Source: Pleomorphomonas sp. T1.2MG-36
GTDB lineage: Bacteria > Pseudomonadota > Alphaproteobacteria > Rhizobiales > Pleomorphomonadaceae
Assembly: GCF_950100655.1 (NCBI RefSeq)
Contig: NZ_CATNLY010000051.1
Coordinates: 62,001-126,000 of the forward strand
DNA length: 64,000 nucleotides
Direction: 5' to 3'
In this document: positions 1-64,000 of the stretch, piece after piece
Numbering within the stretch: the first letter of the stretch is position 1
Layout of the letters: every line of letters begins with the position of its first letter
Notes under the pieces: model-generated
The model's input: the letters and a program-made list of their open reading frames with translations, nothing else
Database searches by the model: none
Told to the model about the DNA's origin: nothing
Position numbers and translations under genes: made by a program

Positions 1-2
1 CA

Positions 3-50
3 ACTCCGGACGCAAAACCGGTTCCCACTTTTGCTGGAGTTGCTCTAGAG
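3..50. repeat. Dispersed rhizobial-type intergenic repeat, copy 1
   Basis: A stretch containing GACGCAAAACCGGTT followed by ACTTTTGCTGGAG and GCTCTAG. Closely related copies lie at 1785-1832 (reverse orientation) and 7428-7472, and a decayed one at 47823-47861. All sit in gene-free gaps. The imperfect dyad resembles the short palindromic repeats common in Hyphomicrobiales intergenic DNA; family membership is from memory. Confidence 0.75.
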
Positions 51-72
51 GGCCTGGGGAGTACGCCGGACG

Positions 73-891
73 ATGCGACTGCTGTTCGTGGGTGATGTGG
101 TCGGCCGATCAGGCCGCAATGCCATTTCCGACATCCTGCCCGGTCTCATCGCCGACTACGGCCTCGATCTGGTGGTGGTCAACGGCGAGAACGCCGCCGG
201 CGGCTTCGGCATCACCGAGGAGATCTGCCAGGACTTCCTCGACGCCGGCGCCGACGTGGTGACCACGGGCAACCACGCCTGGGACCAGCGCGAGGCGCTG
301 GTGTTCATCGAACGCCAGCCGCAGCTTCTCCGCCCGGCCAACTATCCGCCGGGAACGCCGGGGCGCGGCGCCACCGTGGCCATCGCCCGCAATGGCGCGC
401 GGGTTCTGGTGGTCAACGTCATGGGTCGCGTCTACATGGATGCGCTCGACGATCCCTTCGCCGCCGCCGACCGCGAGCTCAACGCCTGCCCGCTCGGCAG
501 CATGGTCGATGCCGTGGTGGTGGACATGCACGCCGAGGCGACCAGCGAGAAGCAGGCGATGGGCCATTATCTCGACGGCCGGGCCTCGCTGGTGGTCGGT
601 ACCCACACTCACGTGCCGACGGCCGATTACCAGATCTTCGACGGCGGCACGGCCTACCTGTCCGACGCCGGCATGACCGGCGACTACGACAGCGTGCTCG
701 GCATGGAGAAGGACGAGCCGGTCAACCGCTTCCTGCGCAAGATCCCAACGGCCCGCTTCCAGCCGGCGCTGGGCGAGCCGACGCTGTGCGGCGTCGCCGT
801 GGAGGTGAACGATTCCACCGGTCTCGCCGAGGCGATCGAGCCGGTCAGGATCGGCGGCCGTCTTGCCGAGGCACTCCCGACGTTTTGGTAG
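73..891 (+). CDS. TIGR00282/YmdB-family metallophosphoesterase
   Basis: A 272-residue cytosolic metallophosphoesterase of the YmdB (TIGR00282) family, whose characterised members hydrolyse 2',3'-cyclic nucleotides using a di-metal centre. The start MRLLFVGDVVGRSGR carries the first metal ligand (GDVVG), followed by NGENAAGG, TTGNHAWDQ, DMHAEATSEK and VGTHTHVPTAD, which supply the expected Asp, Asn and His ligands in family order. Length matches the family. The ATG at 73 gives this family start. It lies just ahead of yebC on the same strand, a frequent alphaproteobacterial arrangement. The physiological substrate in this organism is not known. Confidence 0.9.
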   Translation: MRLLFVGDVVGRSGRNAISDILPGLIADYGLDLVVVNGENAAGGFGITEEICQDFLDAGADVVTTGNHAWDQREALVFIERQPQLLRPANYPPGTPGRGATVAIARNGARVLVVNVMGRVYMDALDDPFAAADRELNACPLGSMVDAVVVDMHAEATSEKQAMGHYLDGRASLVVGTHTHVPTADYQIFDGGTAYLSDAGMTGDYDSVLGMEKDEPVNRFLRKIPTARFQPALGEPTLCGVAVEVNDSTGLAEAIEPVRIGGRLAEALPTFW

Positions 892-1022
892 GAGCCCCGG
901 CTGGATTTAGGGCCAACAAACGCCTATAAGGCGGCCCATTCGTGGATATGTGCCGTGATCGATGGTCCCGGGAGGCGTGTGCATGCGCCCCGCGCCCTTT
1001 CGCGGTTCTCTCAGGAGGCACT

Positions 1023-1769
1023 ATGGCCGGTCATTCACAGTTCAAGAATATCATGCACCGCAAGGGCGCTCAGGACGCCAAGCGGTCGAAGATCTTCGCG
1101 AAGCTCGCCCGCGAAGTCACGGTGGCGGCCAAGATCGGCGGCCTGGATCCGGCGATGAACGCCCGTCTGCGTCTCGCCATCCTCAACGCCCGCGCCGAGA
1201 ACATGCCCAAGGACAACATCGACCGGGCGATCAAGAAGGCGGCCGGCGCCGACACGGCCAATTTCGACGAAGTGCGCTACGAGGGCTACGGCCCGGGTGG
1301 CACCGCCGTCATCGTCGAAGCGCTGACCGACAATCGCAACCGCACCGCCTCGGTCGTCCGCTCGATCTTCACCAAGGCCGGTGGCGCGCTGGGCGAAACC
1401 GGTACGGTCGGCTTCATGTTCGATCGCCTGGGCGAGGTCAGCTATCCGCTCAGCGTCGGCTCCAACGACGCCGTACTGGAGGCCGCCATCGAGGCCGGCG
1501 CCGACGATGTCGAGTCCGACGAGGAAGGCCATTTCATCTACTTTGCCTTCGAATCGATGGGCGAAGTGACCAAGGCGCTGGAAGCCACGCTCGGCGCCGC
1601 CGCGTCGATCAAGTCGATCTGGAAGCCGAAGACCATGTCGAACCTCGACGAGGAAAAGGCGACGAGCCTGATGAAGATGGTCGATCTGCTGGAAGACGAC
1701 GACGACGTGCAGAACGTCTACACCAACATGGAAATCTCCGACGAAGTGGCGGCCAAGCTCGCCGGCTGA
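1023..1769 (+). CDS. yebC: YebC/PmpR-family translation/transcription factor
   Basis: A 248-residue YebC/PmpR (TACO1-like) protein. The start [20 protein letters not shown] at 1023 is the family's hallmark N-terminus and has a strong AGGAGG at 1013-1018, so a longer in-frame start at 942 is rejected. The motifs [25 protein letters not shown] and YEGYGPGG follow in the usual order. Family members bind DNA or help ribosomes translate proline-rich stretches. In many alphaproteobacteria yebC leads into ruvCAB; here ruvC-ruvA lie about 2.2 kb further on, separated by a GFA protein and an oxidoreductase. Confidence 0.95.
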
Positions 1770-1784
1770 CGCCGATTTCGTTTC

Positions 1785-1832
1785 CTAGAGCAGCTCCAGC
1801 AAAAGTGGGTGCCGGTTTTGCGTCCGGAGCTG
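1785..1832. repeat. Dispersed intergenic repeat, copy 2 (inverted)
   Basis: Reverse-complement copy of the repeat at 3-50, reading CTAGAGCAGCTCCAGC, then AAAAGTGGGTGCCGG and TTTTGCGTCCGG. Copies 1 and 2 therefore bracket the YmdB-yebC pair in opposite orientation. Confidence 0.75.
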
Positions 1833-1849
1833 CGTCTCAATAACGAGAT

Positions 1850-1888
1850 AGAGTTTTCTGGCGAACCGGAGTTCGCCGGAAAAGCTCT
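1850..1888. repeat. Imperfect palindrome behind yebC
   Basis: Arms around TTTTCTGGCGAAC and GTTCGCCGGAAAA are separated by CGGA, with flanking AGAG/CTCT that also pairs. It directly follows the inverted repeat copy and precedes a canonical terminator, so it is probably part of the same intergenic repeat block, not a terminator itself. Confidence 0.6.
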
Positions 1889-1895
1889 GGGTTTG

Positions 1896-1938
1896 CGCCC
1901 GCCGTCGCCTTCGGGATGACGGCGGGCGTTTTCTTTCC
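1896..1938 (+). terminator. Rho-independent terminator of yebC
   Basis: An 11-bp perfect stem (CGCCCGCCGTC with GACGGCGGGCG) closes an 11-nt loop and is followed by TTTTCTTTCC. Confidence 0.85.
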
Positions 1939-1986
1939 GGCCGCGACGGTGCCGGCGCCGTGCTATTCTGCCGCCGGAGGTGCGAG

Positions 1987-2445
1987 ATGAGCGAAGACGG
2001 TCATTCCGGCGGTTGCCAGTGCGGACGGGTGCGTTTCCGGGTCGACGGGCCGCTCGGGCGCGCCAGCATCTGCCATTGCCGCATGTGCCAGAAGGCCTTC
2101 GGCTCGTTCTTCGGCCCGCTGGTGTCGGCGCCGAACGATCGCCTCGCCTGGACGCGCGGCGAGCCCTCGTGGTTCCAGAGCTCCAACAAGGTGCGGCGCG
2201 GCTTCTGCAACCACTGCGGCACGCCGCTCGCCTACGACTGGGGCGGGCCGGCGCTGGAGCTTTCCATCGGCGCGCTGGACGATCCCGAATCCGTGCCGCC
2301 AGTGCTGCAGGTCGGGCTCGAGCATCGGATGAGCTGGTTTGCCCGTCTCGCCGACCTGCCGACGCGGACGGCCGAGGAGCAGGAAAAGGTCGGCCGCTTC
2401 CAGGCGGACATCGTCTCCTACCAGCATCCCGACCGGGACACCTGA
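1987..2445 (+). CDS. GFA-family zinc protein (CENP-V/GFA domain)
   Basis: A 152-residue GFA-domain protein. The Zn-binding cysteines are visible: GGCQCGRVRF near the start, CHCRMCQK, and the distal pair CNHCGTPLAY. The family is named for glutathione-dependent formaldehyde-activating enzyme, but most members, including short ones like this, have no proven reaction. The ATG at 1987 is preferred over an upstream in-frame start because GGAGG lies 8-12 bases before it. It stands alone between the yebC terminator and the next oxidoreductase gene. Function is inferred from the fold only. Confidence 0.85.
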   Translation: MSEDGHSGGCQCGRVRFRVDGPLGRASICHCRMCQKAFGSFFGPLVSAPNDRLAWTRGEPSWFQSSNKVRRGFCNHCGTPLAYDWGGPALELSIGALDDPESVPPVLQVGLEHRMSWFARLADLPTRTAEEQEKVGRFQADIVSYQHPDRDT

Positions 2446-2629
2446 CGCGGAGCGCGCGGTGCCGGCCGTGCCGTCAAGTCTTTGATAAACGGTCATCTTT
2501 TCGATATCACGGAAATGTTCACGGCGGAGGGCTAGGCAGCCGGCGCGGCGGTCACTAGAAAAAGCGTGCATATACCCCTACTTTTTGTCGGTCCCCTCTC
2601 TGCCCCAGCATCTCCGCCAGGAGCCTTTC

Positions 2630-3694
2630 ATGCCCACACTCTTCGACCCCGTGCGCCTCGGCGCTCTCGAACTCCGCAATCGCATCGTCATGGCGCCGTT
2701 GACGCGGGCGCGCGCCACCGCCGACCGCATCCCCACCGACGTGATGCGCGAGTATTACGAGCAGCGGGCGTCGGCCGGCCTCATCCTCACCGAGGCGACT
2801 ATCGTCACGCCCAAGGGCGCCGGCTATGCCGCGACGCCCGGCATCTACTCCGACGCCCAGGTCGAGGCCTGGAAGCCGATCACCGAGGCGGTGCACCGCA
2901 AGGGCGGCAAGATCGTCATGCAGCTCTGGCACGTCGGCCGCATCTCCGATCCGTCGCTGCTCGACGGCGACCTGCCGGTGGCGCCGAGCGCCCTCCAGCC
3001 GGCCGGCCACGTCAGCCTGCTCCGGCCGATGCGCCCCTATCCGACGCCACGCGCCCTCGACATCGACGAGTTGCCCGGCATCATCGAGGCCTATCGCAAG
3101 GGCGCGGAAAACGCCCGCGAGGCTGGCTTCGACGGCGTCGAGATCCATGGTGCCAACGGCTACCTGCTCGACCAGTTCCTGCAGGACGGGACCAACAAGC
3201 GTACCGACGCCTACGGCGGCCCGGTCGAGAATCGCGCCCGGCTGATGCTGGAGGCGGTGGATGCGGCCGTCGGCGTCTGGGGCGCCAGCCGCGTCGGCCT
3301 GCACCTCGCCCCGCGCGGCGACAGCCATGACATGAGCGACAGCGACCCGAAGGCCACATTCGGCTATGTCGCCCGCGAAGCCGGCAAGCGCGGCCTCGCC
3401 TTCATCTTCACCCGCGAGCACCTTGGCGACGATCGCCTGACGCCGCACCTCAAGGAACAGTTCGGCGGTGCGTTCATCGCCAACGAGGGCTTCACCTTCG
3501 ATCAGGCGATGGCGGAAGTCGCCGCCGGGCGGGCCGACGCGGTCGCCTGGGGCAAGGAGTTCATCGCCAACCCCGATCTCGTCGAGCGCTTCCGGGCCGG
3601 CTCGGTTCGCAACCCGCTGGTGCCCGAGACCATCTATGCCGAGGGGGCGCTCGGCTACACCGATTATCCGGCGCTCGAAACCGTCCCGGCCTGA
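2630..3694 (+). CDS. Old yellow enzyme family FMN oxidoreductase (NemA-like alkene reductase)
   Basis: A 354-residue FMN flavoprotein of the old yellow enzyme family, NemA/N-ethylmaleimide reductase branch, which reduces activated C=C bonds with NAD(P)H. Visible features are the N-terminal strand RIVMAPLTRARA, the GGKIVMQLWHVGR segment, the substrate-binding HGANGYLLDQF (His and Asn), TDAYGGPVENRARL, and the C-terminal FMN-phosphate segment AWGKEFIANPDL. Length is typical. The ATG at 2630 has AGGAG about five bases upstream; the 15-residue upstream extension lacks a ribosome site. It is monocistronic with its own terminator. The natural substrate is unknown. Confidence 0.92.
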   Translation: MPTLFDPVRLGALELRNRIVMAPLTRARATADRIPTDVMREYYEQRASAGLILTEATIVTPKGAGYAATPGIYSDAQVEAWKPITEAVHRKGGKIVMQLWHVGRISDPSLLDGDLPVAPSALQPAGHVSLLRPMRPYPTPRALDIDELPGIIEAYRKGAENAREAGFDGVEIHGANGYLLDQFLQDGTNKRTDAYGGPVENRARLMLEAVDAAVGVWGASRVGLHLAPRGDSHDMSDSDPKATFGYVAREAGKRGLAFIFTREHLGDDRLTPHLKEQFGGAFIANEGFTFDQAMAEVAAGRADAVAWGKEFIANPDLVERFRAGSVRNPLVPETIYAEGALGYTDYPALETVPA

Positions 3695-3721
3695 GGGCTG
3701 CCCAATCGGCTGTCATGAAAG

Positions 3722-3753
3722 CGCCCCGCGGCGAGACCGTCGCGGGGCGTTTG
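3722..3753 (+). terminator. Terminator of the old yellow enzyme gene
   Basis: A perfect 9-bp stem (CGCCCCGCG with CGCGGGGCG), 10-nt loop, then TTT. An AAA tract before the stem makes it potentially bidirectional. The following roughly 250 bases up to ruvC hold no gene that I can support. Confidence 0.8.
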
Positions 3754-4004
3754 TCGTGTTCGGCGAGGCCGGTCAGGCGTCCTCCGCCTCGCGCCGGGAT
3801 TGCCGCCGACGATCGCCCTTTCCATGTCCAGACCGTCGGGTTGCAGGATCGTCGAGGTCTTGCGGCGGAGAGCGGCAAGCTCGAAGGCGGGGCGGCGGCG
3901 TTCGGTCCAGGGTTGGTGCGGTCGGGTCACGCTTCGATCGGAGGCTGGCTGGGCGGTGCGTCTTCCGTCTGTACAAACCATGAACGCATGGATAGCGTGG
4001 CGCC

Positions 4005-4520
4005 ATGACCACTGTCACGCGAATCATCGGCATCGACCCCGGGCTCCGCCATACGGGCTGGGGCGTCATCGACAGCCTCGGCAACTCCGTACGCTTCGTC
4101 GCCTCCGGCTCGGTCAACTCCGACGGCGATCTCGACCTCGCGTCGCGGCTCGTTCAGATCCACGATGGGCTCGATGCGGTGCTGCACCAGTACCAGCCGG
4201 ACGAGGCGGCCATCGAGCAGACCTTCGTCAACAAGGATGCCGGCGCGACGCTGAAGCTCGGCCAGGCGCGTGGCGTCGCGCTTTTGGTGCCGGCCCGGCG
4301 CGGCCTGCCGGTCGCCGAATACGCGCCCAACGCGGTGAAGAAGGCGATCGTCGGCGCGGGGCACGCGGAGAAGGGGCAGATCCGCGTCATGGTCAAGGTG
4401 CTGATGCCGAAGGCGACTTTCGAGAGCGATGACGCGGCCGACGCGCTGGCCATCGCGTTGACGCATGCCCATCATCGGAGTTCGGTGGTGGGGCGGCTCG
4501 CCAAGCTGGCGGCCGGGTGA
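4005..4520 (+). CDS. ruvC: Crossover junction endodeoxyribonuclease RuvC
   Basis: Holliday-junction resolvase of 171 residues, which cuts four-way junctions during recombinational repair together with RuvAB. The N-terminal [15 protein letters not shown] supplies the first catalytic Asp; the Glu of [10 protein letters not shown] and the acidic [14 protein letters not shown] near the C-terminus complete the RNase H-like active site. Length is normal for the family. Its TGA lies 20 bases before the ruvA ATG, so the two genes form an operon. No ruvB follows, unlike the usual ruvCAB order. Confidence 0.97.
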
Positions 4521-4540
4521 CGAGCGGAGGGCAGGGCAGC

Positions 4541-5158
4541 ATGATCGGCAAGCTCAAGGGCGTGGTGGACAGCTTCGGCGACGACTGGATGATCCTCGAC
4601 GTTCACGGCGTTGGCTATCAGGTCTATTGCTCGTCGCGGACCTTGCAGCGCCTGCCCAAGGCCGGCGAGGCGGCGACGCTCGCCATCGAGACCATGGTCC
4701 GCGAGGACATGATCCGCCTCTACGGCTTTTCCAACGACATCGAGCGCGAGTGGTTTCGCCTGCTGATGACGGTGCAGGGCGTCGGCGCCAAGGTGGCGCT
4801 CGCCGTGCTGTCGGTGCTCGATCCCGGCCAGCTCGCCACCGCCATCGCCATGCGCGACCTGACGGCCATCTCGCGGGCGCCGGGCGTCGGCAAGCGCGTG
4901 GCCGAGCGCATCGCCACCGAACTCAAGGACAAGGCGCCGGCCTTCGCCGATGCCGACCCGTCGGTGATCCGCGTCGCCGTCGACGTCGCCGAGGCGCGCG
5001 TCTCCGGCCCGGTGGCCGAGGCGGTGTCGGCGCTGGTCAACCTCGGCTATGCGCAGTTGCAGGCCGCCGCCGCCGTTCAGGCCGCGGCCAAGTCGATCGG
5101 CAGCGAGGCGACCACCACCCAACTGATCCGCCAGGGTCTCAAGGAACTGGCGCGCTGA
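4541..5158 (+). CDS. ruvA: Holliday junction branch migration protein RuvA
   Basis: Junction-binding subunit of the RuvAB branch-migration motor, 205 residues. MIGKLKG at the start is the canonical RuvA N-terminus, so the ATG at 4541 is chosen over the GTG at 4517 that overlaps the ruvC stop. Helix-hairpin-helix segments are visible as [14 protein letters not shown] and [17 protein letters not shown], and the C-terminal RuvB-binding domain ends with [11 protein letters not shown]. The next gene is an SDR with its own ribosome site, not ruvB, so RuvB must be encoded elsewhere. Confidence 0.97.
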
Positions 5159-5209
5159 CCCAATGGCGGCGGTCGCCGCTTTCAGTCTACGGACAACCAG
5201 GAGGCCATC

Positions 5210-6049
5210 ATGGCCGATGACATCATCACAACGGGCAAGGTCGCGGTGATCACCGGAGCGGCGCGCGGCATCGGCCGGGCGGCGGCGCTGCGGCTCGCCC
5301 AAAAGGGCATGAAGCTGGTTCTGGCCGACGTCGTCGGCGGCGAACTGGCCGCCACCGCCTCGGCGGCCAAGGCGGCCGGCAGTCCCGACACCATTGCCGT
5401 GCCGACCGACGTCGGCGATGCCTCGGCGGTGGAAGCGCTGGCCGCTGCCGCCTTCGAACGCTTCGGCTGTGTCGACCTCCTGATGAACAATGCCGCCATC
5501 GGCGAAGGCGGCGGCGTGCTCGAAAATCCCGACAATTGGCGCAAGCTGATGGACGTCAATTTCTGGGGTGTCGTCAACGGCGTCCAGGCCTTCGTGCCGC
5601 GCATGATCGAGGGCGGCAGGCCTGGCTACGTCGTCAACACCGGCTCCAAGCAGGGCATCACCACGCCGCCGGGCAATGCCGCCTACAACACGTCGAAGGC
5701 GGCGGTGAAGGTGGTGACCGAGCAACTCGCCCACGAGCTGCGCAGCCGTGGCAGCCGGCTCAGCGCCCACCTGCTGATCCCAGGCTGGACGTTCACCGGC
5801 TTGACGGCGTCCGATCCCGCGGCCGAAAAGCCAGCCGGCGCCTGGCATGCGGTGGAGGTGGTGGACTTCATGCTGGCAGGGCTCGCCAAGGGCGATTTCT
5901 ACATTCTCTGCCCGGACAACGAGACGCCGCGCCGCCTCGACGAGAAGCGCATGGCCTGGGCGATCGGCGACGTCATTCACAACCGCCCGGCGCTGTCGCG
6001 CTGGCACCCCGACTTCAAGGACGCCTTCACCCGCTACATCGAGGAATGA
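5210..6049 (+). CDS. Short-chain dehydrogenase/reductase (SDR)
   Basis: A 279-residue classical SDR, an NAD(P)-dependent oxidoreductase. The cofactor motif TGAARGIGRA is near residue 14, NNAA near residue 91, a Ser is in VVNTGSKQG, and the catalytic YNTSK follows, so the active site looks intact. An Asp after beta-2 (VLADVV) suggests NAD preference. AGGAGG lies just before the ATG at 5210. It sits where ruvB is normally found, 51 bases behind ruvA. The C-terminal part is longer than in minimal SDRs. Substrate is unknown. Confidence 0.85.
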   Translation: MADDIITTGKVAVITGAARGIGRAAALRLAQKGMKLVLADVVGGELAATASAAKAAGSPDTIAVPTDVGDASAVEALAAAAFERFGCVDLLMNNAAIGEGGGVLENPDNWRKLMDVNFWGVVNGVQAFVPRMIEGGRPGYVVNTGSKQGITTPPGNAAYNTSKAAVKVVTEQLAHELRSRGSRLSAHLLIPGWTFTGLTASDPAAEKPAGAWHAVEVVDFMLAGLAKGDFYILCPDNETPRRLDEKRMAWAIGDVIHNRPALSRWHPDFKDAFTRYIEE

Positions 6050-6122
6050 GGCCGGCTTCGGAGCCGGTTTCGCGGTTCGGCAAGGGATGGTTTGGGCGAT
6101 ACCGGTCACCGGCAATGCTCCA

Positions 6123-6152
6123 TGGCCGATGGGCAGCGCCCATGGTCGGCCA
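6123..6152. other. Stem-loop downstream of the SDR gene
   Basis: TGGCCGATGGGC pairs with GCCCA and TCGGCCA, with a 3-nt bulge, forming a stable hairpin about 75 bases past the SDR stop. There is no T-run, so a transcript-end or repeat role is uncertain. Confidence 0.45.
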
Positions 6153-6163
6153 TGGATGGTGAT

Positions 6164-6217
6164 GACTCGCATGAGTCCCGCTGGCTCGCGCTGAACCGGC
6201 ATGGACTCCGATGAGTC
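6164..6217. promoter_or_regulatory. Two matching palindromes 40 bp apart
   Basis: GACTCGCATGAGTC (6164-6177) and GACTCCGATGAGTC (6204-6217) have the same arms GACTC/GAGTC around a 4-bp core, with centres 40 bp apart. They lie between the convergent SDR and secreted-protein genes. Both also contain GANTC sequences. The role is unknown: paired binding sites or small hairpins. Confidence 0.4.
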
Positions 6218-6229
6218 CCTTGCCATCGC

Positions 6230-7327
6230 TCAGTTGGTGAGCGTCTCGCTGCCCTTCGCCAACACCTCGACGTCGGCGTTCTCGCCCGAGACGACGCTGA
6301 CCACGCGCTGGAACTGACCGTCCTCGTGGTTGGCGATGACGGTGTAGTCGCCCTCGGCGAGGACGAAGGAGGGGAAGGCGCCGACGCCGGTGGTGACGAG
6401 GTCGCCGGCCTGGGTCAGGATCGACCAGCGAGTGTTGGCGATGGCCTCGCCGCCTTCGCTGCTCACGAGCTTAAGCGTGATCTTGGCGGCCTTCTCCGTC
6501 AGCGTGATGTCGGTGAGCTTGCCGGCCTTGACGTCGATGTCGGCGGTGGTGCGCGCGTTGGCGTCGCCGTAGTTGGCGATGACGTTGTAGACCTGGGCCG
6601 GCAGGCGCACGATCTGGCCGGGGGCGACGTCGAGGGCGACCGCCTTGGGCTCACCATGCGAATCCAGCTCCTGGGCGAAGATGTCGAAGCTGAGGTCGTT
6701 GCTGTCGAGCGGCGGGCGGTCCTTGCCGGTCACCGCCGCAAGGCGGACGCCGCCGGCGTTGAGAATGATCGATTCCGCCTTGAGGCCGGTGCCGACCACG
6801 ACGTGCTCGGTGGTGCCGGCATAGCCGAAGCCGCAATAGACGAAATAGCCGCCCGGTTTCAGCACGAAATCGGCCGAGCCGCCGTGCCGTTCGGCCACCA
6901 GCTCGCGGCTGCCGTCCGGACCCTGCGCCTCGCCGAACACCCGCCAGACGACGCCGGCGCCGAGCGGCGGACCGTCGGGCGTGAGGCGGGCCGTCAGCGC
7001 TAGCGTCGCCGTCTCGCGCGGCGCGACGGTGGCGAGCGGCTTCGTCTCGACGGCCGGGGCGGTGCTGGGCGCGTAGGGCGTGGCGGCCTCGGGCAGCGGC
7101 GCCGTCGAAGGGCTACCGGGCGCCGGCAGAAGATGCAGCGGACCTGATCCGGGCTGCATGAAGCCCGGCATCGGCTCATCGCTGGGGCCTCCGATCGGCG
7201 GCGGCTCCTGGGCAAGGGCGGGTGTCGCAACCACGGTTGCCAGGGCGATGGCCACAGCCATCCAACCGTCGCGGGCAACGGTCCACCATGCCATGCGTCG
7301 CACTCTCGCGTCAGCCAAGCTCTTCAT
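6230..7327 (-). CDS. Secreted protein with tandem beta-sandwich repeats, function unknown
   Basis: A 365-residue protein with an N-terminal export signal: a basic start, the hydrophobic segment GWMAVAIALATVVATPALA and cleavage after ALA. A Pro/Ala-rich linker (about residues 40-105) follows. The rest is beta-rich and shows repeated units ending in GGYFVYCGFGYAG, AQVYNVIANYGDANA and EGDYTVIANHEDGQFQR, like carboxypeptidase-regulatory or PEGA-type domains that often face the periplasm. I recognise no catalytic motif. It is monocistronic on the minus strand and converges with the SDR. Periplasmic binding or an envelope structural role is inference. Confidence 0.75.
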   Translation of the reverse strand: MKSLADARVRRMAWWTVARDGWMAVAIALATVVATPALAQEPPPIGGPSDEPMPGFMQPGSGPLHLLPAPGSPSTAPLPEAATPYAPSTAPAVETKPLATVAPRETATLALTARLTPDGPPLGAGVVWRVFGEAQGPDGSRELVAERHGGSADFVLKPGGYFVYCGFGYAGTTEHVVVGTGLKAESIILNAGGVRLAAVTGKDRPPLDSNDLSFDIFAQELDSHGEPKAVALDVAPGQIVRLPAQVYNVIANYGDANARTTADIDVKAGKLTDITLTEKAAKITLKLVSSEGGEAIANTRWSILTQAGDLVTTGVGAFPSFVLAEGDYTVIANHEDGQFQRVVSVVSGENADVEVLAKGSETLTN

Positions 7328-7427
7328 GGTCGCCAGTTTTGGCCGATCATCGTGTTGATTTCAAGTCCGGGCTCAGGGTTGTGGGCTAGCCCATCGGCGG
7401 GTGCTCTCGATCTTGTCGGGACGCGGG

Positions 7428-7472
7428 TTCGGACGCAAAACAGGTATCCGCTTTTGCTGGACCTGCTCTAGG
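7428..7472. repeat. Dispersed intergenic repeat, copy 3
   Basis: Same orientation as copy 1: GGACGCAAAACAGGTATCC followed by GCTTTTGCTGGACC and TGCTCTAGG. It lies in the 214-bp gap between the divergent secreted-protein and nitroreductase genes. Confidence 0.72.
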
Positions 7473-7541
7473 TATTTCCATGCAGGTCGAACGGAGCTAT
7501 GCCGGTTCGGCCAACGCAAATCCTTCCGGAGTTCTCCGTTC

Positions 7542-8111
7542 ATGAACGCCACCCTCGACCTGCTGCTCACCCGCCGCTCCGTTCCGGCCCAGATGCTCGC
7601 TGCGCCCGGCCCGAGCGCCGACGAGCTGCGGACGCTGCTCACCATCGCCTCGCGGGTGCCCGACCACGGCAAGCTCGCGCCGTGGCGCTTCATCGTCTTC
7701 GAGGGCGAGGCGCGGGTCGAGGCCGGGCGGCGGCTGAGCGAGATCGCCGCGGTGCGTCGGCCGGACATATCCGAGGCAAGGCTTGAGGAGGAGCGGCGTC
7801 GGTTGTCCATGGCGCCGTTGGTCATCGCGGTGGTCGGCCGGGCGGCCGAGCATGTCAAGATTCCGGTGATCGAGCAGATCTATTCGGCTGGCGCCGTCTG
7901 CCTCAACCTGGAGATCGCCGCCCACGCCATGGGGTATGCGGCCTGCTGGCTGACCGACTGGCCGGCCTATGACGCCGAGGCGCGCGCAGCTCTCGGGCTG
8001 GCCGAAAGCGAGACCCTCGTCGGCTTCATCCACATCGGCACGCCCACCATCACGCCGACCGATCGGCCGCGCCCGGCGCTGGACGATATCGTCAGCCGCT
8101 TCGGCGACTGA
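7542..8111 (+). CDS. Nitroreductase-family FMN protein
   Basis: A 189-residue member of the nitroreductase/YdjA superfamily, dimeric FMN enzymes that reduce nitro or quinone compounds with NAD(P)H. The start LLTRRSVPAQML contributes the FMN phosphate-binding Arg pair, ASRVPDHGKLAPWRFIV is the canonical second motif, and SAGAVCLNLEIAAHAMGYAACW the dimer helix. Size fits the small YdjA type. The ATG at 7542 has only a weak ribosome site; upstream in-frame sequence runs through the intergenic repeat, so a longer start is unlikely. Substrate is unknown. Confidence 0.88.
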   Translation: MNATLDLLLTRRSVPAQMLAAPGPSADELRTLLTIASRVPDHGKLAPWRFIVFEGEARVEAGRRLSEIAAVRRPDISEARLEEERRRLSMAPLVIAVVGRAAEHVKIPVIEQIYSAGAVCLNLEIAAHAMGYAACWLTDWPAYDAEARAALGLAESETLVGFIHIGTPTITPTDRPRPALDDIVSRFGD

Positions 8112-8294
8112 GCTCCGGACTGCCAATCGGGTCACCCGGCCGCGCGGCGCCGCAAGATCACAGGCGCCGCGATCGCGCCGACCGACGCCTTGGCGCAGGG
8201 ACGGGCTTCCGCCCTGGACCTCGAAATGGGGGACGAGATCGGCTTGCCGCGTGGCAGTCCGAATTGCCGGCCCTTGACGTCGTTCGTTGTTCAT

Positions 8295-8312
8295 GTAGGT
8301 ATACCGACCTAC
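8295..8312. promoter_or_regulatory. TetR operator candidate
   Basis: GTAGGT and ACCTAC form a perfect inverted repeat around ATACCG, 22 bases before the tetR start. The position and dyad fit an autoregulatory site for the adjacent TetR protein. Confidence 0.6.
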
Positions 8313-8334
8313 CTACTTTAGAGAGGTGTTGGTC

Positions 8335-8907
8335 ATGAAGTCCGATGGTCAGAGCGCCCGGGAGCGGCTGCTAAACGCGGCGCAGGTGCTGTTCTACAAC
8401 GACGGCATCGGCGCCACTGGCATCGATGCCATCGTCGAACGGGCCGGCGTGGCCAAGAAGAGCCTCTACAACAACTTCGCCTCCAAGGCCGATCTGGTGA
8501 ACCAGTATATCGAGGCGCGCCATGCCGAATGGCTGGCGCTCTACGAGGCGCGGCTTGCCGGGGCGTCGAGCCCCAAGGAGGGCGTGCTCGCCGTGTTCGA
8601 CGCCTACCAGGATCACGCGGAATTCGCCTATGAGCGCGGGTTTCGCGGCTGCGGCCTGCTCAACGCGGCGGCCGAACTGGCGACCGGCGACGCCGGCCGG
8701 CAGGCGGTCCGGCGGCACAAGCAGGAGGTCGAGGCCATCCTCGCCGGGCATCTCCACAAGGTGTTGCCCGACGACAGGGCCGCGACGATCGCCAAGCACA
8801 TCTCCTTCCTGTTGGAAGGGGCGATGGCGAGGGCCGGACTGGACGGCACCGGCGCCAATGTCGCCACCGCCCGTGCGATGGCCTCCGACATGATCGATGC
8901 GCTATGA
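8335..8907 (+). CDS. TetR-family repressor of the adjacent exporter
   Basis: A 190-residue TetR regulator. The N-terminal helix-turn-helix spans ARERLLNAAQVLF through TGIDAIVERAGVAKKSLYNNF, followed by the ligand-binding half. GAGAGG lies 8 bases before the ATG at 8335, which is preferred over an in-frame GTG at 8326. The stop overlaps the start of the DMT transporter gene by four bases, so the two are translationally coupled. A perfect dyad sits just upstream. The likely job is repression of its own operon, relieved by a transported compound; the ligand is unknown. Confidence 0.88.
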   Translation: MKSDGQSARERLLNAAQVLFYNDGIGATGIDAIVERAGVAKKSLYNNFASKADLVNQYIEARHAEWLALYEARLAGASSPKEGVLAVFDAYQDHAEFAYERGFRGCGLLNAAAELATGDAGRQAVRRHKQEVEAILAGHLHKVLPDDRAATIAKHISFLLEGAMARAGLDGTGANVATARAMASDMIDAL

Positions 8908-9839
8908 GCGGAACCCCAAGGGATCACCTTCTGGGTGTCGCTGCGGTGCTGTTTGCCTCCATCGTCTGGGGCACCACCGGCACCGCCGCGACGTTCGCTC
9001 CTGACGTGGGATCCGCCGCCATCGGCTCGGCGGCCATGGGGCTCGGCGGATTGATGCAGGCCTTGCGCGCTGGCGGCAGCATCGCCCGCTCGCTCCGCCT
9101 GCTGATGCGATATCGCGCCCTGCTGCTGCTCGGCGGCGCCTCCGTCGCCGTCTATCCGTTGGCCTTCTACGGATCGATGCGCCTTGCCGGCGTCGCCATC
9201 GGAACGGTGGTCACCATCGGGTCGGCGCCGGTGTTCTCGGCACTGATCGAGCTGGCTTTCGACCGAACGCCGCTGACCCGGCGGTGGATGGCCGGCGCGC
9301 TGGTCGGTGTCGTCGGCATTGCGCTGCTCGCCTCGGCCAAGGGCCTGCCGGGCGGCCCTGTCGGTGGCGACGTCGTCGTCGCCGGCATCCTCTGCGGTAT
9401 CGTCGGCGGCCTGACCTATGCCCTCTACTCGTGGGTGGCGCGGCGCCTGATGCTGCGCGGCGTGCCGTCGCCGGCCGCCATGGGGGCGACGTTCGGCATC
9501 GGGGGAGTTCTGCTGATGCCGGTGCTGATCGTCACGGGAGGCCCGTTCCTCGCCTCCTGGACCAATCTAGCAGTGGGCGCCTACATGGCCGTCATCCCGA
9601 TGTTCATGGGCTATGTCGCCTTCGGCTTCGCCCTGGCGCGCATTCCGGCCAGCATGGCGATCACCATCACGCTGGTCGAGCCGGTGATCGCCGCCGTTCT
9701 GGCCGTTGCGATCGTCGGCGAGCGGATGCAGCCGTCCGGCTGGCTCGGCGCGCTGCTGGTGATTTCCTGCCTGGTGTTCGTCACGCTGCCGGTGCGACCG
9801 CGCGCCGTTCGCCGTGCCGAGGCCGCCGCCGGAGAATGA
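8904..9839 (+). CDS. EamA/DMT-superfamily transporter
   Basis: A 311-residue inner-membrane protein of the drug/metabolite transporter superfamily with about ten membrane helices in two EamA halves: FASIVWGTTGTAATF opens the first and CGIVGGLTYALYSWVARRLM the second. The C-terminal half has ASMAITITLVEPVIAAVLA, the conserved EPV motif of EamA exporters. Members export amino acids, metabolites or drugs. It starts with an ATGA overlap on the upstream tetR stop, so regulation by that repressor is very likely. Substrate cannot be read from sequence. Confidence 0.9.
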   Translation: MSGTPRDHLLGVAAVLFASIVWGTTGTAATFAPDVGSAAIGSAAMGLGGLMQALRAGGSIARSLRLLMRYRALLLLGGASVAVYPLAFYGSMRLAGVAIGTVVTIGSAPVFSALIELAFDRTPLTRRWMAGALVGVVGIALLASAKGLPGGPVGGDVVVAGILCGIVGGLTYALYSWVARRLMLRGVPSPAAMGATFGIGGVLLMPVLIVTGGPFLASWTNLAVGAYMAVIPMFMGYVAFGFALARIPASMAITITLVEPVIAAVLAVAIVGERMQPSGWLGALLVISCLVFVTLPVRPRAVRRAEAAAGE

Positions 9840-9920
9840 ACGGCAAACGGCGCCGTTTTGGCACGACGCCGAAGACATGGGTCAGATCTCGGCAAGCATC
9901 GGCCATCGCTGGAAAACGAA

Positions 9921-9951
9921 ATCGCCGTGCGTCCATCGGGCGCACGGCGAT
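9921..9951 (-). terminator. Terminator of the chemotaxis operon
   Basis: A perfect 11-bp stem (ATCGCCGTGCG with CGCACGGCGAT) and 9-nt loop. Reading the minus strand it is followed by TTCGTTTTCC. It lies 16 bases after the cheR stop. Confidence 0.8.
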
Positions 9952-9967
9952 TCGAACCGTTGACCGA

Positions 9968-10834
9968 TCAGCCCCGGGCGAGGCTCGCAAGCGCCGAGAA
10001 GCGCGGCGCCGGCTGCGCGATGGCGGCAGCGGGAACGTAGAGGCCGCGCCGGTCGGGAGCCGGCTTGAAGGCGTCGGTGAGGCCGACCACCGTTTCGGCG
10101 GCGCCCAGAACCAGATAGCCGTCCGGCGTCATGGTCTTGGCGATGCGGCCGAGGATGTCCACCTTGGTCGTCTGGTCGAAATAGATCAGCACGTTGCGGC
10201 AGAAGACGATGTCGAACTGTCCGAAACCGGCGAAGCTTTCGAGCAGATTGAACTTCTTCCATTGCACCATGGAGCGGAGCTGCGGCGCGATGGTCCAGCT
10301 TTCGCCCTGCTGGGTGAAGTATTTCAGCAGCAGCTGGATCGGCAGGCCGCGCTGCACCTCGAACTGGGTGTAGGTGCCGGCCTTGGCGCGGTCCAGCACC
10401 TCGTTGGAGATGTCGGTGCCGAGGATCTCTATCCGCCAGCCAGCGAGCTTGCTCTCCATCTCCTTGAGGCACATGGCGAGCGTGTAGGGCTCCTGGCCGG
10501 TGGAGGCGGCGGCGCACCAGATGCGGATCTTCTTTTGCGATGCGCGAGCCTTCAGAAGCTCCGGCATCATCATCTGGGTGAAATGCTCGAACGGCGTCTT
10601 GTCGCGGTAGAAGAAGCTCTCGTTGGTGGTCATCGCCTCGACGACGGCCTCGGCGAGAACCGTTTCGCGCGGCTCCTTCAGCTTGGCGACCAGCGCGGCG
10701 ATCGACTGCAGACCGGCCTTGCGGGCCACCGGCAGAAGGCGGCTTTCGATGAGATACTGCTTCTCGTTCGACAGGACGAGGCCGGAACGGCTCTTCAGGA
10801 ACTGACGCAGGTAGTCGTATTCCGCCGGACTCAT
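9968..10834 (-). CDS. cheR: Chemotaxis protein methyltransferase CheR
   Basis: A 288-residue S-adenosylmethionine-dependent methyltransferase that methylates glutamates on chemoreceptors. It has the N-terminal all-alpha CheR domain (YDYLRQFLKSRSGLVL), the TTNESFFYRD motif, a Rossmann SAM site at IRIWCAAASTGQEPYTLAM, and DIVFCRNVLIYFD. The start MSPAEYDYL at 10834 overlaps the cheB stop by four bases; the 23-residue extension upstream lies inside cheB and is rejected. It is the last gene of cheA-W-Y-B-R. Confidence 0.96.
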   Translation of the reverse strand: MSPAEYDYLRQFLKSRSGLVLSNEKQYLIESRLLPVARKAGLQSIAALVAKLKEPRETVLAEAVVEAMTTNESFFYRDKTPFEHFTQMMMPELLKARASQKKIRIWCAAASTGQEPYTLAMCLKEMESKLAGWRIEILGTDISNEVLDRAKAGTYTQFEVQRGLPIQLLLKYFTQQGESWTIAPQLRSMVQWKKFNLLESFAGFGQFDIVFCRNVLIYFDQTTKVDILGRIAKTMTPDGYLVLGAAETVVGLTDAFKPAPDRRGLYVPAAAIAQPAPRFSALASLARG

Positions 10835-12012
10835 GGACGGCCTCCGAGCAGGATCTTGGACACCTTCCGGCCGATCTCGTTGAGCGGGAGAACGTCGGAG
10901 CACATTCCGGTATGGGCGGCGGCGCCGGGCATGCCCCAGACGACCGACGTTTCCTCATCCTGGGCGATGGCGCTGCCGCCGATCTCGCCGATCTTGCGCA
11001 CGCCCTCGGCGCCGTCGGACCCCATGCCGGTCAGCACGACGGCCAGCGTCGCGGTGCCGTAGATTTCCGCCACAGACTTGAACAGCGGGTCGACGGCCGG
11101 CTTGCAGAAGTTGACCGGCGGTGCGTCGGAGAGCTTGACGATGACGTCGTTGCCGTTCTTGACAAGCAGCATGTGCTTGCCGCCGGGCGCCACGTAGATG
11201 TGGCCGGGCTGGATCACCTCGCCGTCGCGACCTTCGCTGGCCGGGCGGCCGGCCGCCTTGGTGATGTGCTCGGCCAGGATGGCGGTGAAGGTCGGCGGCA
11301 TGTGCTGGGTGATCACCACCGGCACCATGCCGATGGACGACCCGATCTCGCCGAACAGCGTATTGAGTGCCTGCGGGCCGCCCGTGGACGAGCCGATGGC
11401 GAGGATGCGCGGACGCACCGAGGAATAGGAGCGGATGGTGAAGCTGGTGGGACGCGAGGCGCGCAACGCGCTCGGCGCGGCGGCGCCCGGCTGCATCGCA
11501 TTGGTCAGCGACCGCGCCATCGGCCGGCCGCCGGGGATCGCGCCGGGCATGCCGCGCTTCCTGGCGCGCTGTCCGAGGTTGACCACCTTCTCGATGAGCT
11601 CGCGGCGGAATTCGGCCGATGTGGTGACGCCGGAGTTGGACTCGGGCTTCGGCACGTAGTCGGCGGCGCCGAGCGACAGGGCCTTCAGCGAGATTTCGGC
11701 ATTGCGGCGCGTCAGCGTCGAGGCGACCACCACGACGAGGTTCTTCTTCTTCTCGATGAGAAGGGGCAGGGCGGTGAGCCCGTCCATGTCGGGCATCTCG
11801 ATGTCGAGGATCACGACGTCGGGATTGGACCGGAGGACGTCGTCCACGGCGAGGCGGCCGTTGCGATGGCTGGCCACCACGGCGAGGTTGGGCTCTTCGT
11901 CGAGCCAGCGGCCGACGAGGCCGCGAATGACAACGGAGTCGTCGACGACCATCACGCGGATGGGGTCGGTCACGGTTCCGGAAGATGAGGGCGCGCGCGC
12001 GATGGCCGACAT
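10831..12012 (-). CDS. cheB: Protein-glutamate methylesterase/response regulator CheB
   Basis: A 393-residue two-domain enzyme that demethylates or deamidates chemoreceptors when phosphorylated by CheA. The N-terminal receiver has VMVVDDS and the phospho-acceptor Asp in VVILDIEMPDMDG; a basic, Gly/Pro-rich linker follows; the C-terminal esterase has the Ser of IGSSTGGPQAL, the His of VITQHMPPTFTA and the Asp of VLTGMGSDGAEG. The start at 12012 avoids overlapping cheY; an upstream in-frame ATG at 12099 would run 50 bases into it. Translation is coupled to cheR. Confidence 0.95.
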   Translation of the reverse strand: MSAIARAPSSSGTVTDPIRVMVVDDSVVIRGLVGRWLDEEPNLAVVASHRNGRLAVDDVLRSNPDVVILDIEMPDMDGLTALPLLIEKKKNLVVVVASTLTRRNAEISLKALSLGAADYVPKPESNSGVTTSAEFRRELIEKVVNLGQRARKRGMPGAIPGGRPMARSLTNAMQPGAAAPSALRASRPTSFTIRSYSSVRPRILAIGSSTGGPQALNTLFGEIGSSIGMVPVVITQHMPPTFTAILAEHITKAAGRPASEGRDGEVIQPGHIYVAPGGKHMLLVKNGNDVIVKLSDAPPVNFCKPAVDPLFKSVAEIYGTATLAVVLTGMGSDGAEGVRKIGEIGGSAIAQDEETSVVWGMPGAAAHTGMCSDVLPLNEIGRKVSKILLGGRP

Positions 12013-12049
12013 TAGATCGGGCTCCAATTTCGCATCGATCTGTGAACCG

Positions 12050-12415
12050 TCAGAGAAGCCCGACTTCCTGGAACTTGGCTTCGACAATTTCCCGATCAAA
12101 GGGCTTCATGATGTATTCGTTGGCGCCGGCCCGGATGGCGCGGGCGATGTGGCCCACGTCGTTCTCGGTGGTGCAGAACACCACCTTGGGCGTGTCGCCG
12201 CCGTCCAGCTTGCGAAGCTGGGCGAGGAACTCCAGGCCATCCATCACCGGCATGTTCCAGTCGAGCAGGATGGCGTCCGGCATCGTCTCCTGACACTTTT
12301 CAAGCGCCTGCTGGCCATCCTCGGCCTCGAGGATGGTGAAGGACAGGTCCTCGAGAATGCGCCGGGCCACCTTGCGGATGACGCTCGAGTCGTCGACCAC
12401 GAGACAGGTCTTCAT
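12050..12415 (-). CDS. cheY: Chemotaxis response regulator CheY
   Basis: A 121-residue single-domain receiver that carries the phosphoryl signal from CheA to the flagellar switch. Acidic pocket DD at residues 8-9, phospho-acceptor Asp52 in AILLDWNMPVMDG, the Thr of FCTTEND and the Lys of YIMKPF are all present. MKTCLVVDDS at 12415 is the natural start; five upstream in-frame residues are not needed. It lies between cheW (47-base gap) and cheB. Only one stand-alone cheY is seen here; CheA also has its own receiver. Confidence 0.95.
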   Translation of the reverse strand: MKTCLVVDDSSVIRKVARRILEDLSFTILEAEDGQQALEKCQETMPDAILLDWNMPVMDGLEFLAQLRKLDGGDTPKVVFCTTENDVGHIARAIRAGANEYIMKPFDREIVEAKFQEVGLL

Positions 12416-12462
12416 TGTTTCACTCCTCACGGCGGTGACGCCGGCTTTCTTGAGCGGTCACG

Positions 12463-12954
12463 TCAGGCGGCCATGTCGCCCTGCATGCGGCCGAGCACGC
12501 GCTCGACATCCAGGATGACCATCAGCTGTCCCGACAGGCGGTGGACACCACCGGAGATTTCGGCCCAGCGACCATCGAGGTTGGCCGGGTTGGCTTCGCG
12601 TCCGGAGGCGTCGAGGTTGAGCACCTCACCGACCTCGTCGATGATGAGGCCGTAGGACTCGCCGCGATACTCGATGCCGACGGCCATGATGCCGTGGTTG
12701 CCTTCGCGCTGCGGCAGGCCGAGGCGGCGGCGCATGTTGATCGCCGTCACGATGCGGCCACGCAGGTTGAGCACGCCGGCCACTTCCGGGGCCGACAGCG
12801 GCACGCGCGTCATGCTCTCCGGCACGAAGACGTCATGCACCTTGTGGATGGGCAGGCCGAACAACTGGCCGCCGATGAACACGGTCACGTACTGGATCTG
12901 GCCGGAGTGGCTGTCGTTGGCGGCAGCGCCCGGGGTGTGGCTGGTGGCGGTCAT
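12463..12954 (-). CDS. cheW: Chemotaxis coupling protein CheW
   Basis: A 163-residue SH3-like adaptor that links chemoreceptors to the CheA kinase. It shows YVTVFIGGQLFGLPIHKVHDVF at the start of the domain, the conserved VAGVLNLRGRIVTAINMRRRL and the IIDEVGEVL segment. An about 20-residue polar N-terminal extension precedes the domain. Its ATG overlaps the cheA stop by four bases (ATGA), so it is translationally coupled to cheA. Confidence 0.96.
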   Translation of the reverse strand: MTATSHTPGAAANDSHSGQIQYVTVFIGGQLFGLPIHKVHDVFVPESMTRVPLSAPEVAGVLNLRGRIVTAINMRRRLGLPQREGNHGIMAVGIEYRGESYGLIIDEVGEVLNLDASGREANPANLDGRWAEISGGVHRLSGQLMVILDVERVLGRMQGDMAA

Positions 12955-15716
12955 GCTGCAATCCCATAGTCAGCGCTGGTGATTTCCTTGAGGGCGGCGA
13001 TCAGGCCCGGACGGTCGAACTTGGCGACGTACTCGTCGAAGCCCGACTGGCGGCCGCGCTCGATCGAGGCCGGCGTGCAGAGAGCCGACAGGGCGATGAT
13101 CGGCGTCTGCCGGAAGCGGGCGTCGCGGCGCAACATCTCGGCGAACTCGAAGCCGTTGACCACCGGCATCTCGATGTCGGAGACGATGACGTCGAAGGTG
13201 GCGCCCTCGCCGAGGAGGCGCATGGCCTCGGTGGCCGACGAGCAGACCGTCACGTCGAAGCCGGCAGCCTTCATCACCGGTCCCAGCATGTTGCGGAAGA
13301 AGGCGCTGTCGTCGATGAAGAGGAGCTTGCGCGTCAGCGCGGCGGAGGAGATCTCCTTGCGCTTGAACCAGTCCTCGAAGGCCAGCGGCAGGTAGTGGCC
13401 GATGTCGAGGATCTCGGTAGCCTTGCCCTTGATCACCGCCGAACCGAGCACGCCCGGCACGTCGGAGCCGACCTGGATGTTGAGCGACTCCTCGACGATG
13501 TCGACGATCTCGTCGACGACGAGGCCCATCGAGCGGCCAGCGTCGGAGAACACCAGCATCGGCTGGGTGCCTTCCTCGCGGCGGCGCACTTCGTAGTTCG
13601 GGTAGACCAGCGGCATCAGCGAGCCGCGGTACTGCACGAGGTCGCGGCCGTTGGAATGCTCGATCTTCTCGATCTCGAACTCCTCCAGGCGGGTGACCAG
13701 CGACAGCGGCACCGCCTTGGGCTCGGGCGAGCCGGCGCGGAACAGCAGCATGGAGATCTTGGCGTCGTTGTCGATACCGCGCGCGGCGTCGGCGTCGGCG
13801 TGGTTGTCGAGCGCGTCGGCGGCGACGGCCGTGCCGATGGCGCTGGCAACGCCGTTGGGATCGACGATCATGATCACCGAGCCGTCACCGAGGATGGTGT
13901 TGCCGGAGAACATGGTGATGTGGCGCAGCATCTTCGACATCGGCTTGACGACGATTTCCTCCGTGTGGAAGACGCCGTCGACCACCAGGCCGAAGGTGAC
14001 GTTACCGACCTGCATGACGACGATGAAGCCCTCGTCCTCGCTCTTCTCGGACGACACCTCGACCTTGAGGAGACCGGCGAGCGGCACCAGCGGCAACAGC
14101 TTGTTGCGCAGGCGAAGGACCGGGGTGTCCTTGATGCGCTCGATGCGGTGCTCGGAGTTGTTCTGCACGCGCACCAGCTCGACCACGGAGAGCTGCGGGA
14201 TGGCGAAGCGGTCGCCACAGCTTTCGACGATCAGCGTCGAGACGATGGCCAGCGTCAGCGGGATCTTGATGGTGAAGGTGGTACCCTTGCCCTGCACCGA
14301 CTTGAGGTCGACGGTGCCGCCGATGGTCTCGATGTTGGTGCGGACGACGTCCATGCCGACGCCGCGGCCGGACACCGACGTCACCTTGGCGGCGGTCGAG
14401 AAGCCGGGGGCGAAGATGTACTTGTAGATCTGGCTTTCGGTCATCTTCTCGAGTTCGGCTTCGCTGGCGAGGCCGTTCTCGACGATCTTCTGCTTGATGC
14501 GATCGAGGTTGAGGCCGCGACCGTCGTCGGCGATCTCGATGATGATGTGACCGCCCTCGTGATAGGCGGCGAGGCGGATGGTGCCCTTCTCGGTCTTGCC
14601 GGACTTGCGGCGATCATCGGGACGCTCGAGGCCATGGTCGGCCGAGTTGCGGACCATGTGGGTGAGCGGGTCCTTGATGAGCTCCAGCACCTGGCGGTCG
14701 AGTTCGGTGTCGGCACCGACCATCTCGAGCTCGATCTGCTTGTTCAGTTCCTGGGCTAGATCGCGGACGATGCGGGGCAGCTTCTGCCAGGCGTTGCCGA
14801 TCGGCTGCATGCGCGTCTTCATGACGCCTTCCTGCAGCTCGGCGGTGACATTGGAAAGGCGCTGCAGCGGCACCTTGAATTCGCTGTCCTCATGACGGCG
14901 GACGATCTCCAACAGCTGGTTGCGGGTCAGCACCAGCTCGGAGACCATGGTCATCAGGTGTTCGAGCGTCTCGACGTTGACGCGGATCGACTGGCTGGAC
15001 ACCGAGCCCTTTTCGCTCTTGGCCTCGGCCTCGGCTTCGCCTTCCTCGGCGGACTTGGCCTTGCCCAGCTTGTCGTCGGGGCTGGCCTGCTTCATGCGCG
15101 CTTCGATCTCGGCGGCAACGCGGGCAAAGTCGATGCCGACCGGGGCGGGAGCGGGCGCTTCCTCGGCGGCCGGCTCCTCGGCGGTGACTGCCACCTCGAC
15201 TTCCGTTTCGCGGAAGGCGCGCTCAAGCTCGTCGAGCGACACTTCGCCGGGGCGAAGCTCGCGCTCCAGCACCTGGGCCACCAGCGTGCCGGCGGTTTCC
15301 TTCTTGTCCTTCTTGGGCGGTTCCTTGCGGGGGACGGCTTCGGCCATCGACATGGCCTCCAGCAGCGAGATCAGGTCGCGGTCCTCGCCCTTGGGCTCTT
15401 CGCCCTCGTTGGCTTCGAGCTCGGCCAGGATGCCCTTGATGCGGTCGATGGTCTGCAGGACGAGGCTGACCGCCTCCTCGGTGACGGCAGCGCCTTCGCG
15501 GAACTTGCCCATCAGCGTCTCGGCGGCATGGGCCAGCGCCTCAAGGCGCGGCAGGCCGAGGAAACCGCAGGTTCCCTTGATCGTATGGACGAGGCGGAAG
15601 ATGTTATCGAGAATGCGGGCGTTGTTCGGCTCTTGCTCGAACTTCACCAATTCCACGTCTACGGTATCGAGCGACTCGTTTGTCTCGGTGAGGAATTCAC
15701 GCAAAAGGTCGTCCAT
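12951..15716 (-). CDS. cheA: Hybrid chemotaxis histidine kinase CheA with two CheW-like domains and a C-terminal receiver
   Basis: A 921-residue kinase of the chemoreceptor array. Domains in order: an Hpt with His44 in RLVHTIKGTCGFLG (1-110); a Glu/Ala-rich linker (to about 230) replacing a clear CheY-binding P2; the dimerisation helix pair from about 245; an ATPase with HMVRNSADHGLE, IEIADDGRGLN and SGRGVGMDVV; a CheW-like domain (about 490-620); a second CheW-like domain (about 640-780); and a receiver from about 800 (LLFIDDS, phospho-site DVIVSDIEMP). GGGGTGAAGT precedes the ATG. Such CheA-receiver hybrids occur in several alphaproteobacterial chemotaxis systems. It is first in cheA-W-Y-B-R. 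Confidence 0.95.
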   Translation of the reverse strand: MDDLLREFLTETNESLDTVDVELVKFEQEPNNARILDNIFRLVHTIKGTCGFLGLPRLEALAHAAETLMGKFREGAAVTEEAVSLVLQTIDRIKGILAELEANEGEEPKGEDRDLISLLEAMSMAEAVPRKEPPKKDKKETAGTLVAQVLERELRPGEVSLDELERAFRETEVEVAVTAEEPAAEEAPAPAPVGIDFARVAAEIEARMKQASPDDKLGKAKSAEEGEAEAEAKSEKGSVSSQSIRVNVETLEHLMTMVSELVLTRNQLLEIVRRHEDSEFKVPLQRLSNVTAELQEGVMKTRMQPIGNAWQKLPRIVRDLAQELNKQIELEMVGADTELDRQVLELIKDPLTHMVRNSADHGLERPDDRRKSGKTEKGTIRLAAYHEGGHIIIEIADDGRGLNLDRIKQKIVENGLASEAELEKMTESQIYKYIFAPGFSTAAKVTSVSGRGVGMDVVRTNIETIGGTVDLKSVQGKGTTFTIKIPLTLAIVSTLIVESCGDRFAIPQLSVVELVRVQNNSEHRIERIKDTPVLRLRNKLLPLVPLAGLLKVEVSSEKSEDEGFIVVMQVGNVTFGLVVDGVFHTEEIVVKPMSKMLRHITMFSGNTILGDGSVIMIVDPNGVASAIGTAVAADALDNHADADAARGIDNDAKISMLLFRAGSPEPKAVPLSLVTRLEEFEIEKIEHSNGRDLVQYRGSLMPLVYPNYEVRRREEGTQPMLVFSDAGRSMGLVVDEIVDIVEESLNIQVGSDVPGVLGSAVIKGKATEILDIGHYLPLAFEDWFKRKEISSAALTRKLLFIDDSAFFRNMLGPVMKAAGFDVTVCSSATEAMRLLGEGATFDVIVSDIEMPVVNGFEFAEMLRRDARFRQTPIIALSALCTPASIERGRQSGFDEYVAKFDRPGLIAALKEITSADYGIAA

Positions 15717-15812
15717 ACTTCACCCCCAGGGAAGGCCGAACCGGAAGCGCCGCATTCCTTTTGGGGCGCTCGCTCTACCAGCCGCTTTGGGAGGAAGTGT
15801 CCCGTCAAACTG

Positions 15813-15827
15813 TTAATATTGATTGAA
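15813..15827. promoter_or_regulatory. Weak candidate CtrA site upstream of cheA
   Basis: TTAA-N7-TGAA, one mismatch from the CtrA half-site pair TTAA-N7-TTAA, 97 bases before the cheA start. The rest of the 229-bp cheA-chpT gap holds nested ACATGTG/CACATGT palindromes but no gene. Confidence 0.3.
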
Positions 15828-15945
15828 GTGTCGGCTTCAAACATGTGTTTGCGACGCACATGTCGAAGCACGTCGACATGCGGCACGTGGCATGATCCTC
15901 AAGGATATGTCGCGACTATCAGTAATTGTGGAGGCGGTTAACGCT

Positions 15946-16629
15946 TTATTCAGCTCGCTCGACCGGAAGGGCTGAGGCCGTCGCCTTCGCCTCGAAGATG
16001 ACGGTGTCGCCATCCTTGGAGATTTCGATGGCAAGACCGGCCTCTCGGGCGAGCGCTCCGGCGTAGTACGGCTGAATGGCGTGGGCATCGACATGGTCGC
16101 CGAGATCGCCGGCCAGAAGCTCCGCGACGCGGGGCGGAATGCGCGAGGCGGCGCCGGTGGCCTCGATGCGCTGGACCGGGAAGGGCAGGTCGCCCTCGAC
16201 GCGGACCACCACCTTGCCGCCACGGGGAATGGCCTGCAGCGAGATGAGCAGCACGTTGAGAAGCAGCTTGACCTGGTTCTTGGGCAGAAGACGGCGGGTG
16301 GCCTGCCAGTCGAGGTCGGCCTTTTCGCTTTCCATGTAGCGCTTGGCCACCGTCTCGGCATCGCCGAGGTCGACCTCGGCGCCGACCGAGCCGGCGGCGC
16401 CGAAGGCGAGGCGGGCGAACTGCAGCTTGGAGGAGGCGGTGCGGGCGCTCTTGCGGATGAGGTCGAAGGCGAACGCCTTCATTTCCTCGTTGTTTTCCTC
16501 GTCGAGAACCTCGAGGCCGTTGGTGATGGCGCCGACCGGCGAGATGATGTCATGGCAGACGCGCGAGCAGAGCAGGGCGGCAAAATCCAGGGCTTCCAGC
16601 TTGGCCAGGTCGGACATGGGCGGTTCCAT
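15946..16629 (-). CDS. chpT: Histidine phosphotransferase ChpT
   Basis: A 227-residue phosphotransferase of the CckA-ChpT-CtrA relay, which controls the alphaproteobacterial cell cycle. It resembles a histidine kinase core without ATP binding: FAALLCSRVCHDIISPVGAITNG carries the phospho-accepting His26, followed by the DHp helix pair and a degenerate ATPase-like half. ATG 16629 is used; the in-frame ATG at 16617 (MSDLAKLEALD) is about equally plausible, and neither has a clear ribosome site. It sits upstream of the che operon on the same strand, separated by 229 bp. Its downstream partner CtrA lies at 36.6-37.3 kb. Confidence 0.9.
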   Translation of the reverse strand: MEPPMSDLAKLEALDFAALLCSRVCHDIISPVGAITNGLEVLDEENNEEMKAFAFDLIRKSARTASSKLQFARLAFGAAGSVGAEVDLGDAETVAKRYMESEKADLDWQATRRLLPKNQVKLLLNVLLISLQAIPRGGKVVVRVEGDLPFPVQRIEATGAASRIPPRVAELLAGDLGDHVDAHAIQPYYAGALAREAGLAIEISKDGDTVIFEAKATASALPVERAE

Positions 16630-16853
16630 TGGGTTCAGGGCCGACGACGGGCAAGGCCCACCGACGAATCGGGCGATTGTTTGGGCTCATGGATAACGCC
16701 CGCTGCCGGTGGTCACAAGCACGGGAAGCCGCCGAACACCGCAAAGATCGATGACATATTGGTAAGGAAAGACCGGTTTGCGGCGGCGTCATGCGCCGAC
16801 ATGCGTCTTTCCGGCCCGGACAGCCGCGCAAAAGACGGGCAAACCCCGCGCCT

Positions 16854-17360
16854 TCAGTAGGCGAGCACCTTCAGCACTTCGGGCCAGCGGGCGGCGGCGG
16901 CGGCGATCATCGCTTCGGGGTCGGCAAGGAACGTCTGCCGTTCGTTCTCGGAAGCGAAGAGATAGAGGCGGTTGCGGTGGATGGCGAACACCGTCGGATT
17001 GCCGGGCTGGGCGACGCCGCGCCCCACGGCTGCCAGGGCGTAGCCGCCAAAGCCGGGAATGTAGGCGGCCGGTGAGGCACGGAAGGCGGCGGCGTTGCCT
17101 TCGGTGGCGAAATGCCAGTAGGTATCGCCGTAGACGACCTCGTAGTCGGGAAGGCCGGCCATGGCCGCGCCGTTGACGAAGTAGGCCACCGGGTCGTATC
17201 CGCCGAGCGACAATCCGGTGTATGGATCGAACACTATCCTTTCGTCTAGTGCGTTTACCGGCTGGCAAGGGATGAGGAGAAACAGCGACAAGACAATGGC
17301 GCGGGCGATAAAACTCACCCAATCTTGCCGCTGTGATGTCTGATTCGTCTGTATGCTCAT
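16854..17360 (-). CDS. Exported YHS-domain protein
   Basis: A 168-residue protein with an N-terminal signal sequence (FIARAIVLSLFLLIPCQPVNA) and a YHS domain: GLSLGGYDPVAYFVNGAA, DTYWHFATEGNAAAFRASPAAYIPGFGGYAL. YHS domains often bind metals such as Cu or Ag, but the Cys usually found after the GGY motif is Ala here, so metal binding is doubtful. The ATG at 17360 with a nearby GGTGA is chosen over a 65-residue upstream extension that overlaps the divergent eipA promoter. It is transcribed divergently from eipA. Function unknown. Confidence 0.75.
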   Translation of the reverse strand: MSIQTNQTSQRQDWVSFIARAIVLSLFLLIPCQPVNALDERIVFDPYTGLSLGGYDPVAYFVNGAAMAGLPDYEVVYGDTYWHFATEGNAAAFRASPAAYIPGFGGYALAAVGRGVAQPGNPTVFAIHRNRLYLFASENERQTFLADPEAMIAAAAARWPEVLKVLAY

Positions 17361-17485
17361 GATGTCACCGGCCGACCCTCGCGTTTCATCTTGGCAGGGC
17401 GGGGTGTCGGCGAGGTTAATGTTCGGAAGGTCTCGTCGCTCCGCCATGTCGAGCGGTTGGCGGGCGGGACATGGAGGGAATGCCG

Positions 17486-18064
17486 ATGTCGTTGCGTCTG
17501 TCGGCGCTGAAAGCGCTGCCGTTCCTCCTGCTGGCCTTCGTTGTTTCGGCGGCAATGCCCGCCGTCGCCCAGCAGGCTCCGCAGACCTACTCGTCGTCGG
17601 AACTGGTGGATACCGGCCACAAGTTCTTTGGCGAAATGTCGAGCGGCCTCGCTTCGGCGATCGAGCGGTCGGCGTCCGAGTATGGCCAGCCCAATGGCTA
17701 CATCCTTGGCCAGGAAGGCTCGGGCGCCTTTCTCGGCGGACTTCGCTACGGCGAGGGCGTCCTCTACACCCGCAACGCCGGCAACTCGCGTGTCTACTGG
17801 CAGGGGCCGAGCTTCGGCATCGACTTCGGCGGCGACGGCGCCCGCACCATGATCCTCGTCTACAATCTGCCCTCGGTGCAGTCGATCTACCAACGGTTCG
17901 GGGGCGTCAACGGTTCGGCCTACCTGGTTGGTGGCTTCGGCATCACCGCGCTGCGCCAGGGCGATATCACGCTGGTGCCGGTGCGGACCGGCGTCGGCGC
18001 CCGTCTCGGGGTCAACGTCGGCTATCTCAAGTTCACGCCGCAGGCCACCTGGAACCCATTCTGA
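17486..18064 (+). CDS. eipA: EipA-family (DUF1134) envelope integrity protein
   Basis: A 192-residue DUF1134 protein, the family of Brucella EipA, a periplasmic beta-barrel protein needed for envelope integrity. A signal peptide (LPFLLLAFVVSAAMPAVAQ) precedes the characteristic YSSSELVDTGHKFFGEMS, then ERSASEYGQPNGYILGQE and NSRVYWQGPSFGIDFGGDG. The ATG at 17486 is chosen because GGAGGG lies seven bases upstream; ATGs at 17471 and 17480 are less well placed. In Caulobacter and Brucella the family is tied to the cell-cycle/envelope regulon; no convincing CtrA site was found here. Confidence 0.92.
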   Translation: MSLRLSALKALPFLLLAFVVSAAMPAVAQQAPQTYSSSELVDTGHKFFGEMSSGLASAIERSASEYGQPNGYILGQEGSGAFLGGLRYGEGVLYTRNAGNSRVYWQGPSFGIDFGGDGARTMILVYNLPSVQSIYQRFGGVNGSAYLVGGFGITALRQGDITLVPVRTGVGARLGVNVGYLKFTPQATWNPF

Positions 18065-18205
18065 CGGCTTGATGATACGCAATAACGGCTTTCGCCATTT
18101 TTTTCGTCATCGGAAAGGCGTGGACGCCGGTCCGCCCTTGACCGTTTCGTTACCAATGCGCGACAAATGGTGGTCTGGGACTGATCTGCCGCGGGATGGC
18201 ATGAC

Positions 18206-19033
18206 GTGATCGAGACGGTGCTGATCTTTCTGGCGGGGATGTTGACGGCGGGGCTCGGCGCGTTGCTGCTGATGCCGGCGATCAACTCGCGCGCCGTGCG
18301 TCTCTATCGGCGTCGGCTCGACCAGCAATTGCCCCGTTCGGTCGCCGAAATGGCGGCGGCCAAGGACGCGATCAGGGCCGAGATGGCGGCGCGCATGGCG
18401 CGGGTCGAGGTCGAACTCGACGCGGCGCGGCAGGCGGTTGCCACGGCCCAGCTCCAGAGTTCCAAGGATCGCCATCTGGCCCGGGCGCTTGAAGCGGAAA
18501 AGGTCAGTTTCGAGGCGACCATCGCCGACTACGAGAAGCGCCTCGACGAGGCGCACTCCATTGCCCGCTATGCCCACGAGGCGGTGGCGCGGGTCGACGC
18601 CGAGCGGCGCGACCTGCAGCGCCAGGTCAGCGTCCGGGCCATGGAGGCCGAAACCAGCCGTGACGAGGCGGAATCGCTCGCGGCCGACATGAAGATGGCG
18701 CTGGTCGAGGCCGAAGCGCGTATCGCCGTGTTGTCCGAGACCATCGCCGACCTCACCCACACGCCGCCGCTGATCCATCCGCCGGTCGTTTCCAGCGGAC
18801 CGGCGGCGCCCGTCATCCATGTGGATTTCGGTGCGAAGACCGAGCGGCAGCCGGAGCGGCAGAGCGCGAAGGGTGGGGAAGAGGACGTTGACGACGAGGC
18901 TCGCATCGACGATCTCGCCAACCGCCTGAAGCTGCTGCGCGCCCGCAACGCGGTCGCCCGCCAGCGCATCGAATCGGCGCTGGCCAAGGGAACCGAGCCG
19001 TCGGGAGACGCGCCGAAGTCGGGCTCGTCCTGA
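18206..19033 (+). CDS. Membrane-anchored coiled-coil protein
   Basis: A 275-residue protein of unknown function. One N-terminal membrane segment (VLIFLAGMLTAGLGALLLMPAI, no cleavage site) is followed by about 160 residues of charged, Ala-rich heptad-like sequence typical of a long coiled coil, then a Pro-rich linker and a short helical C-terminal segment (DDLANRLKLLRARNAVARQRIESAL). The start is a GTG at 18206. The layout suggests an inner-membrane scaffold reaching into the cytoplasm. It follows eipA by 141 bp on the same strand. I do not recognise a named family. Confidence 0.7.
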   Translation: MIETVLIFLAGMLTAGLGALLLMPAINSRAVRLYRRRLDQQLPRSVAEMAAAKDAIRAEMAARMARVEVELDAARQAVATAQLQSSKDRHLARALEAEKVSFEATIADYEKRLDEAHSIARYAHEAVARVDAERRDLQRQVSVRAMEAETSRDEAESLAADMKMALVEAEARIAVLSETIADLTHTPPLIHPPVVSSGPAAPVIHVDFGAKTERQPERQSAKGGEEDVDDEARIDDLANRLKLLRARNAVARQRIESALAKGTEPSGDAPKSGSS

Positions 19034-19075
19034 TCCCCCGGATTTTCCGCATCCGTTCGAAAGCGATCTCATACG

Positions 19076-19125
19076 CGTTCCGCTTGATCCGGACTCCTCC
19101 GGCTCAAAACGGGCGGCTCAAGCGG
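19076..19125. repeat. Second dispersed repeat family, copy A
   Basis: CGTTCCGCTTGATC is the exact reverse complement of GATCAAGCGGAACG at 21969-21982. It continues into GGCTCAAGCGGG, giving an inverted repeat of CCGCTTGA-like arms. It fills the gap between the convergent coiled-coil and zinc permease genes. Confidence 0.6.
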
Positions 19126-19212
19126 GTTTCGGCCTGACCGGCCGGCGCCCGGTCGGGCGCTTCCGCTTCCGTCAGGTTCCGCCCGAAAGGTCGAAACCCG
19201 ACGGAAACGGTA

Positions 19213-20078
19213 TCAGCCGGTGCGGTGGCGCACCGGGCGCAGCCGCGCGATCAGGCCGCCGGTGGGGCCGAAGGCGACGGACAGCGCATAGAGGATGCCG
19301 GCGGCGACGATGATCGCCGGGCCAGACGGCAGGTTGGCGGCGAAGGAGGCGGTCAGGCCGGCGACCGACGACAATGCGGCGAAGGCCATGGCGAGCGCCG
19401 TCATGGCGCCGAGCGAGCGCGTCCAGAAGCGGGCGCTGGCGGCCGGCAGCATCATCAGGCCGACCGACAGCAGCGTGCCGAGCGCCTGGAAGCCGGCGAT
19501 GAGGTTCAGCACCATCACCAGCATGAAGGCGACGTGGATCGCCGCGCCGCGTCCGCCGACCGCCTTCAGGAAGCCGGGGTCGACGCATTCGAGCACCAGC
19601 GGCCGCCACAGGACCGCGAAGGCGACGACGGTGATGGAGGCGACGATGCCGATGAAGATGAGGGCGGTGTCGTCGATGGCCAGCACCGAGCCGAACAGCA
19701 GGTGCATCACGTCGACCGCCGAGCCGCGTGCCGAGATCAGGATGACGCCGAGCGCCAGCGACACCAGATAGAGGGTGGCGAGCGAGGCGTCTTCCCGGAG
19801 CGGCGTCAGACGGGTGATGGCGCTCGCCAGCAAGGCGATGGCGAGGCCGGCGGCGAGACCGCCCGCCGTCATGGCCCAGAGGTTGAGTCCGGCGAGGAGG
19901 TAGCCCGCCGCGACGCCCGGCAGGATGGCGTGGGCCATGGCGTCGCCGGTTAGCGACAGGCGGCGCAGCATCAGGAACACGCCGACCGGCGCGGCGGCCA
20001 CCGAAAGCACCAGGCAGCCGGCAAGCGCCCTGCGCATGAAGGCGAAGTCGGAGAAGGCGGCGAGAAGATCGACAAGGG

Positions 20079-20082
<4 letters not shown>
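19213..20082 (-). CDS. znuB: Zinc ABC transporter permease (ZnuB type)
   Basis: A 289-residue integral membrane permease of the metal-chelate ABC-3 family with about eight to nine hydrophobic helices (for example CLVLSVAAAPVGVFLMLRRL and VGLMMLPAASARFWTRSLGA). The conserved GDAMAHAILPGVAAGYLL loop contacts the ATPase. It imports Zn (or possibly Mn) across the inner membrane with ZnuC. Its ATG overlaps the znuC stop by four bases. Zinc is favoured over manganese because of the Zur-type operator ahead of the operon. Confidence 0.9.
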
Positions 20083-20854
<772 letters not shown>

Positions 20855-20855
<1 letters not shown>

Positions 20856-21025
20856 TATCGCAGCACCCAACCGATGGTCGCCCAGATGCCGGCGACGAGA
20901 ATGCCGGCGCCGGCGAGGCGGGCGGCGAGACCGAAACGCAGCACCGACGGCCGTATGACGACGGTGACCGATCGGCCGGCGTCGGTGGACGGGGAGGGCG
21001 ACGAATGAAGGGGATGTTGCGGCAT
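20855..21025 (-). CDS. 56-residue membrane protein leading the zinc operon
   Basis: A small protein with a polar N-terminal third containing two His and a Ser/Pro-rich stretch, and one hydrophobic helix near the C-terminus (LAARLAGAGILVAGIWATIGWVL). Its stop overlaps the znuC start (TAATG), and its start lies 34 bases after the Zur box, so it is the promoter-proximal gene of a zinc-repressed operon. I do not recognise a family. Possible roles are a transporter accessory subunit or a coupling leader; neither is shown. Confidence 0.65.
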
Positions 21026-21058
21026 GGCAGCTCGGCGGCGACGATCAAGGCGGAAACC

Positions 21059-21071
21059 GTTATAGTATAAC
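21059..21071 (-). promoter_or_regulatory. Zur box of the zinc transporter operon
   Basis: GTTATAGTATAAC, a perfect 13-bp dyad matching the alphaproteobacterial Zur consensus (GTTATA-n-TATAAC) as I know it. Placed 34 bases upstream of the operon's first start codon, it predicts repression when zinc is plentiful. Confidence 0.85.
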
Positions 21072-21368
21072 GTTACCTCGGTCAACCGCCATCGTTGTCA
21101 GTGGCCGCGTACTTTAAAACGCGTCGAGACTGATATGTTCAAATCTTATTTATCGGGCAAGAACACTCATATGCATTCCCTTGTGTAAATGTAATTACGT
21201 AAGCGCTTAGGAAACAATTTTCATAGATAGTTCGGTTAATGGAAACTTGTCGGAAGACTTTGCCGGAGATTGGCTATTCGCGCCATATGCGAGGTGCATG
21301 CTTGAAGTCTCAGTCATTATTGTTTAGTAGGTATAAAAGGCACACGATTCTCCCAAGGTCGCAGCAAA
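21072..21368. other. AT-rich gap between the zinc operon and MarR gene
   Basis: About 300 bases of clearly lower GC than the surroundings. It includes short palindromes (AATTACGTAA-type, GCATGC, ATATGCATT) and a TATAAAA before the MarR gene. No ORF with a ribosome site and no RNA gene could be recognised. Probably regulatory DNA for the divergent genes. Confidence 0.5.
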
Positions 21369-21860
21369 GTGGTCACTAGCATTCTCCTTTCCTCCGTCCG
21401 GCAAAATGCCGGGGAGGCAGCCGACACGGTCGAGCCCGACCTCATGAAAACCTTTCTGCTCGCCTATGAGTCGGTGATCGAGACTCTCCGGCCGAGCATG
21501 AAGGTGGCCGGCCTCACCGAGCCGCAATGGCGGGTGCTGCACGAGCTGAGAGCGCGGTCGCCGATGATCGCCTCCGAGCTCGCCGCCAACACCTTCGTCA
21601 GGGCGTCGAGCCTGTCGCGCATTCTGCGCGATCTTGAAGCGCGCGACCTGATCGCCAGGGCGCAGCAGTTCGAGGATCTCAGGAAGACGCTGGTGTCGCT
21701 CACCGACTATGGCCGCAAGACCATCGCGCCGATCGAGGCGACCTATGCCGAACTCGGCCAGCGCCTCGCCGACGCCGTCGGCCGCGAGGCGGTCGACGCC
21801 TGCGCCGCCGCCTGTTCCGGCATCGTCGAGCAGATCGGCGCACAGCCCGGCGACGACTGA
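21369..21860 (+). CDS. MarR-family regulator (HpaR-like)
   Basis: A 163-residue winged-helix MarR protein. The pattern LRPSMKVAGLTEPQWRVLHELR ... IASELAANTFVRASSLSRILRDLEARDLIAR ... RKTLVSLTDYGRKTI is the complete DNA-binding domain and is closest to HpaR, the repressor of homoprotocatechuate degradation. The start is a GTG at 21369; an in-frame ATG at 21444 would give a shorter protein. No aromatic-degradation operon is beside it, so the target is unknown. Confidence 0.82.
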   Translation: MVTSILLSSVRQNAGEAADTVEPDLMKTFLLAYESVIETLRPSMKVAGLTEPQWRVLHELRARSPMIASELAANTFVRASSLSRILRDLEARDLIARAQQFEDLRKTLVSLTDYGRKTIAPIEATYAELGQRLADAVGREAVDACAAACSGIVEQIGAQPGDD

Positions 21861-21890
21861 AAGCCGTTTCACTGTCGAATTGCGTGATGC

Positions 21891-21932
21891 ACCGCCGGAG
21901 GGCGCCGCGTTGGCGGCTCCTCCGGCGGTTTC
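21891..21932 (+). terminator. Terminator of the MarR gene
   Basis: A perfect 11-bp stem (ACCGCCGGAGG with CCTCCGGCGGT), with further pairing in the loop, followed by TTCGT. Confidence 0.75.
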
Positions 21933-21940
21933 GTATCATC

Positions 21941-21984
21941 CCGCTTCCGCTTGAGCTGGATGCAACCAGATCAAGCGGAACGGG
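21941..21984. repeat. Second dispersed repeat family, copy B
   Basis: TTCCGCTTGA and TCAAGCGGAA form a perfect 10-bp stem, extended by CCCG/CGGG, around a 16-nt loop. It shares GATCAAGCGGAACG with the repeat at 19076. It lies in the gap of two convergent genes. Confidence 0.65.
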
Positions 21985-21986
21985 TA

Positions 21987-23291
21987 TCAACCCTGAGACT
22001 GTGCCGGCGCGGTGACCAGCACCTTGTCGATGCGGCGCCCGTCCATGTCGACGATCTCGAACCGCCAGCCGCGCCAGTCGACGATGTCGCCGGTCGATGG
22101 GATGGCCTTGGTCACCGACAGCACGAAGCCGGCCAGCGTTTCGTAGTCGCGCTCGGGGTCGTCGAGACCCTTGCAGTCGATCTTCTCGGCCACGAGGTCC
22201 ACGCCGAGGTCGGCGTCGATCAGCCAGCTTCCGTCGGCGCGCTGGACGATCTCGCTGAGCTCCTCGTCGGCTTCGCCGCCGAGGTTGCCGACGATGGCGG
22301 TCAGGATGTCGGCAGCGGTGACCATGCCCTCGACCGAGCCGTATTCGTCGATCACCATCACCATCTGCAACGGCGAGCGGCGCAGCGTGTCGAGCACGTC
22401 GAGGGCCGAGGCGGTGTCGGGCACCATGTCGACCTGACGGATGCGGCTCCGGAGGTCGAGCGCTTCACCCTTCAGGTGCTGGTCGAGAAGATCCTTGGCC
22501 TGGATGACGCCCTGCACCATGTCGATCGAGCCGGTGAAAACCGGATAGCGCGAGTGGGACGAGGAGGCGATCGCCTCGACGATGCGCCGGTCGTCCCAGT
22601 CGAGATCGATGCCGGTGATGTCGGGGCGCGGGATCATGACGGCGCGGATGGAGCGGTCGCTGAAGCGCATGACGCCGGCCATCAGCTCCTTTTCCTCGGG
22701 CTCCAGGATGCCGGAGTTGGTGCCCTCGGCGATCACCGCCTTGATCTCTTCCTCGGTGACGGTGCTTTCTCCGGTTGCCTTCAGGCCAAGGGCGCCGATG
22801 ATGAGACGGCTGGACCGTTCGAGGACGAAGGCGACCGGCGTGGCGACGAAGGCAACGCCCAGCATTGGTCGGGCCATGATCGAGGCGACCGCCTCGGGGT
22901 TGGCGAGCGCGATCTGCTTGGGGACCAGCTCGCCGATCACCAGCGAGAAATAGGTGATCAGGCCGACCACCACGGCGATGGACAGCGCGGAGGCGAAGGC
23001 GGTGGGAACGCCTTCGGCAACCAGGAACAGGGCGAAGGGCTCCGACAGGGTGGCGCCGGAATAGGCGCCGGCCAGGATGCCGACCAGGGTGATGCCGATC
23101 TGCACCGAGGACAGGAAACGACCGGGATTGGCCGCGAGCTTCAACACCGTCGCGGCGCCCTTCGAGCCCTTGGCGGCCAAAGCCTCGAGGCGCGGGCGGC
23201 GGGAGGAAACCACCGCCAGCTCGGACATCGCAAAAAGACCGTTCAATATAAGGAGGATGAAGATAACGCCGATTTCAAAGAGGTAGCCCAT
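21987..23291 (-). CDS. CNNM/CorC-family membrane protein (hemolysin family)
   Basis: A 434-residue inner-membrane protein with an N-terminal DUF21 (CNNM) domain of about four helices (IGVIFILLILNGLFAMSELAVV onward), a tandem CBS pair (MIPRPDITGIDLDWDD; PLQMVMVIDEYGSVEGMVTAADI) and a C-terminal CorC/HlyC domain. Members export or sense divalent metals such as Mg or Co; the old name hemolysin is misleading. Length and domain order are typical. It converges with the MarR gene. Confidence 0.92.
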   Translation of the reverse strand: MGYLFEIGVIFILLILNGLFAMSELAVVSSRRPRLEALAAKGSKGAATVLKLAANPGRFLSSVQIGITLVGILAGAYSGATLSEPFALFLVAEGVPTAFASALSIAVVVGLITYFSLVIGELVPKQIALANPEAVASIMARPMLGVAFVATPVAFVLERSSRLIIGALGLKATGESTVTEEEIKAVIAEGTNSGILEPEEKELMAGVMRFSDRSIRAVMIPRPDITGIDLDWDDRRIVEAIASSSHSRYPVFTGSIDMVQGVIQAKDLLDQHLKGEALDLRSRIRQVDMVPDTASALDVLDTLRRSPLQMVMVIDEYGSVEGMVTAADILTAIVGNLGGEADEELSEIVQRADGSWLIDADLGVDLVAEKIDCKGLDDPERDYETLAGFVLSVTKAIPSTGDIVDWRGWRFEIVDMDGRRIDKVLVTAPAQSQG

Positions 23292-23551
23292 GGGGTGCGG
23301 GGGTGACCCGGCTGCTCCGTAGCAAGTTGCACGTCGGGGAAAAATACAGGCTGTTCGGTTTTCTCGCTAGAGGCGCGCCCGAAAAGTTGCGACGCCGCCA
23401 GCCGGCGAACTCCTGGGAAGGAGCCCGCTGGCGAAGCGCGTCCAAAGCGTCGGCTCCGATGGGAATCCCGCTGCCCATCAAGGTTGCCTTGCGGCGACCG
23501 GCTTCGGCTCACCGATGCGCGATACCGGCGTCCGTTTGGGAAGGGCCGGTC

Positions 23552-24328
23552 TCAGGCGAAGCGAGTTGCGATCCTTCCGATATCGGTGACCTCGACCTCC
23601 AGCTCCTGCCCTGGCAGAACCTGTAGCAGTATCGGAGCCAGCGCGCCGGTCGAGACGATGTCCCCGGCGCGGAGTCGGCGATCCCGCTTGATCAGGTCGT
23701 TGACAAGCCAGACCGCCGAGGCGACCGGGTCGGCCGGCCGACCATCCGCTTGCGTGTCGAGCACCGTTCTGCCGTCAATCGACGCGCGGATAGCCAGCCT
23801 GGCGAGGGTCTGCGGGTCGGGCATGTCGCGGCGTTTGCCGACAAATGTCGCGATATGCAGCGCGAAGTCCGCGATGGCGGCGAGACGGGGCTGGTCCGAC
23901 AGATGTCCGCGCCGGCCAAGGAGGACGATTGCCGGCTGGCAGGTCAGTGCCGCAGCACAGAACATGTTGCGCGTTACGGGCTGATGATCGTCACCGAGCG
24001 GTGCACCCATGGTGAAGACCAGGTCGCACTGAGCGCCGATGATCCCGCTGGGCAGCCGGAACGGATGGTCGGACGCCATGTAGCGGGTGCCGGCGGGGAT
24101 GGGGCCGTAGATCGGCGCATCGATGCCAAGGCTGCGGCAGACGGCAGGGCTACCGCCGACGATGGCGTACCCGACCGCGTCGTCGGCAAAAGCCGAAATC
24201 GCGTCTGCCTGGACCGACAGAGCCTCATCCTCGGTTTGCAGCATGTCGAGCGGTAGGGCAGAAATCGTTCCATTCTGGCGGTTCTTCGCCAGAAGTCTAG
24301 CAAGACGTTGCAGTTCTTCCTGAAACAT
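23552..24328 (-). CDS. 2-keto-4-pentenoate hydratase-like protein with altered metal site
   Basis: A 258-residue member of the MhpD/fumarylacetoacetase-C family, which hydrate 2-hydroxypenta-2,4-dienoate in aromatic meta-cleavage. GYAIVGGSPAVCRSLGIDAPIYGPI and MASDHPFRLPSG are family-like. The Mn ligands known from E. coli MhpD (two Glu in the EAE motif, one Glu in PAxE) align to Gln, Asp and Val here (GAQCDLVF, QPAIVLL), so catalysis as a hydratase is doubtful. It is divergent from a dapA gene across an AT-rich gap. A decarboxylase, isomerase or inactive binding role is possible. Confidence 0.7.
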   Translation of the reverse strand: MFQEELQRLARLLAKNRQNGTISALPLDMLQTEDEALSVQADAISAFADDAVGYAIVGGSPAVCRSLGIDAPIYGPIPAGTRYMASDHPFRLPSGIIGAQCDLVFTMGAPLGDDHQPVTRNMFCAAALTCQPAIVLLGRRGHLSDQPRLAAIADFALHIATFVGKRRDMPDPQTLARLAIRASIDGRTVLDTQADGRPADPVASAVWLVNDLIKRDRRLRAGDIVSTGALAPILLQVLPGQELEVEVTDIGRIATRFA

Positions 24329-24661
24329 ATCCGTGGAACCTCGAGGCGAAAGGGCGCCTGTTCCGATGTCATGTCAAATAAAATATTTCAGTATAAAGAC
24401 TTTTATATCTCTTCGACGGGTTTTTTTATGGAAAAACTATGCCGAGTGTAGGGCGACGGTCGTCGAAAACAAATGCTCGGCTTTCTAACTTCCTGATGCT
24501 GACGGCGTTGGCCCGTGCAAACTCGCCGGCGAGGGCTCGAAAGTGGTGGAGAATGGCCCCCGCCTTCTCCCCGCAACTCCCGGCTCGGCGATCCTGGGCG
24601 CCGCATGAGGGCTCTCCAGCACTTCGGCAGACGCGACAGCGAAACGGAAGGATCGAGTAAC
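24329..24661. other. AT-rich divergent gap between hydratase-like and dapA genes
   Basis: 333 bases, strongly AT-rich at 24370-24440 (AAATAAAATATTTCAG, TTTTTTTATGG). Probably carries divergent promoters. A 73-codon ORF inside it lacks a ribosome site and coding character. No RNA or operator could be assigned. Confidence 0.5.
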
Positions 24662-25657
24662 ATGACACCCATCAACGGAGGGATCTCGCTCGGAGGCGTG
24701 ATAACGGCTCTCATCACGCCATTTCGCGATGATGGCGTCGACCTCAACGCCTTGGCAGACCTCGTGGACTGGCAGATAGGTCAAGGCGTGCAGGGACTCG
24801 TTGCCTGCGGCACCACGGCGGAGTCGCCGACGCTGTCGCACTCGGAGTGGAGGGAGGCGATCCGCCTCTGCGCCGACGTTGCCAGAGGGCGCGTTCCGGT
24901 GATTGCCGGATCGGGCGTGAACGATACTCGGCGTACCATCGAGCTGACCAACGAGGCCGCCCGCCTTGGGGCCGACGCGGCGCTAGTGGTGACGCCGTAC
25001 TACAACAGACCGCCCCAGGAAGGCCTGTTCCGGCATTTCGATGCCGTCGCGCGCTCAGTCGATCTCCCGATCATTCTCTACAACGTCCCCGCCCGAACGG
25101 CCGTCGATCTCGAGCTCGACACTCTGGAGCGGCTGGCGGAGCGGTCCGGCATCATCGGAATCAAGGATGCGACCGGCGATCTGACGCGGGTGGGCGCCAC
25201 CTTGGATCGGTTCGGCGATCGCTTTATCCAGCTGTCCGGGCACGACCGGTCCATGTCGGGCTTCGTGGCGGTCGGTGGCAACGGCGCCATTTCCGTCATC
25301 TCGAACGTTGCGCCAATGCTGAGTGTGGCGATGATCGACGCAATAGGTCGTGGCGACCTCGCGGAAGCGCGGCGCATTCAGAGGCACCTTCTTCCATTGC
25401 AACAGGCGCTCGATCTGGAGGTCAATCCCGGTCCGATCAAGTTCGCGCTTCATTGCCTGCGCGGCTACTCGCCCCACCCGCGCCTTCCATTGGTCGACGT
25501 GGAGAGCGCAACGGCACGAGCCATCCGCGAAACCATCGCTCTTGCCGATACGCCGAGCGTCGACAGCTCCGCGGTTCGCCAGACGCCCGTGAGCGCACTG
25601 TCCACTGCCGGCTCCCGGCAGCGTAGTCGGCCGTTTATGTCGGCCGTGCGAACCTGA
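24662..25657 (+). CDS. dapA: 4-hydroxy-tetrahydrodipicolinate synthase (DapA)
   Basis: A 331-residue class I aldolase-fold enzyme that condenses pyruvate with aspartate semialdehyde in lysine/diaminopimelate synthesis. The active-site set is complete: Thr pair in CGTTAESPTL, Tyr in YNVPART, its Arg (typical of true DapA), and the Schiff-base Lys in GIKDATGD. The start MTPINGG at 24662 follows AAGGATCGAG. The last about 35 residues are a low-complexity tail absent from the usual 290-300-residue DapA. It may be a second DapA linked to an accessory pathway. Confidence 0.85.
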   Translation: MTPINGGISLGGVITALITPFRDDGVDLNALADLVDWQIGQGVQGLVACGTTAESPTLSHSEWREAIRLCADVARGRVPVIAGSGVNDTRRTIELTNEAARLGADAALVVTPYYNRPPQEGLFRHFDAVARSVDLPIILYNVPARTAVDLELDTLERLAERSGIIGIKDATGDLTRVGATLDRFGDRFIQLSGHDRSMSGFVAVGGNGAISVISNVAPMLSVAMIDAIGRGDLAEARRIQRHLLPLQQALDLEVNPGPIKFALHCLRGYSPHPRLPLVDVESATARAIRETIALADTPSVDSSAVRQTPVSALSTAGSRQRSRPFMSAVRT

Positions 25658-25786
25658 ATGAAAATACTATGACATTCCTCCCGACCCAGAATGGAGAACA
25701 TATCCGAGGATTCGTAGATTTGAGGCGTCGGCGGATAGTCCCGGCGAAGACCACCGAAGAAAATAAGATGCTCGGAAAGGGTTCCA

Positions 25787-25984
25787 ATGATGCCTCCCTA
25801 TGGTCATTTCCTCTACGCTCAGCAGCGCAAACCGGACGCAGCGAAGCAGCGTCCCGAAGGACAGGCCAAGGCCACCGTCCGGACGAGAAAGCCGTCTGGT
25901 GATCTGTGGTCGTTTCTGCAGTTGGTGGCCATGACCATCGTCATCATCGCGGCGGTGTTCGTCCTGACCTCTCTGGGCCGCTGA
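25787..25984 (+). CDS. Small single-helix membrane protein
   Basis: 65 residues: a basic N-terminal half (QQRKPDAAKQRPEGQAKATVRTRKP) and one C-terminal membrane helix (LWSFLQLVAMTIVIIAAVFVL), suggesting a cytoplasmic basic tail anchored in the inner membrane. AAGGG lies about five bases before the first of two adjacent ATGs (25787, 25790). It precedes another small gene on the same strand by 44 bases. No family recognised. Confidence 0.6.
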   Translation: MMPPYGHFLYAQQRKPDAAKQRPEGQAKATVRTRKPSGDLWSFLQLVAMTIVIIAAVFVLTSLGR

Positions 25985-26028
25985 TCGCCCTCGTTTTTGC
26001 CCGCAACAGAACAATCGGATCATTGATC

Positions 26029-26220
26029 ATGGCCAGTGCACTTCGACTGCAAGAGCCCGCTCGCCTCAACCATTTCCTGGTTCGGTGCGATAGCCGGGGA
26101 CGCTGGACGGTTCGCGACGAACGCAATCTCGTTGGCGGAACCTTCGTCAGCGAGGAGGCGGCGATCCATTTTGCCCGCCGCGAAAGCAATTACCTCCCCG
26201 GTGCGGTGATCCGTCGGTGA
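26029..26220 (+). CDS. Small conserved-looking protein (63 aa)
   Basis: 63 residues with a compact pattern RGRWTVRDERNLVGGTFVSEEAAIHFARRES that resembles DUF2188-type small rhizobial proteins. ATG at 26029; the longer upstream frame overlaps the previous small gene and is rejected. Soluble, basic, no membrane segment. It may form a two-gene unit with the small membrane protein upstream. Function unknown. Confidence 0.55.
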   Translation: MASALRLQEPARLNHFLVRCDSRGRWTVRDERNLVGGTFVSEEAAIHFARRESNYLPGAVIRR

Positions 26221-26316
26221 GGAGCCTGTCGCTTCCCTGCGGTCCCCCATGCTGGTGAAATGGGTCAGGTCGATGGCTCTGGCGAGCGACCAGGCCGCCG
26301 AGGCCTACCGCGCCCC

Positions 26317-26889
26317 CTATGCGGGAGAGCAGGCTTTGCCGTCGCCATCGACCAGCAGATGGGTGAAGCCGGCGATGGCCGGCTTGCCGGCCGGCGATAG
26401 ACTGCCATCGCCGGTGAGGTAGACCGGCAGGCGCAGGGCCGCACCCGCGAGCGCCACGAGGCCGGCAGCGACGGAGCGCGGGGCGTCGATGCCGCCGGGG
26501 GCGCCCAGGGCGAAACCGTCGAGATCGATGCCCATGGCGGCGAGCCGGCGCGAGGTGGGCCTGTCGCGGCCGAGCCGGAGCGCGGCCGCCGGGCCGGCGA
26601 TTTCCAGGATCAGCGACACGGCGCCGTCGGCGAGGCCGAGCTCCGCCTCGGTGACCGACAGCGCCACCGCCATCCGGTCGGCCGGGGCGAAGTCGTCGTC
26701 GACCGGGACGAGGATTGCCCGGGCGCCGGCGGTGACGGCGGCGCGGGCAGCGTCGGGATCGGATGTGGCAACCGAGAAGGTGACGCCCGGCGCATCGTCG
26801 CCGTCGGCGATCAGCGGCCACAGCAGAGCGGGCCGATTTACCAAGTCTTTTCTGATGTTTCTGCTGAGTAACTGGAAGATGAACGACAT
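26317..26889 (-). CDS. Hypothetical protein, possibly HpcH/CitE barrel-like
   Basis: A 190-residue protein of unknown function. Stretches such as ARAILVPVDDDF, VSLILEIAGPAAALRLGRD and GIDLDGFALGAPGGID are spaced like strand-helix units of a TIM barrel and faintly resemble HpcH/CitE-type lyases, but no metal-binding Glu/Asp pair is secure, and the protein is shorter than that family. AAGGA lies eight bases before the ATG at 26889. It is divergent from the transglycosylase gene, sharing an intergenic region with two candidate CtrA sites. Confidence 0.5.
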   Translation of the reverse strand: MSFIFQLLSRNIRKDLVNRPALLWPLIADGDDAPGVTFSVATSDPDAARAAVTAGARAILVPVDDDFAPADRMAVALSVTEAELGLADGAVSLILEIAGPAAALRLGRDRPTSRRLAAMGIDLDGFALGAPGGIDAPRSVAAGLVALAGAALRLPVYLTGDGSLSPAGKPAIAGFTHLLVDGDGKACSPA

Positions 26890-26904
26890 TTACCAATCCT
26901 TAAC
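26889..26904. promoter_or_regulatory. Candidate CtrA box (transglycosylase/divergent gene)
   Basis: TTTA-CCAATCC-TTAAC, one mismatch from TTAA-N7-TTAAC. The same N7 spacer CCAATCC recurs in the site at 28662. Confidence 0.5.
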
Positions 26905-26922
26905 CATTCTTGATGAGAATGA

Positions 26923-26938
26923 TTAACAAATGACTAAA
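26923..26938. promoter_or_regulatory. Second candidate CtrA box
   Basis: TTAA-CAAATGA-CTAA, one mismatch, 68 bases before the transglycosylase start. Confidence 0.45.
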
Positions 26939-27005
26939 CGAGGCTGGAGAGCCTCGCCCTCCGATTTGCTGGAGTTCCTGGAGGGCTCTTGCTGGTGAAA
27001 CGCCC

Positions 27006-28139
27006 ATGAATCCGGTTTTCCAATGGGTCTACGGGACGCCGGCGCAGAAGACGACGGCGCCGCCGACCGCGTCAACAAGCATTTCGGGCCGCATCGAGCA
27101 GGCGTTCGACGCGGCAAGCGACACCACCGGCACATCCTTCCAGTATCTCCTCGACACCGCTCAGCGGGAGTCCTCGCTGCAACCGGACGCCAAGGCCTCG
27201 ACATCGTCGGCCGCCGGCCTGTTCCAGTTCGTCGAGGGCACCTGGCTGCAGACGCTGAAGGAAGAGGGGCCATCGCTGGGGCTCGGACAGTATAGCGCCC
27301 AGATCGCCAAGACCGCCAGCGGCCGCTATCAGGTGGCGGACCCGGCCATGCGGGAGAAGATCCTGGCACTGCGCGAGGACCCGGACGTCTCGGCGCTGGT
27401 GGCCGGCGCCTTCACCCGCCGCAACGCCCAGTCGCTGCGCGACGATATCGGCCGGGATGCGACGGCGGGCGAGCTCTACATCGCCCACTTCCTCGGGGCC
27501 AAGGGCGCCTCCTCGCTGATCGGCGCCGCCGGCAGCGAGCCGACGTCGAGCGCCGCCGACCTGTTCCCGCAGGCCGCCAGATCCAACCCGACCATCTTCT
27601 ACGACGGCGGGCGCGAACGCACCGTCGCCGAGGTCTACGCCAACCTGACCGGCAAGCATGGCGGCTCGTCGCCGGTTGCCGTCGATGCCGGCCATATCGT
27701 CGCCCGGCTGGACAGGCCGGACGAGCCGGTCTCCACCCGCTGGGACCCGGCACTCGGCTATACGGATGCCGAGACCGGCGGCGGCGCGTCGCGGCGCATC
27801 GCCGAGGCGGAATCGGCGCTGACCGCGCTCACCTCGACGGACAGCGCCCCCCGTTCCGGCTGGACGGCGACCGAGCCGACCGACGCCTTTTCGGCGATCT
27901 ACCGCAGCGACGGCACCACCACCGCCAATGCCGCCGCCGCCTTCTGGCAGGGCTTCAGCCTGTCGCCGAACCTGTTCCACACCGCCGTCGCCGACGATGC
28001 CGGTGGCCTCTCCACGGCCGCTGCCCAGGCGGCCGACACCAGCGCGGCGCTGAGGGCCAGCCGGCCGGGCCAGATCCTGGATCGCGGCTTCAAGGCGAGC
28101 GGACCGCTGGATCTCGCCGCCTTCCTCCACGACAGCTGA
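27006..28139 (+). CDS. Lytic transglycosylase SLT-domain protein
   Basis: A 377-residue protein with an N-terminal SLT fold (about 25-190) that cleaves peptidoglycan glycan strands. The catalytic Glu is in LLDTAQRESSLQPDAKA, followed by SSAAGLFQFVEGTW and, further on, GELYIAHFLGAKGAS. No signal peptide is obvious, so export may use the flagellar or another route; similar alphaproteobacterial proteins are linked to flagellar or cell-cycle muramidases. The C-terminal 180 residues are Ser/Ala/Thr-rich and probably disordered. Candidate CtrA boxes lie upstream. Confidence 0.82.
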   Translation: MNPVFQWVYGTPAQKTTAPPTASTSISGRIEQAFDAASDTTGTSFQYLLDTAQRESSLQPDAKASTSSAAGLFQFVEGTWLQTLKEEGPSLGLGQYSAQIAKTASGRYQVADPAMREKILALREDPDVSALVAGAFTRRNAQSLRDDIGRDATAGELYIAHFLGAKGASSLIGAAGSEPTSSAADLFPQAARSNPTIFYDGGRERTVAEVYANLTGKHGGSSPVAVDAGHIVARLDRPDEPVSTRWDPALGYTDAETGGGASRRIAEAESALTALTSTDSAPRSGWTATEPTDAFSAIYRSDGTTTANAAAAFWQGFSLSPNLFHTAVADDAGGLSTAAAQAADTSAALRASRPGQILDRGFKASGPLDLAAFLHDS

Positions 28140-28199
28140 CGCATTGACCGTTCGCCGCCCAACCGTTCGAACCGTGCCTTTTCTCTCGAAGGCGGCGGC

Positions 28200-28637
28200 A
28201 TGATCGACCTTGCCGTCTATGCCGGGCTGTTCCTGGCGGCGCTGATGGCCGCCACCATCCTGCCGTTGCAGTCGGAGGCGGCGCTGGTCGCGCTTCTTGT
28301 CGCCGGCGGCCAGCCGGCCTGGCTTCTGGTGGCGGTGGCTGGACTTGGGAACGTGCTCGGGTCGGTCGTCAACTGGCTGATCGGCCGGGGCATCGAGCGG
28401 TTTCGGGATCGCCCGTGGTTTCCGGTGAAGCCCTCCGCTCTCGACCGGGCGCAGGGGTGGTACCGGCGCTATGGCAAGTGGTCGCTGCTGTTGAGCTGGG
28501 CGCCCGTCGTCGGCGATCCGCTGACCGTGGTGGCCGGTCTGGCGCGCGAACCGCTTCCGATCTTTCTGCTCCTCGTCACCATCGCCAAGCTGGGGCGCTA
28601 CATGGTGCTGGCGGCGCTGACGCTCAGCGTAACGTGA
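28200..28637 (+). CDS. YqaA-family (DedA-like) membrane protein
   Basis: A 145-residue inner-membrane protein of the YqaA branch of the DedA/VTT family. Visible are about four hydrophobic helices, the family motif LPLQSEAALVALLVAGG and the loop LGNVLGSVVNWLIGRGIERF with a conserved Gly/Asn pattern, then WYRRYGKWSLLLSWAPVVGDPLTVVAG. The wider superfamily includes lipid flippases and envelope-homeostasis proteins; YqaA's own role is unclear. It starts 60 bases behind the transglycosylase and could share its transcript. Confidence 0.85.
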   Translation: MIDLAVYAGLFLAALMAATILPLQSEAALVALLVAGGQPAWLLVAVAGLGNVLGSVVNWLIGRGIERFRDRPWFPVKPSALDRAQGWYRRYGKWSLLLSWAPVVGDPLTVVAGLAREPLPIFLLLVTIAKLGRYMVLAALTLSVT

Positions 28638-28661
28638 CGGCGCCATTGCCAAATATCATGG

Positions 28662-28676
28662 TGAACCAATCCTTAA
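28662..28676 (+). promoter_or_regulatory. Candidate CtrA box upstream of the DUF2336 gene
   Basis: TGAA-CCAATCC-TTAA, one mismatch from consensus. Spacer and second half-site are identical to the site at 26889. Confidence 0.5.
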
Positions 28677-28688
28677 GGGTCGGCATGG

Positions 28689-28707
28689 GATCATCCTGTA
28701 GATGATC
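28689..28707. promoter_or_regulatory. Perfect 7-bp inverted repeat before the DUF2336 gene
   Basis: GATCATC and GATGATC around CTGTA. Either a small hairpin in the leader or an operator; no T-run follows. Confidence 0.4.
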
Positions 28708-28750
28708 GCTGGCGCGTGAGGCCGGCGCTTGAGTGCAACGGGGCAGGGGC

Positions 28751-29902
28751 ATGGGGCGGTTTCGGCTCATCGACTGGATGGACAATGCACCGGCTCCGGC
28801 TCGGGCCTCGGCGGTGCCGGCGCTGGTCAGGAGCTACGTCCACGGCGACCTCACGCCCGACGCGCGGGACATGATCGAGGCGGCGCTGACGATCATTGCC
28901 GACGATCCGTCGCCCGACGTCCGCCGGGCGTTGGCCGAGGCGCTGTCGATCCACGAGACGGCGCCGCGCCACCTGATCGTGGCGCTATCGCAGGATCTGC
29001 CGGCCGTCGCCGAGCCGATCTTTCGCCGTTCGCCCTGCCTGATCGACAGCGAACTCACGGCGGCCGTGGCGCTCGGCACGCCGTCGATCGCCAGGGCCAT
29101 CGCCAGCCGGCCGTGGATTTCCTTCGAGGTGGCCGACGCCATCGCCGCCGAGGGCGACCGCGAGGCCGTGCTCGCCATGCTCGCCAACCCCGGCGCCGAT
29201 CTCGACGGCGAAGCCTTCGCCGCCATCGCCGACCGTCTGGGCACCGATGGCGACGTCCGCGAGGCGCTGTTCGCCCGCAGCGACCTGCCGCTCGCCGTGC
29301 GGCAATCCCTGATTTCGGCGCTTGGCGAGAAGCTCGGCCGCTTCCTGGTTGGGCGCGCCTGGATCGCGCCCAAGCGGGCGGGCGTGGTGCTGCGCGAGGC
29401 CTGCGACAAGGCCACGGTGTTCCTCGCCGGCTCCGCCGACGAAGCCGAACTGTCCGCGCTGGTGGAACATCTCCGGTCGTCGGGCCAGTTGACGACCGCG
29501 CTGCTCATCCGCTCGATGTGCGAGGGGCACATCCGTTTTCTCGAAGCGGCACTCGCCCGGCTGTCGGGCCTGCCGGCGCCCCGCGTCTACGCCCTGCTGA
29601 TGGATGGCCGGGTCGGTGCGCTGCGGGCGCTGTTCACCCGGGCCGGCTTGCCGGAGCGCAGCCACGCCGCCTTTCTCGCGGCGCTGGAGGTCTGGCGCGA
29701 GCTGGACTATGACGGCCGCGAGGGCGACAAGCCACGCTTCGGCCGCCGCATGATCGAGCGCATCCTCACCCGCTATCAGGAATTTGCGCCGGGCGAGGTG
29801 GACGACATGCTCGCCATGCTGAGGCGGCTTGCCGCAGAAAGTGCTCGCACGGCCGCACGCGAGATCCTGGCCGCCCGGCGCGAGGGCCGGCGGGCCGCCT
29901 GA
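28751..29902 (+). CDS. DUF2336-domain protein
   Basis: A 383-residue soluble helical protein of the alphaproteobacterial DUF2336 family. It contains HEAT-like helical repeats (DPSPDVRRALAEALSIHETAPRHLIVALSQDLPAVAEPIF), the family pattern of Asp/Val-rich units, and a conserved middle (ITALLIRSM-type helix, here TTALLIRSMCEGHIRF). The ATG at 28751 follows GGGGCAGGGGC; an upstream GTG at 28733 is less likely. The family has no established biochemical role but is often found near motility or cell-cycle genes. A candidate CtrA site is 75 bases upstream. Confidence 0.85.
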   Translation: MGRFRLIDWMDNAPAPARASAVPALVRSYVHGDLTPDARDMIEAALTIIADDPSPDVRRALAEALSIHETAPRHLIVALSQDLPAVAEPIFRRSPCLIDSELTAAVALGTPSIARAIASRPWISFEVADAIAAEGDREAVLAMLANPGADLDGEAFAAIADRLGTDGDVREALFARSDLPLAVRQSLISALGEKLGRFLVGRAWIAPKRAGVVLREACDKATVFLAGSADEAELSALVEHLRSSGQLTTALLIRSMCEGHIRFLEAALARLSGLPAPRVYALLMDGRVGALRALFTRAGLPERSHAAFLAALEVWRELDYDGREGDKPRFGRRMIERILTRYQEFAPGEVDDMLAMLRRLAAESARTAAREILAARREGRRAA

Positions 29903-30031
29903 TCCGACCTTTTCAGTTCATCCGAGAGCCACCGGCTCCCTGGCTATGACGCCGGGGCCGATGTCCTGTCCGCAGGACTGCCGGAGCCGTACATTTGACT
30001 ATGGCAAAAGCTCTAGGGAATGGCGACATAT

Positions 30032-30054
30032 GCCTGAAGCATCATCCTTCAGGC
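30032..30054. repeat. Perfect 8-bp stem-loop in the DUF2336-kinase gap
   Basis: GCCTGAAG and CTTCAGGC around CATCATC. It sits in a 297-bp gap that also holds CTCTAG and a second GATGATGC/GCATCATC dyad, resembling degraded intergenic repeat DNA. No gene was found there. Confidence 0.55.
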
Positions 30055-30199
30055 GAAAGCCGATCCCGGAACGATGATGCCCTTTGAATCATCACCGAGA
30101 GCATCGGCCCGGCTCCATCGGGCCGGCTGCGCTCTGGCGGGCTGGGGGCGGTCGATGCCTCCGGCCCGGTAACGTCGTTTGGAAGGAAAGGCGCTGGCA

Positions 30200-31684
30200 A
30201 TGCGGGGTAGGTCGAAGTCCGTCGTGGGGCAGAGTGAAGCCGACAAGCTGATGGATGACGTCCTGGCCTTGCGGGTGGCCGTCCTCGATGAGGCGTCGGG
30301 CCTCATCGAGCGCTTCGGCGGTGCCGCCGCCTCTCCGGCGATCGTCAACCTCGCGCATTACCTTTGTCTGCGGCACCACGATCTGCGCGCCATGCAGCGC
30401 CGGCTGATGCGGCACGGCCTGTCGTCGCTGGGCGGGCTGGAAAGCCGGACCCTGCCGACCATCGATGCCGTGCTGGCGATGCTCGGCTCACTCACGGGTC
30501 GCCCTCCGCCGGCCCCCATGACCGACGAGGCGGAGTTCTTTGCCGGCGAGACGCGCTTGGTGCAGGCCACCGACACCCTGTTCGGGCCGGAGCCGCCCCA
30601 TCGCCGGGGCCGGATCATGGTGACGCTGCCCACCGAGGCCGCCGGGGACCGGGCGTTTGTCGACGATCTCGCCCGCTACGGCATGGACGTGGCGCGGATA
30701 AACTGCGCCCATGACGATCCCGCCACATGGCGGGCCATGGCAGCCAACGCGCGGACGGCCGGCGAAGCGCTCGGGCGGCGGATTTCCGTTCTCATGGACA
30801 TTGCCGGTCCCAAGATCCGCACCGGAGCGGTGGCCGTGGCCGACGGCCGGCCGCGTCTGCGGATCGGAGATGCCTTCCGCCTATGCGCCGAGGGGGAGCC
30901 GCGCCTTGATGCCGATGCATCCTACGCGGCGGGCGTGTCGCTGGCCGAGATGGTCAACCGCCTGACGGTCGGCGACCGCGTGCTCTACAACGACAGCAAG
31001 CTCGAAGGCGTCGTCGAGAGCTGCGGCGGCGGCGAGGCGTTGATCCGGGTGCGGCGGGTCAAGGCCGGCGGCTTGCGCCTCAAGCCCGACAAGGGCCTCA
31101 ACCTGCCGGACACGGCGCTCGGCCTGTCGCCGCTCACCGGCAAGGACCACAGGGACCTGGAGACGGCGATCGAGTGCGCCGACATGATCGGCTACTCCTT
31201 CGTCAGCCACCCCGACGACATCGACCTTCTGGAGGGATTGCTGCCGAAGGTCGTGGCCGAGCGTCGCTCGCTCGGTCTGGTGGCCAAGATCGAGCGGCCC
31301 GAGGCGGTGCGCAACCTGCCCGACCTGATCGCCAGGGCCAGCGGACGGCGGCCGCTGGGCGTGATGATCGCGCGCGGCGACCTGGCCGCCGAGATCGGAT
31401 TCGAGCGTCTGGCCGAGATGCAGGAACAGATCCTGTGGGTGTGCGAGGCCGCCGCCGTGCCGGTGATATGGGCCACGCAGGTGCTGGAAAGCCTGGTTCG
31501 CGACGGAACGCCGTCACGCGCCGAAATGACCGACGCGGCGATGGCCGCCCGCGCCGAATGCGTCATGCTGAACAAGGGGCCGGCCGTCTGCCTGGGCGTT
31601 CAGGTGCTCGACGGTCTGCTGTCGCGGATGGACGAGCACATGTTCAAGAAGACGCCGACGTTGCGGGCGCTGAAGTCCTGGTGA
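30200..31684 (+). CDS. Pyruvate kinase-like protein with extra N-terminal domain and no C-domain
   Basis: A 494-residue protein. Residues about 1-125 form an unrecognised helical domain (YLCLRHHDLRAMQRRLMRHGLSSLGG). The rest is a pyruvate kinase barrel: DVARINCAHDD, DIAGPKIRTG, catalytic-type Lys in LVAKIERPEA, metal site MIARGDLAAEIGFE, and ATQVLESLVRDGTPSRAEMTDAA. The usual MLSGETA is MLNKGPAV, and the allosteric C-terminal domain is missing. Pyruvate kinases make pyruvate and ATP from phosphoenolpyruvate; activity here is likely but unproven. GGAAGG precedes the ATG at 30200. Confidence 0.8.
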   Translation: MRGRSKSVVGQSEADKLMDDVLALRVAVLDEASGLIERFGGAAASPAIVNLAHYLCLRHHDLRAMQRRLMRHGLSSLGGLESRTLPTIDAVLAMLGSLTGRPPPAPMTDEAEFFAGETRLVQATDTLFGPEPPHRRGRIMVTLPTEAAGDRAFVDDLARYGMDVARINCAHDDPATWRAMAANARTAGEALGRRISVLMDIAGPKIRTGAVAVADGRPRLRIGDAFRLCAEGEPRLDADASYAAGVSLAEMVNRLTVGDRVLYNDSKLEGVVESCGGGEALIRVRRVKAGGLRLKPDKGLNLPDTALGLSPLTGKDHRDLETAIECADMIGYSFVSHPDDIDLLEGLLPKVVAERRSLGLVAKIERPEAVRNLPDLIARASGRRPLGVMIARGDLAAEIGFERLAEMQEQILWVCEAAAVPVIWATQVLESLVRDGTPSRAEMTDAAMAARAECVMLNKGPAVCLGVQVLDGLLSRMDEHMFKKTPTLRALKSW

Positions 31685-31732
31685 TCGCGGGCATGGTGTC
31701 GCGGCCGCCGCGGCACCGCGTCGGGCGGGTGC

Positions 31733-32275
31733 TCACAAATCGCGGATGATGACGCCGTCGTCTTCCTCGTCAATGTGGCCGTGGCGGGCGATATAGGCTT
31801 CGGTCACGTCGAGGAGCGTCTGCGTCAGTGCCGAGCCGACGCGGTTCTGCTCGTCCTTGGCGCGCTCGCGGACGATGGCGCGGATGGCGTCGACGTGCTG
31901 GTTGACGAGATCGACCGGCGTCAGGGCGCGCTCGGTGATGCGTTCGAGCAGCGCGCACAGGCTGCCGGCGACACGGGTCGCCAGGGGAAAGCCGAGCGTG
32001 GTCGACTGGCCCTTGATGTCGTGGACGGCGCGATGGAAGGCGCGCTTCTCCTCGCCCTCGCGATAGTCGGCGGCGGCCCAGGCGTCGCGCGTCGCGAACA
32101 TCGTCTTGACCTCGTCGAGCATCCAGTCGTCGAAATGCGTCGACAGGATCTGCAACGCCGCCTCGGCGCGCTTCACCGGATCATCGGCCGGCGAGCGACG
32201 ACGGATCTCCCGCACCTTCTTGCGCAGGTCGTTCTTGGCCTCGATGTATTCGGGAGCGTCGGAAGGCTTGGACAT
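31733..32275 (-). CDS. Stand-alone Hpt-domain protein
   Basis: A 180-residue protein with a histidine phosphotransfer domain: FHRAVHDIKGQSTTLGFPLATRVAGSLC carries the phospho-accepting His85, flanked by helices long enough for the four-helix Hpt bundle. The N-terminal about 45 residues are charged and helical (KNDLRKKVREIRRRSP). Such single Hpt proteins shuttle phosphoryl groups between hybrid kinases and response regulators. No kinase is adjacent. The ATG at 32275 (MSKPSD) is preferred over one at 32299. It converges with the pyruvate kinase gene. Confidence 0.85.
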   Translation of the reverse strand: MSKPSDAPEYIEAKNDLRKKVREIRRRSPADDPVKRAEAALQILSTHFDDWMLDEVKTMFATRDAWAAADYREGEEKRAFHRAVHDIKGQSTTLGFPLATRVAGSLCALLERITERALTPVDLVNQHVDAIRAIVRERAKDEQNRVGSALTQTLLDVTEAYIARHGHIDEEDDGVIIRDL

Positions 32276-32357
32276 CGGCGTTGATTCCGTCGATTGCACG
32301 GCGAGAAACCGCGAGGGGCGATTGTCGTCTTCCTCGCTTAAGGAAACGTAACGGATC

Positions 32358-33143
32358 TCAAGTCCGGAATTGCTCCGTCAGAACGCGCTCTTCCCAGCCG
32401 TGATTACGGTCGAACAGGATGAGGCTGCGCTGGCGCACGTCGGCCTTGACGGCGACGCGCAGCACGTCGCGCACCTCCTGATGATCGGCGGCAACCGAGA
32501 CCGGCCGCTTCTGGTGTTCCAGCACGTCGATGACGATCGAGCAGCGATCGGGAATGACGGCGCCGCGCCAGCCGCGCGGACGGAAGGCGCTGATCGGCGT
32601 CACCGCCAAAAGCGGCACGTGAATCGGCAGGATGGGGCCGTGGGCGGACAGATTGTAGGCGGTCGAGCCGGCCGGCGTCGCCACCAGCACGCCGTCGCAG
32701 CTCATCTCCTCGAGACGCACCGTGTCGTCGATGGAGATCCTGAGCTTGGCCGCCTGATACGTCTGCCGCATCATCGACACTTCGTTGAAGGCGTGGGCGA
32801 GGTGCGTGTCGCCGAACACCGTCTTCGCCTCCATGGCGAGCGGGTGCAGGGCGGTGACCACCGAATCGACCAGACGCTCCCTGAGACCCTCGACGCGGAA
32901 CTCGTTCATCAGGAAGCCGACCGAACCGCAGTTGAGCCCGTAGATCGGCTTGTCGGAGTTGATGAAGCGGTGCAGCGTCTGGAGCATCAGCCCGTCGCCG
33001 CCGAGCGCCACGATGGCGTCGGCGTCCTCGGCGTCCACGTTGCCGTATTCGGCGATAAGCCGGGTCCTGGCTTCCTGGGCCTCTGGCGTGTCGCTGGCAA
33101 CGAAGGAAAGGTGCTCGAAGGAAGGGCGTCCGTTATGCGGCAT
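32358..33143 (-). CDS. nadK: NAD kinase
   Basis: A 261-residue NAD kinase that makes NADP from NAD and ATP. It has the family start FEHLSFVASDTPEAQEA, the GGDG motif (VALGGDGLMLQTLH), GLNCGSVGFLMNE, and the NE/D and TPAGSTAYN motifs of the active site (FNEVSMMRQT; VATPAGSTAYNLSAHGPI). The ATG at 33143 gives this alphaproteobacterial N-terminus; the 150-residue upstream frame crosses the divergent cutA region and is rejected. Confidence 0.95.
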   Translation of the reverse strand: MPHNGRPSFEHLSFVASDTPEAQEARTRLIAEYGNVDAEDADAIVALGGDGLMLQTLHRFINSDKPIYGLNCGSVGFLMNEFRVEGLRERLVDSVVTALHPLAMEAKTVFGDTHLAHAFNEVSMMRQTYQAAKLRISIDDTVRLEEMSCDGVLVATPAGSTAYNLSAHGPILPIHVPLLAVTPISAFRPRGWRGAVIPDRCSIVIDVLEHQKRPVSVAADHQEVRDVLRVAVKADVRQRSLILFDRNHGWEERVLTEQFRT

Positions 33144-33356
33144 CAGGTCCGTCGCGTCACTCGTCCAGCGGTTCAACCGCTTCGGCCGGCCGCCATCGTC
33201 CCCTGCCAAACGCGACATACGGACGATGCGCCCGCCGCAATTGGGGGTCCACTTTCGTAGGATATGATCTAGCATGGCGCCGTTGAAAAGGAAACGTGCC
33301 GCGCCGGCCGCGATTCTCGCCGGCCCCGGCAACCTCCGGAAGCTGCGGGAGAAGCC

Positions 33357-33731
33357 ATGTCGAAATCCGTCGACGACCTGCGTATCGTCAGCGTCACCTG
33401 TCCGGACGAGGCAACGGCGCTTGCCATCGCCCGACTCGTCGTGGACCGGCGCCTCGCCGCCTGCGCCAACATCGTGCCGGGCGTGCGCAGCATCTATCGC
33501 TGGATGGGCGAGATCAGCGAGGACAACGAGGTGCTCCTCACCATGAAGACGCGCGAGGATTTCGTGGAGTCGCTGTTCACGGCTATCGTCGCCAACCATC
33601 CCTTCCAGCAGCCGGCCATCGAAGTGGTGGCACTGGCCGGCGCCGGGCGCGGCGTCGCCGCCTGGATCCGGGCGGAGACCGGTGGCGAAAGCAGCACGAC
33701 GCTGCCGAAGGGTTTCAAATCCGTCGAATAG
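33357..33731 (+). CDS. cutA: Divalent-cation tolerance protein CutA
   Basis: A 124-residue trimeric CutA1 protein. Conserved features: SVTCPDEATALAIARLVVDRRLAACANIVPGVRSIYRW and the Glu-rich DNEVLLTMKTREDFVESL, then NHPFQQPAIEVV. CutA was linked to copper tolerance in E. coli but its general role is unsettled. It is divergent from nadK across 213 bases in which I see no gene or clear operator. Confidence 0.93.
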   Translation: MSKSVDDLRIVSVTCPDEATALAIARLVVDRRLAACANIVPGVRSIYRWMGEISEDNEVLLTMKTREDFVESLFTAIVANHPFQQPAIEVVALAGAGRGVAAWIRAETGGESSTTLPKGFKSVE

Positions 33732-33826
33732 AACAGGCGACGGACGTGGGGTCGCACGGGGTGTTGCCGGGACGATTTTCCCGGCAAACGAAGCATATTC
33801 GGTCTTAAAATCACTCTAGACAAAAT

Positions 33827-34561
33827 TTGCGGCTTGATGACCATGCGGAGAGGGCGGGCGATGCCGGTGCCTTATTCCGCGAGGGCGACATAGATCCAGA
33901 TCAGAACGGCCGATTGCTCCGGTTCATCCGGGATAACTTTGCGGTGGGGCCCGTTCCGACCCTGCCGGAGATCCGTCTGCACACGGCTGGTCCACGGAGC
34001 GGGTTGTGGCGGCTTGCCAAGCGGGACGAGGCTTTCGGTCCGCCTTATTGGGCGCACACCTGGGGTGGCGGCCTGGCGCTGGCAAGGTACCTCCTCGACA
34101 CTCCCGACATCGTCGCCGGCCGTCGCGTGCTCGACATGGGCGCCGGTTCCGGCGTCGTCGGCATCGCCGCGGCCAGGGCGGGGGCGAGAGACGTCGTGGC
34201 GGCCGACATCGATCCCTATGCCATGGCGGCGATAGAGCTCAACGCCGAGACGAACGCCGTCGACGTCCTGCCGCTCCTCGCCGATCCGACGGCGGGTCCG
34301 GTTCCGGAGGTCGACGTCGTCCTGGTCGGCGACCTCTACTACGAGCCCGAACTTGCGGTGCGGGTCACCGCCTTTCTCGACAGGTGCCTCGCGTCGAATG
34401 TCGGCGTCCTGATCGGCGATCCCTGGCGCGACTTCCTGCCCCGCTCCCGCTTGCGGCTTCTGGCCGAGTATCCGGGGCCGGACTTTTCGGCGATCGGCCG
34501 GCGCGAGCGGTCGACGAACGCCGTGTTCTCGTTCGAGCCGCCCGGCCGTCCACCTCAGTAG
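33827..34561 (+). CDS. SAM-dependent methyltransferase (COG3897, EtfB-lysine/PrmA-like)
   Basis: A 244-residue class I methyltransferase. It has FIRDNFAVGPVPTLPEIRLHTA, the COG3897 signature PYWAHTWGGGLALARYL, the SAM motif VLDMGAGSGVVGIAAARAGA, the acidic AADIDPY, and the post-motif VVLVGDLYYEPEL. COG3897 includes the ETF-beta lysine methyltransferase; PrmA-type ribosomal targets are an alternative. The start is uncertain: TTG at 33827 gives the full frame without a good ribosome site; TTG at 33914 is another option. Confidence 0.82.
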   Translation: MRLDDHAERAGDAGALFREGDIDPDQNGRLLRFIRDNFAVGPVPTLPEIRLHTAGPRSGLWRLAKRDEAFGPPYWAHTWGGGLALARYLLDTPDIVAGRRVLDMGAGSGVVGIAAARAGARDVVAADIDPYAMAAIELNAETNAVDVLPLLADPTAGPVPEVDVVLVGDLYYEPELAVRVTAFLDRCLASNVGVLIGDPWRDFLPRSRLRLLAEYPGPDFSAIGRRERSTNAVFSFEPPGRPPQ

Positions 34562-34591
34562 GGCTCCGCGCGGTGTCGCGCCCGGAGCCCT
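34560..34591. terminator. Hairpin between convergent methyltransferase and SDR genes
   Basis: AGGGCTCC pairs with GGAGCCCT, with an inner GCGCG/CGCGC stem. Very stable but with no T-run on either side, so it is likely an intrinsic block or 3'-end protector, not a classical terminator. Confidence 0.55.
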
Positions 34592-34599
34592 CGCGGCGT

Positions 34600-35397
34600 C
34601 TATTCCGGGATCATGCCGGCCGTCAGGTTGACGTAGGCGGCCGTCATCGAGCGGGCCTTGTCGGACACCAGGAACGCGGCGGTCTCCGCGACGTCGTCGA
34701 GCGTCGGCAGCCGCCCCAGGAAGGTGGTCTGCGCGCCGCCGGCCAGCCACTGGTCGACGGAAAGCCCCATGGCCGCCGCCTTCGGCTGAAAGAGCTCCCG
34801 CGTGTAGGATCCGGCGGCCGGCGCGTCCGAGATGGCATGCGGGCCAAGGCAGACGACGCGGATGTTGCGCGGTCCGAGTTCGGCCGCCAGCACGCGCGAG
34901 AAGGCCTCGACGCCGGCGCAGGTGACGCTGTAGCCGAGATGGCCCGGAGGCGCCGAACGTCCCGCCGGTGTGGACAGCGTGAGGATGACGCCCTGCCGCG
35001 ACTTGCCCATGTGGGGCACGACGGCCTTGGTGCTGTTGAACAGCGAGCGCAGGAAGTTGTCGACCGGGCTCATGAAGGTGTCGAGGTCGAGGTCGTCGAT
35101 GAAGCTGCCCTGATCGTGCATGAAGCTGGTGGCGTTGATGGCGACGTCGATCTCGCCGATGCGCTCGACGAGCGCCTCCACGGCGCGCCGGGTGGCGCCC
35201 TCGTCGAGGCAGTCGACGGAGAACACCTCGGCAGTGCCGCCGGCCGACCGTACGGCCTCGGCGGTGACGGCCAGCCTGTGTGCGCCGCGCGCGCCGAGAT
35301 AGACCTTGGCGCCCTCCGCCGCGAAGGCCTTGGCCATTGCCGTTCCGATGGCGCCGCTGCCACCCATGATGACGATGCGTTTGCCGTTCAGTATCAT
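34600..35397 (-). CDS. SDR-fold protein lacking the catalytic lysine
   Basis: A 265-residue SDR-like protein. The cofactor motif is MGGSGAIGTA, the NNAG position reads NATS, a Ser is present in LTLSTPAG, and the catalytic motif reads YSVTC, so the Lys four residues after Tyr is Cys. That Lys normally positions the cofactor and lowers the Tyr pKa. The C-terminal SMTAAYVNLTAGMI fits the SDR family. It may be a reductase with altered chemistry or a binding protein. It is divergent from an ArsR-SRPBCC operon with strong operators in between. Confidence 0.78.
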   Translation of the reverse strand: MILNGKRIVIMGGSGAIGTAMAKAFAAEGAKVYLGARGAHRLAVTAEAVRSAGGTAEVFSVDCLDEGATRRAVEALVERIGEIDVAINATSFMHDQGSFIDDLDLDTFMSPVDNFLRSLFNSTKAVVPHMGKSRQGVILTLSTPAGRSAPPGHLGYSVTCAGVEAFSRVLAAELGPRNIRVVCLGPHAISDAPAAGSYTRELFQPKAAAMGLSVDQWLAGGAQTTFLGRLPTLDDVAETAAFLVSDKARSMTAAYVNLTAGMIPE

Positions 35398-35600
35398 GTC
35401 TGTTCCCCTGGTCGGGACATGCGGCGACCCGATGCGCGCGTTACGGCATCGGCCGTCCGAGGACGTCCCCTATGTTGACTGGATGATCAGCCGGTTTCCG
35501 GTAAGGCGCGTTCGCCCGAGGGGCGAGGTCTCCGGAAAGCGGAAAAGGCATGGCCGGCTTGGGCCGCCTTTGTTGATCGCGAGATCGATAGCTGCTATCT

Positions 35601-35618
35601 GTCAACCGATCGGTTGAC
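35601..35618. promoter_or_regulatory. ArsR operator 1
   Basis: GTCAACCGATCGGTTGAC, a perfect 18-bp palindrome, centred 48 bp from the second copy. Confidence 0.8.
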
Positions 35619-35648
35619 ATGTAATCTCTAGCCTGTCTCAGAAAGGAC

Positions 35649-35666
35649 GTCAACCATTTGGTTGAC
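35649..35666. promoter_or_regulatory. ArsR operator 2
   Basis: GTCAACCATTTGGTTGAC, same 7-bp arms as operator 1 (GTCAACC/GGTTGAC), ending nine bases before the arsR start codon. Confidence 0.8.
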
Positions 35667-35674
35667 GGGTTTCC

Positions 35675-36010
35675 ATGATTTCGACGGAAGAGCGCCTCGA
35701 CGCGGTGTTTCACGCCTTGTCCAACCGGACGCGGCGGCAGCTGATCGCCGATCTGGCCCGGTGTCCCGCCCGGGTCAACGAGCTGGCCCGCCCCTACGAC
35801 ATGTCCGTCAACGCCATCTCCAAGCATCTTTTCGTGCTGGAGAAGGCCGGGCTGCTGGAACGGCGTCAGGATGGCGGCACGCAGAGCTGTGCGTTGACGC
35901 CGTTCGCCCTGTCCGAAGCCAGCCAGTGGATCGAGCACTATCGGCACTACTGGACGAGCCAGCTGGACGGATTGGCCGGCTTCGTCGAAGGACAGGCGGA
36001 CGAGGAATGA
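35675..36010 (+). CDS. ArsR-family transcriptional repressor
   Basis: A 111-residue winged-helix regulator of the ArsR/SmtB superfamily, in the branch that pairs with SRPBCC proteins. FHALSNRTRRQLIADLARCPARVNELARPYDMSVNAISKHLFVLEKAGLLERRQDG is the complete HTH-wing. No metal-binding Cys cluster is present, so sensing is probably not metal-based. Its stop overlaps the next start (ATGA). Two perfect operators immediately upstream predict autorepression, possibly also control of the divergent SDR. Confidence 0.9.
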   Translation: MISTEERLDAVFHALSNRTRRQLIADLARCPARVNELARPYDMSVNAISKHLFVLEKAGLLERRQDGGTQSCALTPFALSEASQWIEHYRHYWTSQLDGLAGFVEGQADEE

Positions 36011-36435
36011 AGGCAACGGAACTCTTCACGTCCCGCGTCGTCAAGGCCGGGCGGGACCGCGTGTTCGCCGCCTGGACCTTACCCAATCTGGTGAAGCAGT
36101 GGTGGGGCCCGCCGCCCTATACCTGCCCGCATGCCGAGATCGACCTCCGGGTCGGCGGCACCTACCGGCTGGCCAATCTGGGGCCCGACGGCGAGACGAT
36201 CTGGATCAGCGGCGTGTTCACCCGCGTCGATGTGCCCACCGCGCTCAGCTACACCTGGAAGCTCAGCACGCGCACGACCGAGCCGTCGCTCGTTCACGTG
36301 TCCTTCGTCGATCATCCCGAGGGAACCGAGGTGCGCATCCATCACGAGCGCTTCGCCGATGTCGCCGTGCGCGACGAACATGCGCTGGGCTGGCAAGGAT
36401 GCATCGGTCGCCTCTGCGAGCTGGCGTTCGACTGA
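36007..36435 (+). CDS. SRPBCC (AHSA1/START-like) protein
   Basis: A 142-residue ligand-binding-fold protein of the AHSA1/SRPBCC type: VFAAWTLPNLVKQWWGPPPYTCP, EIDLRVGGTYRLAN, then EGTEVRIHHERF and a C-terminal helix with HALGWQGCIGRLCEL. These proteins hold hydrophobic ligands in a helix-grip cavity. It is co-translated with the ArsR gene by a 4-base overlap, a common pair in soil bacteria; the physiological ligand is unknown. Confidence 0.9.
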   Translation: MKATELFTSRVVKAGRDRVFAAWTLPNLVKQWWGPPPYTCPHAEIDLRVGGTYRLANLGPDGETIWISGVFTRVDVPTALSYTWKLSTRTTEPSLVHVSFVDHPEGTEVRIHHERFADVAVRDEHALGWQGCIGRLCELAFD

Positions 36436-36493
36436 ACGAGGCGTCGGGCGGCCTCCGCCAAGGATGGCGGGCGTCAATCGCCCATCCGGGCAA

Positions 36494-36518
36494 CAAAAAA
36501 CCCCGGCGAGGCCGGGGC
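36494..36518 (-). terminator. ctrA terminator
   Basis: A perfect 7-bp stem (CCCCGGC/GCCGGGG, GAG loop) that on the minus strand is followed by six T residues, 58 bases past the ctrA stop. Confidence 0.85.
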
Positions 36519-36575
36519 GAAGCCGAGCGCGGCGCGAAAAGGGGAAACGCGCCGCAGCTCGCTGGGTTCGATCGT

Positions 36576-37271
36576 TCAGACCGCTTCCTGGATCTCGTCC
36601 GGCTCGCGCAGCACGTAGCCACGGCCCCAGACGGTCTCGATGTAGTTGCGGCCATCGGTGGCATTCGCCAGCTTCTTGCGCAGCTTGCAGATGAACACGT
36701 CGATGATCTTCAGTTCCGGCTCGTCCATGCCGCCGTAGAGATGGTTGAGGAACATCTCCTTGGTGAGCGTCGTTCCCTTGCGCAGGGAAAGCAGCTCCAG
36801 CATCTGGTATTCCTTGCCGGTCAGATGCACGCGGTTGCCATTGACCTCGACGGTCTTGGTGTCGAGGTTGACCACTAGGTCGCCCGTGACGATGACCGAC
36901 TGGGCATGACCCTTGGACCGGCGAACGATCGCATGAATGCGGGCGATCAGCTCGTCCTTGTGGAACGGCTTGGTCATGTAGTCGTCGGCGCCGAAGCCGA
37001 GACCGCGCACCTTGTCCTCGATGTTGCCCAAACCGGACAGAATGAGGATAGGCGTCTTGACCTTCGACACGCGCAGCGTCCGAAGCACTTCATAACCCGA
37101 CATGTCCGGCAGGTTGAGATCCAGCAGGATGATATCGTAGTCATAGAGCTTGCCGAGGTCGATGCCTTCCTCGCCAAGATCCGTCGTGTAGACATTGAAG
37201 CTCTCGGACTTCAGCATCAATTCGATGCTTTGTGCGGTCGCGCTGTCGTCCTCGATCAGCAAAACTCGCAT
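36576..37271 (-). CDS. ctrA: Cell-cycle response regulator CtrA
   Basis: A 231-residue OmpR-type regulator: receiver with [20 protein letters not shown], phospho-acceptor Asp51 in [18 protein letters not shown], then a winged-helix domain ([53 protein letters not shown]) typical of CtrA. It controls DNA replication, flagellar and division genes in alphaproteobacteria and receives phosphate from ChpT (encoded at 15.9 kb). It is divergent from fliI. Note: key motifs here are quoted in pieces of one continuous domain. Confidence 0.97.
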
Positions 37272-37668
37272 TCCGTTATCCCCTTTTTCTAGGGCCTCGG
37301 GCCCGACCTTCTGTCGGAAGCGTGTCCGGTCTTCCGCCGGACATGGGCTATCGGGGCCAAGGCTAGTACCGAATGGTTAACAAACAATGATTCTCGGCCG
37401 CAAGCGTTTTGACGCCAATCCGCCAAAAGTCCGGGCAGGTCATTCAGAATCAACGATAAATTGGCTTCGGTTGTCCTCATGCGACAAATTAAGAAATTTG
37501 CCTAAGCGATTCTGCCGACTCCACGAAGATTCCTTGTCCACACCCCGGTCGCCCCACGCCGGTCCTCATCGCACTCTAAGCAAAGTATTAACGCCGGACG
37601 TTAACGAAGCGTTACACTCCCCCTGTCGAACCGAATCAATTCGGAAACCTTTTGCCCGGAACACGCCG
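37272..37668. promoter_or_regulatory. ctrA-fliI divergent control region with clustered GANTC sites
   Basis: 397 bases without a gene. GANTC (CcrM methylation) sites occur at 37389, 37447, 37508, 37517, 37528 and 37633. TTAA-N7-TTAC at 37601-37615 is one mismatch from a CtrA box, about 55 bases before fliI. TTAA-N7-TGAT at 37377-37391 is a poorer match, on the ctrA side. Confidence 0.65.
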
Positions 37669-39021
37669 ATGACGCTGGACCGTCTCGCCGCCGAAATCGC
37701 CGCTCTTCGCCCGTTGGAGATCTACGGGCGCGTTGCCAGCGTGCAGGGCATGCTGGTCGAGGTGGCCGGACCGGTGCAGGAGATGAGCGTCGGCGCCCGC
37801 CTGTCGGTCAGCGGCTTCGGTGGCGCCCAGGTGCCGGTCGAGGTGGTCGGCTTCAACAACGGCAAGGCGCTGTGCCTGCCGTTCGCCTCGATGGAGGGCG
37901 TGCGGCTCGGCGCCAAGGCGACCATCGCCACCTCGTCGGCCTCGGTCCGGCCGTCGGAGGGCTGGCTCGGCCGGGTGATCAACGCCTTCGGCGAGCCGAT
38001 CGACGGCAAGGGGCCGCTGCCCATGGGGCCGAGCGAAATGCCGCTCAGGGCCTCGCCGCCCCAGGCGGCCGAGCGGGCGAGGGTGGGCGAGCCGATCGAT
38101 CTCGGCGTCCGTGTCCTCAATACCTTTGCCACCTGCTGCCGCGGCCAGCGCATGGGCATCTTCGCCGGCTCGGGCGTCGGCAAGTCGGTGCTGCTGTCCA
38201 TGCTGGCCCGCTACACCGCCTGCGACGTGTCGGTGATCGGTCTGGTCGGCGAGCGCGGCCGCGAGGTGCAGGAATTCATCGAGGACGACCTCGGCGAGGA
38301 CGGTCTCGCCCGTTCGGTGGTGGTGGTCGCCACCTCCGACGAGACGGCGCTGATGCGGCGGCAGGCCGCCTACCTGACGCTGACCGTCGCCGAATACTTC
38401 CGCGACCAGGGGCAGGACGTGCTCTGCCTGATGGACTCGGTGACGCGCTTTGCCATGGCCCAGCGCGAGATCGGCCTGTCGGCCGGCGAGCCGCCTACGT
38501 CCAAAGGATATACGCCGACGGTGTTCGCCGAGCTGCCGCGCCTGCTGGAACGCGCCGGTCCCGGCCCGGTGGGGGGCGGCACCATCACGGGCCTGTTCAC
38601 CGTTCTGGTCGACGGCGACAATCATAACGAGCCGGTGGCCGATGCCGTGCGCGGCATTCTCGACGGCCATATCGTCATGGAGCGCGCCATCGCCGAGCGC
38701 GGCCGCTATCCGGCGGTCAATGTGCTGAAAACGGTATCGCGCACCATGCCCGGCTGCGTCGAACCGGAGATTCGGCCGATGATCCGCGATGCCAAGCGGC
38801 TGATGGCCACCTTCGCCGACATGGAGGAACTGATCCGCCTCGGCGCCTATCGGCGCGGAAGCAACCCGGATGTGGACCAGTCGATCGACGTTTCCGCCCC
38901 GCTCGAAGCCTTCCTGACGCAGGGAAAGGGTGAATGCACCCGTCGTTACGATGGCTATCGCGATCTTGCTCACCTTTTGGAAAGCACTGTCGGTTTACGA
39001 TACGAGCATTCCGGGGAGTAA
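37669..39021 (+). CDS. fliI: Flagellar export ATPase FliI
   Basis: A 450-residue F1-beta-like ATPase of the flagellar type III export apparatus. It has Walker [32 protein letters not shown], Walker B region [27 protein letters not shown], and the C-terminal export domain. The ATG at 37669 gives the family start [13 protein letters not shown]; the upstream frame runs into the regulatory gap. It is followed by fliJ after six bases. The ctrA-fliI-fliJ arrangement is conserved in Hyphomicrobiales. Confidence 0.96.
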
Positions 39022-39027
39022 TTTGAA

Positions 39028-39441
39028 ATGAAATCTCGCAACAGTCTCATCCGACTCAAGCGGTTTCAGGTCGACGAGAAGCGTCGGCAGGTGATGCAGA
39101 TCGAGATGATGATCGCCGAGTTCGAGCGCATGGCTACCGAGCTCGACGAGCAGATTCTGGCTGAGCAGAAGCGCAGCGGCATCACCGACATCACCCACTT
39201 CGCCTATCCGACCTTCGCCAAGGCGGCGATGGGCCGTCGCGACAATCTCATGGGGTCGGCCAACGATCTCAGGGGACAGCTCGAAGCGGCGCAGGCGGCG
39301 CTCAGCGAGGCGGTCGAGGAAATGAAGAAGATCGAGCTTCTGGAAGAGCGCGATCAGATGCGCGAAAAGACGGCCCAGGACGCGGCCGAGCAGGACGCGC
39401 TCGACGAAGTGGCGGCCCGCCGCTCCTACCACGCCGGCTGA
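39028..39441 (+). CDS. fliJ: Flagellar export protein FliJ
   Basis: A 137-residue antiparallel coiled coil that stimulates the FliI export ATPase ring. The start MKSRNSLIRLKRFQVDEKRRQ and long heptad-rich helices (EMMIAEFERMATELDEQIL; AAQAALSEAVEEMKKIELLEERDQMREK) are FliJ-like, and the position six bases behind fliI confirms it. A terminator follows 50 bases later. Confidence 0.93.
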   Translation: MKSRNSLIRLKRFQVDEKRRQVMQIEMMIAEFERMATELDEQILAEQKRSGITDITHFAYPTFAKAAMGRRDNLMGSANDLRGQLEAAQAALSEAVEEMKKIELLEERDQMREKTAQDAAEQDALDEVAARRSYHAG

Positions 39442-39491
39442 GCCGAACGGTCGGCACCGTTTCCTTCCCTCATCGCTCCGGAAACACTTCG

Positions 39492-39521
39492 GGCGGGCAT
39501 GCCGGGCATGTCCGCCGTTTT
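39492..39521 (+). terminator. fliIJ terminator
   Basis: GGCGGGCATG pairs with CATGTCCGCC (one G-U) around a 5-nt loop, followed by GTTTTG. Confidence 0.75.
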
Positions 39522-39560
39522 GTTATGTGGACTTGTGAAACGGGCCCCCTGTGACGGGCC

Positions 39561-39734
39561 TCAGGGCGCCTGCCAGCTCGTCGCGACGCCGGCACCGGCG
39601 GTGCCCGAAATCTCCACCGTCACGGAAAGCTCGCTCCGCCACATCCTGTCGGGCAGGCTACGGGCGGCGACCACGGTGGTCAGCGCCACCAGCGCGGCGG
39701 CGATCCAGCTCAGGAGTTTGGTCTTGCGGGCCAT
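39561..39734 (-). CDS. Possible small secreted or membrane-anchored protein
   Basis: 57 residues starting MARKTKLLSWIAAALVALTTVVAARS, an N-terminal membrane anchor or signal, followed by a short polar tail with SELSVTVEISG. The ribosome site is weak and an opposite-strand ORF overlaps it, so it is only a candidate. It lies alone between the fliJ terminator and ychF. Confidence 0.35.
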   Translation of the reverse strand: MARKTKLLSWIAAALVALTTVVAARSLPDRMWRSELSVTVEISGTAGAGVATSWQAP

Positions 39735-39910
39735 GGCGTGCTGCCGTTCTCGTTTGGCGCAGCCCCTTCTGCGCCATGATGTCACCTTATTGCCGCCGGC
39801 TTGAACGAGCGCCGAACCTGCCGTTCATCTGCCGTTCATCGCAGTAAACGATTGGTAAACGCGGTGTTCCTGCCGGAAACGCAAAAAGGAAACGCAAACC
39901 AGAAACGTCA

Positions 39911-39939
39911 ACGCCGCCATGAAAGTTCCACGGCGGCGT
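39911..39939. terminator. Weak hairpin behind ychF
   Basis: ACGCCGCC and GGCGGCGT with a 13-nt loop, 28 bases after the ychF stop. Only a poor T-run on the minus strand. Confidence 0.4.
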
Positions 39940-39966
39940 CAAAAATGTGGCGAAGTCGGGATGGCG

Positions 39967-41061
39967 TCAGGTGTTGAACTTGAACAGCATGACGTCGCCA
40001 TCGGCGACGACATATTCCTTGCCTTCGTCGCGGGCCTTGCCGAGTTCCTTGGCCTTCGCCTCGCCATAGGCGATGTAGTCCTCGTAGGCGATGGTCTGGG
40101 CGCGAATGAAGCCGCGCTCGAAATCGGTGTGAATGACGCCGGCCGCCTGGGGCGCCTTGGTGCCCTTCACGATCGTCCAGGCGCGGGTCTCTTTCGGACC
40201 GACGGTGAAATAGGTGATCAGGCCGAGCAGTTCGTAGCCGGCACGGATCAGCCGGTCGAGACCGGGCTCTTCGAGGCCGAGCGTTTCCAGGAACTCCTTC
40301 TGCTCGGCATCGTCGAGCTGGGCCACCTCCGCCTCGATGGCGGCGGAAATGACCACCGCCTTGGCGCCCAGATTCTCGGCCATCTCGAAGACGCGCGCCG
40401 TCTGGCTGTTGCCGGTGGCCGCCGCCGCTTCCTCGACATTGCAGACGTAGAGAACGGGCTTGGAGGTCAGGAGGTTGAGGCCGGCGAAGGCGGCTTCGGA
40501 GCCCTTGGGGATCGAGGCGGTGCGGGCCGGGCGGCCGTCGCGCAGCGCTTCAAGCGCCAGATCCATCAGCTCGACCTGCTCCTTGATGTCCTTGTCGCCA
40601 CCCTGGGCACGCTTCCTGAGCGGCACCACGCGACGCTCCAGGCTGTCGAGGTCGGACAGCATCAGCTCGGTTTCCACCGTCTCGGCGTCGCTCACGGGAT
40701 CGATGCGGCCTTCGACGTGGGTGATGTCGTTGTCCTCGAAGCAACGCAGCACGTGGACGATGGCATCGACCTCGCGGATGTTGCCGAGGAACTGGTTGCC
40801 GAGGCCTTCGCCCTTGGAGGCGCCGCGCACCAGGCCGGCGATGTCGACGAAGGTGATGCGGGTCGGCACGATCTGCGCCGACTTGCCCTTCTCGGCCAGC
40901 ACCGTGAGGCGCGGGTCGGGCACGGCCACCTCGCCGGTGTTCGGCTCGATGGTGCAGAAGGGGTAGTTGGCCGCCTGGGCGGCCGCGGTCTTGGTGAGCG
41001 CGTTGAAGAGCGTGGACTTGCCGACGTTGGGCAGGCCGACGATGCCGCACTTGAAACCCAT
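39967..41061 (-). CDS. ychF: YchF/OLA1-family ATPase
   Basis: A 364-residue P-loop NTPase of the Obg family that hydrolyses ATP and binds ribosomes. The N-terminal MGFKCGIVGLPNVGKSTLFN is diagnostic, followed by CTIEPNTGEVAVPDPRL, DIAGLVRGASKGEGLGN, the altered G4 motif (NVEE instead of NKxD, the source of ATP preference) and a C-terminal TGS domain (TVGPKETRAWTIVKGTKAPQAAG). It follows pth on the same strand with a 99-base gap, usual for this region. Confidence 0.97.
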   Translation of the reverse strand: MGFKCGIVGLPNVGKSTLFNALTKTAAAQAANYPFCTIEPNTGEVAVPDPRLTVLAEKGKSAQIVPTRITFVDIAGLVRGASKGEGLGNQFLGNIREVDAIVHVLRCFEDNDITHVEGRIDPVSDAETVETELMLSDLDSLERRVVPLRKRAQGGDKDIKEQVELMDLALEALRDGRPARTASIPKGSEAAFAGLNLLTSKPVLYVCNVEEAAAATGNSQTARVFEMAENLGAKAVVISAAIEAEVAQLDDAEQKEFLETLGLEEPGLDRLIRAGYELLGLITYFTVGPKETRAWTIVKGTKAPQAAGVIHTDFERGFIRAQTIAYEDYIAYGEAKAKELGKARDEGKEYVVADGDVMLFKFNT

Positions 41062-41160
41062 GGTGATCAGGCTTTCGTCTGGAGCGTTGCTGGCCGTGGT
41101 GTTAGGGAAGCGCCCCGTCGGCCGTCAAGCAAATTGTCGGGAATGGATCGAGGCTGGTCG

Positions 41161-41868
41161 TCAGCGCCGGGTCCTCTGGGCGAGCAGGCTCTTGAGGATG
41201 GCTGCCATGGCGTTCTTCTCCGGCGGCTTTTCCGGAGCCGGTTCGCCGGCCGGCGCCGGCTTGTCGGCGGCGGCTTCGGGCTTCGGCTTGCGCTCCGGTT
41301 TCGGCTCGGTGATGGCGTGGACGCGGTTGGCAAAGGTGGAGTCGGCGCCCTTCACCAACTCGCCGGCGTTGTCGGCGATGGCGTCGAGCAGGCGCACCAG
41401 CCAGTCGCGGTCGGCCTTGGCGAAGTCGGACAGCACGTGGGCGTGGACCAGGGCCTTGTCGCCGGGATGGCCGATGCCGAGCCGCATGCGGCGGTAGCCG
41501 TCGGTGATCTGCGAGGTGATGGACCGGAGGCCGTTGTGGCCGCCGTGGCCGCCGCCGACCTTCATCCGGAGCTTGCCGGGCGGCAGATCGAGCTCGTCGT
41601 GGATGACGACCACGTCGGACGGAGCGAGTTTCAGAAAGCGCACGGCATCGCCCACCGAGCGGCCGCTCTCGTTCATGTAGGTCTGCGGCTTCATCAGGAG
41701 CACGCGCTCGCCGTCGATGGTGCCTTCCGACACCTCGGCCTGGAAGTTCTTCCGCCAGGCGGGAAAGCGGTGGCGCGTGTGAATGACGTCGGCCGCCATG
41801 AAGCCGATGTTGTGGCGGTTGGACGCATATTTGGCGCCGGGGTTGCCGAGACCGACGAGAATGAGCAC
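41161..41868 (-). CDS. pth: Peptidyl-tRNA hydrolase
   Basis: A 235-residue hydrolase that recycles peptidyl-tRNA. The N-terminal [20 protein letters not shown] gives the catalytic His20 and Asn10, [11 protein letters not shown] and [12 protein letters not shown] (Asp) complete the site. The start is GTG at 41868 with GAGGAGAGG just upstream. A Pro/Ala/Lys-rich C-terminal extension of about 50 residues is common in Rhizobiales Pth. The order rplY-pth-ychF is conserved. Confidence 0.96.
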
Positions 41869-41889
41869 GCGCCTCTCCTCAAAAGATCA

Positions 41890-41917
41890 GGGGTTCCGAT
41901 CTTCCGACCGGAACCCC
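41890..41917 (-). terminator. Hairpin between rplY and pth
   Basis: A perfect 9-bp stem (GGGGTTCCG/CGGAACCCC) with a 10-nt loop, followed on the minus strand by TGATCTTTTG and then the pth ribosome site. May partly terminate rplY transcripts. Confidence 0.55.
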
Positions 41918-41942
41918 GAACATGAGTCGCAAGACCGGATGA

Positions 41943-42572
41943 TCAGGCCTTGGGCGCCGGAGCAGCAGCTTCGGCTTCAGCCGGCGCAGCAGTCTCTTCC
42001 GAGGTACCGGCGGCCGAACCGACGATCGCGGCGACAGAGAAGTCGTCATGATCGACCAGCGTCGCGCCTTCCGGCAGCGTCACGGCGGAGATGTGCACGG
42101 AGTCGCCGATGTTGAGCGCGCCGATATCGACGGTCAGGTGCTCAGGAATGTTGTTGGCGGAAACCAGCAGCGCCACTTCGTGGGCGGTGATGTTCAGAAC
42201 GCCACCGCGCTTGAGGCCGGTCGACTTGTCCTGGCCGACGAAGTGCACCGGGACGTTGACGGTCACCTTGGTGTTCTCGGACACGCGGATGAAGTCGACG
42301 TGGACCAGGGTGTCGGTCACCGGGTCGAGCTGGTAGTCGCGCGGCAGGGCCTTGATTTCCTTGCCATCGACCTTGAGGGTGACGATGTGCGTCAGGAAGC
42401 CACCGGCGTGCAGCTTCAGGAAGGTTTCCTTGGTGTCGACCGCGATCGACAGCGGCGGCTGCTTGTCGCCATAAACGACGGCGGGCGTCTTGCCCTCACG
42501 GCGCAGGGCGCGGGCGGACCCCTTTCCCACCCGGTCACGCGGCGAGGCGACGAGCTCGTAGGTCTGAGCCAT
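41943..42572 (-). CDS. rplY: 50S ribosomal protein L25/general stress protein Ctc
   Basis: A 209-residue L25 of the long (TL5/Ctc) type that binds 5S r[38 protein letters not shown] is the L25 domain; the C-terminal beta domain ([39 protein letters not shown]) follows, and an Ala/Glu-rich tail ends the protein. The start at 42572 removes a 68-residue upstream frame with no family match. It is first in rplY-pth-ychF. Confidence 0.96.
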
Positions 42573-42853
42573 TTTCTCGTGCTTTCTAATTCGGATTACT
42601 GGCGGCTGCGGCCACGCGGCCGATGCCGATCCGGCGCTCCCTCCAGGGGGGTCGGCGCGGATGCGGGCGCTATAGCGGAAACGGCCGGGGAAGGCAAGGG
42701 AACGCGGGATTTTCCGAGGCATCTTGCCATCGTCGGGCATCTGGCGCCACCCACCCCGAACTCCGGATCCAACCAAGGACGAGGCTGGATTCCGGCCTCT
42801 ACCTCCGGTTATATATCTCCCGTTTCGAGTGTTTTCTTTCCAGCAGGACCAAT

Positions 42854-43411
42854 ATGAAGATAGTCACTGCAGCCTTCGCGCTTGTCGGTCTGGCGACCCT
42901 TGCCTGCCCCGTTCTCGCCGAGGAAGCGCCACTCGTGCCCTCGGACAAGTTCCCGGGCTGGGTGACGAGGACGCGCGATACCGGCACCGTCTTCTTCTAT
43001 TGCGCAGCGCCGAAGATCTGCGGCGAAGGCTCGATCGTCAGCTTTCACTTCCATGACCTCCCGGCGCCGACCAAGGCCGAGATTCGGGCAAAACAGAAAG
43101 AGCCTCGGCTGCCGATCACCTGCAGGAATGCCGGCGCCTACGACACCTGCGAGTACCCGGACGCCATCGACAAGAAAGGGCGGCCGACGCATTGGCGGCC
43201 AATGCCCGTTGAAGGCTTCGAGGCCGACTTCTTTCATAGCGGCTTTCTGTCCGCCCACGTGCCGGCCGGCTCGAAAATGCACTTTCTCATCACGCTCAGC
43301 AGTTCGGCCGCCAGCTACAAGCTCGCCAAGAAGAACTATGCCATGTTCCAGGCCGATCTGGGCAAGGCGCTCGGCCGGTCGGTGGCCTCTCCGTCGCGCG
43401 TCGCGAAGTAG
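42854..43411 (+). CDS. Periplasmic four-cysteine protein of unknown function
   Basis: A 185-residue protein with a clear Sec signal ([22 protein letters not shown]). The mature part has four Cys in two pairs ([14 protein letters not shown] and [14 protein letters not shown]), which could form two disulfides, and an alpha/beta-looking C-terminal half ([23 protein letters not shown]). No family recognised. It lies between rplY (divergent) and an epimerase gene, with no operon link evident. Confidence 0.7.
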
Positions 43412-43520
43412 CTCGCTCGACTGACGCGCCCTCGGGTCACTCCGGTCTGGCAAAGCCGATGAAAACGTTTAGGAAGGGCGGGGCCGGCATTTCCACGTGC
43501 GGCATGACAGGAGCTGAGCG

Positions 43521-44729
43521 ATGGCGACGGATGGTAAGAGCATGCGGGAGGAGATCCTTCGCGAGCTCACGGAGAACATCCTTCCTTTCTGGCAGAGCCG
43601 CATGCGCGACCCGAAGGGCGGCTTCTTCGGCGCCGCCGATTGCAACGGCGTCGTCGACAAGGAGGCGCCGCGCGCCGCCGTGGTTAATGCCCGCATCCTC
43701 TGGACCTTCGCCACGGCGACGCGCGTGCTCGGCGCGAACTATGGCGCCACCGCCGACTGGGCGTTCGACGATCTCCGCACCCGCTTCATGGACGGAGAGC
43801 ACGGCGGCCTCTACTGGCTGGTCGATGCCGAGGGGCGACCGCTGTCCGACCGTAAGCAGATCTATGCCCAGGCCTTCGCCATCTACGCCTTCTCCGAATA
43901 TGCCCGGGCCACCGGCAACCGCGAAGCCCTGGGGCTGGCGATCGATCTGTTCCGGCTGATCGAGAAGCACGCCGCCGACCGCGAGCGCGGCGGCTACATC
44001 GAGGCGCTGGATCGCGCCTGGGGGCCGCTGTCCGACATGCGCCTGTCGGAGAAGGACCTCAACAGCCCGAAGTCGATGAACACGCATCTCCACATCATGG
44101 AGGCCTACACCAACCTCCTGAGGATCTGGCGCGATCCGGCGCTGGTGGCGCGGCAGTCCGAGCTGATCGCCATCACGCTCGACCGCATCGTCGACAGCCG
44201 CACCGGGCACTTCAGGCTGTTCTTCGACATGGACTGGCGCTCGCTGAACGATCATGTTTCCTACGGCCACGACATCGAGGGCAGTTGGCTCCTCGTCGAG
44301 GCGGCCGAGGTGCTGGGCGACGAGGCGCTTCTCACCCGCGCCAGACAGGCCGCCGTGCTGATGGCAGAGCGAACGCTGGCCGAGGGGCGCGACCGCGACG
44401 GCAGCCTGCATTACGAGGCGCACGGCGACGGTCGACTGATCGACGGCGACAAGCACTGGTGGCCGCAGGCCGAGGCGCTGGTCGGTTTCCAGAACGCCTG
44501 GGAGATGACGGGCAACCTGGCCTTCCACGATGCGGTGCGCGACGTCTGGGCCTTCATCCGCGATCGCGTGGCCGATCGCACGCATGGCGAATGGCACGCC
44601 AAGCTGACGCCGGACGGACGGCCCTACACGGCGGCAGAGGACGCCGACGCCTGCCTCGCCGGTCCGTGGAAGTGCCCCTATCACAACGCCCGCGCCTGCT
44701 TCGAGATGCTGGCCCGGCTGAAGGGGTGA
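43521..44729 (+). CDS. Cellobiose 2-epimerase-like AGE-family enzyme
   Basis: A 402-residue (alpha/alpha)6-barrel protein of the N-acylglucosamine 2-epimerase superfamily. The motifs NTHLHIMEAYTNLLRIWRDP, HDIEGSWLLVEAAEVLGDE and CPYHNARACFEML match cellobiose 2-epimerase, which epimerises the reducing-end glucose of beta-linked disaccharides, and include the likely catalytic His residues. Start ATG 43521 has GGAGCTGAGCG upstream. No sugar transporter is adjacent. A monosaccharide isomerase role within the superfamily remains possible. Confidence 0.85.
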   Translation: MATDGKSMREEILRELTENILPFWQSRMRDPKGGFFGAADCNGVVDKEAPRAAVVNARILWTFATATRVLGANYGATADWAFDDLRTRFMDGEHGGLYWLVDAEGRPLSDRKQIYAQAFAIYAFSEYARATGNREALGLAIDLFRLIEKHAADRERGGYIEALDRAWGPLSDMRLSEKDLNSPKSMNTHLHIMEAYTNLLRIWRDPALVARQSELIAITLDRIVDSRTGHFRLFFDMDWRSLNDHVSYGHDIEGSWLLVEAAEVLGDEALLTRARQAAVLMAERTLAEGRDRDGSLHYEAHGDGRLIDGDKHWWPQAEALVGFQNAWEMTGNLAFHDAVRDVWAFIRDRVADRTHGEWHAKLTPDGRPYTAAEDADACLAGPWKCPYHNARACFEMLARLKG

Positions 44730-44770
44730 GCGCGTAGAGAGGCGTGGAAAGCTCGGAGGCTGGATGCTGC

Positions 44771-44798
44771 CCGAGGTCCTGCGCCTGCGCGCAGGATG
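44771..44798. repeat. Left arm of the palindromic repeat split by the IS630 element
   Basis: A 28-bp sequence containing TCCTGCGC and GCGCAGGA. It is the reverse complement of 45982-46009 with a single mismatch. Confidence 0.85.
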
Positions 44799-44815
44799 GC
44801 AGAATTATATAATTA

Positions 44816-45963
44816 TACCCGGCCTACATCAAAACCCGGAATTTTCTCGGATCGATGATATGGAAGTCATCGGATATAAAGTCTCTCAACTTGAGCCATT
44901 GGCTTGGTAAAGTTTTCCGGAAGAACACGTTCACCGCATCTACGAAATCGGCGAATCTTTCGTAGTACTTGTTGTGGGTGACCGATGTGTGCATGACGCG
45001 CCATAATCGCTCGATCGCGTTGAGATTGGGCGCGTAGGGTGGCAGGAATCTGAGATCAAGCCTTTGTCCGTGCTCGACCATCCATGCCTCAACCTCCTTG
45101 GCGTGGTGGTATTTGGCATTGTCGAGGAACACATGGATTTTCCCCGCCCCCGGATAGGCGGAGAGCAGGCGCGAAAACAGGCGAATGGTCGTCTCTGCGT
45201 TGACGGTTTCTCCTTCGACAATCTGGCAGAGGCCGCTTTCCAGATTGATGGCGCCATGCAGGTTCAGTCGCTGGCGACCGGCCGTCCGCAAGATGGCAAC
45301 CGGATCGCCTTTCTTGATCCAGCCATGAGCCGGACGACTCTGGTATTCCGGATGAACCGCATCAAGGAAAACCACCTGGTCATTGGCCCCCAATCGGCTG
45401 AGGAGGCGGGAATACTCGGCCACGAACGCTTGTTGCGCTTGCACTGTCGGCAAGCGTGGCAGCGCCTTCGGCTTCTTGTATTCGAACCCGAGACGAGCGA
45501 GCAGCTTGATCATCCCGGACCGGCTGTAGGCGATGGAAAACCGTTTCTCGACAAGGGCAATGATCTCGGACGTGCTGATGAACACGCGCGCCATCAGCGC
45601 TTTCACCAAGTCTATTTCCTGCGGCGCCGAAAGACGCGGCAGGCTGCCTTTCCAGCCGAAATCCGTCAGACGCCCAACACCGCCCGAAGTCCAGCGTTGA
45701 TGCCACTGGTAAACAGTGTCGTCGTCAACATAAAGCACCCGCGCCACCTCCGGCACGGCGAGCCCGTCATCCAAAAGAAGGATCGCATGCGCCCGCCGCG
45801 CTGGACCATGTTGGCCAGAGGGACGACGAACCAGCGATAGCAAATGCTGGCGTTCTGAAGCGGTCAGGAATTGGCCTCTGATCATCCCGCAATCAGAATC
45901 CATCGGAACCTATTCCGCAAGCCTTCCCAGCTATTTGCCGGGATTCTACGGAGTCGGGGTATA
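44816..45963. mobile_element. IS630-family insertion sequence (about 1.15 kb)
   Basis: One transposase gene bounded by related ends: TATACCCGGC with downstream AAAACCCGG on the left, and on the right the reverse complement of TATACCCCGA with GAATCCCGG. TATA is present at both edges, consistent with insertion at a TA dinucleotide and its duplication, as IS630/Tc1 elements do. The exact outer base cannot be fixed because of the TATA ambiguity. It is inserted inside a palindromic repeat. Confidence 0.85.
44824..45885 (-). CDS. IS630-family DDE transposase
   Basis: A 353-residue transposase. The N-terminal half has HTH segments (GLAVPEVARVLYVDDDTVYQWHQRW and SGMIKLLARLGFEYKKPK); the catalytic half has the DDE triad in VVFLDAVHPEYQ, HVFLDNAKYHHA and PYAPNLNAIERLWRVM. 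The frame is intact, so the element may still be active. The ATG at 45885 (MIRGQFL) is preferred; one at 45903 is also in frame. Codon use is less GC-rich than the neighbours, consistent with transfer. Confidence 0.92.
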   Translation of the reverse strand: MIRGQFLTASERQHLLSLVRRPSGQHGPARRAHAILLLDDGLAVPEVARVLYVDDDTVYQWHQRWTSGGVGRLTDFGWKGSLPRLSAPQEIDLVKALMARVFISTSEIIALVEKRFSIAYSRSGMIKLLARLGFEYKKPKALPRLPTVQAQQAFVAEYSRLLSRLGANDQVVFLDAVHPEYQSRPAHGWIKKGDPVAILRTAGRQRLNLHGAINLESGLCQIVEGETVNAETTIRLFSRLLSAYPGAGKIHVFLDNAKYHHAKEVEAWMVEHGQRLDLRFLPPYAPNLNAIERLWRVMHTSVTHNKYYERFADFVDAVNVFFRKTLPSQWLKLRDFISDDFHIIDPRKFRVLM

Positions 45964-45981
45964 AAACAAAAACATAGCCTT

Positions 45982-46009
45982 CATCCTGCGCGCAAGCGCA
46001 GGACCTCGG
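45982..46009. repeat. Right arm of the split palindromic repeat
   Basis: Reverse complement of 44771-44798 with one mismatch. Before the insertion the two arms would have formed a long hairpin with an AT-rich loop, behind prs. Confidence 0.85.
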
Positions 46010-46061
46010 GCCGGAAGAAGCGCAGGATGGATATCGGGCGCCCAAACCGGGAGCCCGCCAA

Positions 46062-46994
<933 letters not shown>

Positions 46995-47157
46995 GAACGT
47001 CGACCTCGCGAAAAGACCACGCCGCCCTTCACGAGGACGGCGACCGGCTGGCTGGCTCAGATTTGCGCGCCTTTTAGCAGTGCGGCGGGGACGCGTAAAC
47101 ACGCGATCTCGCAAATGCTGCCATGCTCCCGGTGTTTTGCGCCGACTTACGAACGAG

Positions 47158-47787
47158 TCAGAGCGTGCCGGCCAGCGGGATGGTCTCGGTGGCGCTTGCC
47201 TTGGCGGTCGGAGCGCCGGCAGTCGCCGGGCGCGGCAGACGGTTGATCCAGGCGTAGACGTCCTCGACGGTGCGGGCGGCCACGGTGTCGAGCGCCGTTC
47301 CGTCGACGCTGTTCCACGGGTCGTTACCGGCTGCGCCGGCAATCTCGATGCCGGAGAAACGCAGCACGCGATTGCCGCTCTGGTCGATGATGTCCCAGAC
47401 GTAGGTGACGTTGGTGCCGACGTCGCCGCCGACGGCCGACAGATAGCCCCAGACGTGATAGGTGGCCGAGGGGTCGGTGCGGCGGACGAGGCGCAGGTTG
47501 CGCGCCTGGGCGTGCTTGGCGATCGCCCTGGCCAGCTCATCCTGCTTGTTGGTCGGAACGCCCTTGATCTGGTCGAAGGAGAAGGTCGCCATATCGGCCG
47601 AAACGGCGGGCACGGCCGGCTGCGTCGCCTCGGGCGGCGCAGGCACCGTCGGACCGGCGACGGCCGCCTTCGGCCGGGCGGGAGCGGTCGACTGGCAGGC
47701 GGCGAGCACGGAGGCGAGGGCGATTGCCAGGACAGCGCCCGGCAGCCGGAGCGTTCCGGTACGCTTCGTTCCGCTCAAAAAACCCAT
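47158..47787 (-). CDS. Lipoprotein upstream of prs
   Basis: A 209-residue probable lipoprotein: signal [19 protein letters not shown] with a LAAC lipobox, then a Pro/Ala linker and a globular domain with [40 protein letters not shown]. This arrangement (pgeF-lipoprotein-prs) recurs in Rhizobiales, but the function is unknown. Anchoring would be in the inner or outer membrane after processing by Lgt, whose gene is 3 kb upstream in the same run. Confidence 0.82.
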
Positions 47788-47822
47788 CCATCAGCCTCCC
47801 GGCAAATCACAGCCGTGTGCCG

Positions 47823-47861
47823 TTAGAGCATTTTTCGGCTCGTCTGGAAACCGTTTTTGCG
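47823..47861. repeat. Decayed copy of the dispersed repeat
   Basis: TTAGAGCATTTTTCGG followed by GGAAACCGTTTTTGCG resembles the reverse-oriented repeat at 1785 with several changes. Confidence 0.4.
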
Positions 47862-47893
47862 TTGTCTATCCCTTGGTTGGAAGCCACGGGACG

Positions 47894-48664
47894 TCACGGC
47901 CCCTCGAGCGCGATGGCGGCGAGGTGGCGGCCGTAGTCGGCCTCGCCGTTCAGCGTCATGCGGCGATAGGAAAAGAAGCGCGCCTCGTCGCCATAGGTGC
48001 AAAGGGCGAGGTTGGTGGCGCGGATGCCGGCCCGTTCCAGGCGGAAGATGATGTAGCCGGGCAGGTCGAACATGGCGTGTTCCGTCCGCTTCGACGGGGC
48101 GAACCAGCGGTCGATCTCCTCGCCGGCCTCGCGGAAGCGGGCGACGAACTCCGGCCCGACCTCGTAGGCGGCGGCGGAGATGGTCGGCCCGAGGCTGGCC
48201 ATGATGTCGCCGCGCCGGCTGCCGAGCCCGACCATGGCGTCGATGGTCGCTTCGAGAACGCCGGTGAAGGCGCCCTTCCAGCCGGCATGGGCGGCGCCGA
48301 CGACACGCGCCTCGGCATCGGCGAACAGCACCGGTCCGCAGTCGGCATGGCTGGTGCCGAGCGCGATGCCCGGCACGCGGGTGACGAGGGCGTCGGCTTC
48401 CGGATTGTCCTCGACGGCCCAGGGGTCGGTCACCACCACGACGTCGGGCGAATGCACCTGATAGAGCGTGACCAGCTTGTGGCGCGGCACGCCGATGGCG
48501 TCGGCGATGCGGCCGCGGTTCTCGGTGACGTTGGCGCGGGTGTCCTTCGAGCCATAACCGGTGTTGAGGCTGGCGTAGGGCCCGCCCGACACGCCGCCCT
48601 CGCGGGTGAACCAGCCATGGCGGATGCCGGGAAGGGCCGAAAGGACGGGCGAGCGGACGATCAT
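47894..48664 (-). CDS. pgeF: Peptidoglycan editing factor PgeF (laccase-domain protein)
   Basis: A 256-residue Cu/Zn-binding protein formerly called polyphenol oxidase; E. coli YfiH/PgeF removes L-Ser wrongly incorporated in peptidoglycan precursors. The metal/catalytic residues are visible: His in LYQVHSPDV, Cys and His in TSHADCGPVLF, and His in GAAHAGWKGAF. Length is normal. It is part of the conserved lgt-midA-pgeF-lipoprotein-prs group, interrupted here by a nucleotidyltransferase gene. Confidence 0.93.
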   Translation of the reverse strand: MIVRSPVLSALPGIRHGWFTREGGVSGGPYASLNTGYGSKDTRANVTENRGRIADAIGVPRHKLVTLYQVHSPDVVVVTDPWAVEDNPEADALVTRVPGIALGTSHADCGPVLFADAEARVVGAAHAGWKGAFTGVLEATIDAMVGLGSRRGDIMASLGPTISAAAYEVGPEFVARFREAGEEIDRWFAPSKRTEHAMFDLPGYIIFRLERAGIRATNLALCTYGDEARFFSYRRMTLNGEADYGRHLAAIALEGP

Positions 48665-48768
48665 CTGGGTAATCCGGAGGAGGGCGTTTGGTGCGGCTTA
48701 TCTTCCTCAAATGGCGATGCAATCGCGACCATTTTCGGGCGGGGTTTGGGAAAGAGAGTGAAGTTTGG

Positions 48769-49611
48769 TTAACCTCGCCCGATCCAGGCGTCGGCCAACC
48801 TTTGGACGTCCAGGGCTATGCCGGCCAGCAGGTCGAGCGCCGCCCGGTCGTCATGCGCGGCGAAGCGCTCCCATATGGCGTCGACCCGCGCCGGCAGATC
48901 GGCCGGCGTGACGGGCAAGGTGCCGGCCAGCCGCAGGGCTCCCTTCTCGTTCATCACGTAGACGCCGTTGATGGCGGCGATCACCTGTGCCGCGCAGGCG
49001 AGCGCCCGGAAGATCGAGCCGGCGATGTAGCTCCTGTCGTTGCGCGGAACGGCCTTGGCCGCGTTGCCGGCGGCAAAGCCGATCTCCCAGGAGAACCGCT
49101 CGATCAGCGCCCGTCCGAGTGCCGGCGGGTAGGGCCCGAGGCTTTGCTTCATGCGATCCACGGTGGCGTTGCGGTCGGCGAGCGGCAGGCAATGGTGAAC
49201 CTCGGCCAGCCAGATCGAGGAGGCGAAGCAGTGGGGATGGCCCGGCTGGTAGTCGACGGAGATGATGCCGCGCTTGGCGTCATCGATGACGGCGGCAACG
49301 CCGTCGGCATCGCGGAACAGGAGGTCCACCGCCTGTCCGCCGATCTTCAGCCAGCCGCCGCCGACGATCCATCGTCCCCATTCGCCGATTTCGGTGATGG
49401 TGGCTTCCTCGGGAGCATCGAGGAAGGGGGCGACGGCGGCGCGCAGGTCGCGCACGTCGAGCGGCGCATCGGCGCGGAAATAGAGGCCGAAGTCGTAGTC
49501 CGACTCGGGCGTCGCATCGCCACGGGCGCGCGAGCCGCCCAGCACCACGGCGTCGACGCCGGGCACCGCGGACAGCGCCGGCACGAGAAGGTCGATCAAG
49601 GGGTCGGTCAT
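48769..49611 (-). CDS. Nucleotidyltransferase-fold protein inserted in the lgt-prs cluster
   Basis: A 280-residue protein with an N-terminal pol-beta-type nucleotidyltransferase core: GGSRARGDATPESDYDFGLYF supplies the GS helix and the Asp-x-Asp metal ligands. The C-terminal half is helical (about 150 residues), as in aminoglycoside nucleotidyltransferases and DUF4037 proteins. It could modify a small molecule or a protein; no HEPN partner is adjacent. It sits between pgeF and midA, which are usually neighbours, so it looks like an accessory insertion. Confidence 0.75.
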   Translation of the reverse strand: MTDPLIDLLVPALSAVPGVDAVVLGGSRARGDATPESDYDFGLYFRADAPLDVRDLRAAVAPFLDAPEEATITEIGEWGRWIVGGGWLKIGGQAVDLLFRDADGVAAVIDDAKRGIISVDYQPGHPHCFASSIWLAEVHHCLPLADRNATVDRMKQSLGPYPPALGRALIERFSWEIGFAAGNAAKAVPRNDRSYIAGSIFRALACAAQVIAAINGVYVMNEKGALRLAGTLPVTPADLPARVDAIWERFAAHDDRAALDLLAGIALDVQRLADAWIGRG

Positions 49612-49656
49612 CGGGCGGCTCCCTGGGTATGAGGTGATGTTCGGCCGGGGTTTCGG

Positions 49657-50730
49657 TCAGAAGCCCGGCAGGGCCAGTGGCGGGTGCGTCACGGCCATCG
49701 CCTTGAACAGCGTGCCCATGTCGTCCGGGCCGGCCAGTCGTTCCACGGCGGCGACGATGTTGGCCTGATCCTCGGCGCTGCGGCCGGCGCCGAGGGCGCC
49801 CGCCCGTTCGGCGAGGCCCATGGCGAGAAGGAAGTCGCCCTGCGTCACCGGTCCGAGCACGGTGGCGCCCTCGGCGGCGGCCGCACCGGCGAGGCGGTCG
49901 AAATCGACGTGGGCGGTGAGGTCGCATTCGCCCGGTTCGCGCAATGGGGCGGCGTAGTGGTGGGCGCGCACCGCTTGCAGCGTTTCGCCGAAGCCGCTCT
50001 TCACGTGGCCATAGTCGAAGATCAGCGCCGCGCCGCCGTGCTCGACGAGGCGGTGGGCGAGCGTGCCGACGATCGCCTCGGCCGGGCGGTTGATCTCGGC
50101 CACCGCGCCAAGCGGCGTCTCGGCGGCGCCGTCCGGCAGCAGCGCCGGATCCGGGGCGGCGGCGCCGATGCCGAAGGCGAGGTTGCCGTCGTCGTCGAGG
50201 CCGACGACGCGCTCGCGCCAGCCGCGTTCGCTCTGGACGAACTGGCGGATCGGCAGGGCGTCGAAGAACTCGTTGGCGACGACGAGGAGCGGCCCGTCCG
50301 GCAGGTCGTCGACGCGGTCGTGCCAGATGGGGCTGGCAAGGCCCGTGAGGCCGGCGGCCTGCCGTCGGCGCAGCTCGGGGCTGATCTCGACGAGGTGAAC
50401 CTCGGCGGCGCGGATGAAGCCGGGGTCGACGCGGCCGGCTCGCAGCAGGTCGGCCATCAGCGTGCCGCGTCCGGGGCCGAGCTCGACCAGCGACAGGCGC
50501 GGCGGGCGGCCGAGCGCCTCGTAGGCGGAGACGCACCAGATGCCGATCAGTTCGCCGAACATCTGGCTGATTTCCGGCGCGGTGATGAAGTCGCCCTCGA
50601 GGCCGATGGCAGTGCGCGTGGTGTAGTAGCCGTGGTCCGGATCGGACAGGACGAGGCTCATGTAGTCGGCGACGGAGATCGGGCCGACGGCGCCGATCAG
50701 CCGGATGATCTTGTCTTCGAGCGCCGTCAT
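49657..50730 (-). CDS. MidA/NDUFAF7-family SAM-dependent methyltransferase
   Basis: A 357-residue DUF185 protein, the bacterial relative of NDUFAF7, which dimethylates an arginine of complex I subunit NDUFS2. It has PISVADYMSLVLSDPDHGYY, DFITAPEISQMFGELIGIW, the SAM motif LVELGPGRGTLMADLL and VVANEFFDALPIRQFV. The start at 50730 overlaps the lgt stop by four bases (ATGA). A role in complex I maturation is inferred from homology. Confidence 0.93.
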   Translation of the reverse strand: MTALEDKIIRLIGAVGPISVADYMSLVLSDPDHGYYTTRTAIGLEGDFITAPEISQMFGELIGIWCVSAYEALGRPPRLSLVELGPGRGTLMADLLRAGRVDPGFIRAAEVHLVEISPELRRRQAAGLTGLASPIWHDRVDDLPDGPLLVVANEFFDALPIRQFVQSERGWRERVVGLDDDGNLAFGIGAAAPDPALLPDGAAETPLGAVAEINRPAEAIVGTLAHRLVEHGGAALIFDYGHVKSGFGETLQAVRAHHYAAPLREPGECDLTAHVDFDRLAGAAAAEGATVLGPVTQGDFLLAMGLAERAGALGAGRSAEDQANIVAAVERLAGPDDMGTLFKAMAVTHPPLALPGF

Positions 50731-51566
50731 GACGATGGCTCCGGCCGCCGGGTCCGGCCGCCGAGCGCCAGGGCGATCAGCGTGATGGCGGCGATGGCGG
50801 TGACGATCGACAGGACCATGCCCATGGTCAGGAAGTTGCCGAAGAGGAAGCCGACCTGCGGGTCGGGTTCGCGCACCGTCTCGACCAGCGTGCGGGCGGC
50901 GGCGTAGATCAGGCCGAAGATGCCGACGGTGAGGCCCGGCTTCCTGAGGATGCCGGCCTTCCAGATGAGGGGCGTCAGCACGGCGAAGATCAGGAGGCCT
51001 TCGAGACCGGCTTCGTAGAGCTGGCTCGGGTGGCGCGGCATGCCGTCGGAGTTGGGGAAGATGAAGGCCCAGGGCACGTCGGTGACGCGGCCGTAGAGTT
51101 CGCCGTTGACGAAGTTGGCGAGGCGGCCGAGGAACAGGCCGACCGGCACGGCGGCGGCCGTGAGGTCGAACACCGTCAGGACGTTGAGGCCGCGCCGACG
51201 GGCGAACAGATACTGGGCGATGGCGGTGCCGATGAAGCCGCCATGCACCGACATGCCGCCGTGCCAGATTTGCAGGATCTCCCAGGGATTCTCGCGATAG
51301 GCCTCGAAATTGTAGAACAGGATGTAGCCGATGCGGCCGCCCAGCACGACGCCGAGCGTCATCCAGACCAGGAGATCGTCGATGTCGGTGGCCTTCGGCC
51401 GCTTCAGGCCGTCCCAGAGCCGCTCCTTGTCGACCATGCGGATGATGTACCACCAGCCAAAGATCAGCCCGATGACATAGGCGAGCCCGTACCAGCGAAT
51501 GGAGATCGGCCCGAACTCCAGAAGAACGGGGCTGATCGGCGGGAAGGGCAGGGCGAAAAGCGGCAT
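50727..51566 (-). CDS. lgt: Prolipoprotein diacylglyceryl transferase
   Basis: A 279-residue inner-membrane enzyme that adds a diacylglyceryl group to the lipobox Cys of prolipoproteins. About seven helices are seen; key motifs include the active-site HGGMSVHGGF (His), GGRIGYILFYN and GRLANFVNGELYGRVTD (Arg, Asn, Glu). It starts the lgt-midA-(NTase)-pgeF-lipoprotein-prs minus-strand run; upstream, the TetR/Cfr-like pair separates it from ubiK. Confidence 0.96.
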   Translation of the reverse strand: MPLFALPFPPISPVLLEFGPISIRWYGLAYVIGLIFGWWYIIRMVDKERLWDGLKRPKATDIDDLLVWMTLGVVLGGRIGYILFYNFEAYRENPWEILQIWHGGMSVHGGFIGTAIAQYLFARRRGLNVLTVFDLTAAAVPVGLFLGRLANFVNGELYGRVTDVPWAFIFPNSDGMPRHPSQLYEAGLEGLLIFAVLTPLIWKAGILRKPGLTVGIFGLIYAAARTLVETVREPDPQVGFLFGNFLTMGMVLSIVTAIAAITLIALALGGRTRRPEPSS

Positions 51567-51778
51567 CGTGGTCCTTCTGTCGACTGTCGGCGCGGAACCC
51601 CCGAGGGTGGTATTTCCCGCGAGCGAGGATTGATGGGCGTTTCCGGCCTCGTCAAGCTTATTCGCGTTGCGGTCGAATCTCTGACGGCCAGCCCGCGCGT
51701 TCGAACCCCGAGCGAACGCGCGGGCTCCGCTTCCTAGAGGTTGGACGATTGTGGTCTTGTTTGGGCTTCGGAGGGCGG

Positions 51779-51801
51779 TTTATAACCGACGCAGTGGTTA
51801 T
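51779..51801. promoter_or_regulatory. TetR operator A (upstream of tetR)
   Basis: TTTATAACCG-N6-TGGTTAT. The core ATAACCG-ACG-N3-GGTTAT matches operator B at 52493-52524. It ends 58 bases before the tetR start. Confidence 0.75.
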
Positions 51802-51859
51802 CGACCTTCGGACATGCGGCGTGAGCGGCAGATATCCCACGCCATGACAGGACACGGGG

Positions 51860-52432
51860 ATGCCTCGGCCAAAACTTCACTCGGACGTGGAAATCCTCCA
51901 GAAGGCGAAGGTCGTTCTGCTGCGCGAGGGGCCGGTCGACTTCACCCTGTCCGACGTCGCCAAGGCCGTCGGCATGTCGCGGGCGGCGCTGATCCAGAGG
52001 TTCCAGGACAAGGCGACCATCCATCGCCGGATCATGGAGGAGATGACCGAGGAGGTGAGGGCGTTCTTTGCCGCCTCGCATGCCGAAAGGGACCTCCAGT
52101 CGCTTTGGACATTCCTGAAGGACATGATCGAGGGCATGGACGCGGAGGTCGGCAGCGAAGCCTACCTGCTGCTGTTCTGGGGCGACATCATCGATCCCCA
52201 CCTGCGCGCGCTTGCCCTTGAACGCAACGAGCTGGTTCGCGAGGCCATCGAGCAGCGGTTGCCGCTTCGGCCGCACGATCCCAAGCGCACGTCGGGCTTG
52301 ATCCAGTCAACCTTGCAGGGGGCCTACATGCGCTGGATGGTGAGCCGAGAGGGAGTCCTCTCGGCCTTCATGCGCGATGAGGTCCGCGACCTCCTGGCCG
52401 TCCTCTATCCCGACGAACTCTTCCAGCCGTAG
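51860..52432 (+). CDS. TetR-family repressor of the Cfr/RlmN-like gene
   Basis: A 190-residue TetR protein: HTH in FTLSDVAKAVGMSRAALIQRFQDKATIHRRI, then a helical ligand-binding domain (SLWTFLKDMIEGMDAEVGSEAYLLLFW). The same palindromic operator core occurs before this gene and before the downstream methyltransferase, so it probably represses both. It lies between lgt and ubiK, which are commonly adjacent in Hyphomicrobiales. The inducing ligand is unknown. Confidence 0.88.
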   Translation: MPRPKLHSDVEILQKAKVVLLREGPVDFTLSDVAKAVGMSRAALIQRFQDKATIHRRIMEEMTEEVRAFFAASHAERDLQSLWTFLKDMIEGMDAEVGSEAYLLLFWGDIIDPHLRALALERNELVREAIEQRLPLRPHDPKRTSGLIQSTLQGAYMRWMVSREGVLSAFMRDEVRDLLAVLYPDELFQP

Positions 52433-52492
52433 CGGTCCGCTTCGTTCGCGGCCGTCCGGCCATCCCGCGATTTCGCGTTCCCGGTTCCCGTC

Positions 52493-52524
52493 TTGTATAT
52501 AACCGACGTGACGGTTATATACAA
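52493..52524. promoter_or_regulatory. TetR operator B (upstream of the Cfr/RlmN-like gene)
   Basis: Perfect 13-bp arms TTGTATATAACCG and CGGTTATATACAA around a 6-bp spacer. It overlaps TATATAA-rich promoter-like DNA and is followed by an 84-base leader with GGCCC/GGGCC pairing before the start codon. Confidence 0.85.
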
Positions 52525-52608
52525 GTCCCGGCGTATCGGTGGGTCGTGGGCATGGCCCGGACGGGCCAGGCATCGGCGCCGCAACGGGCAGCCCGAAAGG
52601 AGGGTGGA

Positions 52609-53640
52609 ATGGTTGAGGCAACACCGGCCCTGGGCCTGACGGCGAGCGAGTTTGCCGCGATCGTCGGCACGGAGCCCTCGGCCGTGGCGTACAGGGACAT
52701 TTTCACCTGCCATGAAGACCTGCCGCGAGAGCTGCGGCGCTGGGCGAATGAAAGGAACCTTCGGCTGCGCACCCTCGGCAGGATCAAGTCGGAGCGGGGG
52801 ACGCGGTCGCAGAAGGTGCTGTTCGGCCTTGCGGATGGTTACGCCATCGAGAGCGTGCTCATTCGGCGGCACGACGGGTTCACGGCCTGCATCTCCTCCC
52901 AGGTCGGATGCGCCTTCTCCTGCCGGTTCTGTGCCTCGGGTCAGGCCGGGCTCAAGAGGAACCTCGACAAGCACGAGATCGTCGAGCAGGTCGTCCGTCT
53001 CGGTCCCAAGGTCAACCGGATCGTCTTCATGGGCATCGGCGAGCCGCTGAACAACTATGAGAACGTCCTCGCCGCCATCCGTATCCTGCGCGATCGCGAC
53101 GGAATGGACTTTCCGACGACGGGCATCACGATTTCGACCATCGGCATACCGAAAGCGCTCGCCCGGCTGCGCGAGGAGCACCTCGGCATAAACCTGACGG
53201 TTTCGCTGCATGCGACCACGCAGGAGGTGCGCGACCGGCTCATTCCCGGCAGCCGCAAGCACGACCTCCGCGAGGTCGTCGAACGGGCGATCTCCTGGGC
53301 CGAGCGGCACAACCGCATCGTGACGTTCGTCTATCTCCTGCTGCCGGGCGTGAACGACGGCCGAGACGATGCCGAGCGCCTTGTCCGCATGGTCGTCGGC
53401 AAGCCCGCACGGGTCAACCTGATGCGCTGGAACCCGGTCGAGAGCGTCGACCTCGGCCGACCGACGAACCATGGGCTCCATCGGTTCCGGCAGTGTCTGG
53501 TTCGAGCCGGCGTGCCGGTGGTGGTGCGCGACACCCAAGGGGCGGACATCGATGCCGCCTGCGGCCAGTTGTGGCTCCGCGATCTTCAGGGCGCAAGAGC
53601 GCCGCAGCGGAAGAACTCGCGGTATGATGCCGCGGCGTAG
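52609..53640 (+). CDS. Cfr/RlmN-like radical-SAM 23S rRNA methyltransferase, TetR-controlled
   Basis: A 343-residue radical-SAM enzyme. The 4Fe-4S motif CAFSCRFC has Cys101/105/108; the RlmN-type extra Cys94 lies in TACISSQVG; the methyl-carrying second Cys is Cys318 in DIDAACGQL. VFMGIGEPLNNYENV is RlmN-like; CASGQAGLKRNL resembles Cfr and Firmicute RlmN. Housekeeping alphaproteobacterial RlmN is longer, with a different Cys-loop, so this looks like a second, accessory enzyme. It may methylate A2503 (C2 or C8) or a tRNA. ATG 52609 has AGGAGG at 52598-52603, which fixes the start. C2 versus C8 specificity cannot be read from sequence. Confidence 0.85.
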   Translation: MVEATPALGLTASEFAAIVGTEPSAVAYRDIFTCHEDLPRELRRWANERNLRLRTLGRIKSERGTRSQKVLFGLADGYAIESVLIRRHDGFTACISSQVGCAFSCRFCASGQAGLKRNLDKHEIVEQVVRLGPKVNRIVFMGIGEPLNNYENVLAAIRILRDRDGMDFPTTGITISTIGIPKALARLREEHLGINLTVSLHATTQEVRDRLIPGSRKHDLREVVERAISWAERHNRIVTFVYLLLPGVNDGRDDAERLVRMVVGKPARVNLMRWNPVESVDLGRPTNHGLHRFRQCLVRAGVPVVVRDTQGADIDAACGQLWLRDLQGARAPQRKNSRYDAAA

Positions 53641-53754
53641 ATGCCGAGTCGTTCGTTGGCGTGGCTTCCCGTGGCCTCTTTCCATCTTCCGCTTGAAGCG
53701 GAGCCGGCGAGGGGCCAAATAGAGGGTCTGGCCCGCCATTCGGAGACGACTGCC

Positions 53755-54054
53755 ATGACGACCGGCCCGCAGGGACGCATCTACGACGAATTCGCCAAGC
53801 TGATGAACGACGCCGCCGGCCTCGCTCAGTCGGCCGGGCGGGAAGTTTCCTCGGCCTTCCGTGCCCAGGGCGAGAAGTTCGCTTCCGAACTCGACCTCGT
53901 CCGCCGCGAGGATCTGGAGACGGTGCAGGACATCGCCACGCGCGCGCTGGCCGAAGTGGAGCGGCTCACCGCCCGCGTCGCCGAGCTCGAAAAGCGCCTT
54001 TCCCACAACGAGGCGGAAGCCGCCACCGTCGTCGAAGGCCCCGAAGGGCCGTGA
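53755..54054 (+). CDS. ubiK: UbiK/BMFP (YqiC-like) accessory factor
   Basis: A 99-residue BMFP-domain protein. GRIYDEFAKLMNDAAGLAQSAGREV is the amphipathic membrane-fusing helix, followed by a trimeric coiled coil (RALAEVERLTARVAELEKRL). In E. coli UbiK assists ubiquinone synthesis with UbiJ. The ATG at 53755 gives the family start; the long upstream frame is rejected. In many Rhizobiales it lies directly next to lgt. Confidence 0.88.
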   Translation: MTTGPQGRIYDEFAKLMNDAAGLAQSAGREVSSAFRAQGEKFASELDLVRREDLETVQDIATRALAEVERLTARVAELEKRLSHNEAEAATVVEGPEGP

Positions 54055-54308
54055 GGGCTTCCGTTTTCATGCCCTTCCGGCATATCCTGTCGTCAACATG
54101 AGATTCGTGCGCCCCAGTATCTCGGATCGGCGCATGTTGGGTTGCTGCATTCCGGGGCGGTTCCGGCCGCTTCGGTGTTGTCGGTAGGCGCTTTGCGACC
54201 ACCGGCCAAAAGGTGTCGGCGTCGGCGTTCCCGCCCCGGTGCGGAACAACGAAGGTCGACATCGGTATCGGCACACGCTGTTCCGCAGCGGCAACCCTGG
54301 AGGTCATG

Positions 54309-54809
54309 ATGACCCTCATCGACGTGCATCCCGAGCGAACCGCCAATCCCGTGGACGAGATCGAACTCCTCGCCGCGCAGAACGACTGGACGTTCGAGCG
54401 CTCCGACGAGGATGAGATCGCCATCTCCATCGCTGGCGACGACACGGATTACAACGTCGCCGTCACCTGGCTCTCCGAGATCGAGGCGCTGCATGTCGCC
54501 TGCGCCTTCGACATCAAGGTGCCGGCCCCCCGCCGGAACGAGGTGACCAAGCTCTTGGCGCTGGTCAACGAGCAGCTGTGGATCGGCCATTTCGACATCT
54601 GGCAGGCCGAGGGCGTGGTCATGTACCGCAACACGCTGCTGCTCGCCGGCCAGGCCGAGGTGACCAACGAACAGATGGAGGCGCTGATCGAAACGGCGGT
54701 CGATACCTGTGAGCGCCATCGGCTCGCCTTCGATTTCGCCGTGCGCGGCGGCCGCAACGCCAAGGACGCGCTCGCCCTGGCGCTGATGGAAACGGTCGGC
54801 GAGGCCTGA
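54309..54809 (+). CDS. YbjN-domain protein
   Basis: A 166-residue YbjN-family protein with a type III secretion-chaperone-like alpha/beta fold: NVAVTWLSEIEALHVACAFDIKVPAPRRNEV, VNEQLWIGHFDIW, VVMYRNTLLLAGQ. The role is not established; in E. coli YbjN affects motility and stress responses. GGAGG lies five bases before the ATG at 54309. In Rhizobiales it commonly sits between ubiK and proC; here uvrC follows instead. Its own terminator is present. Confidence 0.88.
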   Translation: MTLIDVHPERTANPVDEIELLAAQNDWTFERSDEDEIAISIAGDDTDYNVAVTWLSEIEALHVACAFDIKVPAPRRNEVTKLLALVNEQLWIGHFDIWQAEGVVMYRNTLLLAGQAEVTNEQMEALIETAVDTCERHRLAFDFAVRGGRNAKDALALALMETVGEA

Positions 54810-54829
54810 GCCTTTCCGTCATGAAACGA

Positions 54830-54870
54830 GCAAGGTCCCGGTCGTGTCATCGGCCGGGACCTTGCTATTT
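54830..54870 (+). terminator. Terminator of the ybjN-like gene
   Basis: A perfect 12-bp stem (GCAAGGTCCCGG/CCGGGACCTTGC), 12-nt loop, then TATTTG. Confidence 0.85.
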
Positions 54871-54948
54871 GATGACGCTGCCGCCATCGGCTGACGCAGC
54901 CATTCTTGATATGCTAGATGAGCCGCCCTTCGCGAGTTCCTTGAGTCC

Positions 54949-56934
54949 ATGACCGACGATCCCGATCTTGTTCCCGATACCGACGCCGACGACGCCCCGA
55001 CCGCCGAGCTGCCCGAGCTTGAGGAGGCGGTGGAGGAAGAGGGGGGCGAGATCGACCTGTCGACGGCCGAGACGCGGCGCGGCGTCGAGGTGGTGCAGGC
55101 AATGGTGCGCCTGTTGCCCAACAGCCCCGGCGTCTATCGCATGCTGTCGCCGTCGGGCGACGTGCTCTACGTCGGCAAGGCGAAAAGCCTCAAGAAGCGG
55201 GTGACCAACTACACGCGGCTCGGTCAGTTGCCGACCCGCATCATCCGCATGGTGCAGGCGACGGCGGCGATGGAATTCGTCGTCACCAAGACCGAGACGG
55301 AAGCGCTGCTTCTCGAAGCCAACCTGATCAAGCAGCTCCGTCCGCGCTTCAACGTTCTGCTGCGCGACGACAAGAGCTTTCCCTACATCCTGATCACCGG
55401 CGACCACGTGGCGCCCCAGCTCGTCAAGCATCGCGGCGCCCGCTCGCGCAAGGGCAGCTTCTTCGGCCCCTTCGCTTCGGCGTCGGCGGTTACGGCGACC
55501 ATCAACGCCATGCAGAAGGCCTTCCTGATCCGCACCTGCTCGGATGGCGAGTTCGAGACGCGGACGCGGCCCTGCATGCTCTACCAGATCAAGCGCTGCT
55601 CGGCGCCCTGCACCGGCGAGATCGACGCGGCCGGCTATGCCCGGCTCGTCGGCGAGGCCAAGGATTTCCTCTCCGGCAAGAGCCGGCAGATCAAGGAGCA
55701 GTTGGCGGTCGAGATGCACACGGCGTCCGAGAACCTCGATTTCGAGCGGGCCGCCCGCTGCCGGGATCGCCTCGCCGCGCTATCCCATGTGCAGAGCCGG
55801 CAGGGCATCAACCCGCAGGGCATCGAGGAGGCCGACGTGTTCGCCGTCCATCAGGAGGGCGGGCAGACTTGCGTCGAGGTGTTCTTCTTCCGCACCGGCC
55901 AGAACTGGGGCAACCACGCCTTCTTCCCCAAGGCCGGCGGCGCTGAGGCCGGCGAGGCGCTGTCCTCGTTCATCGCCCAGTTCTACGACGACAAGCCGTG
56001 TCCGTCGCTGATCCTGGTCAGCCATACCTTCGAGGACATGGCGCTGATGACCGAGGCGCTTTCCGAGAAGGCCGGCCGGCGCGTCGAGGTTCTCAGGCCG
56101 CAGCGCGGCGAGAAGAAAGAGGTCGTCGAGCAGGCGGTGCAGAACGCCCGAGAGGCGCTGGCCCGCCGCATGGCCGACACGTCGAGCCAGTTGAAGCTGC
56201 TTGAAGGGGTCGGCCGGGTGTTCGGTCTTGCCGAGACGCCGAAGCGCATCGAGGTCTACGACAACGCCCATATCATGGGCTCCAACCCGGTGGGCGGCAT
56301 GATCGTCGCCGGCCCGGGTGGCTTCGTGAAGAACCAGTATCGCAAGTTCAACATCCGCTCGACCGACATCACGCCGGGCGACGACTTCGGCATGATGCGC
56401 GAGGTGATGACGCGGCGCTTTTCCCGCCTGGTCAAAGAGCACGGCAGCCGCGCCGAGGCGCCGCGCGACGAGGACGGTTTCGGGCCGTGGCCGGACCTGG
56501 TGCTGATCGACGGCGGCGCCGGCCAGTTGTCGGCGGTGAAATCGATCATCGACGAGCTGGGCATCACCGACATTCCCCTGGTGGGCGTCGCCAAGGGACC
56601 GGACCGCGACGCCGGCCGCGAGCGCTTCTTCGTGCCGGGCCGGGCCGACTTCATGCTGCCGACACGCGACCCCATACTCTATTTCATCCAGCGCATGCGC
56701 GACGAGGCGCACCGCTTCGCCAACGGCAGCCATGCCGTCAGGCGATCCAAGCAGATTTCCGAAGGCGGCTTGCAGGAGATCCCCGGCGTCGGGCCGACGC
56801 GCAAGCGGTCGCTGCTCAACCACTTCGGCACGCTGAAGGAAATCGAGCGGGCGGCGCTCAGCGATCTCGAAAAGGTGCCGGGTGTCTCCGCCGCCACCGC
56901 CAAGGCCATCCACGACTATTTCCGCAAGGGCTGA
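54949..56934 (+). CDS. uvrC: Excinuclease ABC subunit C
   Basis: A 661-residue nucleotide-excision-repair nuclease that makes both incisions around UvrAB-marked lesions. An acidic N-terminal extension (about 40 residues) precedes the GIY-YIG domain ([28 protein letters not shown]); then the UVR motif ([18 protein letters not shown]), the RNase H-like 5'-nuclease ([33 protein letters not shown]) and a C-terminal HhH pair ([17 protein letters not shown]). Monocistronic. Confidence 0.97.
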
Positions 56935-57051
56935 GGCGCGGCGAAGTGGTCGCCCGGCCGTGATACCACCCTCGGCATGTTCCCATATGGATCGTTCCGC
57001 CGATCGGGACTACTGTTCCTTCCAACGAACAAAACGCATTGGGGGGTATTC

Positions 57052-57801
57052 TTGGTCACCACACAGACGCCGGCGATCGACAAGGCGATGGCAGTTTTTG
57101 CCTTCCTGGCTGAAAACGGCCGCGCCAGCTTCACCCAGATCCAGAAGGCGACGGGGTTGCCGAAAAGTACTTCGTCGTCTCTGCTGGCATCGCTGCTGGC
57201 GCATGGTCTCGTCAGCCTGGAGGACGGCCGCTACGGGCTCGGTCTTCGCTGGTACGAACTCGGCAACAAGGTGGAGGAAGGCCTCGACATCAAGCGCGCC
57301 GCCATGGAGCCGCTGACGCAGCTGCGCGACCAGACGCAACTGACCTGCCATCTCGGCGTGCTGGAGGGGCCGTCGGCCATCTACGTTCTGAAGCTCGAAA
57401 GCCCGACGGCCATCGTCATCCGCAGTTGGGTCGGCCGGCGCCTGTCGCTGCACAGCTCCGGTCTCGGCAAGGCGCTGCTCGCCTGGCTGCCCGAGGCCAA
57501 GCTCAACGCCATACTGCCCGACATCGAGTTCGTCCGGCGCACGGACACCACCATCGTCGGCGTCGACGCTTTCCGCGAGGAACTCGCGGCGACGCGCAAG
57601 CGCGGCTGGGCCTTCGACAACGCCGAGGACAACGACGGCGTCTACTGCATCGCCGCGCCGTTGCTGAACGCGGCCGGCGAGGCGACGGGCGCCATCAGCG
57701 TGTCCGGCGTGTCGTCCCAGATCAAGCTCGCCAATCTCAACGAGGTGGCGGCCGCCGTTGTTGCCACCGCAAATCGCATCGCCGCCGACTATCGCCACTA
57801 G
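57052..57801 (+). CDS. IclR-family transcriptional regulator
   Basis: A 249-residue IclR regulator: winged-HTH (AIDKAMAVFAFLAENGRASFTQIQKATGLPKSTSSSLLASLLAHGLV) and a C-terminal effector domain with LHSSGLGKALLAWLPE. TTG 57052 follows GGGGGG; an upstream ATG at 56977 adds an unlikely leader. It lies 1 kb from a convergent dehydratase-transporter-aldolase set, like E. coli XynR (IclR) beside yagEF, so it is a candidate regulator of that set. Confidence 0.85.
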   Translation: MVTTQTPAIDKAMAVFAFLAENGRASFTQIQKATGLPKSTSSSLLASLLAHGLVSLEDGRYGLGLRWYELGNKVEEGLDIKRAAMEPLTQLRDQTQLTCHLGVLEGPSAIYVLKLESPTAIVIRSWVGRRLSLHSSGLGKALLAWLPEAKLNAILPDIEFVRRTDTTIVGVDAFREELAATRKRGWAFDNAEDNDGVYCIAAPLLNAAGEATGAISVSGVSSQIKLANLNEVAAAVVATANRIAADYRH

Positions 57802-57875
57802 GCGAATCCGGGCAAAAGCAGATCTGCCGGCTGCGGCTCGCAGGCGCGGCGATCCGACTTGCCCGGAGTTTTTCG

Positions 57876-58709
57876 ATGCCGCGCCTCAAGGTTCTCGGTC
57901 TGGCCCTGCCGTTGATGCTGGTGATGGCCGGTTGCGCGTCCGTTCCGCTGAAGCAAGGCGGCACGCTGTCGTCCTACGACAGGCTCGGCGAGCCGAAAGG
58001 CAGCCTGTCGAAGGCCCGCGTCTACGTGGATGGCACCGGCCTCGCGCCTTTGAAGACGGCGCGGATCATGCCGACGACCTTCGCTTTCGGCGCACTGCCG
58101 CGCGTCGCCAACCCGGGGGACCGCGCGCTCGTCGCCAACGCCATCGATCGTGCGCTGTGCGTCGCGCTCAGCGATCGCTACGAGATGGTGCCGGGCGGGC
58201 AGGGCGCCGATCTCACCGTGCGGGCGGTGATCACCGACATCGTGCCGACCGACAAGGCGATGGCCGGCGTCTCGGCCGTGGTCTCGCTCGGCACCGATTT
58301 CGTCCTGCCGGTGGGCATTCCCCGCTTGCCGGTGGGGCTGGGCGGGCTCGCAGTGGAAGCGGAGGCCTTGGACAGGGCCGGGGTTCAGCGCGCCGCCATG
58401 GTCTGGTCGCGGGGCGCGAACTCCATCCAGGACGATCCCCTGGTGTCCGAGGTCGGCGATGCCTATGGCCTGTCGGCGGATTTCGGCAGCGAGTTCGCGC
58501 GCATCATGGTGCTCGGCAAGGAGCCGGAAGGATTGGACCTGTCGCTGCCGTCGGGGCAGAGCGTTAGGTCATGGTTCGGCGGCAAGCCCAAGTATCCGGC
58601 CTGCGACGCCTTCGGGCGGGCGCCGGGGCTGGCGGGCGTCATCGCCGGCAGGGTCGGTGCGCCGCCGGAATGGACCGACAAGCATACTCAGCCGATCGCG
58701 CAGTACTGA
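57876..58709 (+). CDS. DUF3313-type lipoprotein
   Basis: A 277-residue probable lipoprotein with the lipobox MLVMAGCAS. The domain features YDRLGEPKGSLSKARVYVDGTGL, VANAIDRALCVALSDRYEMV and DLTVRAVITDIVPTDKAMAG match DUF3313, a group of envelope lipoproteins with no proven function. It lies 74 bases behind the IclR gene on the same strand and ends at a bidirectional terminator. Confidence 0.8.
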   Translation: MPRLKVLGLALPLMLVMAGCASVPLKQGGTLSSYDRLGEPKGSLSKARVYVDGTGLAPLKTARIMPTTFAFGALPRVANPGDRALVANAIDRALCVALSDRYEMVPGGQGADLTVRAVITDIVPTDKAMAGVSAVVSLGTDFVLPVGIPRLPVGLGGLAVEAEALDRAGVQRAAMVWSRGANSIQDDPLVSEVGDAYGLSADFGSEFARIMVLGKEPEGLDLSLPSGQSVRSWFGGKPKYPACDAFGRAPGLAGVIAGRVGAPPEWTDKHTQPIAQY

Positions 58710-58737
58710 GCCTCTTCCATGGTTTCCGGCACGAAAA

Positions 58738-58762
58738 AGGCCCGCGCGGGGCGGGCCTTCCT
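58738..58762. terminator. Bidirectional terminator
   Basis: AAGGCCCGC and GCGGGCCTT with a 5-nt loop. The plus strand continues TTCCTTCG and the minus strand TTTTTCG; it serves the convergent lipoprotein and dehydratase genes. Confidence 0.85.
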
Positions 58763-58815
58763 TCGTTGTTGCCTGTGATCGGCGCCGGAGTTTTTGCTCC
58801 GATCCGCAATGGGGG

Positions 58816-60528
58816 TTAGCGGATGTAGGCGCCGGCCATCAACGAAGCTGCGTGCTGGGTGTACTGGCGATAGACACCCTTGCGGCTCGAGAAGTCGGGC
58901 GCCGTCCAGCCGATCTTGCGCTTGGCGAAGGCGGCTTCGACTTCCTCGGCGGTGGCCGGCTTGCGGTCGAGGCCGACGACGTTGAGCTTGCGCGCCTTGA
59001 CGTCGATCTCGATCAGGTCGCCGTCCTCGATGAAGGCGATCGGACCGCCGTCGGCGGCTTCCGGCGACACGTGGCCGATGCACGGGCCATGGGTGGCGCC
59101 GGAGAAGCGGCCGTCGGTGACGAGAGCCACCGTGCCGTTGAGGCGGCTGTCGAAGACGATGGCGTCGGTGGTCATCAGCATTTCCGGCGCGCCGGAGCCG
59201 CGCGGACCCTCGTAGCGGATGATCATGACGTCACCCGGGTCGATGCGGTTGTTGATGATGGCGTCCTGCGCCGCTTCCTCGGAGCCGAACACTTTGGCCG
59301 GGCCGGTGTGCTGGTGCATCTTCGGGCTGCAGGCCGAGTACTTGATGACCGCGCCTTCGGGGGCGATGTTGCCCTTGAGGACGGCGATGGCGCCGATCTT
59401 GGACTTCTCCGGATCGCGGATCAGGTCGGACCGCTCCAGCTTGAAGTTGGCGAGATAGCCGAGGTTGTTCTCGAAGAAGCCCGACTTCTGCAGCACTTCC
59501 AAGTTTTCGCCCAGCGTGCGGCCGGTCACCGTCATGACGTTGAGGTCGAGGTGGTCGCGGATCATCCACTGCACCATCGGGATGCCGCCGGCGAACCACA
59601 AGAGCTCGGTGACGTAGCGACCGGACGGCTGGACGTTGGTGAGGTAGGGGATCTCGTGGTTGATGCGGTCGAACACGTCCGGCGTCAGCTCCCAGCCGAG
59701 CGCATGGGCGATGGCCGGCAGGTGGATCAGCGCGTTGGTGCTGCCGGAGATGGCGGCGTGCACCTTGATGGCGTTCTCGAAGGCGGCGCGGGTCAGGATC
59801 TTGGAGGAGGTGATGCCCTTCTCGGCCAGCACCAGCGCCTGATGGCCGGCCATGCGGGCGTAGCGGGTGATCTCCGACATGGTCGAGGGCGCCAGCGCGT
59901 TGCCGGGCAGAGCCATGCCGAGGGCTTCCGACATGCACTGCATGGTGCTGGCGGTACCCATGAACTGGCAGGCGCCGGCCGTCGGGCAGCCGCAGCGCTG
60001 CAGGTTCTGGATCTTGTCGACGCCGATCTCGCCCTTCTTGAACTGGGCGGTGGCGCCGCCGAGATCGGACGTCGTCATGTTCGGGGCCGGCCGCATCGAG
60101 CCACCGGGCACGTGAACCAGCGGCATGTCGAGGCGGGCGGCGGCGATCAGGTGGGCTGGGATCGACTTGTCGCAGCTCGACAGCAGCACGCCGGCATCAT
60201 AGGGGACGACCGAGGCATGCAGCTCGACCATGTTGGCGATCATCTCGCGCGAGGCGAGAATGTAGTTCATGCCGTCGTGGCCCTGGCCCCAGCCATCGCA
60301 GATGTCGGTGACGTGGTGGCGGACGGCGCGGCCGCCGCTTTCATGGACGCCGAGCATCGCCTCGTAGCCGAGCTTTTCGAGGTGGAAGCTGCCGGGGTGG
60401 CTCTCGCCGAAGCAGTCGTCGATCAGCACCTGGGGTTTCTCGGTGTCTTCCACCGAGTAGTTCATGCCGAGCCGGAGGGCATCGAGCTGCGACCACAGGT
60501 CGCGGGCGAAGTGACATTTCTGGGACAT
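58816..60528 (-). CDS. IlvD/Edd-family sugar-acid dehydratase (YagF/YjhG-like)
   Basis: A 570-residue Fe-S dehydratase of the IlvD/Edd superfamily. Candidate cluster Cys residues are in SSCDKSIPAH and RCGCPTAGACQFMGTAST, with ENAIKVHAAISGSTNALIHLPAIAHALGW and VALVTDGRFSGATHGPCIGHVSPEA as family motifs. The sequence is closer to D-xylonate dehydratases YagF/YjhG than to IlvD. It would convert an aldonic acid to a 2-keto-3-deoxy acid, which the neighbouring aldolase could cleave. The exact substrate is not shown. Confidence 0.88.
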   Translation of the reverse strand: MSQKCHFARDLWSQLDALRLGMNYSVEDTEKPQVLIDDCFGESHPGSFHLEKLGYEAMLGVHESGGRAVRHHVTDICDGWGQGHDGMNYILASREMIANMVELHASVVPYDAGVLLSSCDKSIPAHLIAAARLDMPLVHVPGGSMRPAPNMTTSDLGGATAQFKKGEIGVDKIQNLQRCGCPTAGACQFMGTASTMQCMSEALGMALPGNALAPSTMSEITRYARMAGHQALVLAEKGITSSKILTRAAFENAIKVHAAISGSTNALIHLPAIAHALGWELTPDVFDRINHEIPYLTNVQPSGRYVTELLWFAGGIPMVQWMIRDHLDLNVMTVTGRTLGENLEVLQKSGFFENNLGYLANFKLERSDLIRDPEKSKIGAIAVLKGNIAPEGAVIKYSACSPKMHQHTGPAKVFGSEEAAQDAIINNRIDPGDVMIIRYEGPRGSGAPEMLMTTDAIVFDSRLNGTVALVTDGRFSGATHGPCIGHVSPEAADGGPIAFIEDGDLIEIDVKARKLNVVGLDRKPATAEEVEAAFAKRKIGWTAPDFSSRKGVYRQYTQHAASLMAGAYIR

Positions 60529-60547
60529 TTTCTAGCCGTTTCTTCCG

Positions 60548-60583
60548 AGGCATTTCCGGCGCATGAGACCACCGGAAATGCCT
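60548..60583. other. Perfect 12-bp stem-loop between MFS and dehydratase genes
   Basis: AGGCATTTCCGG and CCGGAAATGCCT around a 12-nt loop. A T-run follows only on the plus strand, so for the minus-strand operon it is more likely an mRNA processing or stability element. Confidence 0.6.
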
Positions 60584-60632
60584 TTTCTCTTTGTTCTGAC
60601 GCAGTGTGGAGTTCGAAATGCCGGGGGAAGCG

Positions 60633-61916
60633 TCAGCGCGGGGCTTTCGACGTGACCTTCGGCAGGGTGAAGAGCAGGGCGGAGGCGATGACCAGCGCGG
60701 CGATCAGGAAGGACAGACCGACGTCCTTGCTGAAGGTGGTGGTCAGATAGCCGACCAGGAACGGGCCGATGAAGCCGCCGAGGTTGCCGAGCGCATTGAT
60801 GGTGCCGCGGACACCGCCGACCACGTTGGAGGGGAACAGCAGCGGGGGCAGCGTCCAGAACGGACCGGCATAGGCCTGCAGGAAGAAGCCGCACAGGACG
60901 ATCATCGCGTAGGACAGCCAGATGTTGCCCTCGAGCATGATCGACAGCGTGAGGCAGATGGCGAAGCCGATCATCGGAATGACGGTGTAGAGGCGGCGGT
61001 TCATGGTCTGGTCGCAGCGGTTGGCGATGAAGAACTGGCCGGCGATGCACAGGATGTAGGGCAGGGCCGTCAGGAAGCCGACCGTGGTCATGCCCGAGCC
61101 GGTGAGCTGCTTGATGATGACCGGCATCCACAGCGCGAAGCCGTAGAAACCGACCTGGAAGAAGAAGTAGATGGCGACCAGCTTCCACAGGTTGGAGTCA
61201 CCGGTGACGGTGCGCACCGACACGTTATCGACGACGATGGCCTTGGCCTTGTCCTCGGCGAAACGGGCGTCGAGCCAGGCGCGTTCGCGCGGATCGAGCC
61301 ACTTGGCCTTGGCGGGCGTGTCGGCAACCATCGGCACCCAGATGAAGAGCAGGGCCAGCGACAGCACGCCTTCGACGACGAACATCTCGCGCCAACCCAT
61401 CGACTGGATCAGCCAGCCCGACAGCGGGGCGGTGATGATGGAGGCGACGGCGAGGTTCATCTGGAAGAAGGCGATGGCGCGGGCCTTCTCCTCGTTGGGG
61501 AACCAGTGACCGATCAGGGCGAGGATGGCCGGATAGACGCCGCCCTCGGCAACGCCGAGCACGAAGCGGATCAGCAGCATCTCGTTCTGCGTGCGCACGA
61601 GGCCGGTGAGGGCCGCGACGCCGCCCCAGACGATGATGGTGCCGGCGATGAATGTCTTGGCGCTGAGGCGTTCGGCGATCTGGCCGCCGGGGATCTGAAG
61701 GAAGATGTACCCGACGAAGAAGATGCCGGCCGCCAGACCGGCGAACGAGGCGGTCATGCCGAGTTCGGCGCTCATGCCGCCGGCCATGGCGATCGCGATG
61801 TTGGTGCGGTCCATGTAGGCGACGATGTAGACGATGATCACCGCCGGGATGATGCGCAGCCAGCGGGCGCGCGGAATGGCCGCCATATCGGATGCAACGG
61901 CTTGCATGTTTGTCAT
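60633..61916 (-). CDS. MFS transporter, anion:cation symporter family (sugar-acid uptake)
   Basis: A 427-residue 12-helix MFS protein of the ACS family, which imports hexuronates, galactonate and related sugar acids with H+. The motif YMDRTNIAIA in helix 1 and GVAEGGVYPAILALIGHWFPNEEKARAIAFF in the helix 4-5 region are ACS signatures. GGGAGTGAG precedes the ATG at 61916. Placed between the dehydratase and aldolase genes, it probably brings in the same sugar acid. Confidence 0.9.
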   Translation of the reverse strand: MTNMQAVASDMAAIPRARWLRIIPAVIIVYIVAYMDRTNIAIAMAGGMSAELGMTASFAGLAAGIFFVGYIFLQIPGGQIAERLSAKTFIAGTIIVWGGVAALTGLVRTQNEMLLIRFVLGVAEGGVYPAILALIGHWFPNEEKARAIAFFQMNLAVASIITAPLSGWLIQSMGWREMFVVEGVLSLALLFIWVPMVADTPAKAKWLDPRERAWLDARFAEDKAKAIVVDNVSVRTVTGDSNLWKLVAIYFFFQVGFYGFALWMPVIIKQLTGSGMTTVGFLTALPYILCIAGQFFIANRCDQTMNRRLYTVIPMIGFAICLTLSIMLEGNIWLSYAMIVLCGFFLQAYAGPFWTLPPLLFPSNVVGGVRGTINALGNLGGFIGPFLVGYLTTTFSKDVGLSFLIAALVIASALLFTLPKVTSKAPR

Positions 61917-62034
61917 TTGCTTCTCACTCCCTTCATCCGCGCTTGCCCAGGCGATTTCCCTCCCCTAGGGCTGCCGGCCTATACGGGCCACTTCGCGCGA
62001 TATCGGATGGGCACATTGCGTGCCCGGATGGGCT

Positions 62035-62094
62035 GCCCCGCCGTCTCGTCCTCGGCGGGGCATGGAAAAGGTCCGCCAGCCTGGTCGCTGGCGG
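62035..62094 (-). terminator. Two tandem stem-loops behind the aldolase gene
   Basis: On the minus strand, CCGCCAGC-N6-GCTGGCGG starts 7 bases after the stop and is followed by ACCTTTTCC; a second stem GCCCCGCCG/CGGCGGGGC follows. They may reduce read-through into the transporter gene. Confidence 0.6.
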
Positions 62095-62101
62095 CGGGGG
62101 G

Positions 62102-63010
62102 TCAGGGCAGGACGCCGGCGGCCTTGAGGATGGCGGCGAGCTTCTGGGTTTTTTCCGCCGACAGCGGCTGGACCGGCGCCATCACCTCGGTGGAGATGTC
62201 GAGGCCGGTGAGGCGGATCGCCTGCTTGATGACGCCGAAGAACGGGCTTTCGAGGTCATAGACCTGCGACAGGCGCGCGAGGCGGCGCTGCAGGGCGAAC
62301 ATGGTCTCGTAGTCCTTGGCGACGAAGGCCTTGTAGATGCCGCAGGTGACGGAGGCCGCGAAGTTGGACGTGGCGGGGATGGCGCCGTTGGCGCCGAGGA
62401 TCAGCGCGTCCATCATGTATTCGTCGAAGCCGGCGAAGATCACGAAGTCGGGGCGAACAGGGCGCACCACGTTGATCAGCTCGCGCAGGTGGCTGCCGTT
62501 GTCGACCGTGTCCTTGATGCCGATGATGTTGGGCACGTCCTTGGCGAGGCGGGTGATCAGCTCGATGTCGAGGTTCTGCTTGGTCAGGGCCGGGAAGTTG
62601 TAGAGCAGCACCGGCGTCTTCACCGCTTCGGCGACGGTGCGGAAGTGGTTGTAGATGTAATCGCGGGCGAGCAGGGCATAGTAGGGGTTGACCACCAGGA
62701 GGCCGTCGACGCCGAGCTTGTCGGCATGGCGGCCGTATTCGATGGCTTCCGCTGTGCTGGGGCTGGAAATGCCGATCAGCACCGGCACGCGACCGGCCGT
62801 GTGGGCCACGACGAACTCCGCCACTTCGAACCGCAGTTCCTTGGGCATGTGGCTGAACTCGCCGCCGCTGCCGAGGAACAGCATGCCGTTGACGCCATCG
62901 GCGACCAGCTTGTCGATCAGCTTGGCCATTCCCGCCCTGTCGAGCCGCCCCTCTCCGTCGACGATCGTCGGTACCGGCGGAAAGACGCCCCGAAACTTCT
63001 CCAAATTCAT
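62102..63010 (-). CDS. DapA-family 2-keto-3-deoxy sugar-acid aldolase (YagE-like)
   Basis: A 302-residue class I aldolase. FRGVFPPVPTIV, GVNGMLFLGSGGEFSHM, NPYYALLARDYIYNHF, the Tyr of LLYNFPALT and the Schiff-base Lys of GIKDTVDNG align well with E. coli YagE (302 residues), which splits 2-keto-3-deoxygluconate to pyruvate and glyceraldehyde and also acts in xylonate use. NFPALT, not NVPART, excludes a true DapA. The ATG at 63010 is used; 22 upstream residues overlap the operator. It is first in the operon. Confidence 0.9.
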   Translation of the reverse strand: MNLEKFRGVFPPVPTIVDGEGRLDRAGMAKLIDKLVADGVNGMLFLGSGGEFSHMPKELRFEVAEFVVAHTAGRVPVLIGISSPSTAEAIEYGRHADKLGVDGLLVVNPYYALLARDYIYNHFRTVAEAVKTPVLLYNFPALTKQNLDIELITRLAKDVPNIIGIKDTVDNGSHLRELINVVRPVRPDFVIFAGFDEYMMDALILGANGAIPATSNFAASVTCGIYKAFVAKDYETMFALQRRLARLSQVYDLESPFFGVIKQAIRLTGLDISTEVMAPVQPLSAEKTQKLAAILKAAGVLP

Positions 63011-63030
63011 CTTCGGCTCCGTGTTCCGTA

Positions 63031-63050
63031 TATAGAACTTAAGTTCTGTA
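63031..63050. promoter_or_regulatory. Palindromic operator of the sugar-acid operon
   Basis: TATAGAACTTAAGTTCTGTA, a near-perfect 20-bp dyad 20 bases before the aldolase start. Likely bound by the IclR protein encoded at 57 kb; no similar site was seen before the iclR gene. Confidence 0.65.
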
Positions 63051-63198
63051 TAACGATCATACACGGGGCCATCCAACCATCAACCTGCGGGGCTTGCGGA
63101 TGGTGATTGGACGTATGTCGCCAATGCGCGCCCTCGATGAAGGCGCGCTCCGGCCGTGCGTTCGGCCGGTTGTGGGGGTGGGGAGTGGAGGCGAGGAG

Positions 63199-63885
63199 CT
63201 AGAGCAGGCTGGCGCCGACGTTGATCGCCAGGGCGAGGACGGCGGTGTTGAAGAAGAAGGCCAGTACCGAGTGGGCGAGCGCCACGCGGCGGATGCGTGG
63301 CGAGGCGATGGCGATGTCGGCCGTCTGTGACGCGACGCCGATGGTGAAGGCGAAATAGGCGAAGTCCCAGTAATCGGGCTCTTCGATGCGGTCGGGGAAG
63401 ATCAGCCCCGGCTTATCTCTGAGATACCCTTCGCGCAAATAATAGTCGTGGGCATAGTGCTGCGCCATGATGGTATGGACGAACAGCCAGCTCATCAGGA
63501 TGGTGACGGCGGCGATTCCCGCGCGCCACAGGCGGAAGGGGTCCCCGGCGCCGGCCTGCAGAAGCTCGGCGCCGATGGCGGCGAGGCTCGACAGCGTCGC
63601 GGCCATCGCCAGCAGGATGATCGTCCACTCGCCCTCGTCGTGGCGGGCGGCGCGCTGCCGCAACTCGTGAACGTCCGAGCGGCTCATCATCGTCCAGGTG
63701 GTGGCAAGATAGAGTGCGACGCCGGTATTCCAGCCAACCAGCAGGCGGCTCTGCACCTCGAAGGACGCGGGCGACAGGAGGCCGGCGCCGACGCCGACGA
63801 CGATGCCGGCGATGAGGCGCGGCCGGATGGTGAATGCATGCAGGCTGCGATGCAGAACGGAGCGGCGGGATGGGGCGGCGGTCAT
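63199..63885 (-). CDS. DUF1345 membrane protein
   Basis: A 228-residue inner-membrane protein of the DUF1345 family with about five helices. The family motifs TTWTMMSRSDVHELRQRAARHDEGEW and PDYWDFAYFAFTIGVASQTADIAI are present. The function is unknown. It is monocistronic, with no visible link to the sugar-acid operon. Confidence 0.88.
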   Translation of the reverse strand: MTAAPSRRSVLHRSLHAFTIRPRLIAGIVVGVGAGLLSPASFEVQSRLLVGWNTGVALYLATTWTMMSRSDVHELRQRAARHDEGEWTIILLAMAATLSSLAAIGAELLQAGAGDPFRLWRAGIAAVTILMSWLFVHTIMAQHYAHDYYLREGYLRDKPGLIFPDRIEEPDYWDFAYFAFTIGVASQTADIAIASPRIRRVALAHSVLAFFFNTAVLALAINVGASLL

Positions 63886-64000
63886 GGAGCCTCACGGGGG
63901 CAATCTGTCACCGGCAGCTTGATCCGGGATTCGGCGCGACGCAATCGCGACCTGCTGCCCTGGGGCTCGTCGTTTGTCGCCGTTCCGTGAACAGTGTGTT

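Follow-up and report, generated by a model that had tools for sequence, protein, structure and literature searches.

A candidate macrolide-inducible cassette with an MrmA-like 23S rRNA methyltransferase, annotated as rlmN, in Alphaproteobacteria

The genome of Pleomorphomonas sp. T1.2MG-36, a soil-type bacterium, carries a TetR-family regulator gene and a radical-SAM methyltransferase gene between lgt and ubiK, which raised the question of what kind of enzyme is encoded there, what signal governs it and how the two genes came to lie at this site. An earlier note on the window, by which we mean the whole 64,000-nucleotide stretch that was analysed, had interpreted the pair as a TetR-controlled, Cfr/RlmN-like rRNA modification cassette. 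Both open reading frames that it named were found on the plus strand, namely a regulator gene of 190 aa (51860–52432) and an enzyme gene of 343 aa (52609–53640) with its ATG at 52609 and a ribosome-binding site, AAGGAGGG, read in the sequence at 52597–52604, also on the plus strand. The flanking genes, which lie outside the cassette, are lgt on the left (50727–51566, minus strand, PF01790) and a ubiK/BMFP-type gene on the right (53755–54054, plus strand, PF04380), and they are usually neighbours, as the note had said: among 14 genomes of the genus the junction is uninterrupted in ten and holds the cassette in three (G000, G002 and G008), while G011, without lgt in the stretch examined, was counted neither way. 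Comparison with six of the ten uninterrupted loci showed that homology ends at 51639–51664 and restarts at 53665–53684, and that the empty sites contain merely 83–154 different bases where the cassette sits; these breakpoints delimit an insert of about 2.0 kb (51658–53682, no strand assigned). On this comparison, the tetR-enzyme pair is an insertion between lgt and ubiK. The GC content of the insert falls inside the range of the surrounding DNA, and no mobile gene was seen adjoining the window's own copy. G012, whose lgt-ubiK junction is uninterrupted, has at another genomic position a cassette that is 68% identical and belongs to a different tree branch. Loci L030 and L031, from the closest named relatives in the species scan, are Pleomorphomonas, and at L031 (P. 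diazotrophica R5-392) the cassette again sits between lgt and ubiK. Enzymes of the window's type, hereafter window-type, show an accessory distribution, being present in 4 of the 14 genus genomes, and of 60 related genomes (the window's counted) 4 have the enzyme and the same 4 have the regulator. Samples of the class (385 genomes) and of the phylum (398 genomes) contained a window-type gene in the window's own genome only; matches from 21 other genomes of the class were 41–46% identical and had the FCxTGT Cys-loop typical of alphaproteobacterial RlmN.

The enzyme possesses the complete catalytic set of the RlmN/Cfr superfamily, consisting of the CxxxCxxC motif, the partner Cys, the methyl-carrier Cys and the conserved Glu. 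Its C94, C101/C105/C108, C318 and E81 align with C118, C125/C129/C132, C355 and E105 of Escherichia coli RlmN, which bears out the earlier statement that all catalytic cysteines are kept (plus-strand codons for C94 and the [4Fe-4S] cysteines C101, C105 and C108 within 52888–52932, and for C318 at 53560–53562), and the positions of C94, C101, C105 and C108 are Cys in all 53 rows of our alignment. In its predicted model (mean pLDDT 88.2) the enzyme adopts the RlmN fold, with 6fz6 as best match.

Since public annotation calls the protein RlmN, it could be a second RlmN, a paralogue that makes m2A2503 or m2A37 on demand to tune translation under stress and is no resistance gene; excerpts of PMC10336011 describe a stress-sensing role for an RlmN of Enterococcus faecalis, and a score of 280.6 bits on the RlmN model TIGR00048 is good in itself. 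However, this score (279.9–280.6) is under the cut-off of 290, while the same genome has a proper, separate housekeeping RlmN (G000:C34) at 386.7 bits. We placed the enzyme in a tree of 53 proteins, hand-picked out of 242 proteins and 86 loci and including MrmA (macrolide resistance methyltransferase A), an RlmN-type enzyme of Clostridioides difficile Tn6110/Tn7806 presented in a 2025 report (PMC11983580, seen in excerpts). The MrmA sequence was found through the printed cloning primers and not through an accession, the database proteins P0130 and P0132 both containing one and the same 327-residue stretch with exactly the ends that the primers define. In this tree 19 window-type and 13 MrmA-type proteins split from RlmN and Cfr with a branch support of 100/99, which was again 100/99 in a second tree without the long-branch rows L080 (Variovorax) and L081 (Nonomuraea), although for both trees the program issued a warning about long inner branches, which can produce false joins however high the support. 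Grouping of the enzyme with alphaproteobacterial RlmN was rejected (AU test, p 3.8e-53). Together with the separate housekeeping copy, this rejection upholds the earlier suggestion that the gene is not the housekeeping rlmN, and with its accessory distribution and its travel with floR and tet(G), described below, it makes the paralogue explanation unlikely.

A Cfr-like enzyme would be the other obvious candidate, since the window enzyme has the same fold and catalytic residues as Cfr, is matched by Cfr models at 192–194 bits and belongs to a cassette whose floR neighbours place phenicol exposure within its ecology. Those scores nonetheless lie under the model cut-offs (192 bits vs 550 for TIGR04432; 194 vs 530 for NF000424), a clade with Cfr was rejected (AU test, p 0.0085), and in the fold ranking the ten best matches were RlmN-type chains, with Cfr 9p0p only at rank 11. 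The regulator, moreover, is of a macrolide-sensor type (see below), and for the sister enzyme MrmA in E. coli delta-tolC the excerpts of PMC11983580 report essentially unchanged MICs of tylosin, clindamycin, tiamulin, chloramphenicol and linezolid. We therefore hold a Cfr-like activity to be quite improbable, and the prediction of the earlier note that phenicols, oxazolidinones and pleuromutilins would be the drugs concerned runs counter to what is recorded for the sister enzyme.

Identity values by themselves have no power to place the enzyme, because RlmN proteins of other alphaproteobacterial orders are 41–46% identical to it over the matched part, as close as MrmA (42%), while nine RlmN-side and Cfr rows compared reach 30–37%; the basis of the assignment is the tree together with diagnostic residues. 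Counted over the same 53 rows as the tree, 17 residues are common to window-type and MrmA-type proteins and are found in no more than 2 of the 21 RlmN/Cfr-side rows. Judged on these grounds, the enzyme encoded at 52609–53640 is neither a housekeeping RlmN nor a Cfr but a sister to MrmA. According to the same excerpts of PMC11983580, MrmA confers resistance to erythromycin and streptogramin B, raising in E. coli delta-tolC the MIC of erythromycin from 2 to 512–1024 and that of pristinamycin IA from 64–128 to 1024. With only 42% identity to MrmA, the substrate or the drug spectrum of the window enzyme may differ.

The regulator provided evidence independent of the enzyme. The best PDB match of the TetR protein was the macrolide sensor MphR(A) (3frq, E 1.8e-37, residues 1–185), and 6u18, a clarithromycin-biosensor variant, was also among its best relatives, while the first match outside MphR appeared at E 3.9e-5. 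In an alignment of 19 rows it was 42% identical to MphR(A) from an E. coli plasmid, the segment SRAALIQRF being identical. A Foldseek search with its predicted model (mean pLDDT 85.4, built from 10 sequences) returned MphR(A) chains as the top six matches, with TM values of 0.72–0.78, after which significance dropped sharply, from about 1e-10 to 1e-4. By kinship of full-length sequence and predicted fold, the product of 51860–52432 is thus an MphR-type repressor. V66 and V126 of MphR(A), linked to erythromycin binding in the accessible part of a review (PMC7589898), are unchanged in the window regulator, which is suggestive for a macrolide response. As MphR is described to respond to erythromycin, josamycin and azithromycin (excerpts of PMC4551912), the erythromycin response being mentioned also in excerpts of PMC9662819, macrolides would be the expected inducer and target drug of a system that has an MphR-type regulator.

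The earlier note had proposed matching operators in front of the two genes, with perfect 13-bp arms in the one before the enzyme gene. Palindromes do precede both genes, but the arms of the main operator are 14 nt long and the second copy is imperfect. The main operator spans 34 bp (52492–52525, plus strand) and has perfect arms (52492–52505 and 52512–52525) separated by a 6-nt gap, whereas the site upstream of tetR (51778–51801, no strand assigned) has 1 mismatch per 14 arm positions. Searching for ATAACCG-N6-CGGTTAT with up to two mismatches yielded two sites in the 64-kb window versus 0.05 on average over 100 shuffles, and sites like the main operator numbered 0 in 100 shuffles. The main operator and the mph(A) operator/promoter on an E. 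coli plasmid (L085) agree at 27 of 34 bases, and this mph(A) promoter contains ATAACCGACGTGAC, an exact match to the left arm plus spacer of the window operator. Upstream of the enzyme gene, 26 of 26 loci scanned, a set that includes duplicates and near-copies, have an operator whose 14 arm positions contain no more than 2 mismatches. The site upstream of tetR recurs with at most one mismatch at five distinct loci (the window, L030, L031, L032 and L033) and with three mismatches at L035 and L047. Overlapping the main palindrome are -35/-10-like hexamers at 52493–52498 and 52516–52521 with a 17-bp spacer, an arrangement that fits a promoter covered by the repressor. The hexamers are weak, matching 3 and 4 of 6 consensus bases, and a strict promoter/terminator scan gave no sigma-70 promoter match and one chance-level terminator. 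The window and mph(A) promoters are nevertheless alike: in both, two hexamers, one containing TTG and one beginning with TA, overlap the palindrome together with the 17-base spacer between them, and across 18 compared sites this register is kept for TTG in 15 and for TA in 17. No unusual structure was found in the leader RNA (z -0.19), and no Rfam family reached its gathering score there.

To learn how widely the arrangement occurs, one genome per species was scanned, which gave 20 loci with a window-type enzyme, and an MphR-type gene lies upstream of the enzyme at 19 of them. At the locus L041 the contig begins too near the enzyme to show a regulator, and the operator is present there; L033 has an extra gene between regulator and enzyme, and L047 a broken enzyme frame. 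By these sequence comparisons, the gene pair with its operator recurs across Alphaproteobacteria. Two lineages have a regulator gene disturbed by an insertion element (L039, where about 840 inserted bases containing transposase-like frames split it, and L050/L051), which indicates that regulation is not retained everywhere; our guess is that such disturbance would fit an occasional loss of repression.

Several copies are accompanied by resistance genes. Downstream of a LysR gene, floR is present at 7 of the 20 loci (L036–L042), and two of these seven also have tet(G); the remaining loci showed no adjoining resistance gene from the set found on the plasmids pEJ02 and pEJ03. On these two plasmids of Rhodobacter xanthinilyticus, the pair, floR and tet(G) lie between two copies of IS1247. 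In comparison with pEJ02, copies from Brevundimonas (two), Kaistia, Sphingomonas and Devosia (two) share 99.2–99.8% DNA identity over 3.8–6.4 kb, floR included, and the longest pieces from Pseudogemmobacter and Allorhizobium are 92.7% and 96.5% identical. Transfer genes were found near the L033 and L049 copies; the scan of neighbouring genes covered 10 proteins from 6 loci. Among 72,556 plasmid records, two carried a window-type copy, both of R. xanthinilyticus, and a near-match search of 20,395 E. coli records did not find the Rhodobacter cassette copy. Phage records gave only matches below 60% identity (38 records), and in a single scan of viral contigs no relative was confirmed. The least credible explanation is that a macrolide-like natural product is the inducer and the enzyme serves self-protection or signalling in soil and not clinical macrolide resistance, for although some copies have core-gene surroundings (L034 near atpD, L044 near dnaE, the window's between lgt and ubiK), the near-identical operator, the relatedness of the regulator to mph(A)/MphR(A) and the recent spread with resistance genes of clinical classes speak against it. 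It departs from the explanation as a macrolide cassette mainly in the inducer.

We consider it likely, then, that the locus belongs to a mobile, macrolide-inducible resistance cassette with an MrmA-like 23S rRNA methyltransferase that is annotated as rlmN. Of the earlier proposal, a TetR-controlled rRNA methyltransferase cassette that probably provides inducible antibiotic resistance stands, while the link to Cfr is not supported. When the drug is absent, a dimer of the MphR-type repressor would sit on the 34-bp operator overlapping the enzyme promoter, and probably also on the weaker site before its own gene (51778–51801), through which tetR may regulate itself. Erythromycin or a related macrolide would bind the repressor and cause it to leave the operator, and the MrmA-type radical-SAM methyltransferase would then be produced; this repression and release are suggested by homology and by the near-identical operator. 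The substrate of the enzyme would be a 23S rRNA adenine that lies in the macrolide site or close to it, methylated at carbon 2 or 8 by a chemistry that RlmN and Cfr share and that the complete catalytic residues indicate here. Methylation would lower the binding of 14-membered macrolides, perhaps also of streptogramin B, as kinship to MrmA and travel with resistance genes suggest. Macrolide binding by the repressor, induction and resistance are what we infer from these likenesses, and the kinship of the regulator and the phylogeny of the enzyme agree in pointing to macrolides.

The proposed cassette differs from each known system to which it is related. With MrmA it has in common the branch within the RlmN/Cfr superfamily, the full catalytic set, the 17 diagnostic residues and carriage on mobile elements, seen here in window-type relatives; MrmA-type relatives, too, are labelled rlmN in records, and the window's genome also has a housekeeping RlmN. 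MrmA, however, comes from Clostridia, and the MrmA-type loci L052 and L053 have no TetR among the annotated neighbours shown, whereas the window enzyme comes with a repressor of the MphR type and an operator. The mph(A)-mrx(A)-mphR(A) operon of E. coli plasmids resembles the window in regulator and promoter/operator, but the genes under its control encode a macrolide phosphotransferase and a transporter, whereas the window regulator would control a putative ribosome methylase; mphR is also the last gene of that operon, while the window tetR, with an upstream region of its own, comes before the enzyme gene. The genes cfr(A), cfr(C) and cfr(D) are likewise mobile resistance genes whose products have the same fold and the [4Fe-4S] and methyl-carrier cysteines, but Cfr forms a separate clade, is 30–31% identical to the window enzyme and has the PhLOPSA spectrum, without 14-membered macrolides. 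Housekeeping RlmN shares fold and chemistry and differs in its clade and in being a separate copy in the same genome. Erm methyltransferases also bring about inducible macrolide resistance by 23S rRNA methylation, but they are not radical-SAM enzymes, they methylate N6 of A2058, and their usual induction is by attenuation and not by a TetR repressor.

We know of no characterised radical-SAM methylase that modifies an adenine carbon within the macrolide site. In the open-licence literature, MrmA (PMC11983580) was the only RlmN-type macrolide-resistance enzyme reported among the matches listed, and an earlier description elsewhere is possible; the same literature gave no report combining MphR with RlmN, or floR with rlmN and Brevundimonas. 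We lean, by a modest measure, towards regarding these genes as an unrecognised Gram-negative family of transferable macrolide-resistance genes, in which radical-SAM 23S rRNA methyltransferases switched by an MphR sensor, on plasmids and beside floR, are easily missed as rlmN and maybe modify an adenine carbon inside the macrolide site. The current rlmN label hides the cassette: in the pEJ02 and pEJ03 records the gene is labelled rlmN and the listed resistance predictions flag only floR and tet(G), and resistance surveys may easily miss window-type genes annotated in this way. The cassette represents a sister branch to MrmA in Alphaproteobacteria in which the regulator, independently of the enzyme, indicates a macrolide as the drug, and the presence of an MphR-type regulator beside this sister branch favours a macrolide role across the MrmA/window-type branch as a whole. 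It would also offer a testable inducible promoter and, for the modified base that the excerpted MrmA paper (PMC11983580) leaves open, a tractable route to its identity.

Insertions at the regulator gene were found in two separate cases among the cassette copies of other organisms. In Sphingomonas sp. LC-1 the MphR-type gene is broken by an insertion of about 840 bases (L039:3600-4442), which holds two transposase-like frames, and the enzyme gene downstream of the interrupted regulator is unbroken. On the two Rhodobacter xanthinilyticus plasmids (L050:5637-7640 and L051:9844-11847) the tetR gene is directly adjoined by a copy of IS1247, and the encoded N-terminus reads MWV, where the remaining copies begin with MPRPKL. 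In the window itself, the region separating the divergently oriented lgt and tetR genes holds a perfect inverted repeat with 14-bp arms and a 9-nt loop (51690-51726), which falls just within the insert at its left end.

The enzyme gene of Brevundimonas bullata is spread across two reading frames (L047:4944-6007), reflecting either a decayed gene or a sequencing error. Near the cassette of Sphingopyxis sp. JAI128 we observed a gene resembling rifampin monooxygenases (L048:6848-8845), which at 443 bits falls below the curated cut-off of 800 and scores higher with a broader family. The alphaproteobacterial cassette is also present on a 6.3-kb contig (L043) filed as Nitratidesulfovibrio oxamicus (Desulfovibrionaceae), indicating either contamination or wide transfer.

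Genes of the MrmA type, named after the macrolide-resistance enzyme of C. difficile, were seen at two loci. A mobilisable element of Monoglobus (L053:1131-8567) carries one, annotated as rlmN, together with a relaxase, TnpW and a recombinase. A Paraclostridium bifermentans plasmid (L052:479-7891) carries an MFS transporter, hflX and an MrmA-type 'rlmN' 45% identical to the window's enzyme, beyond which, after two hypothetical genes, lies tetB(P). Since in some bacteria HflX is associated with resistance to macrolides and lincosamides, the surroundings of this MrmA-type gene may constitute a second macrolide-resistance locus.
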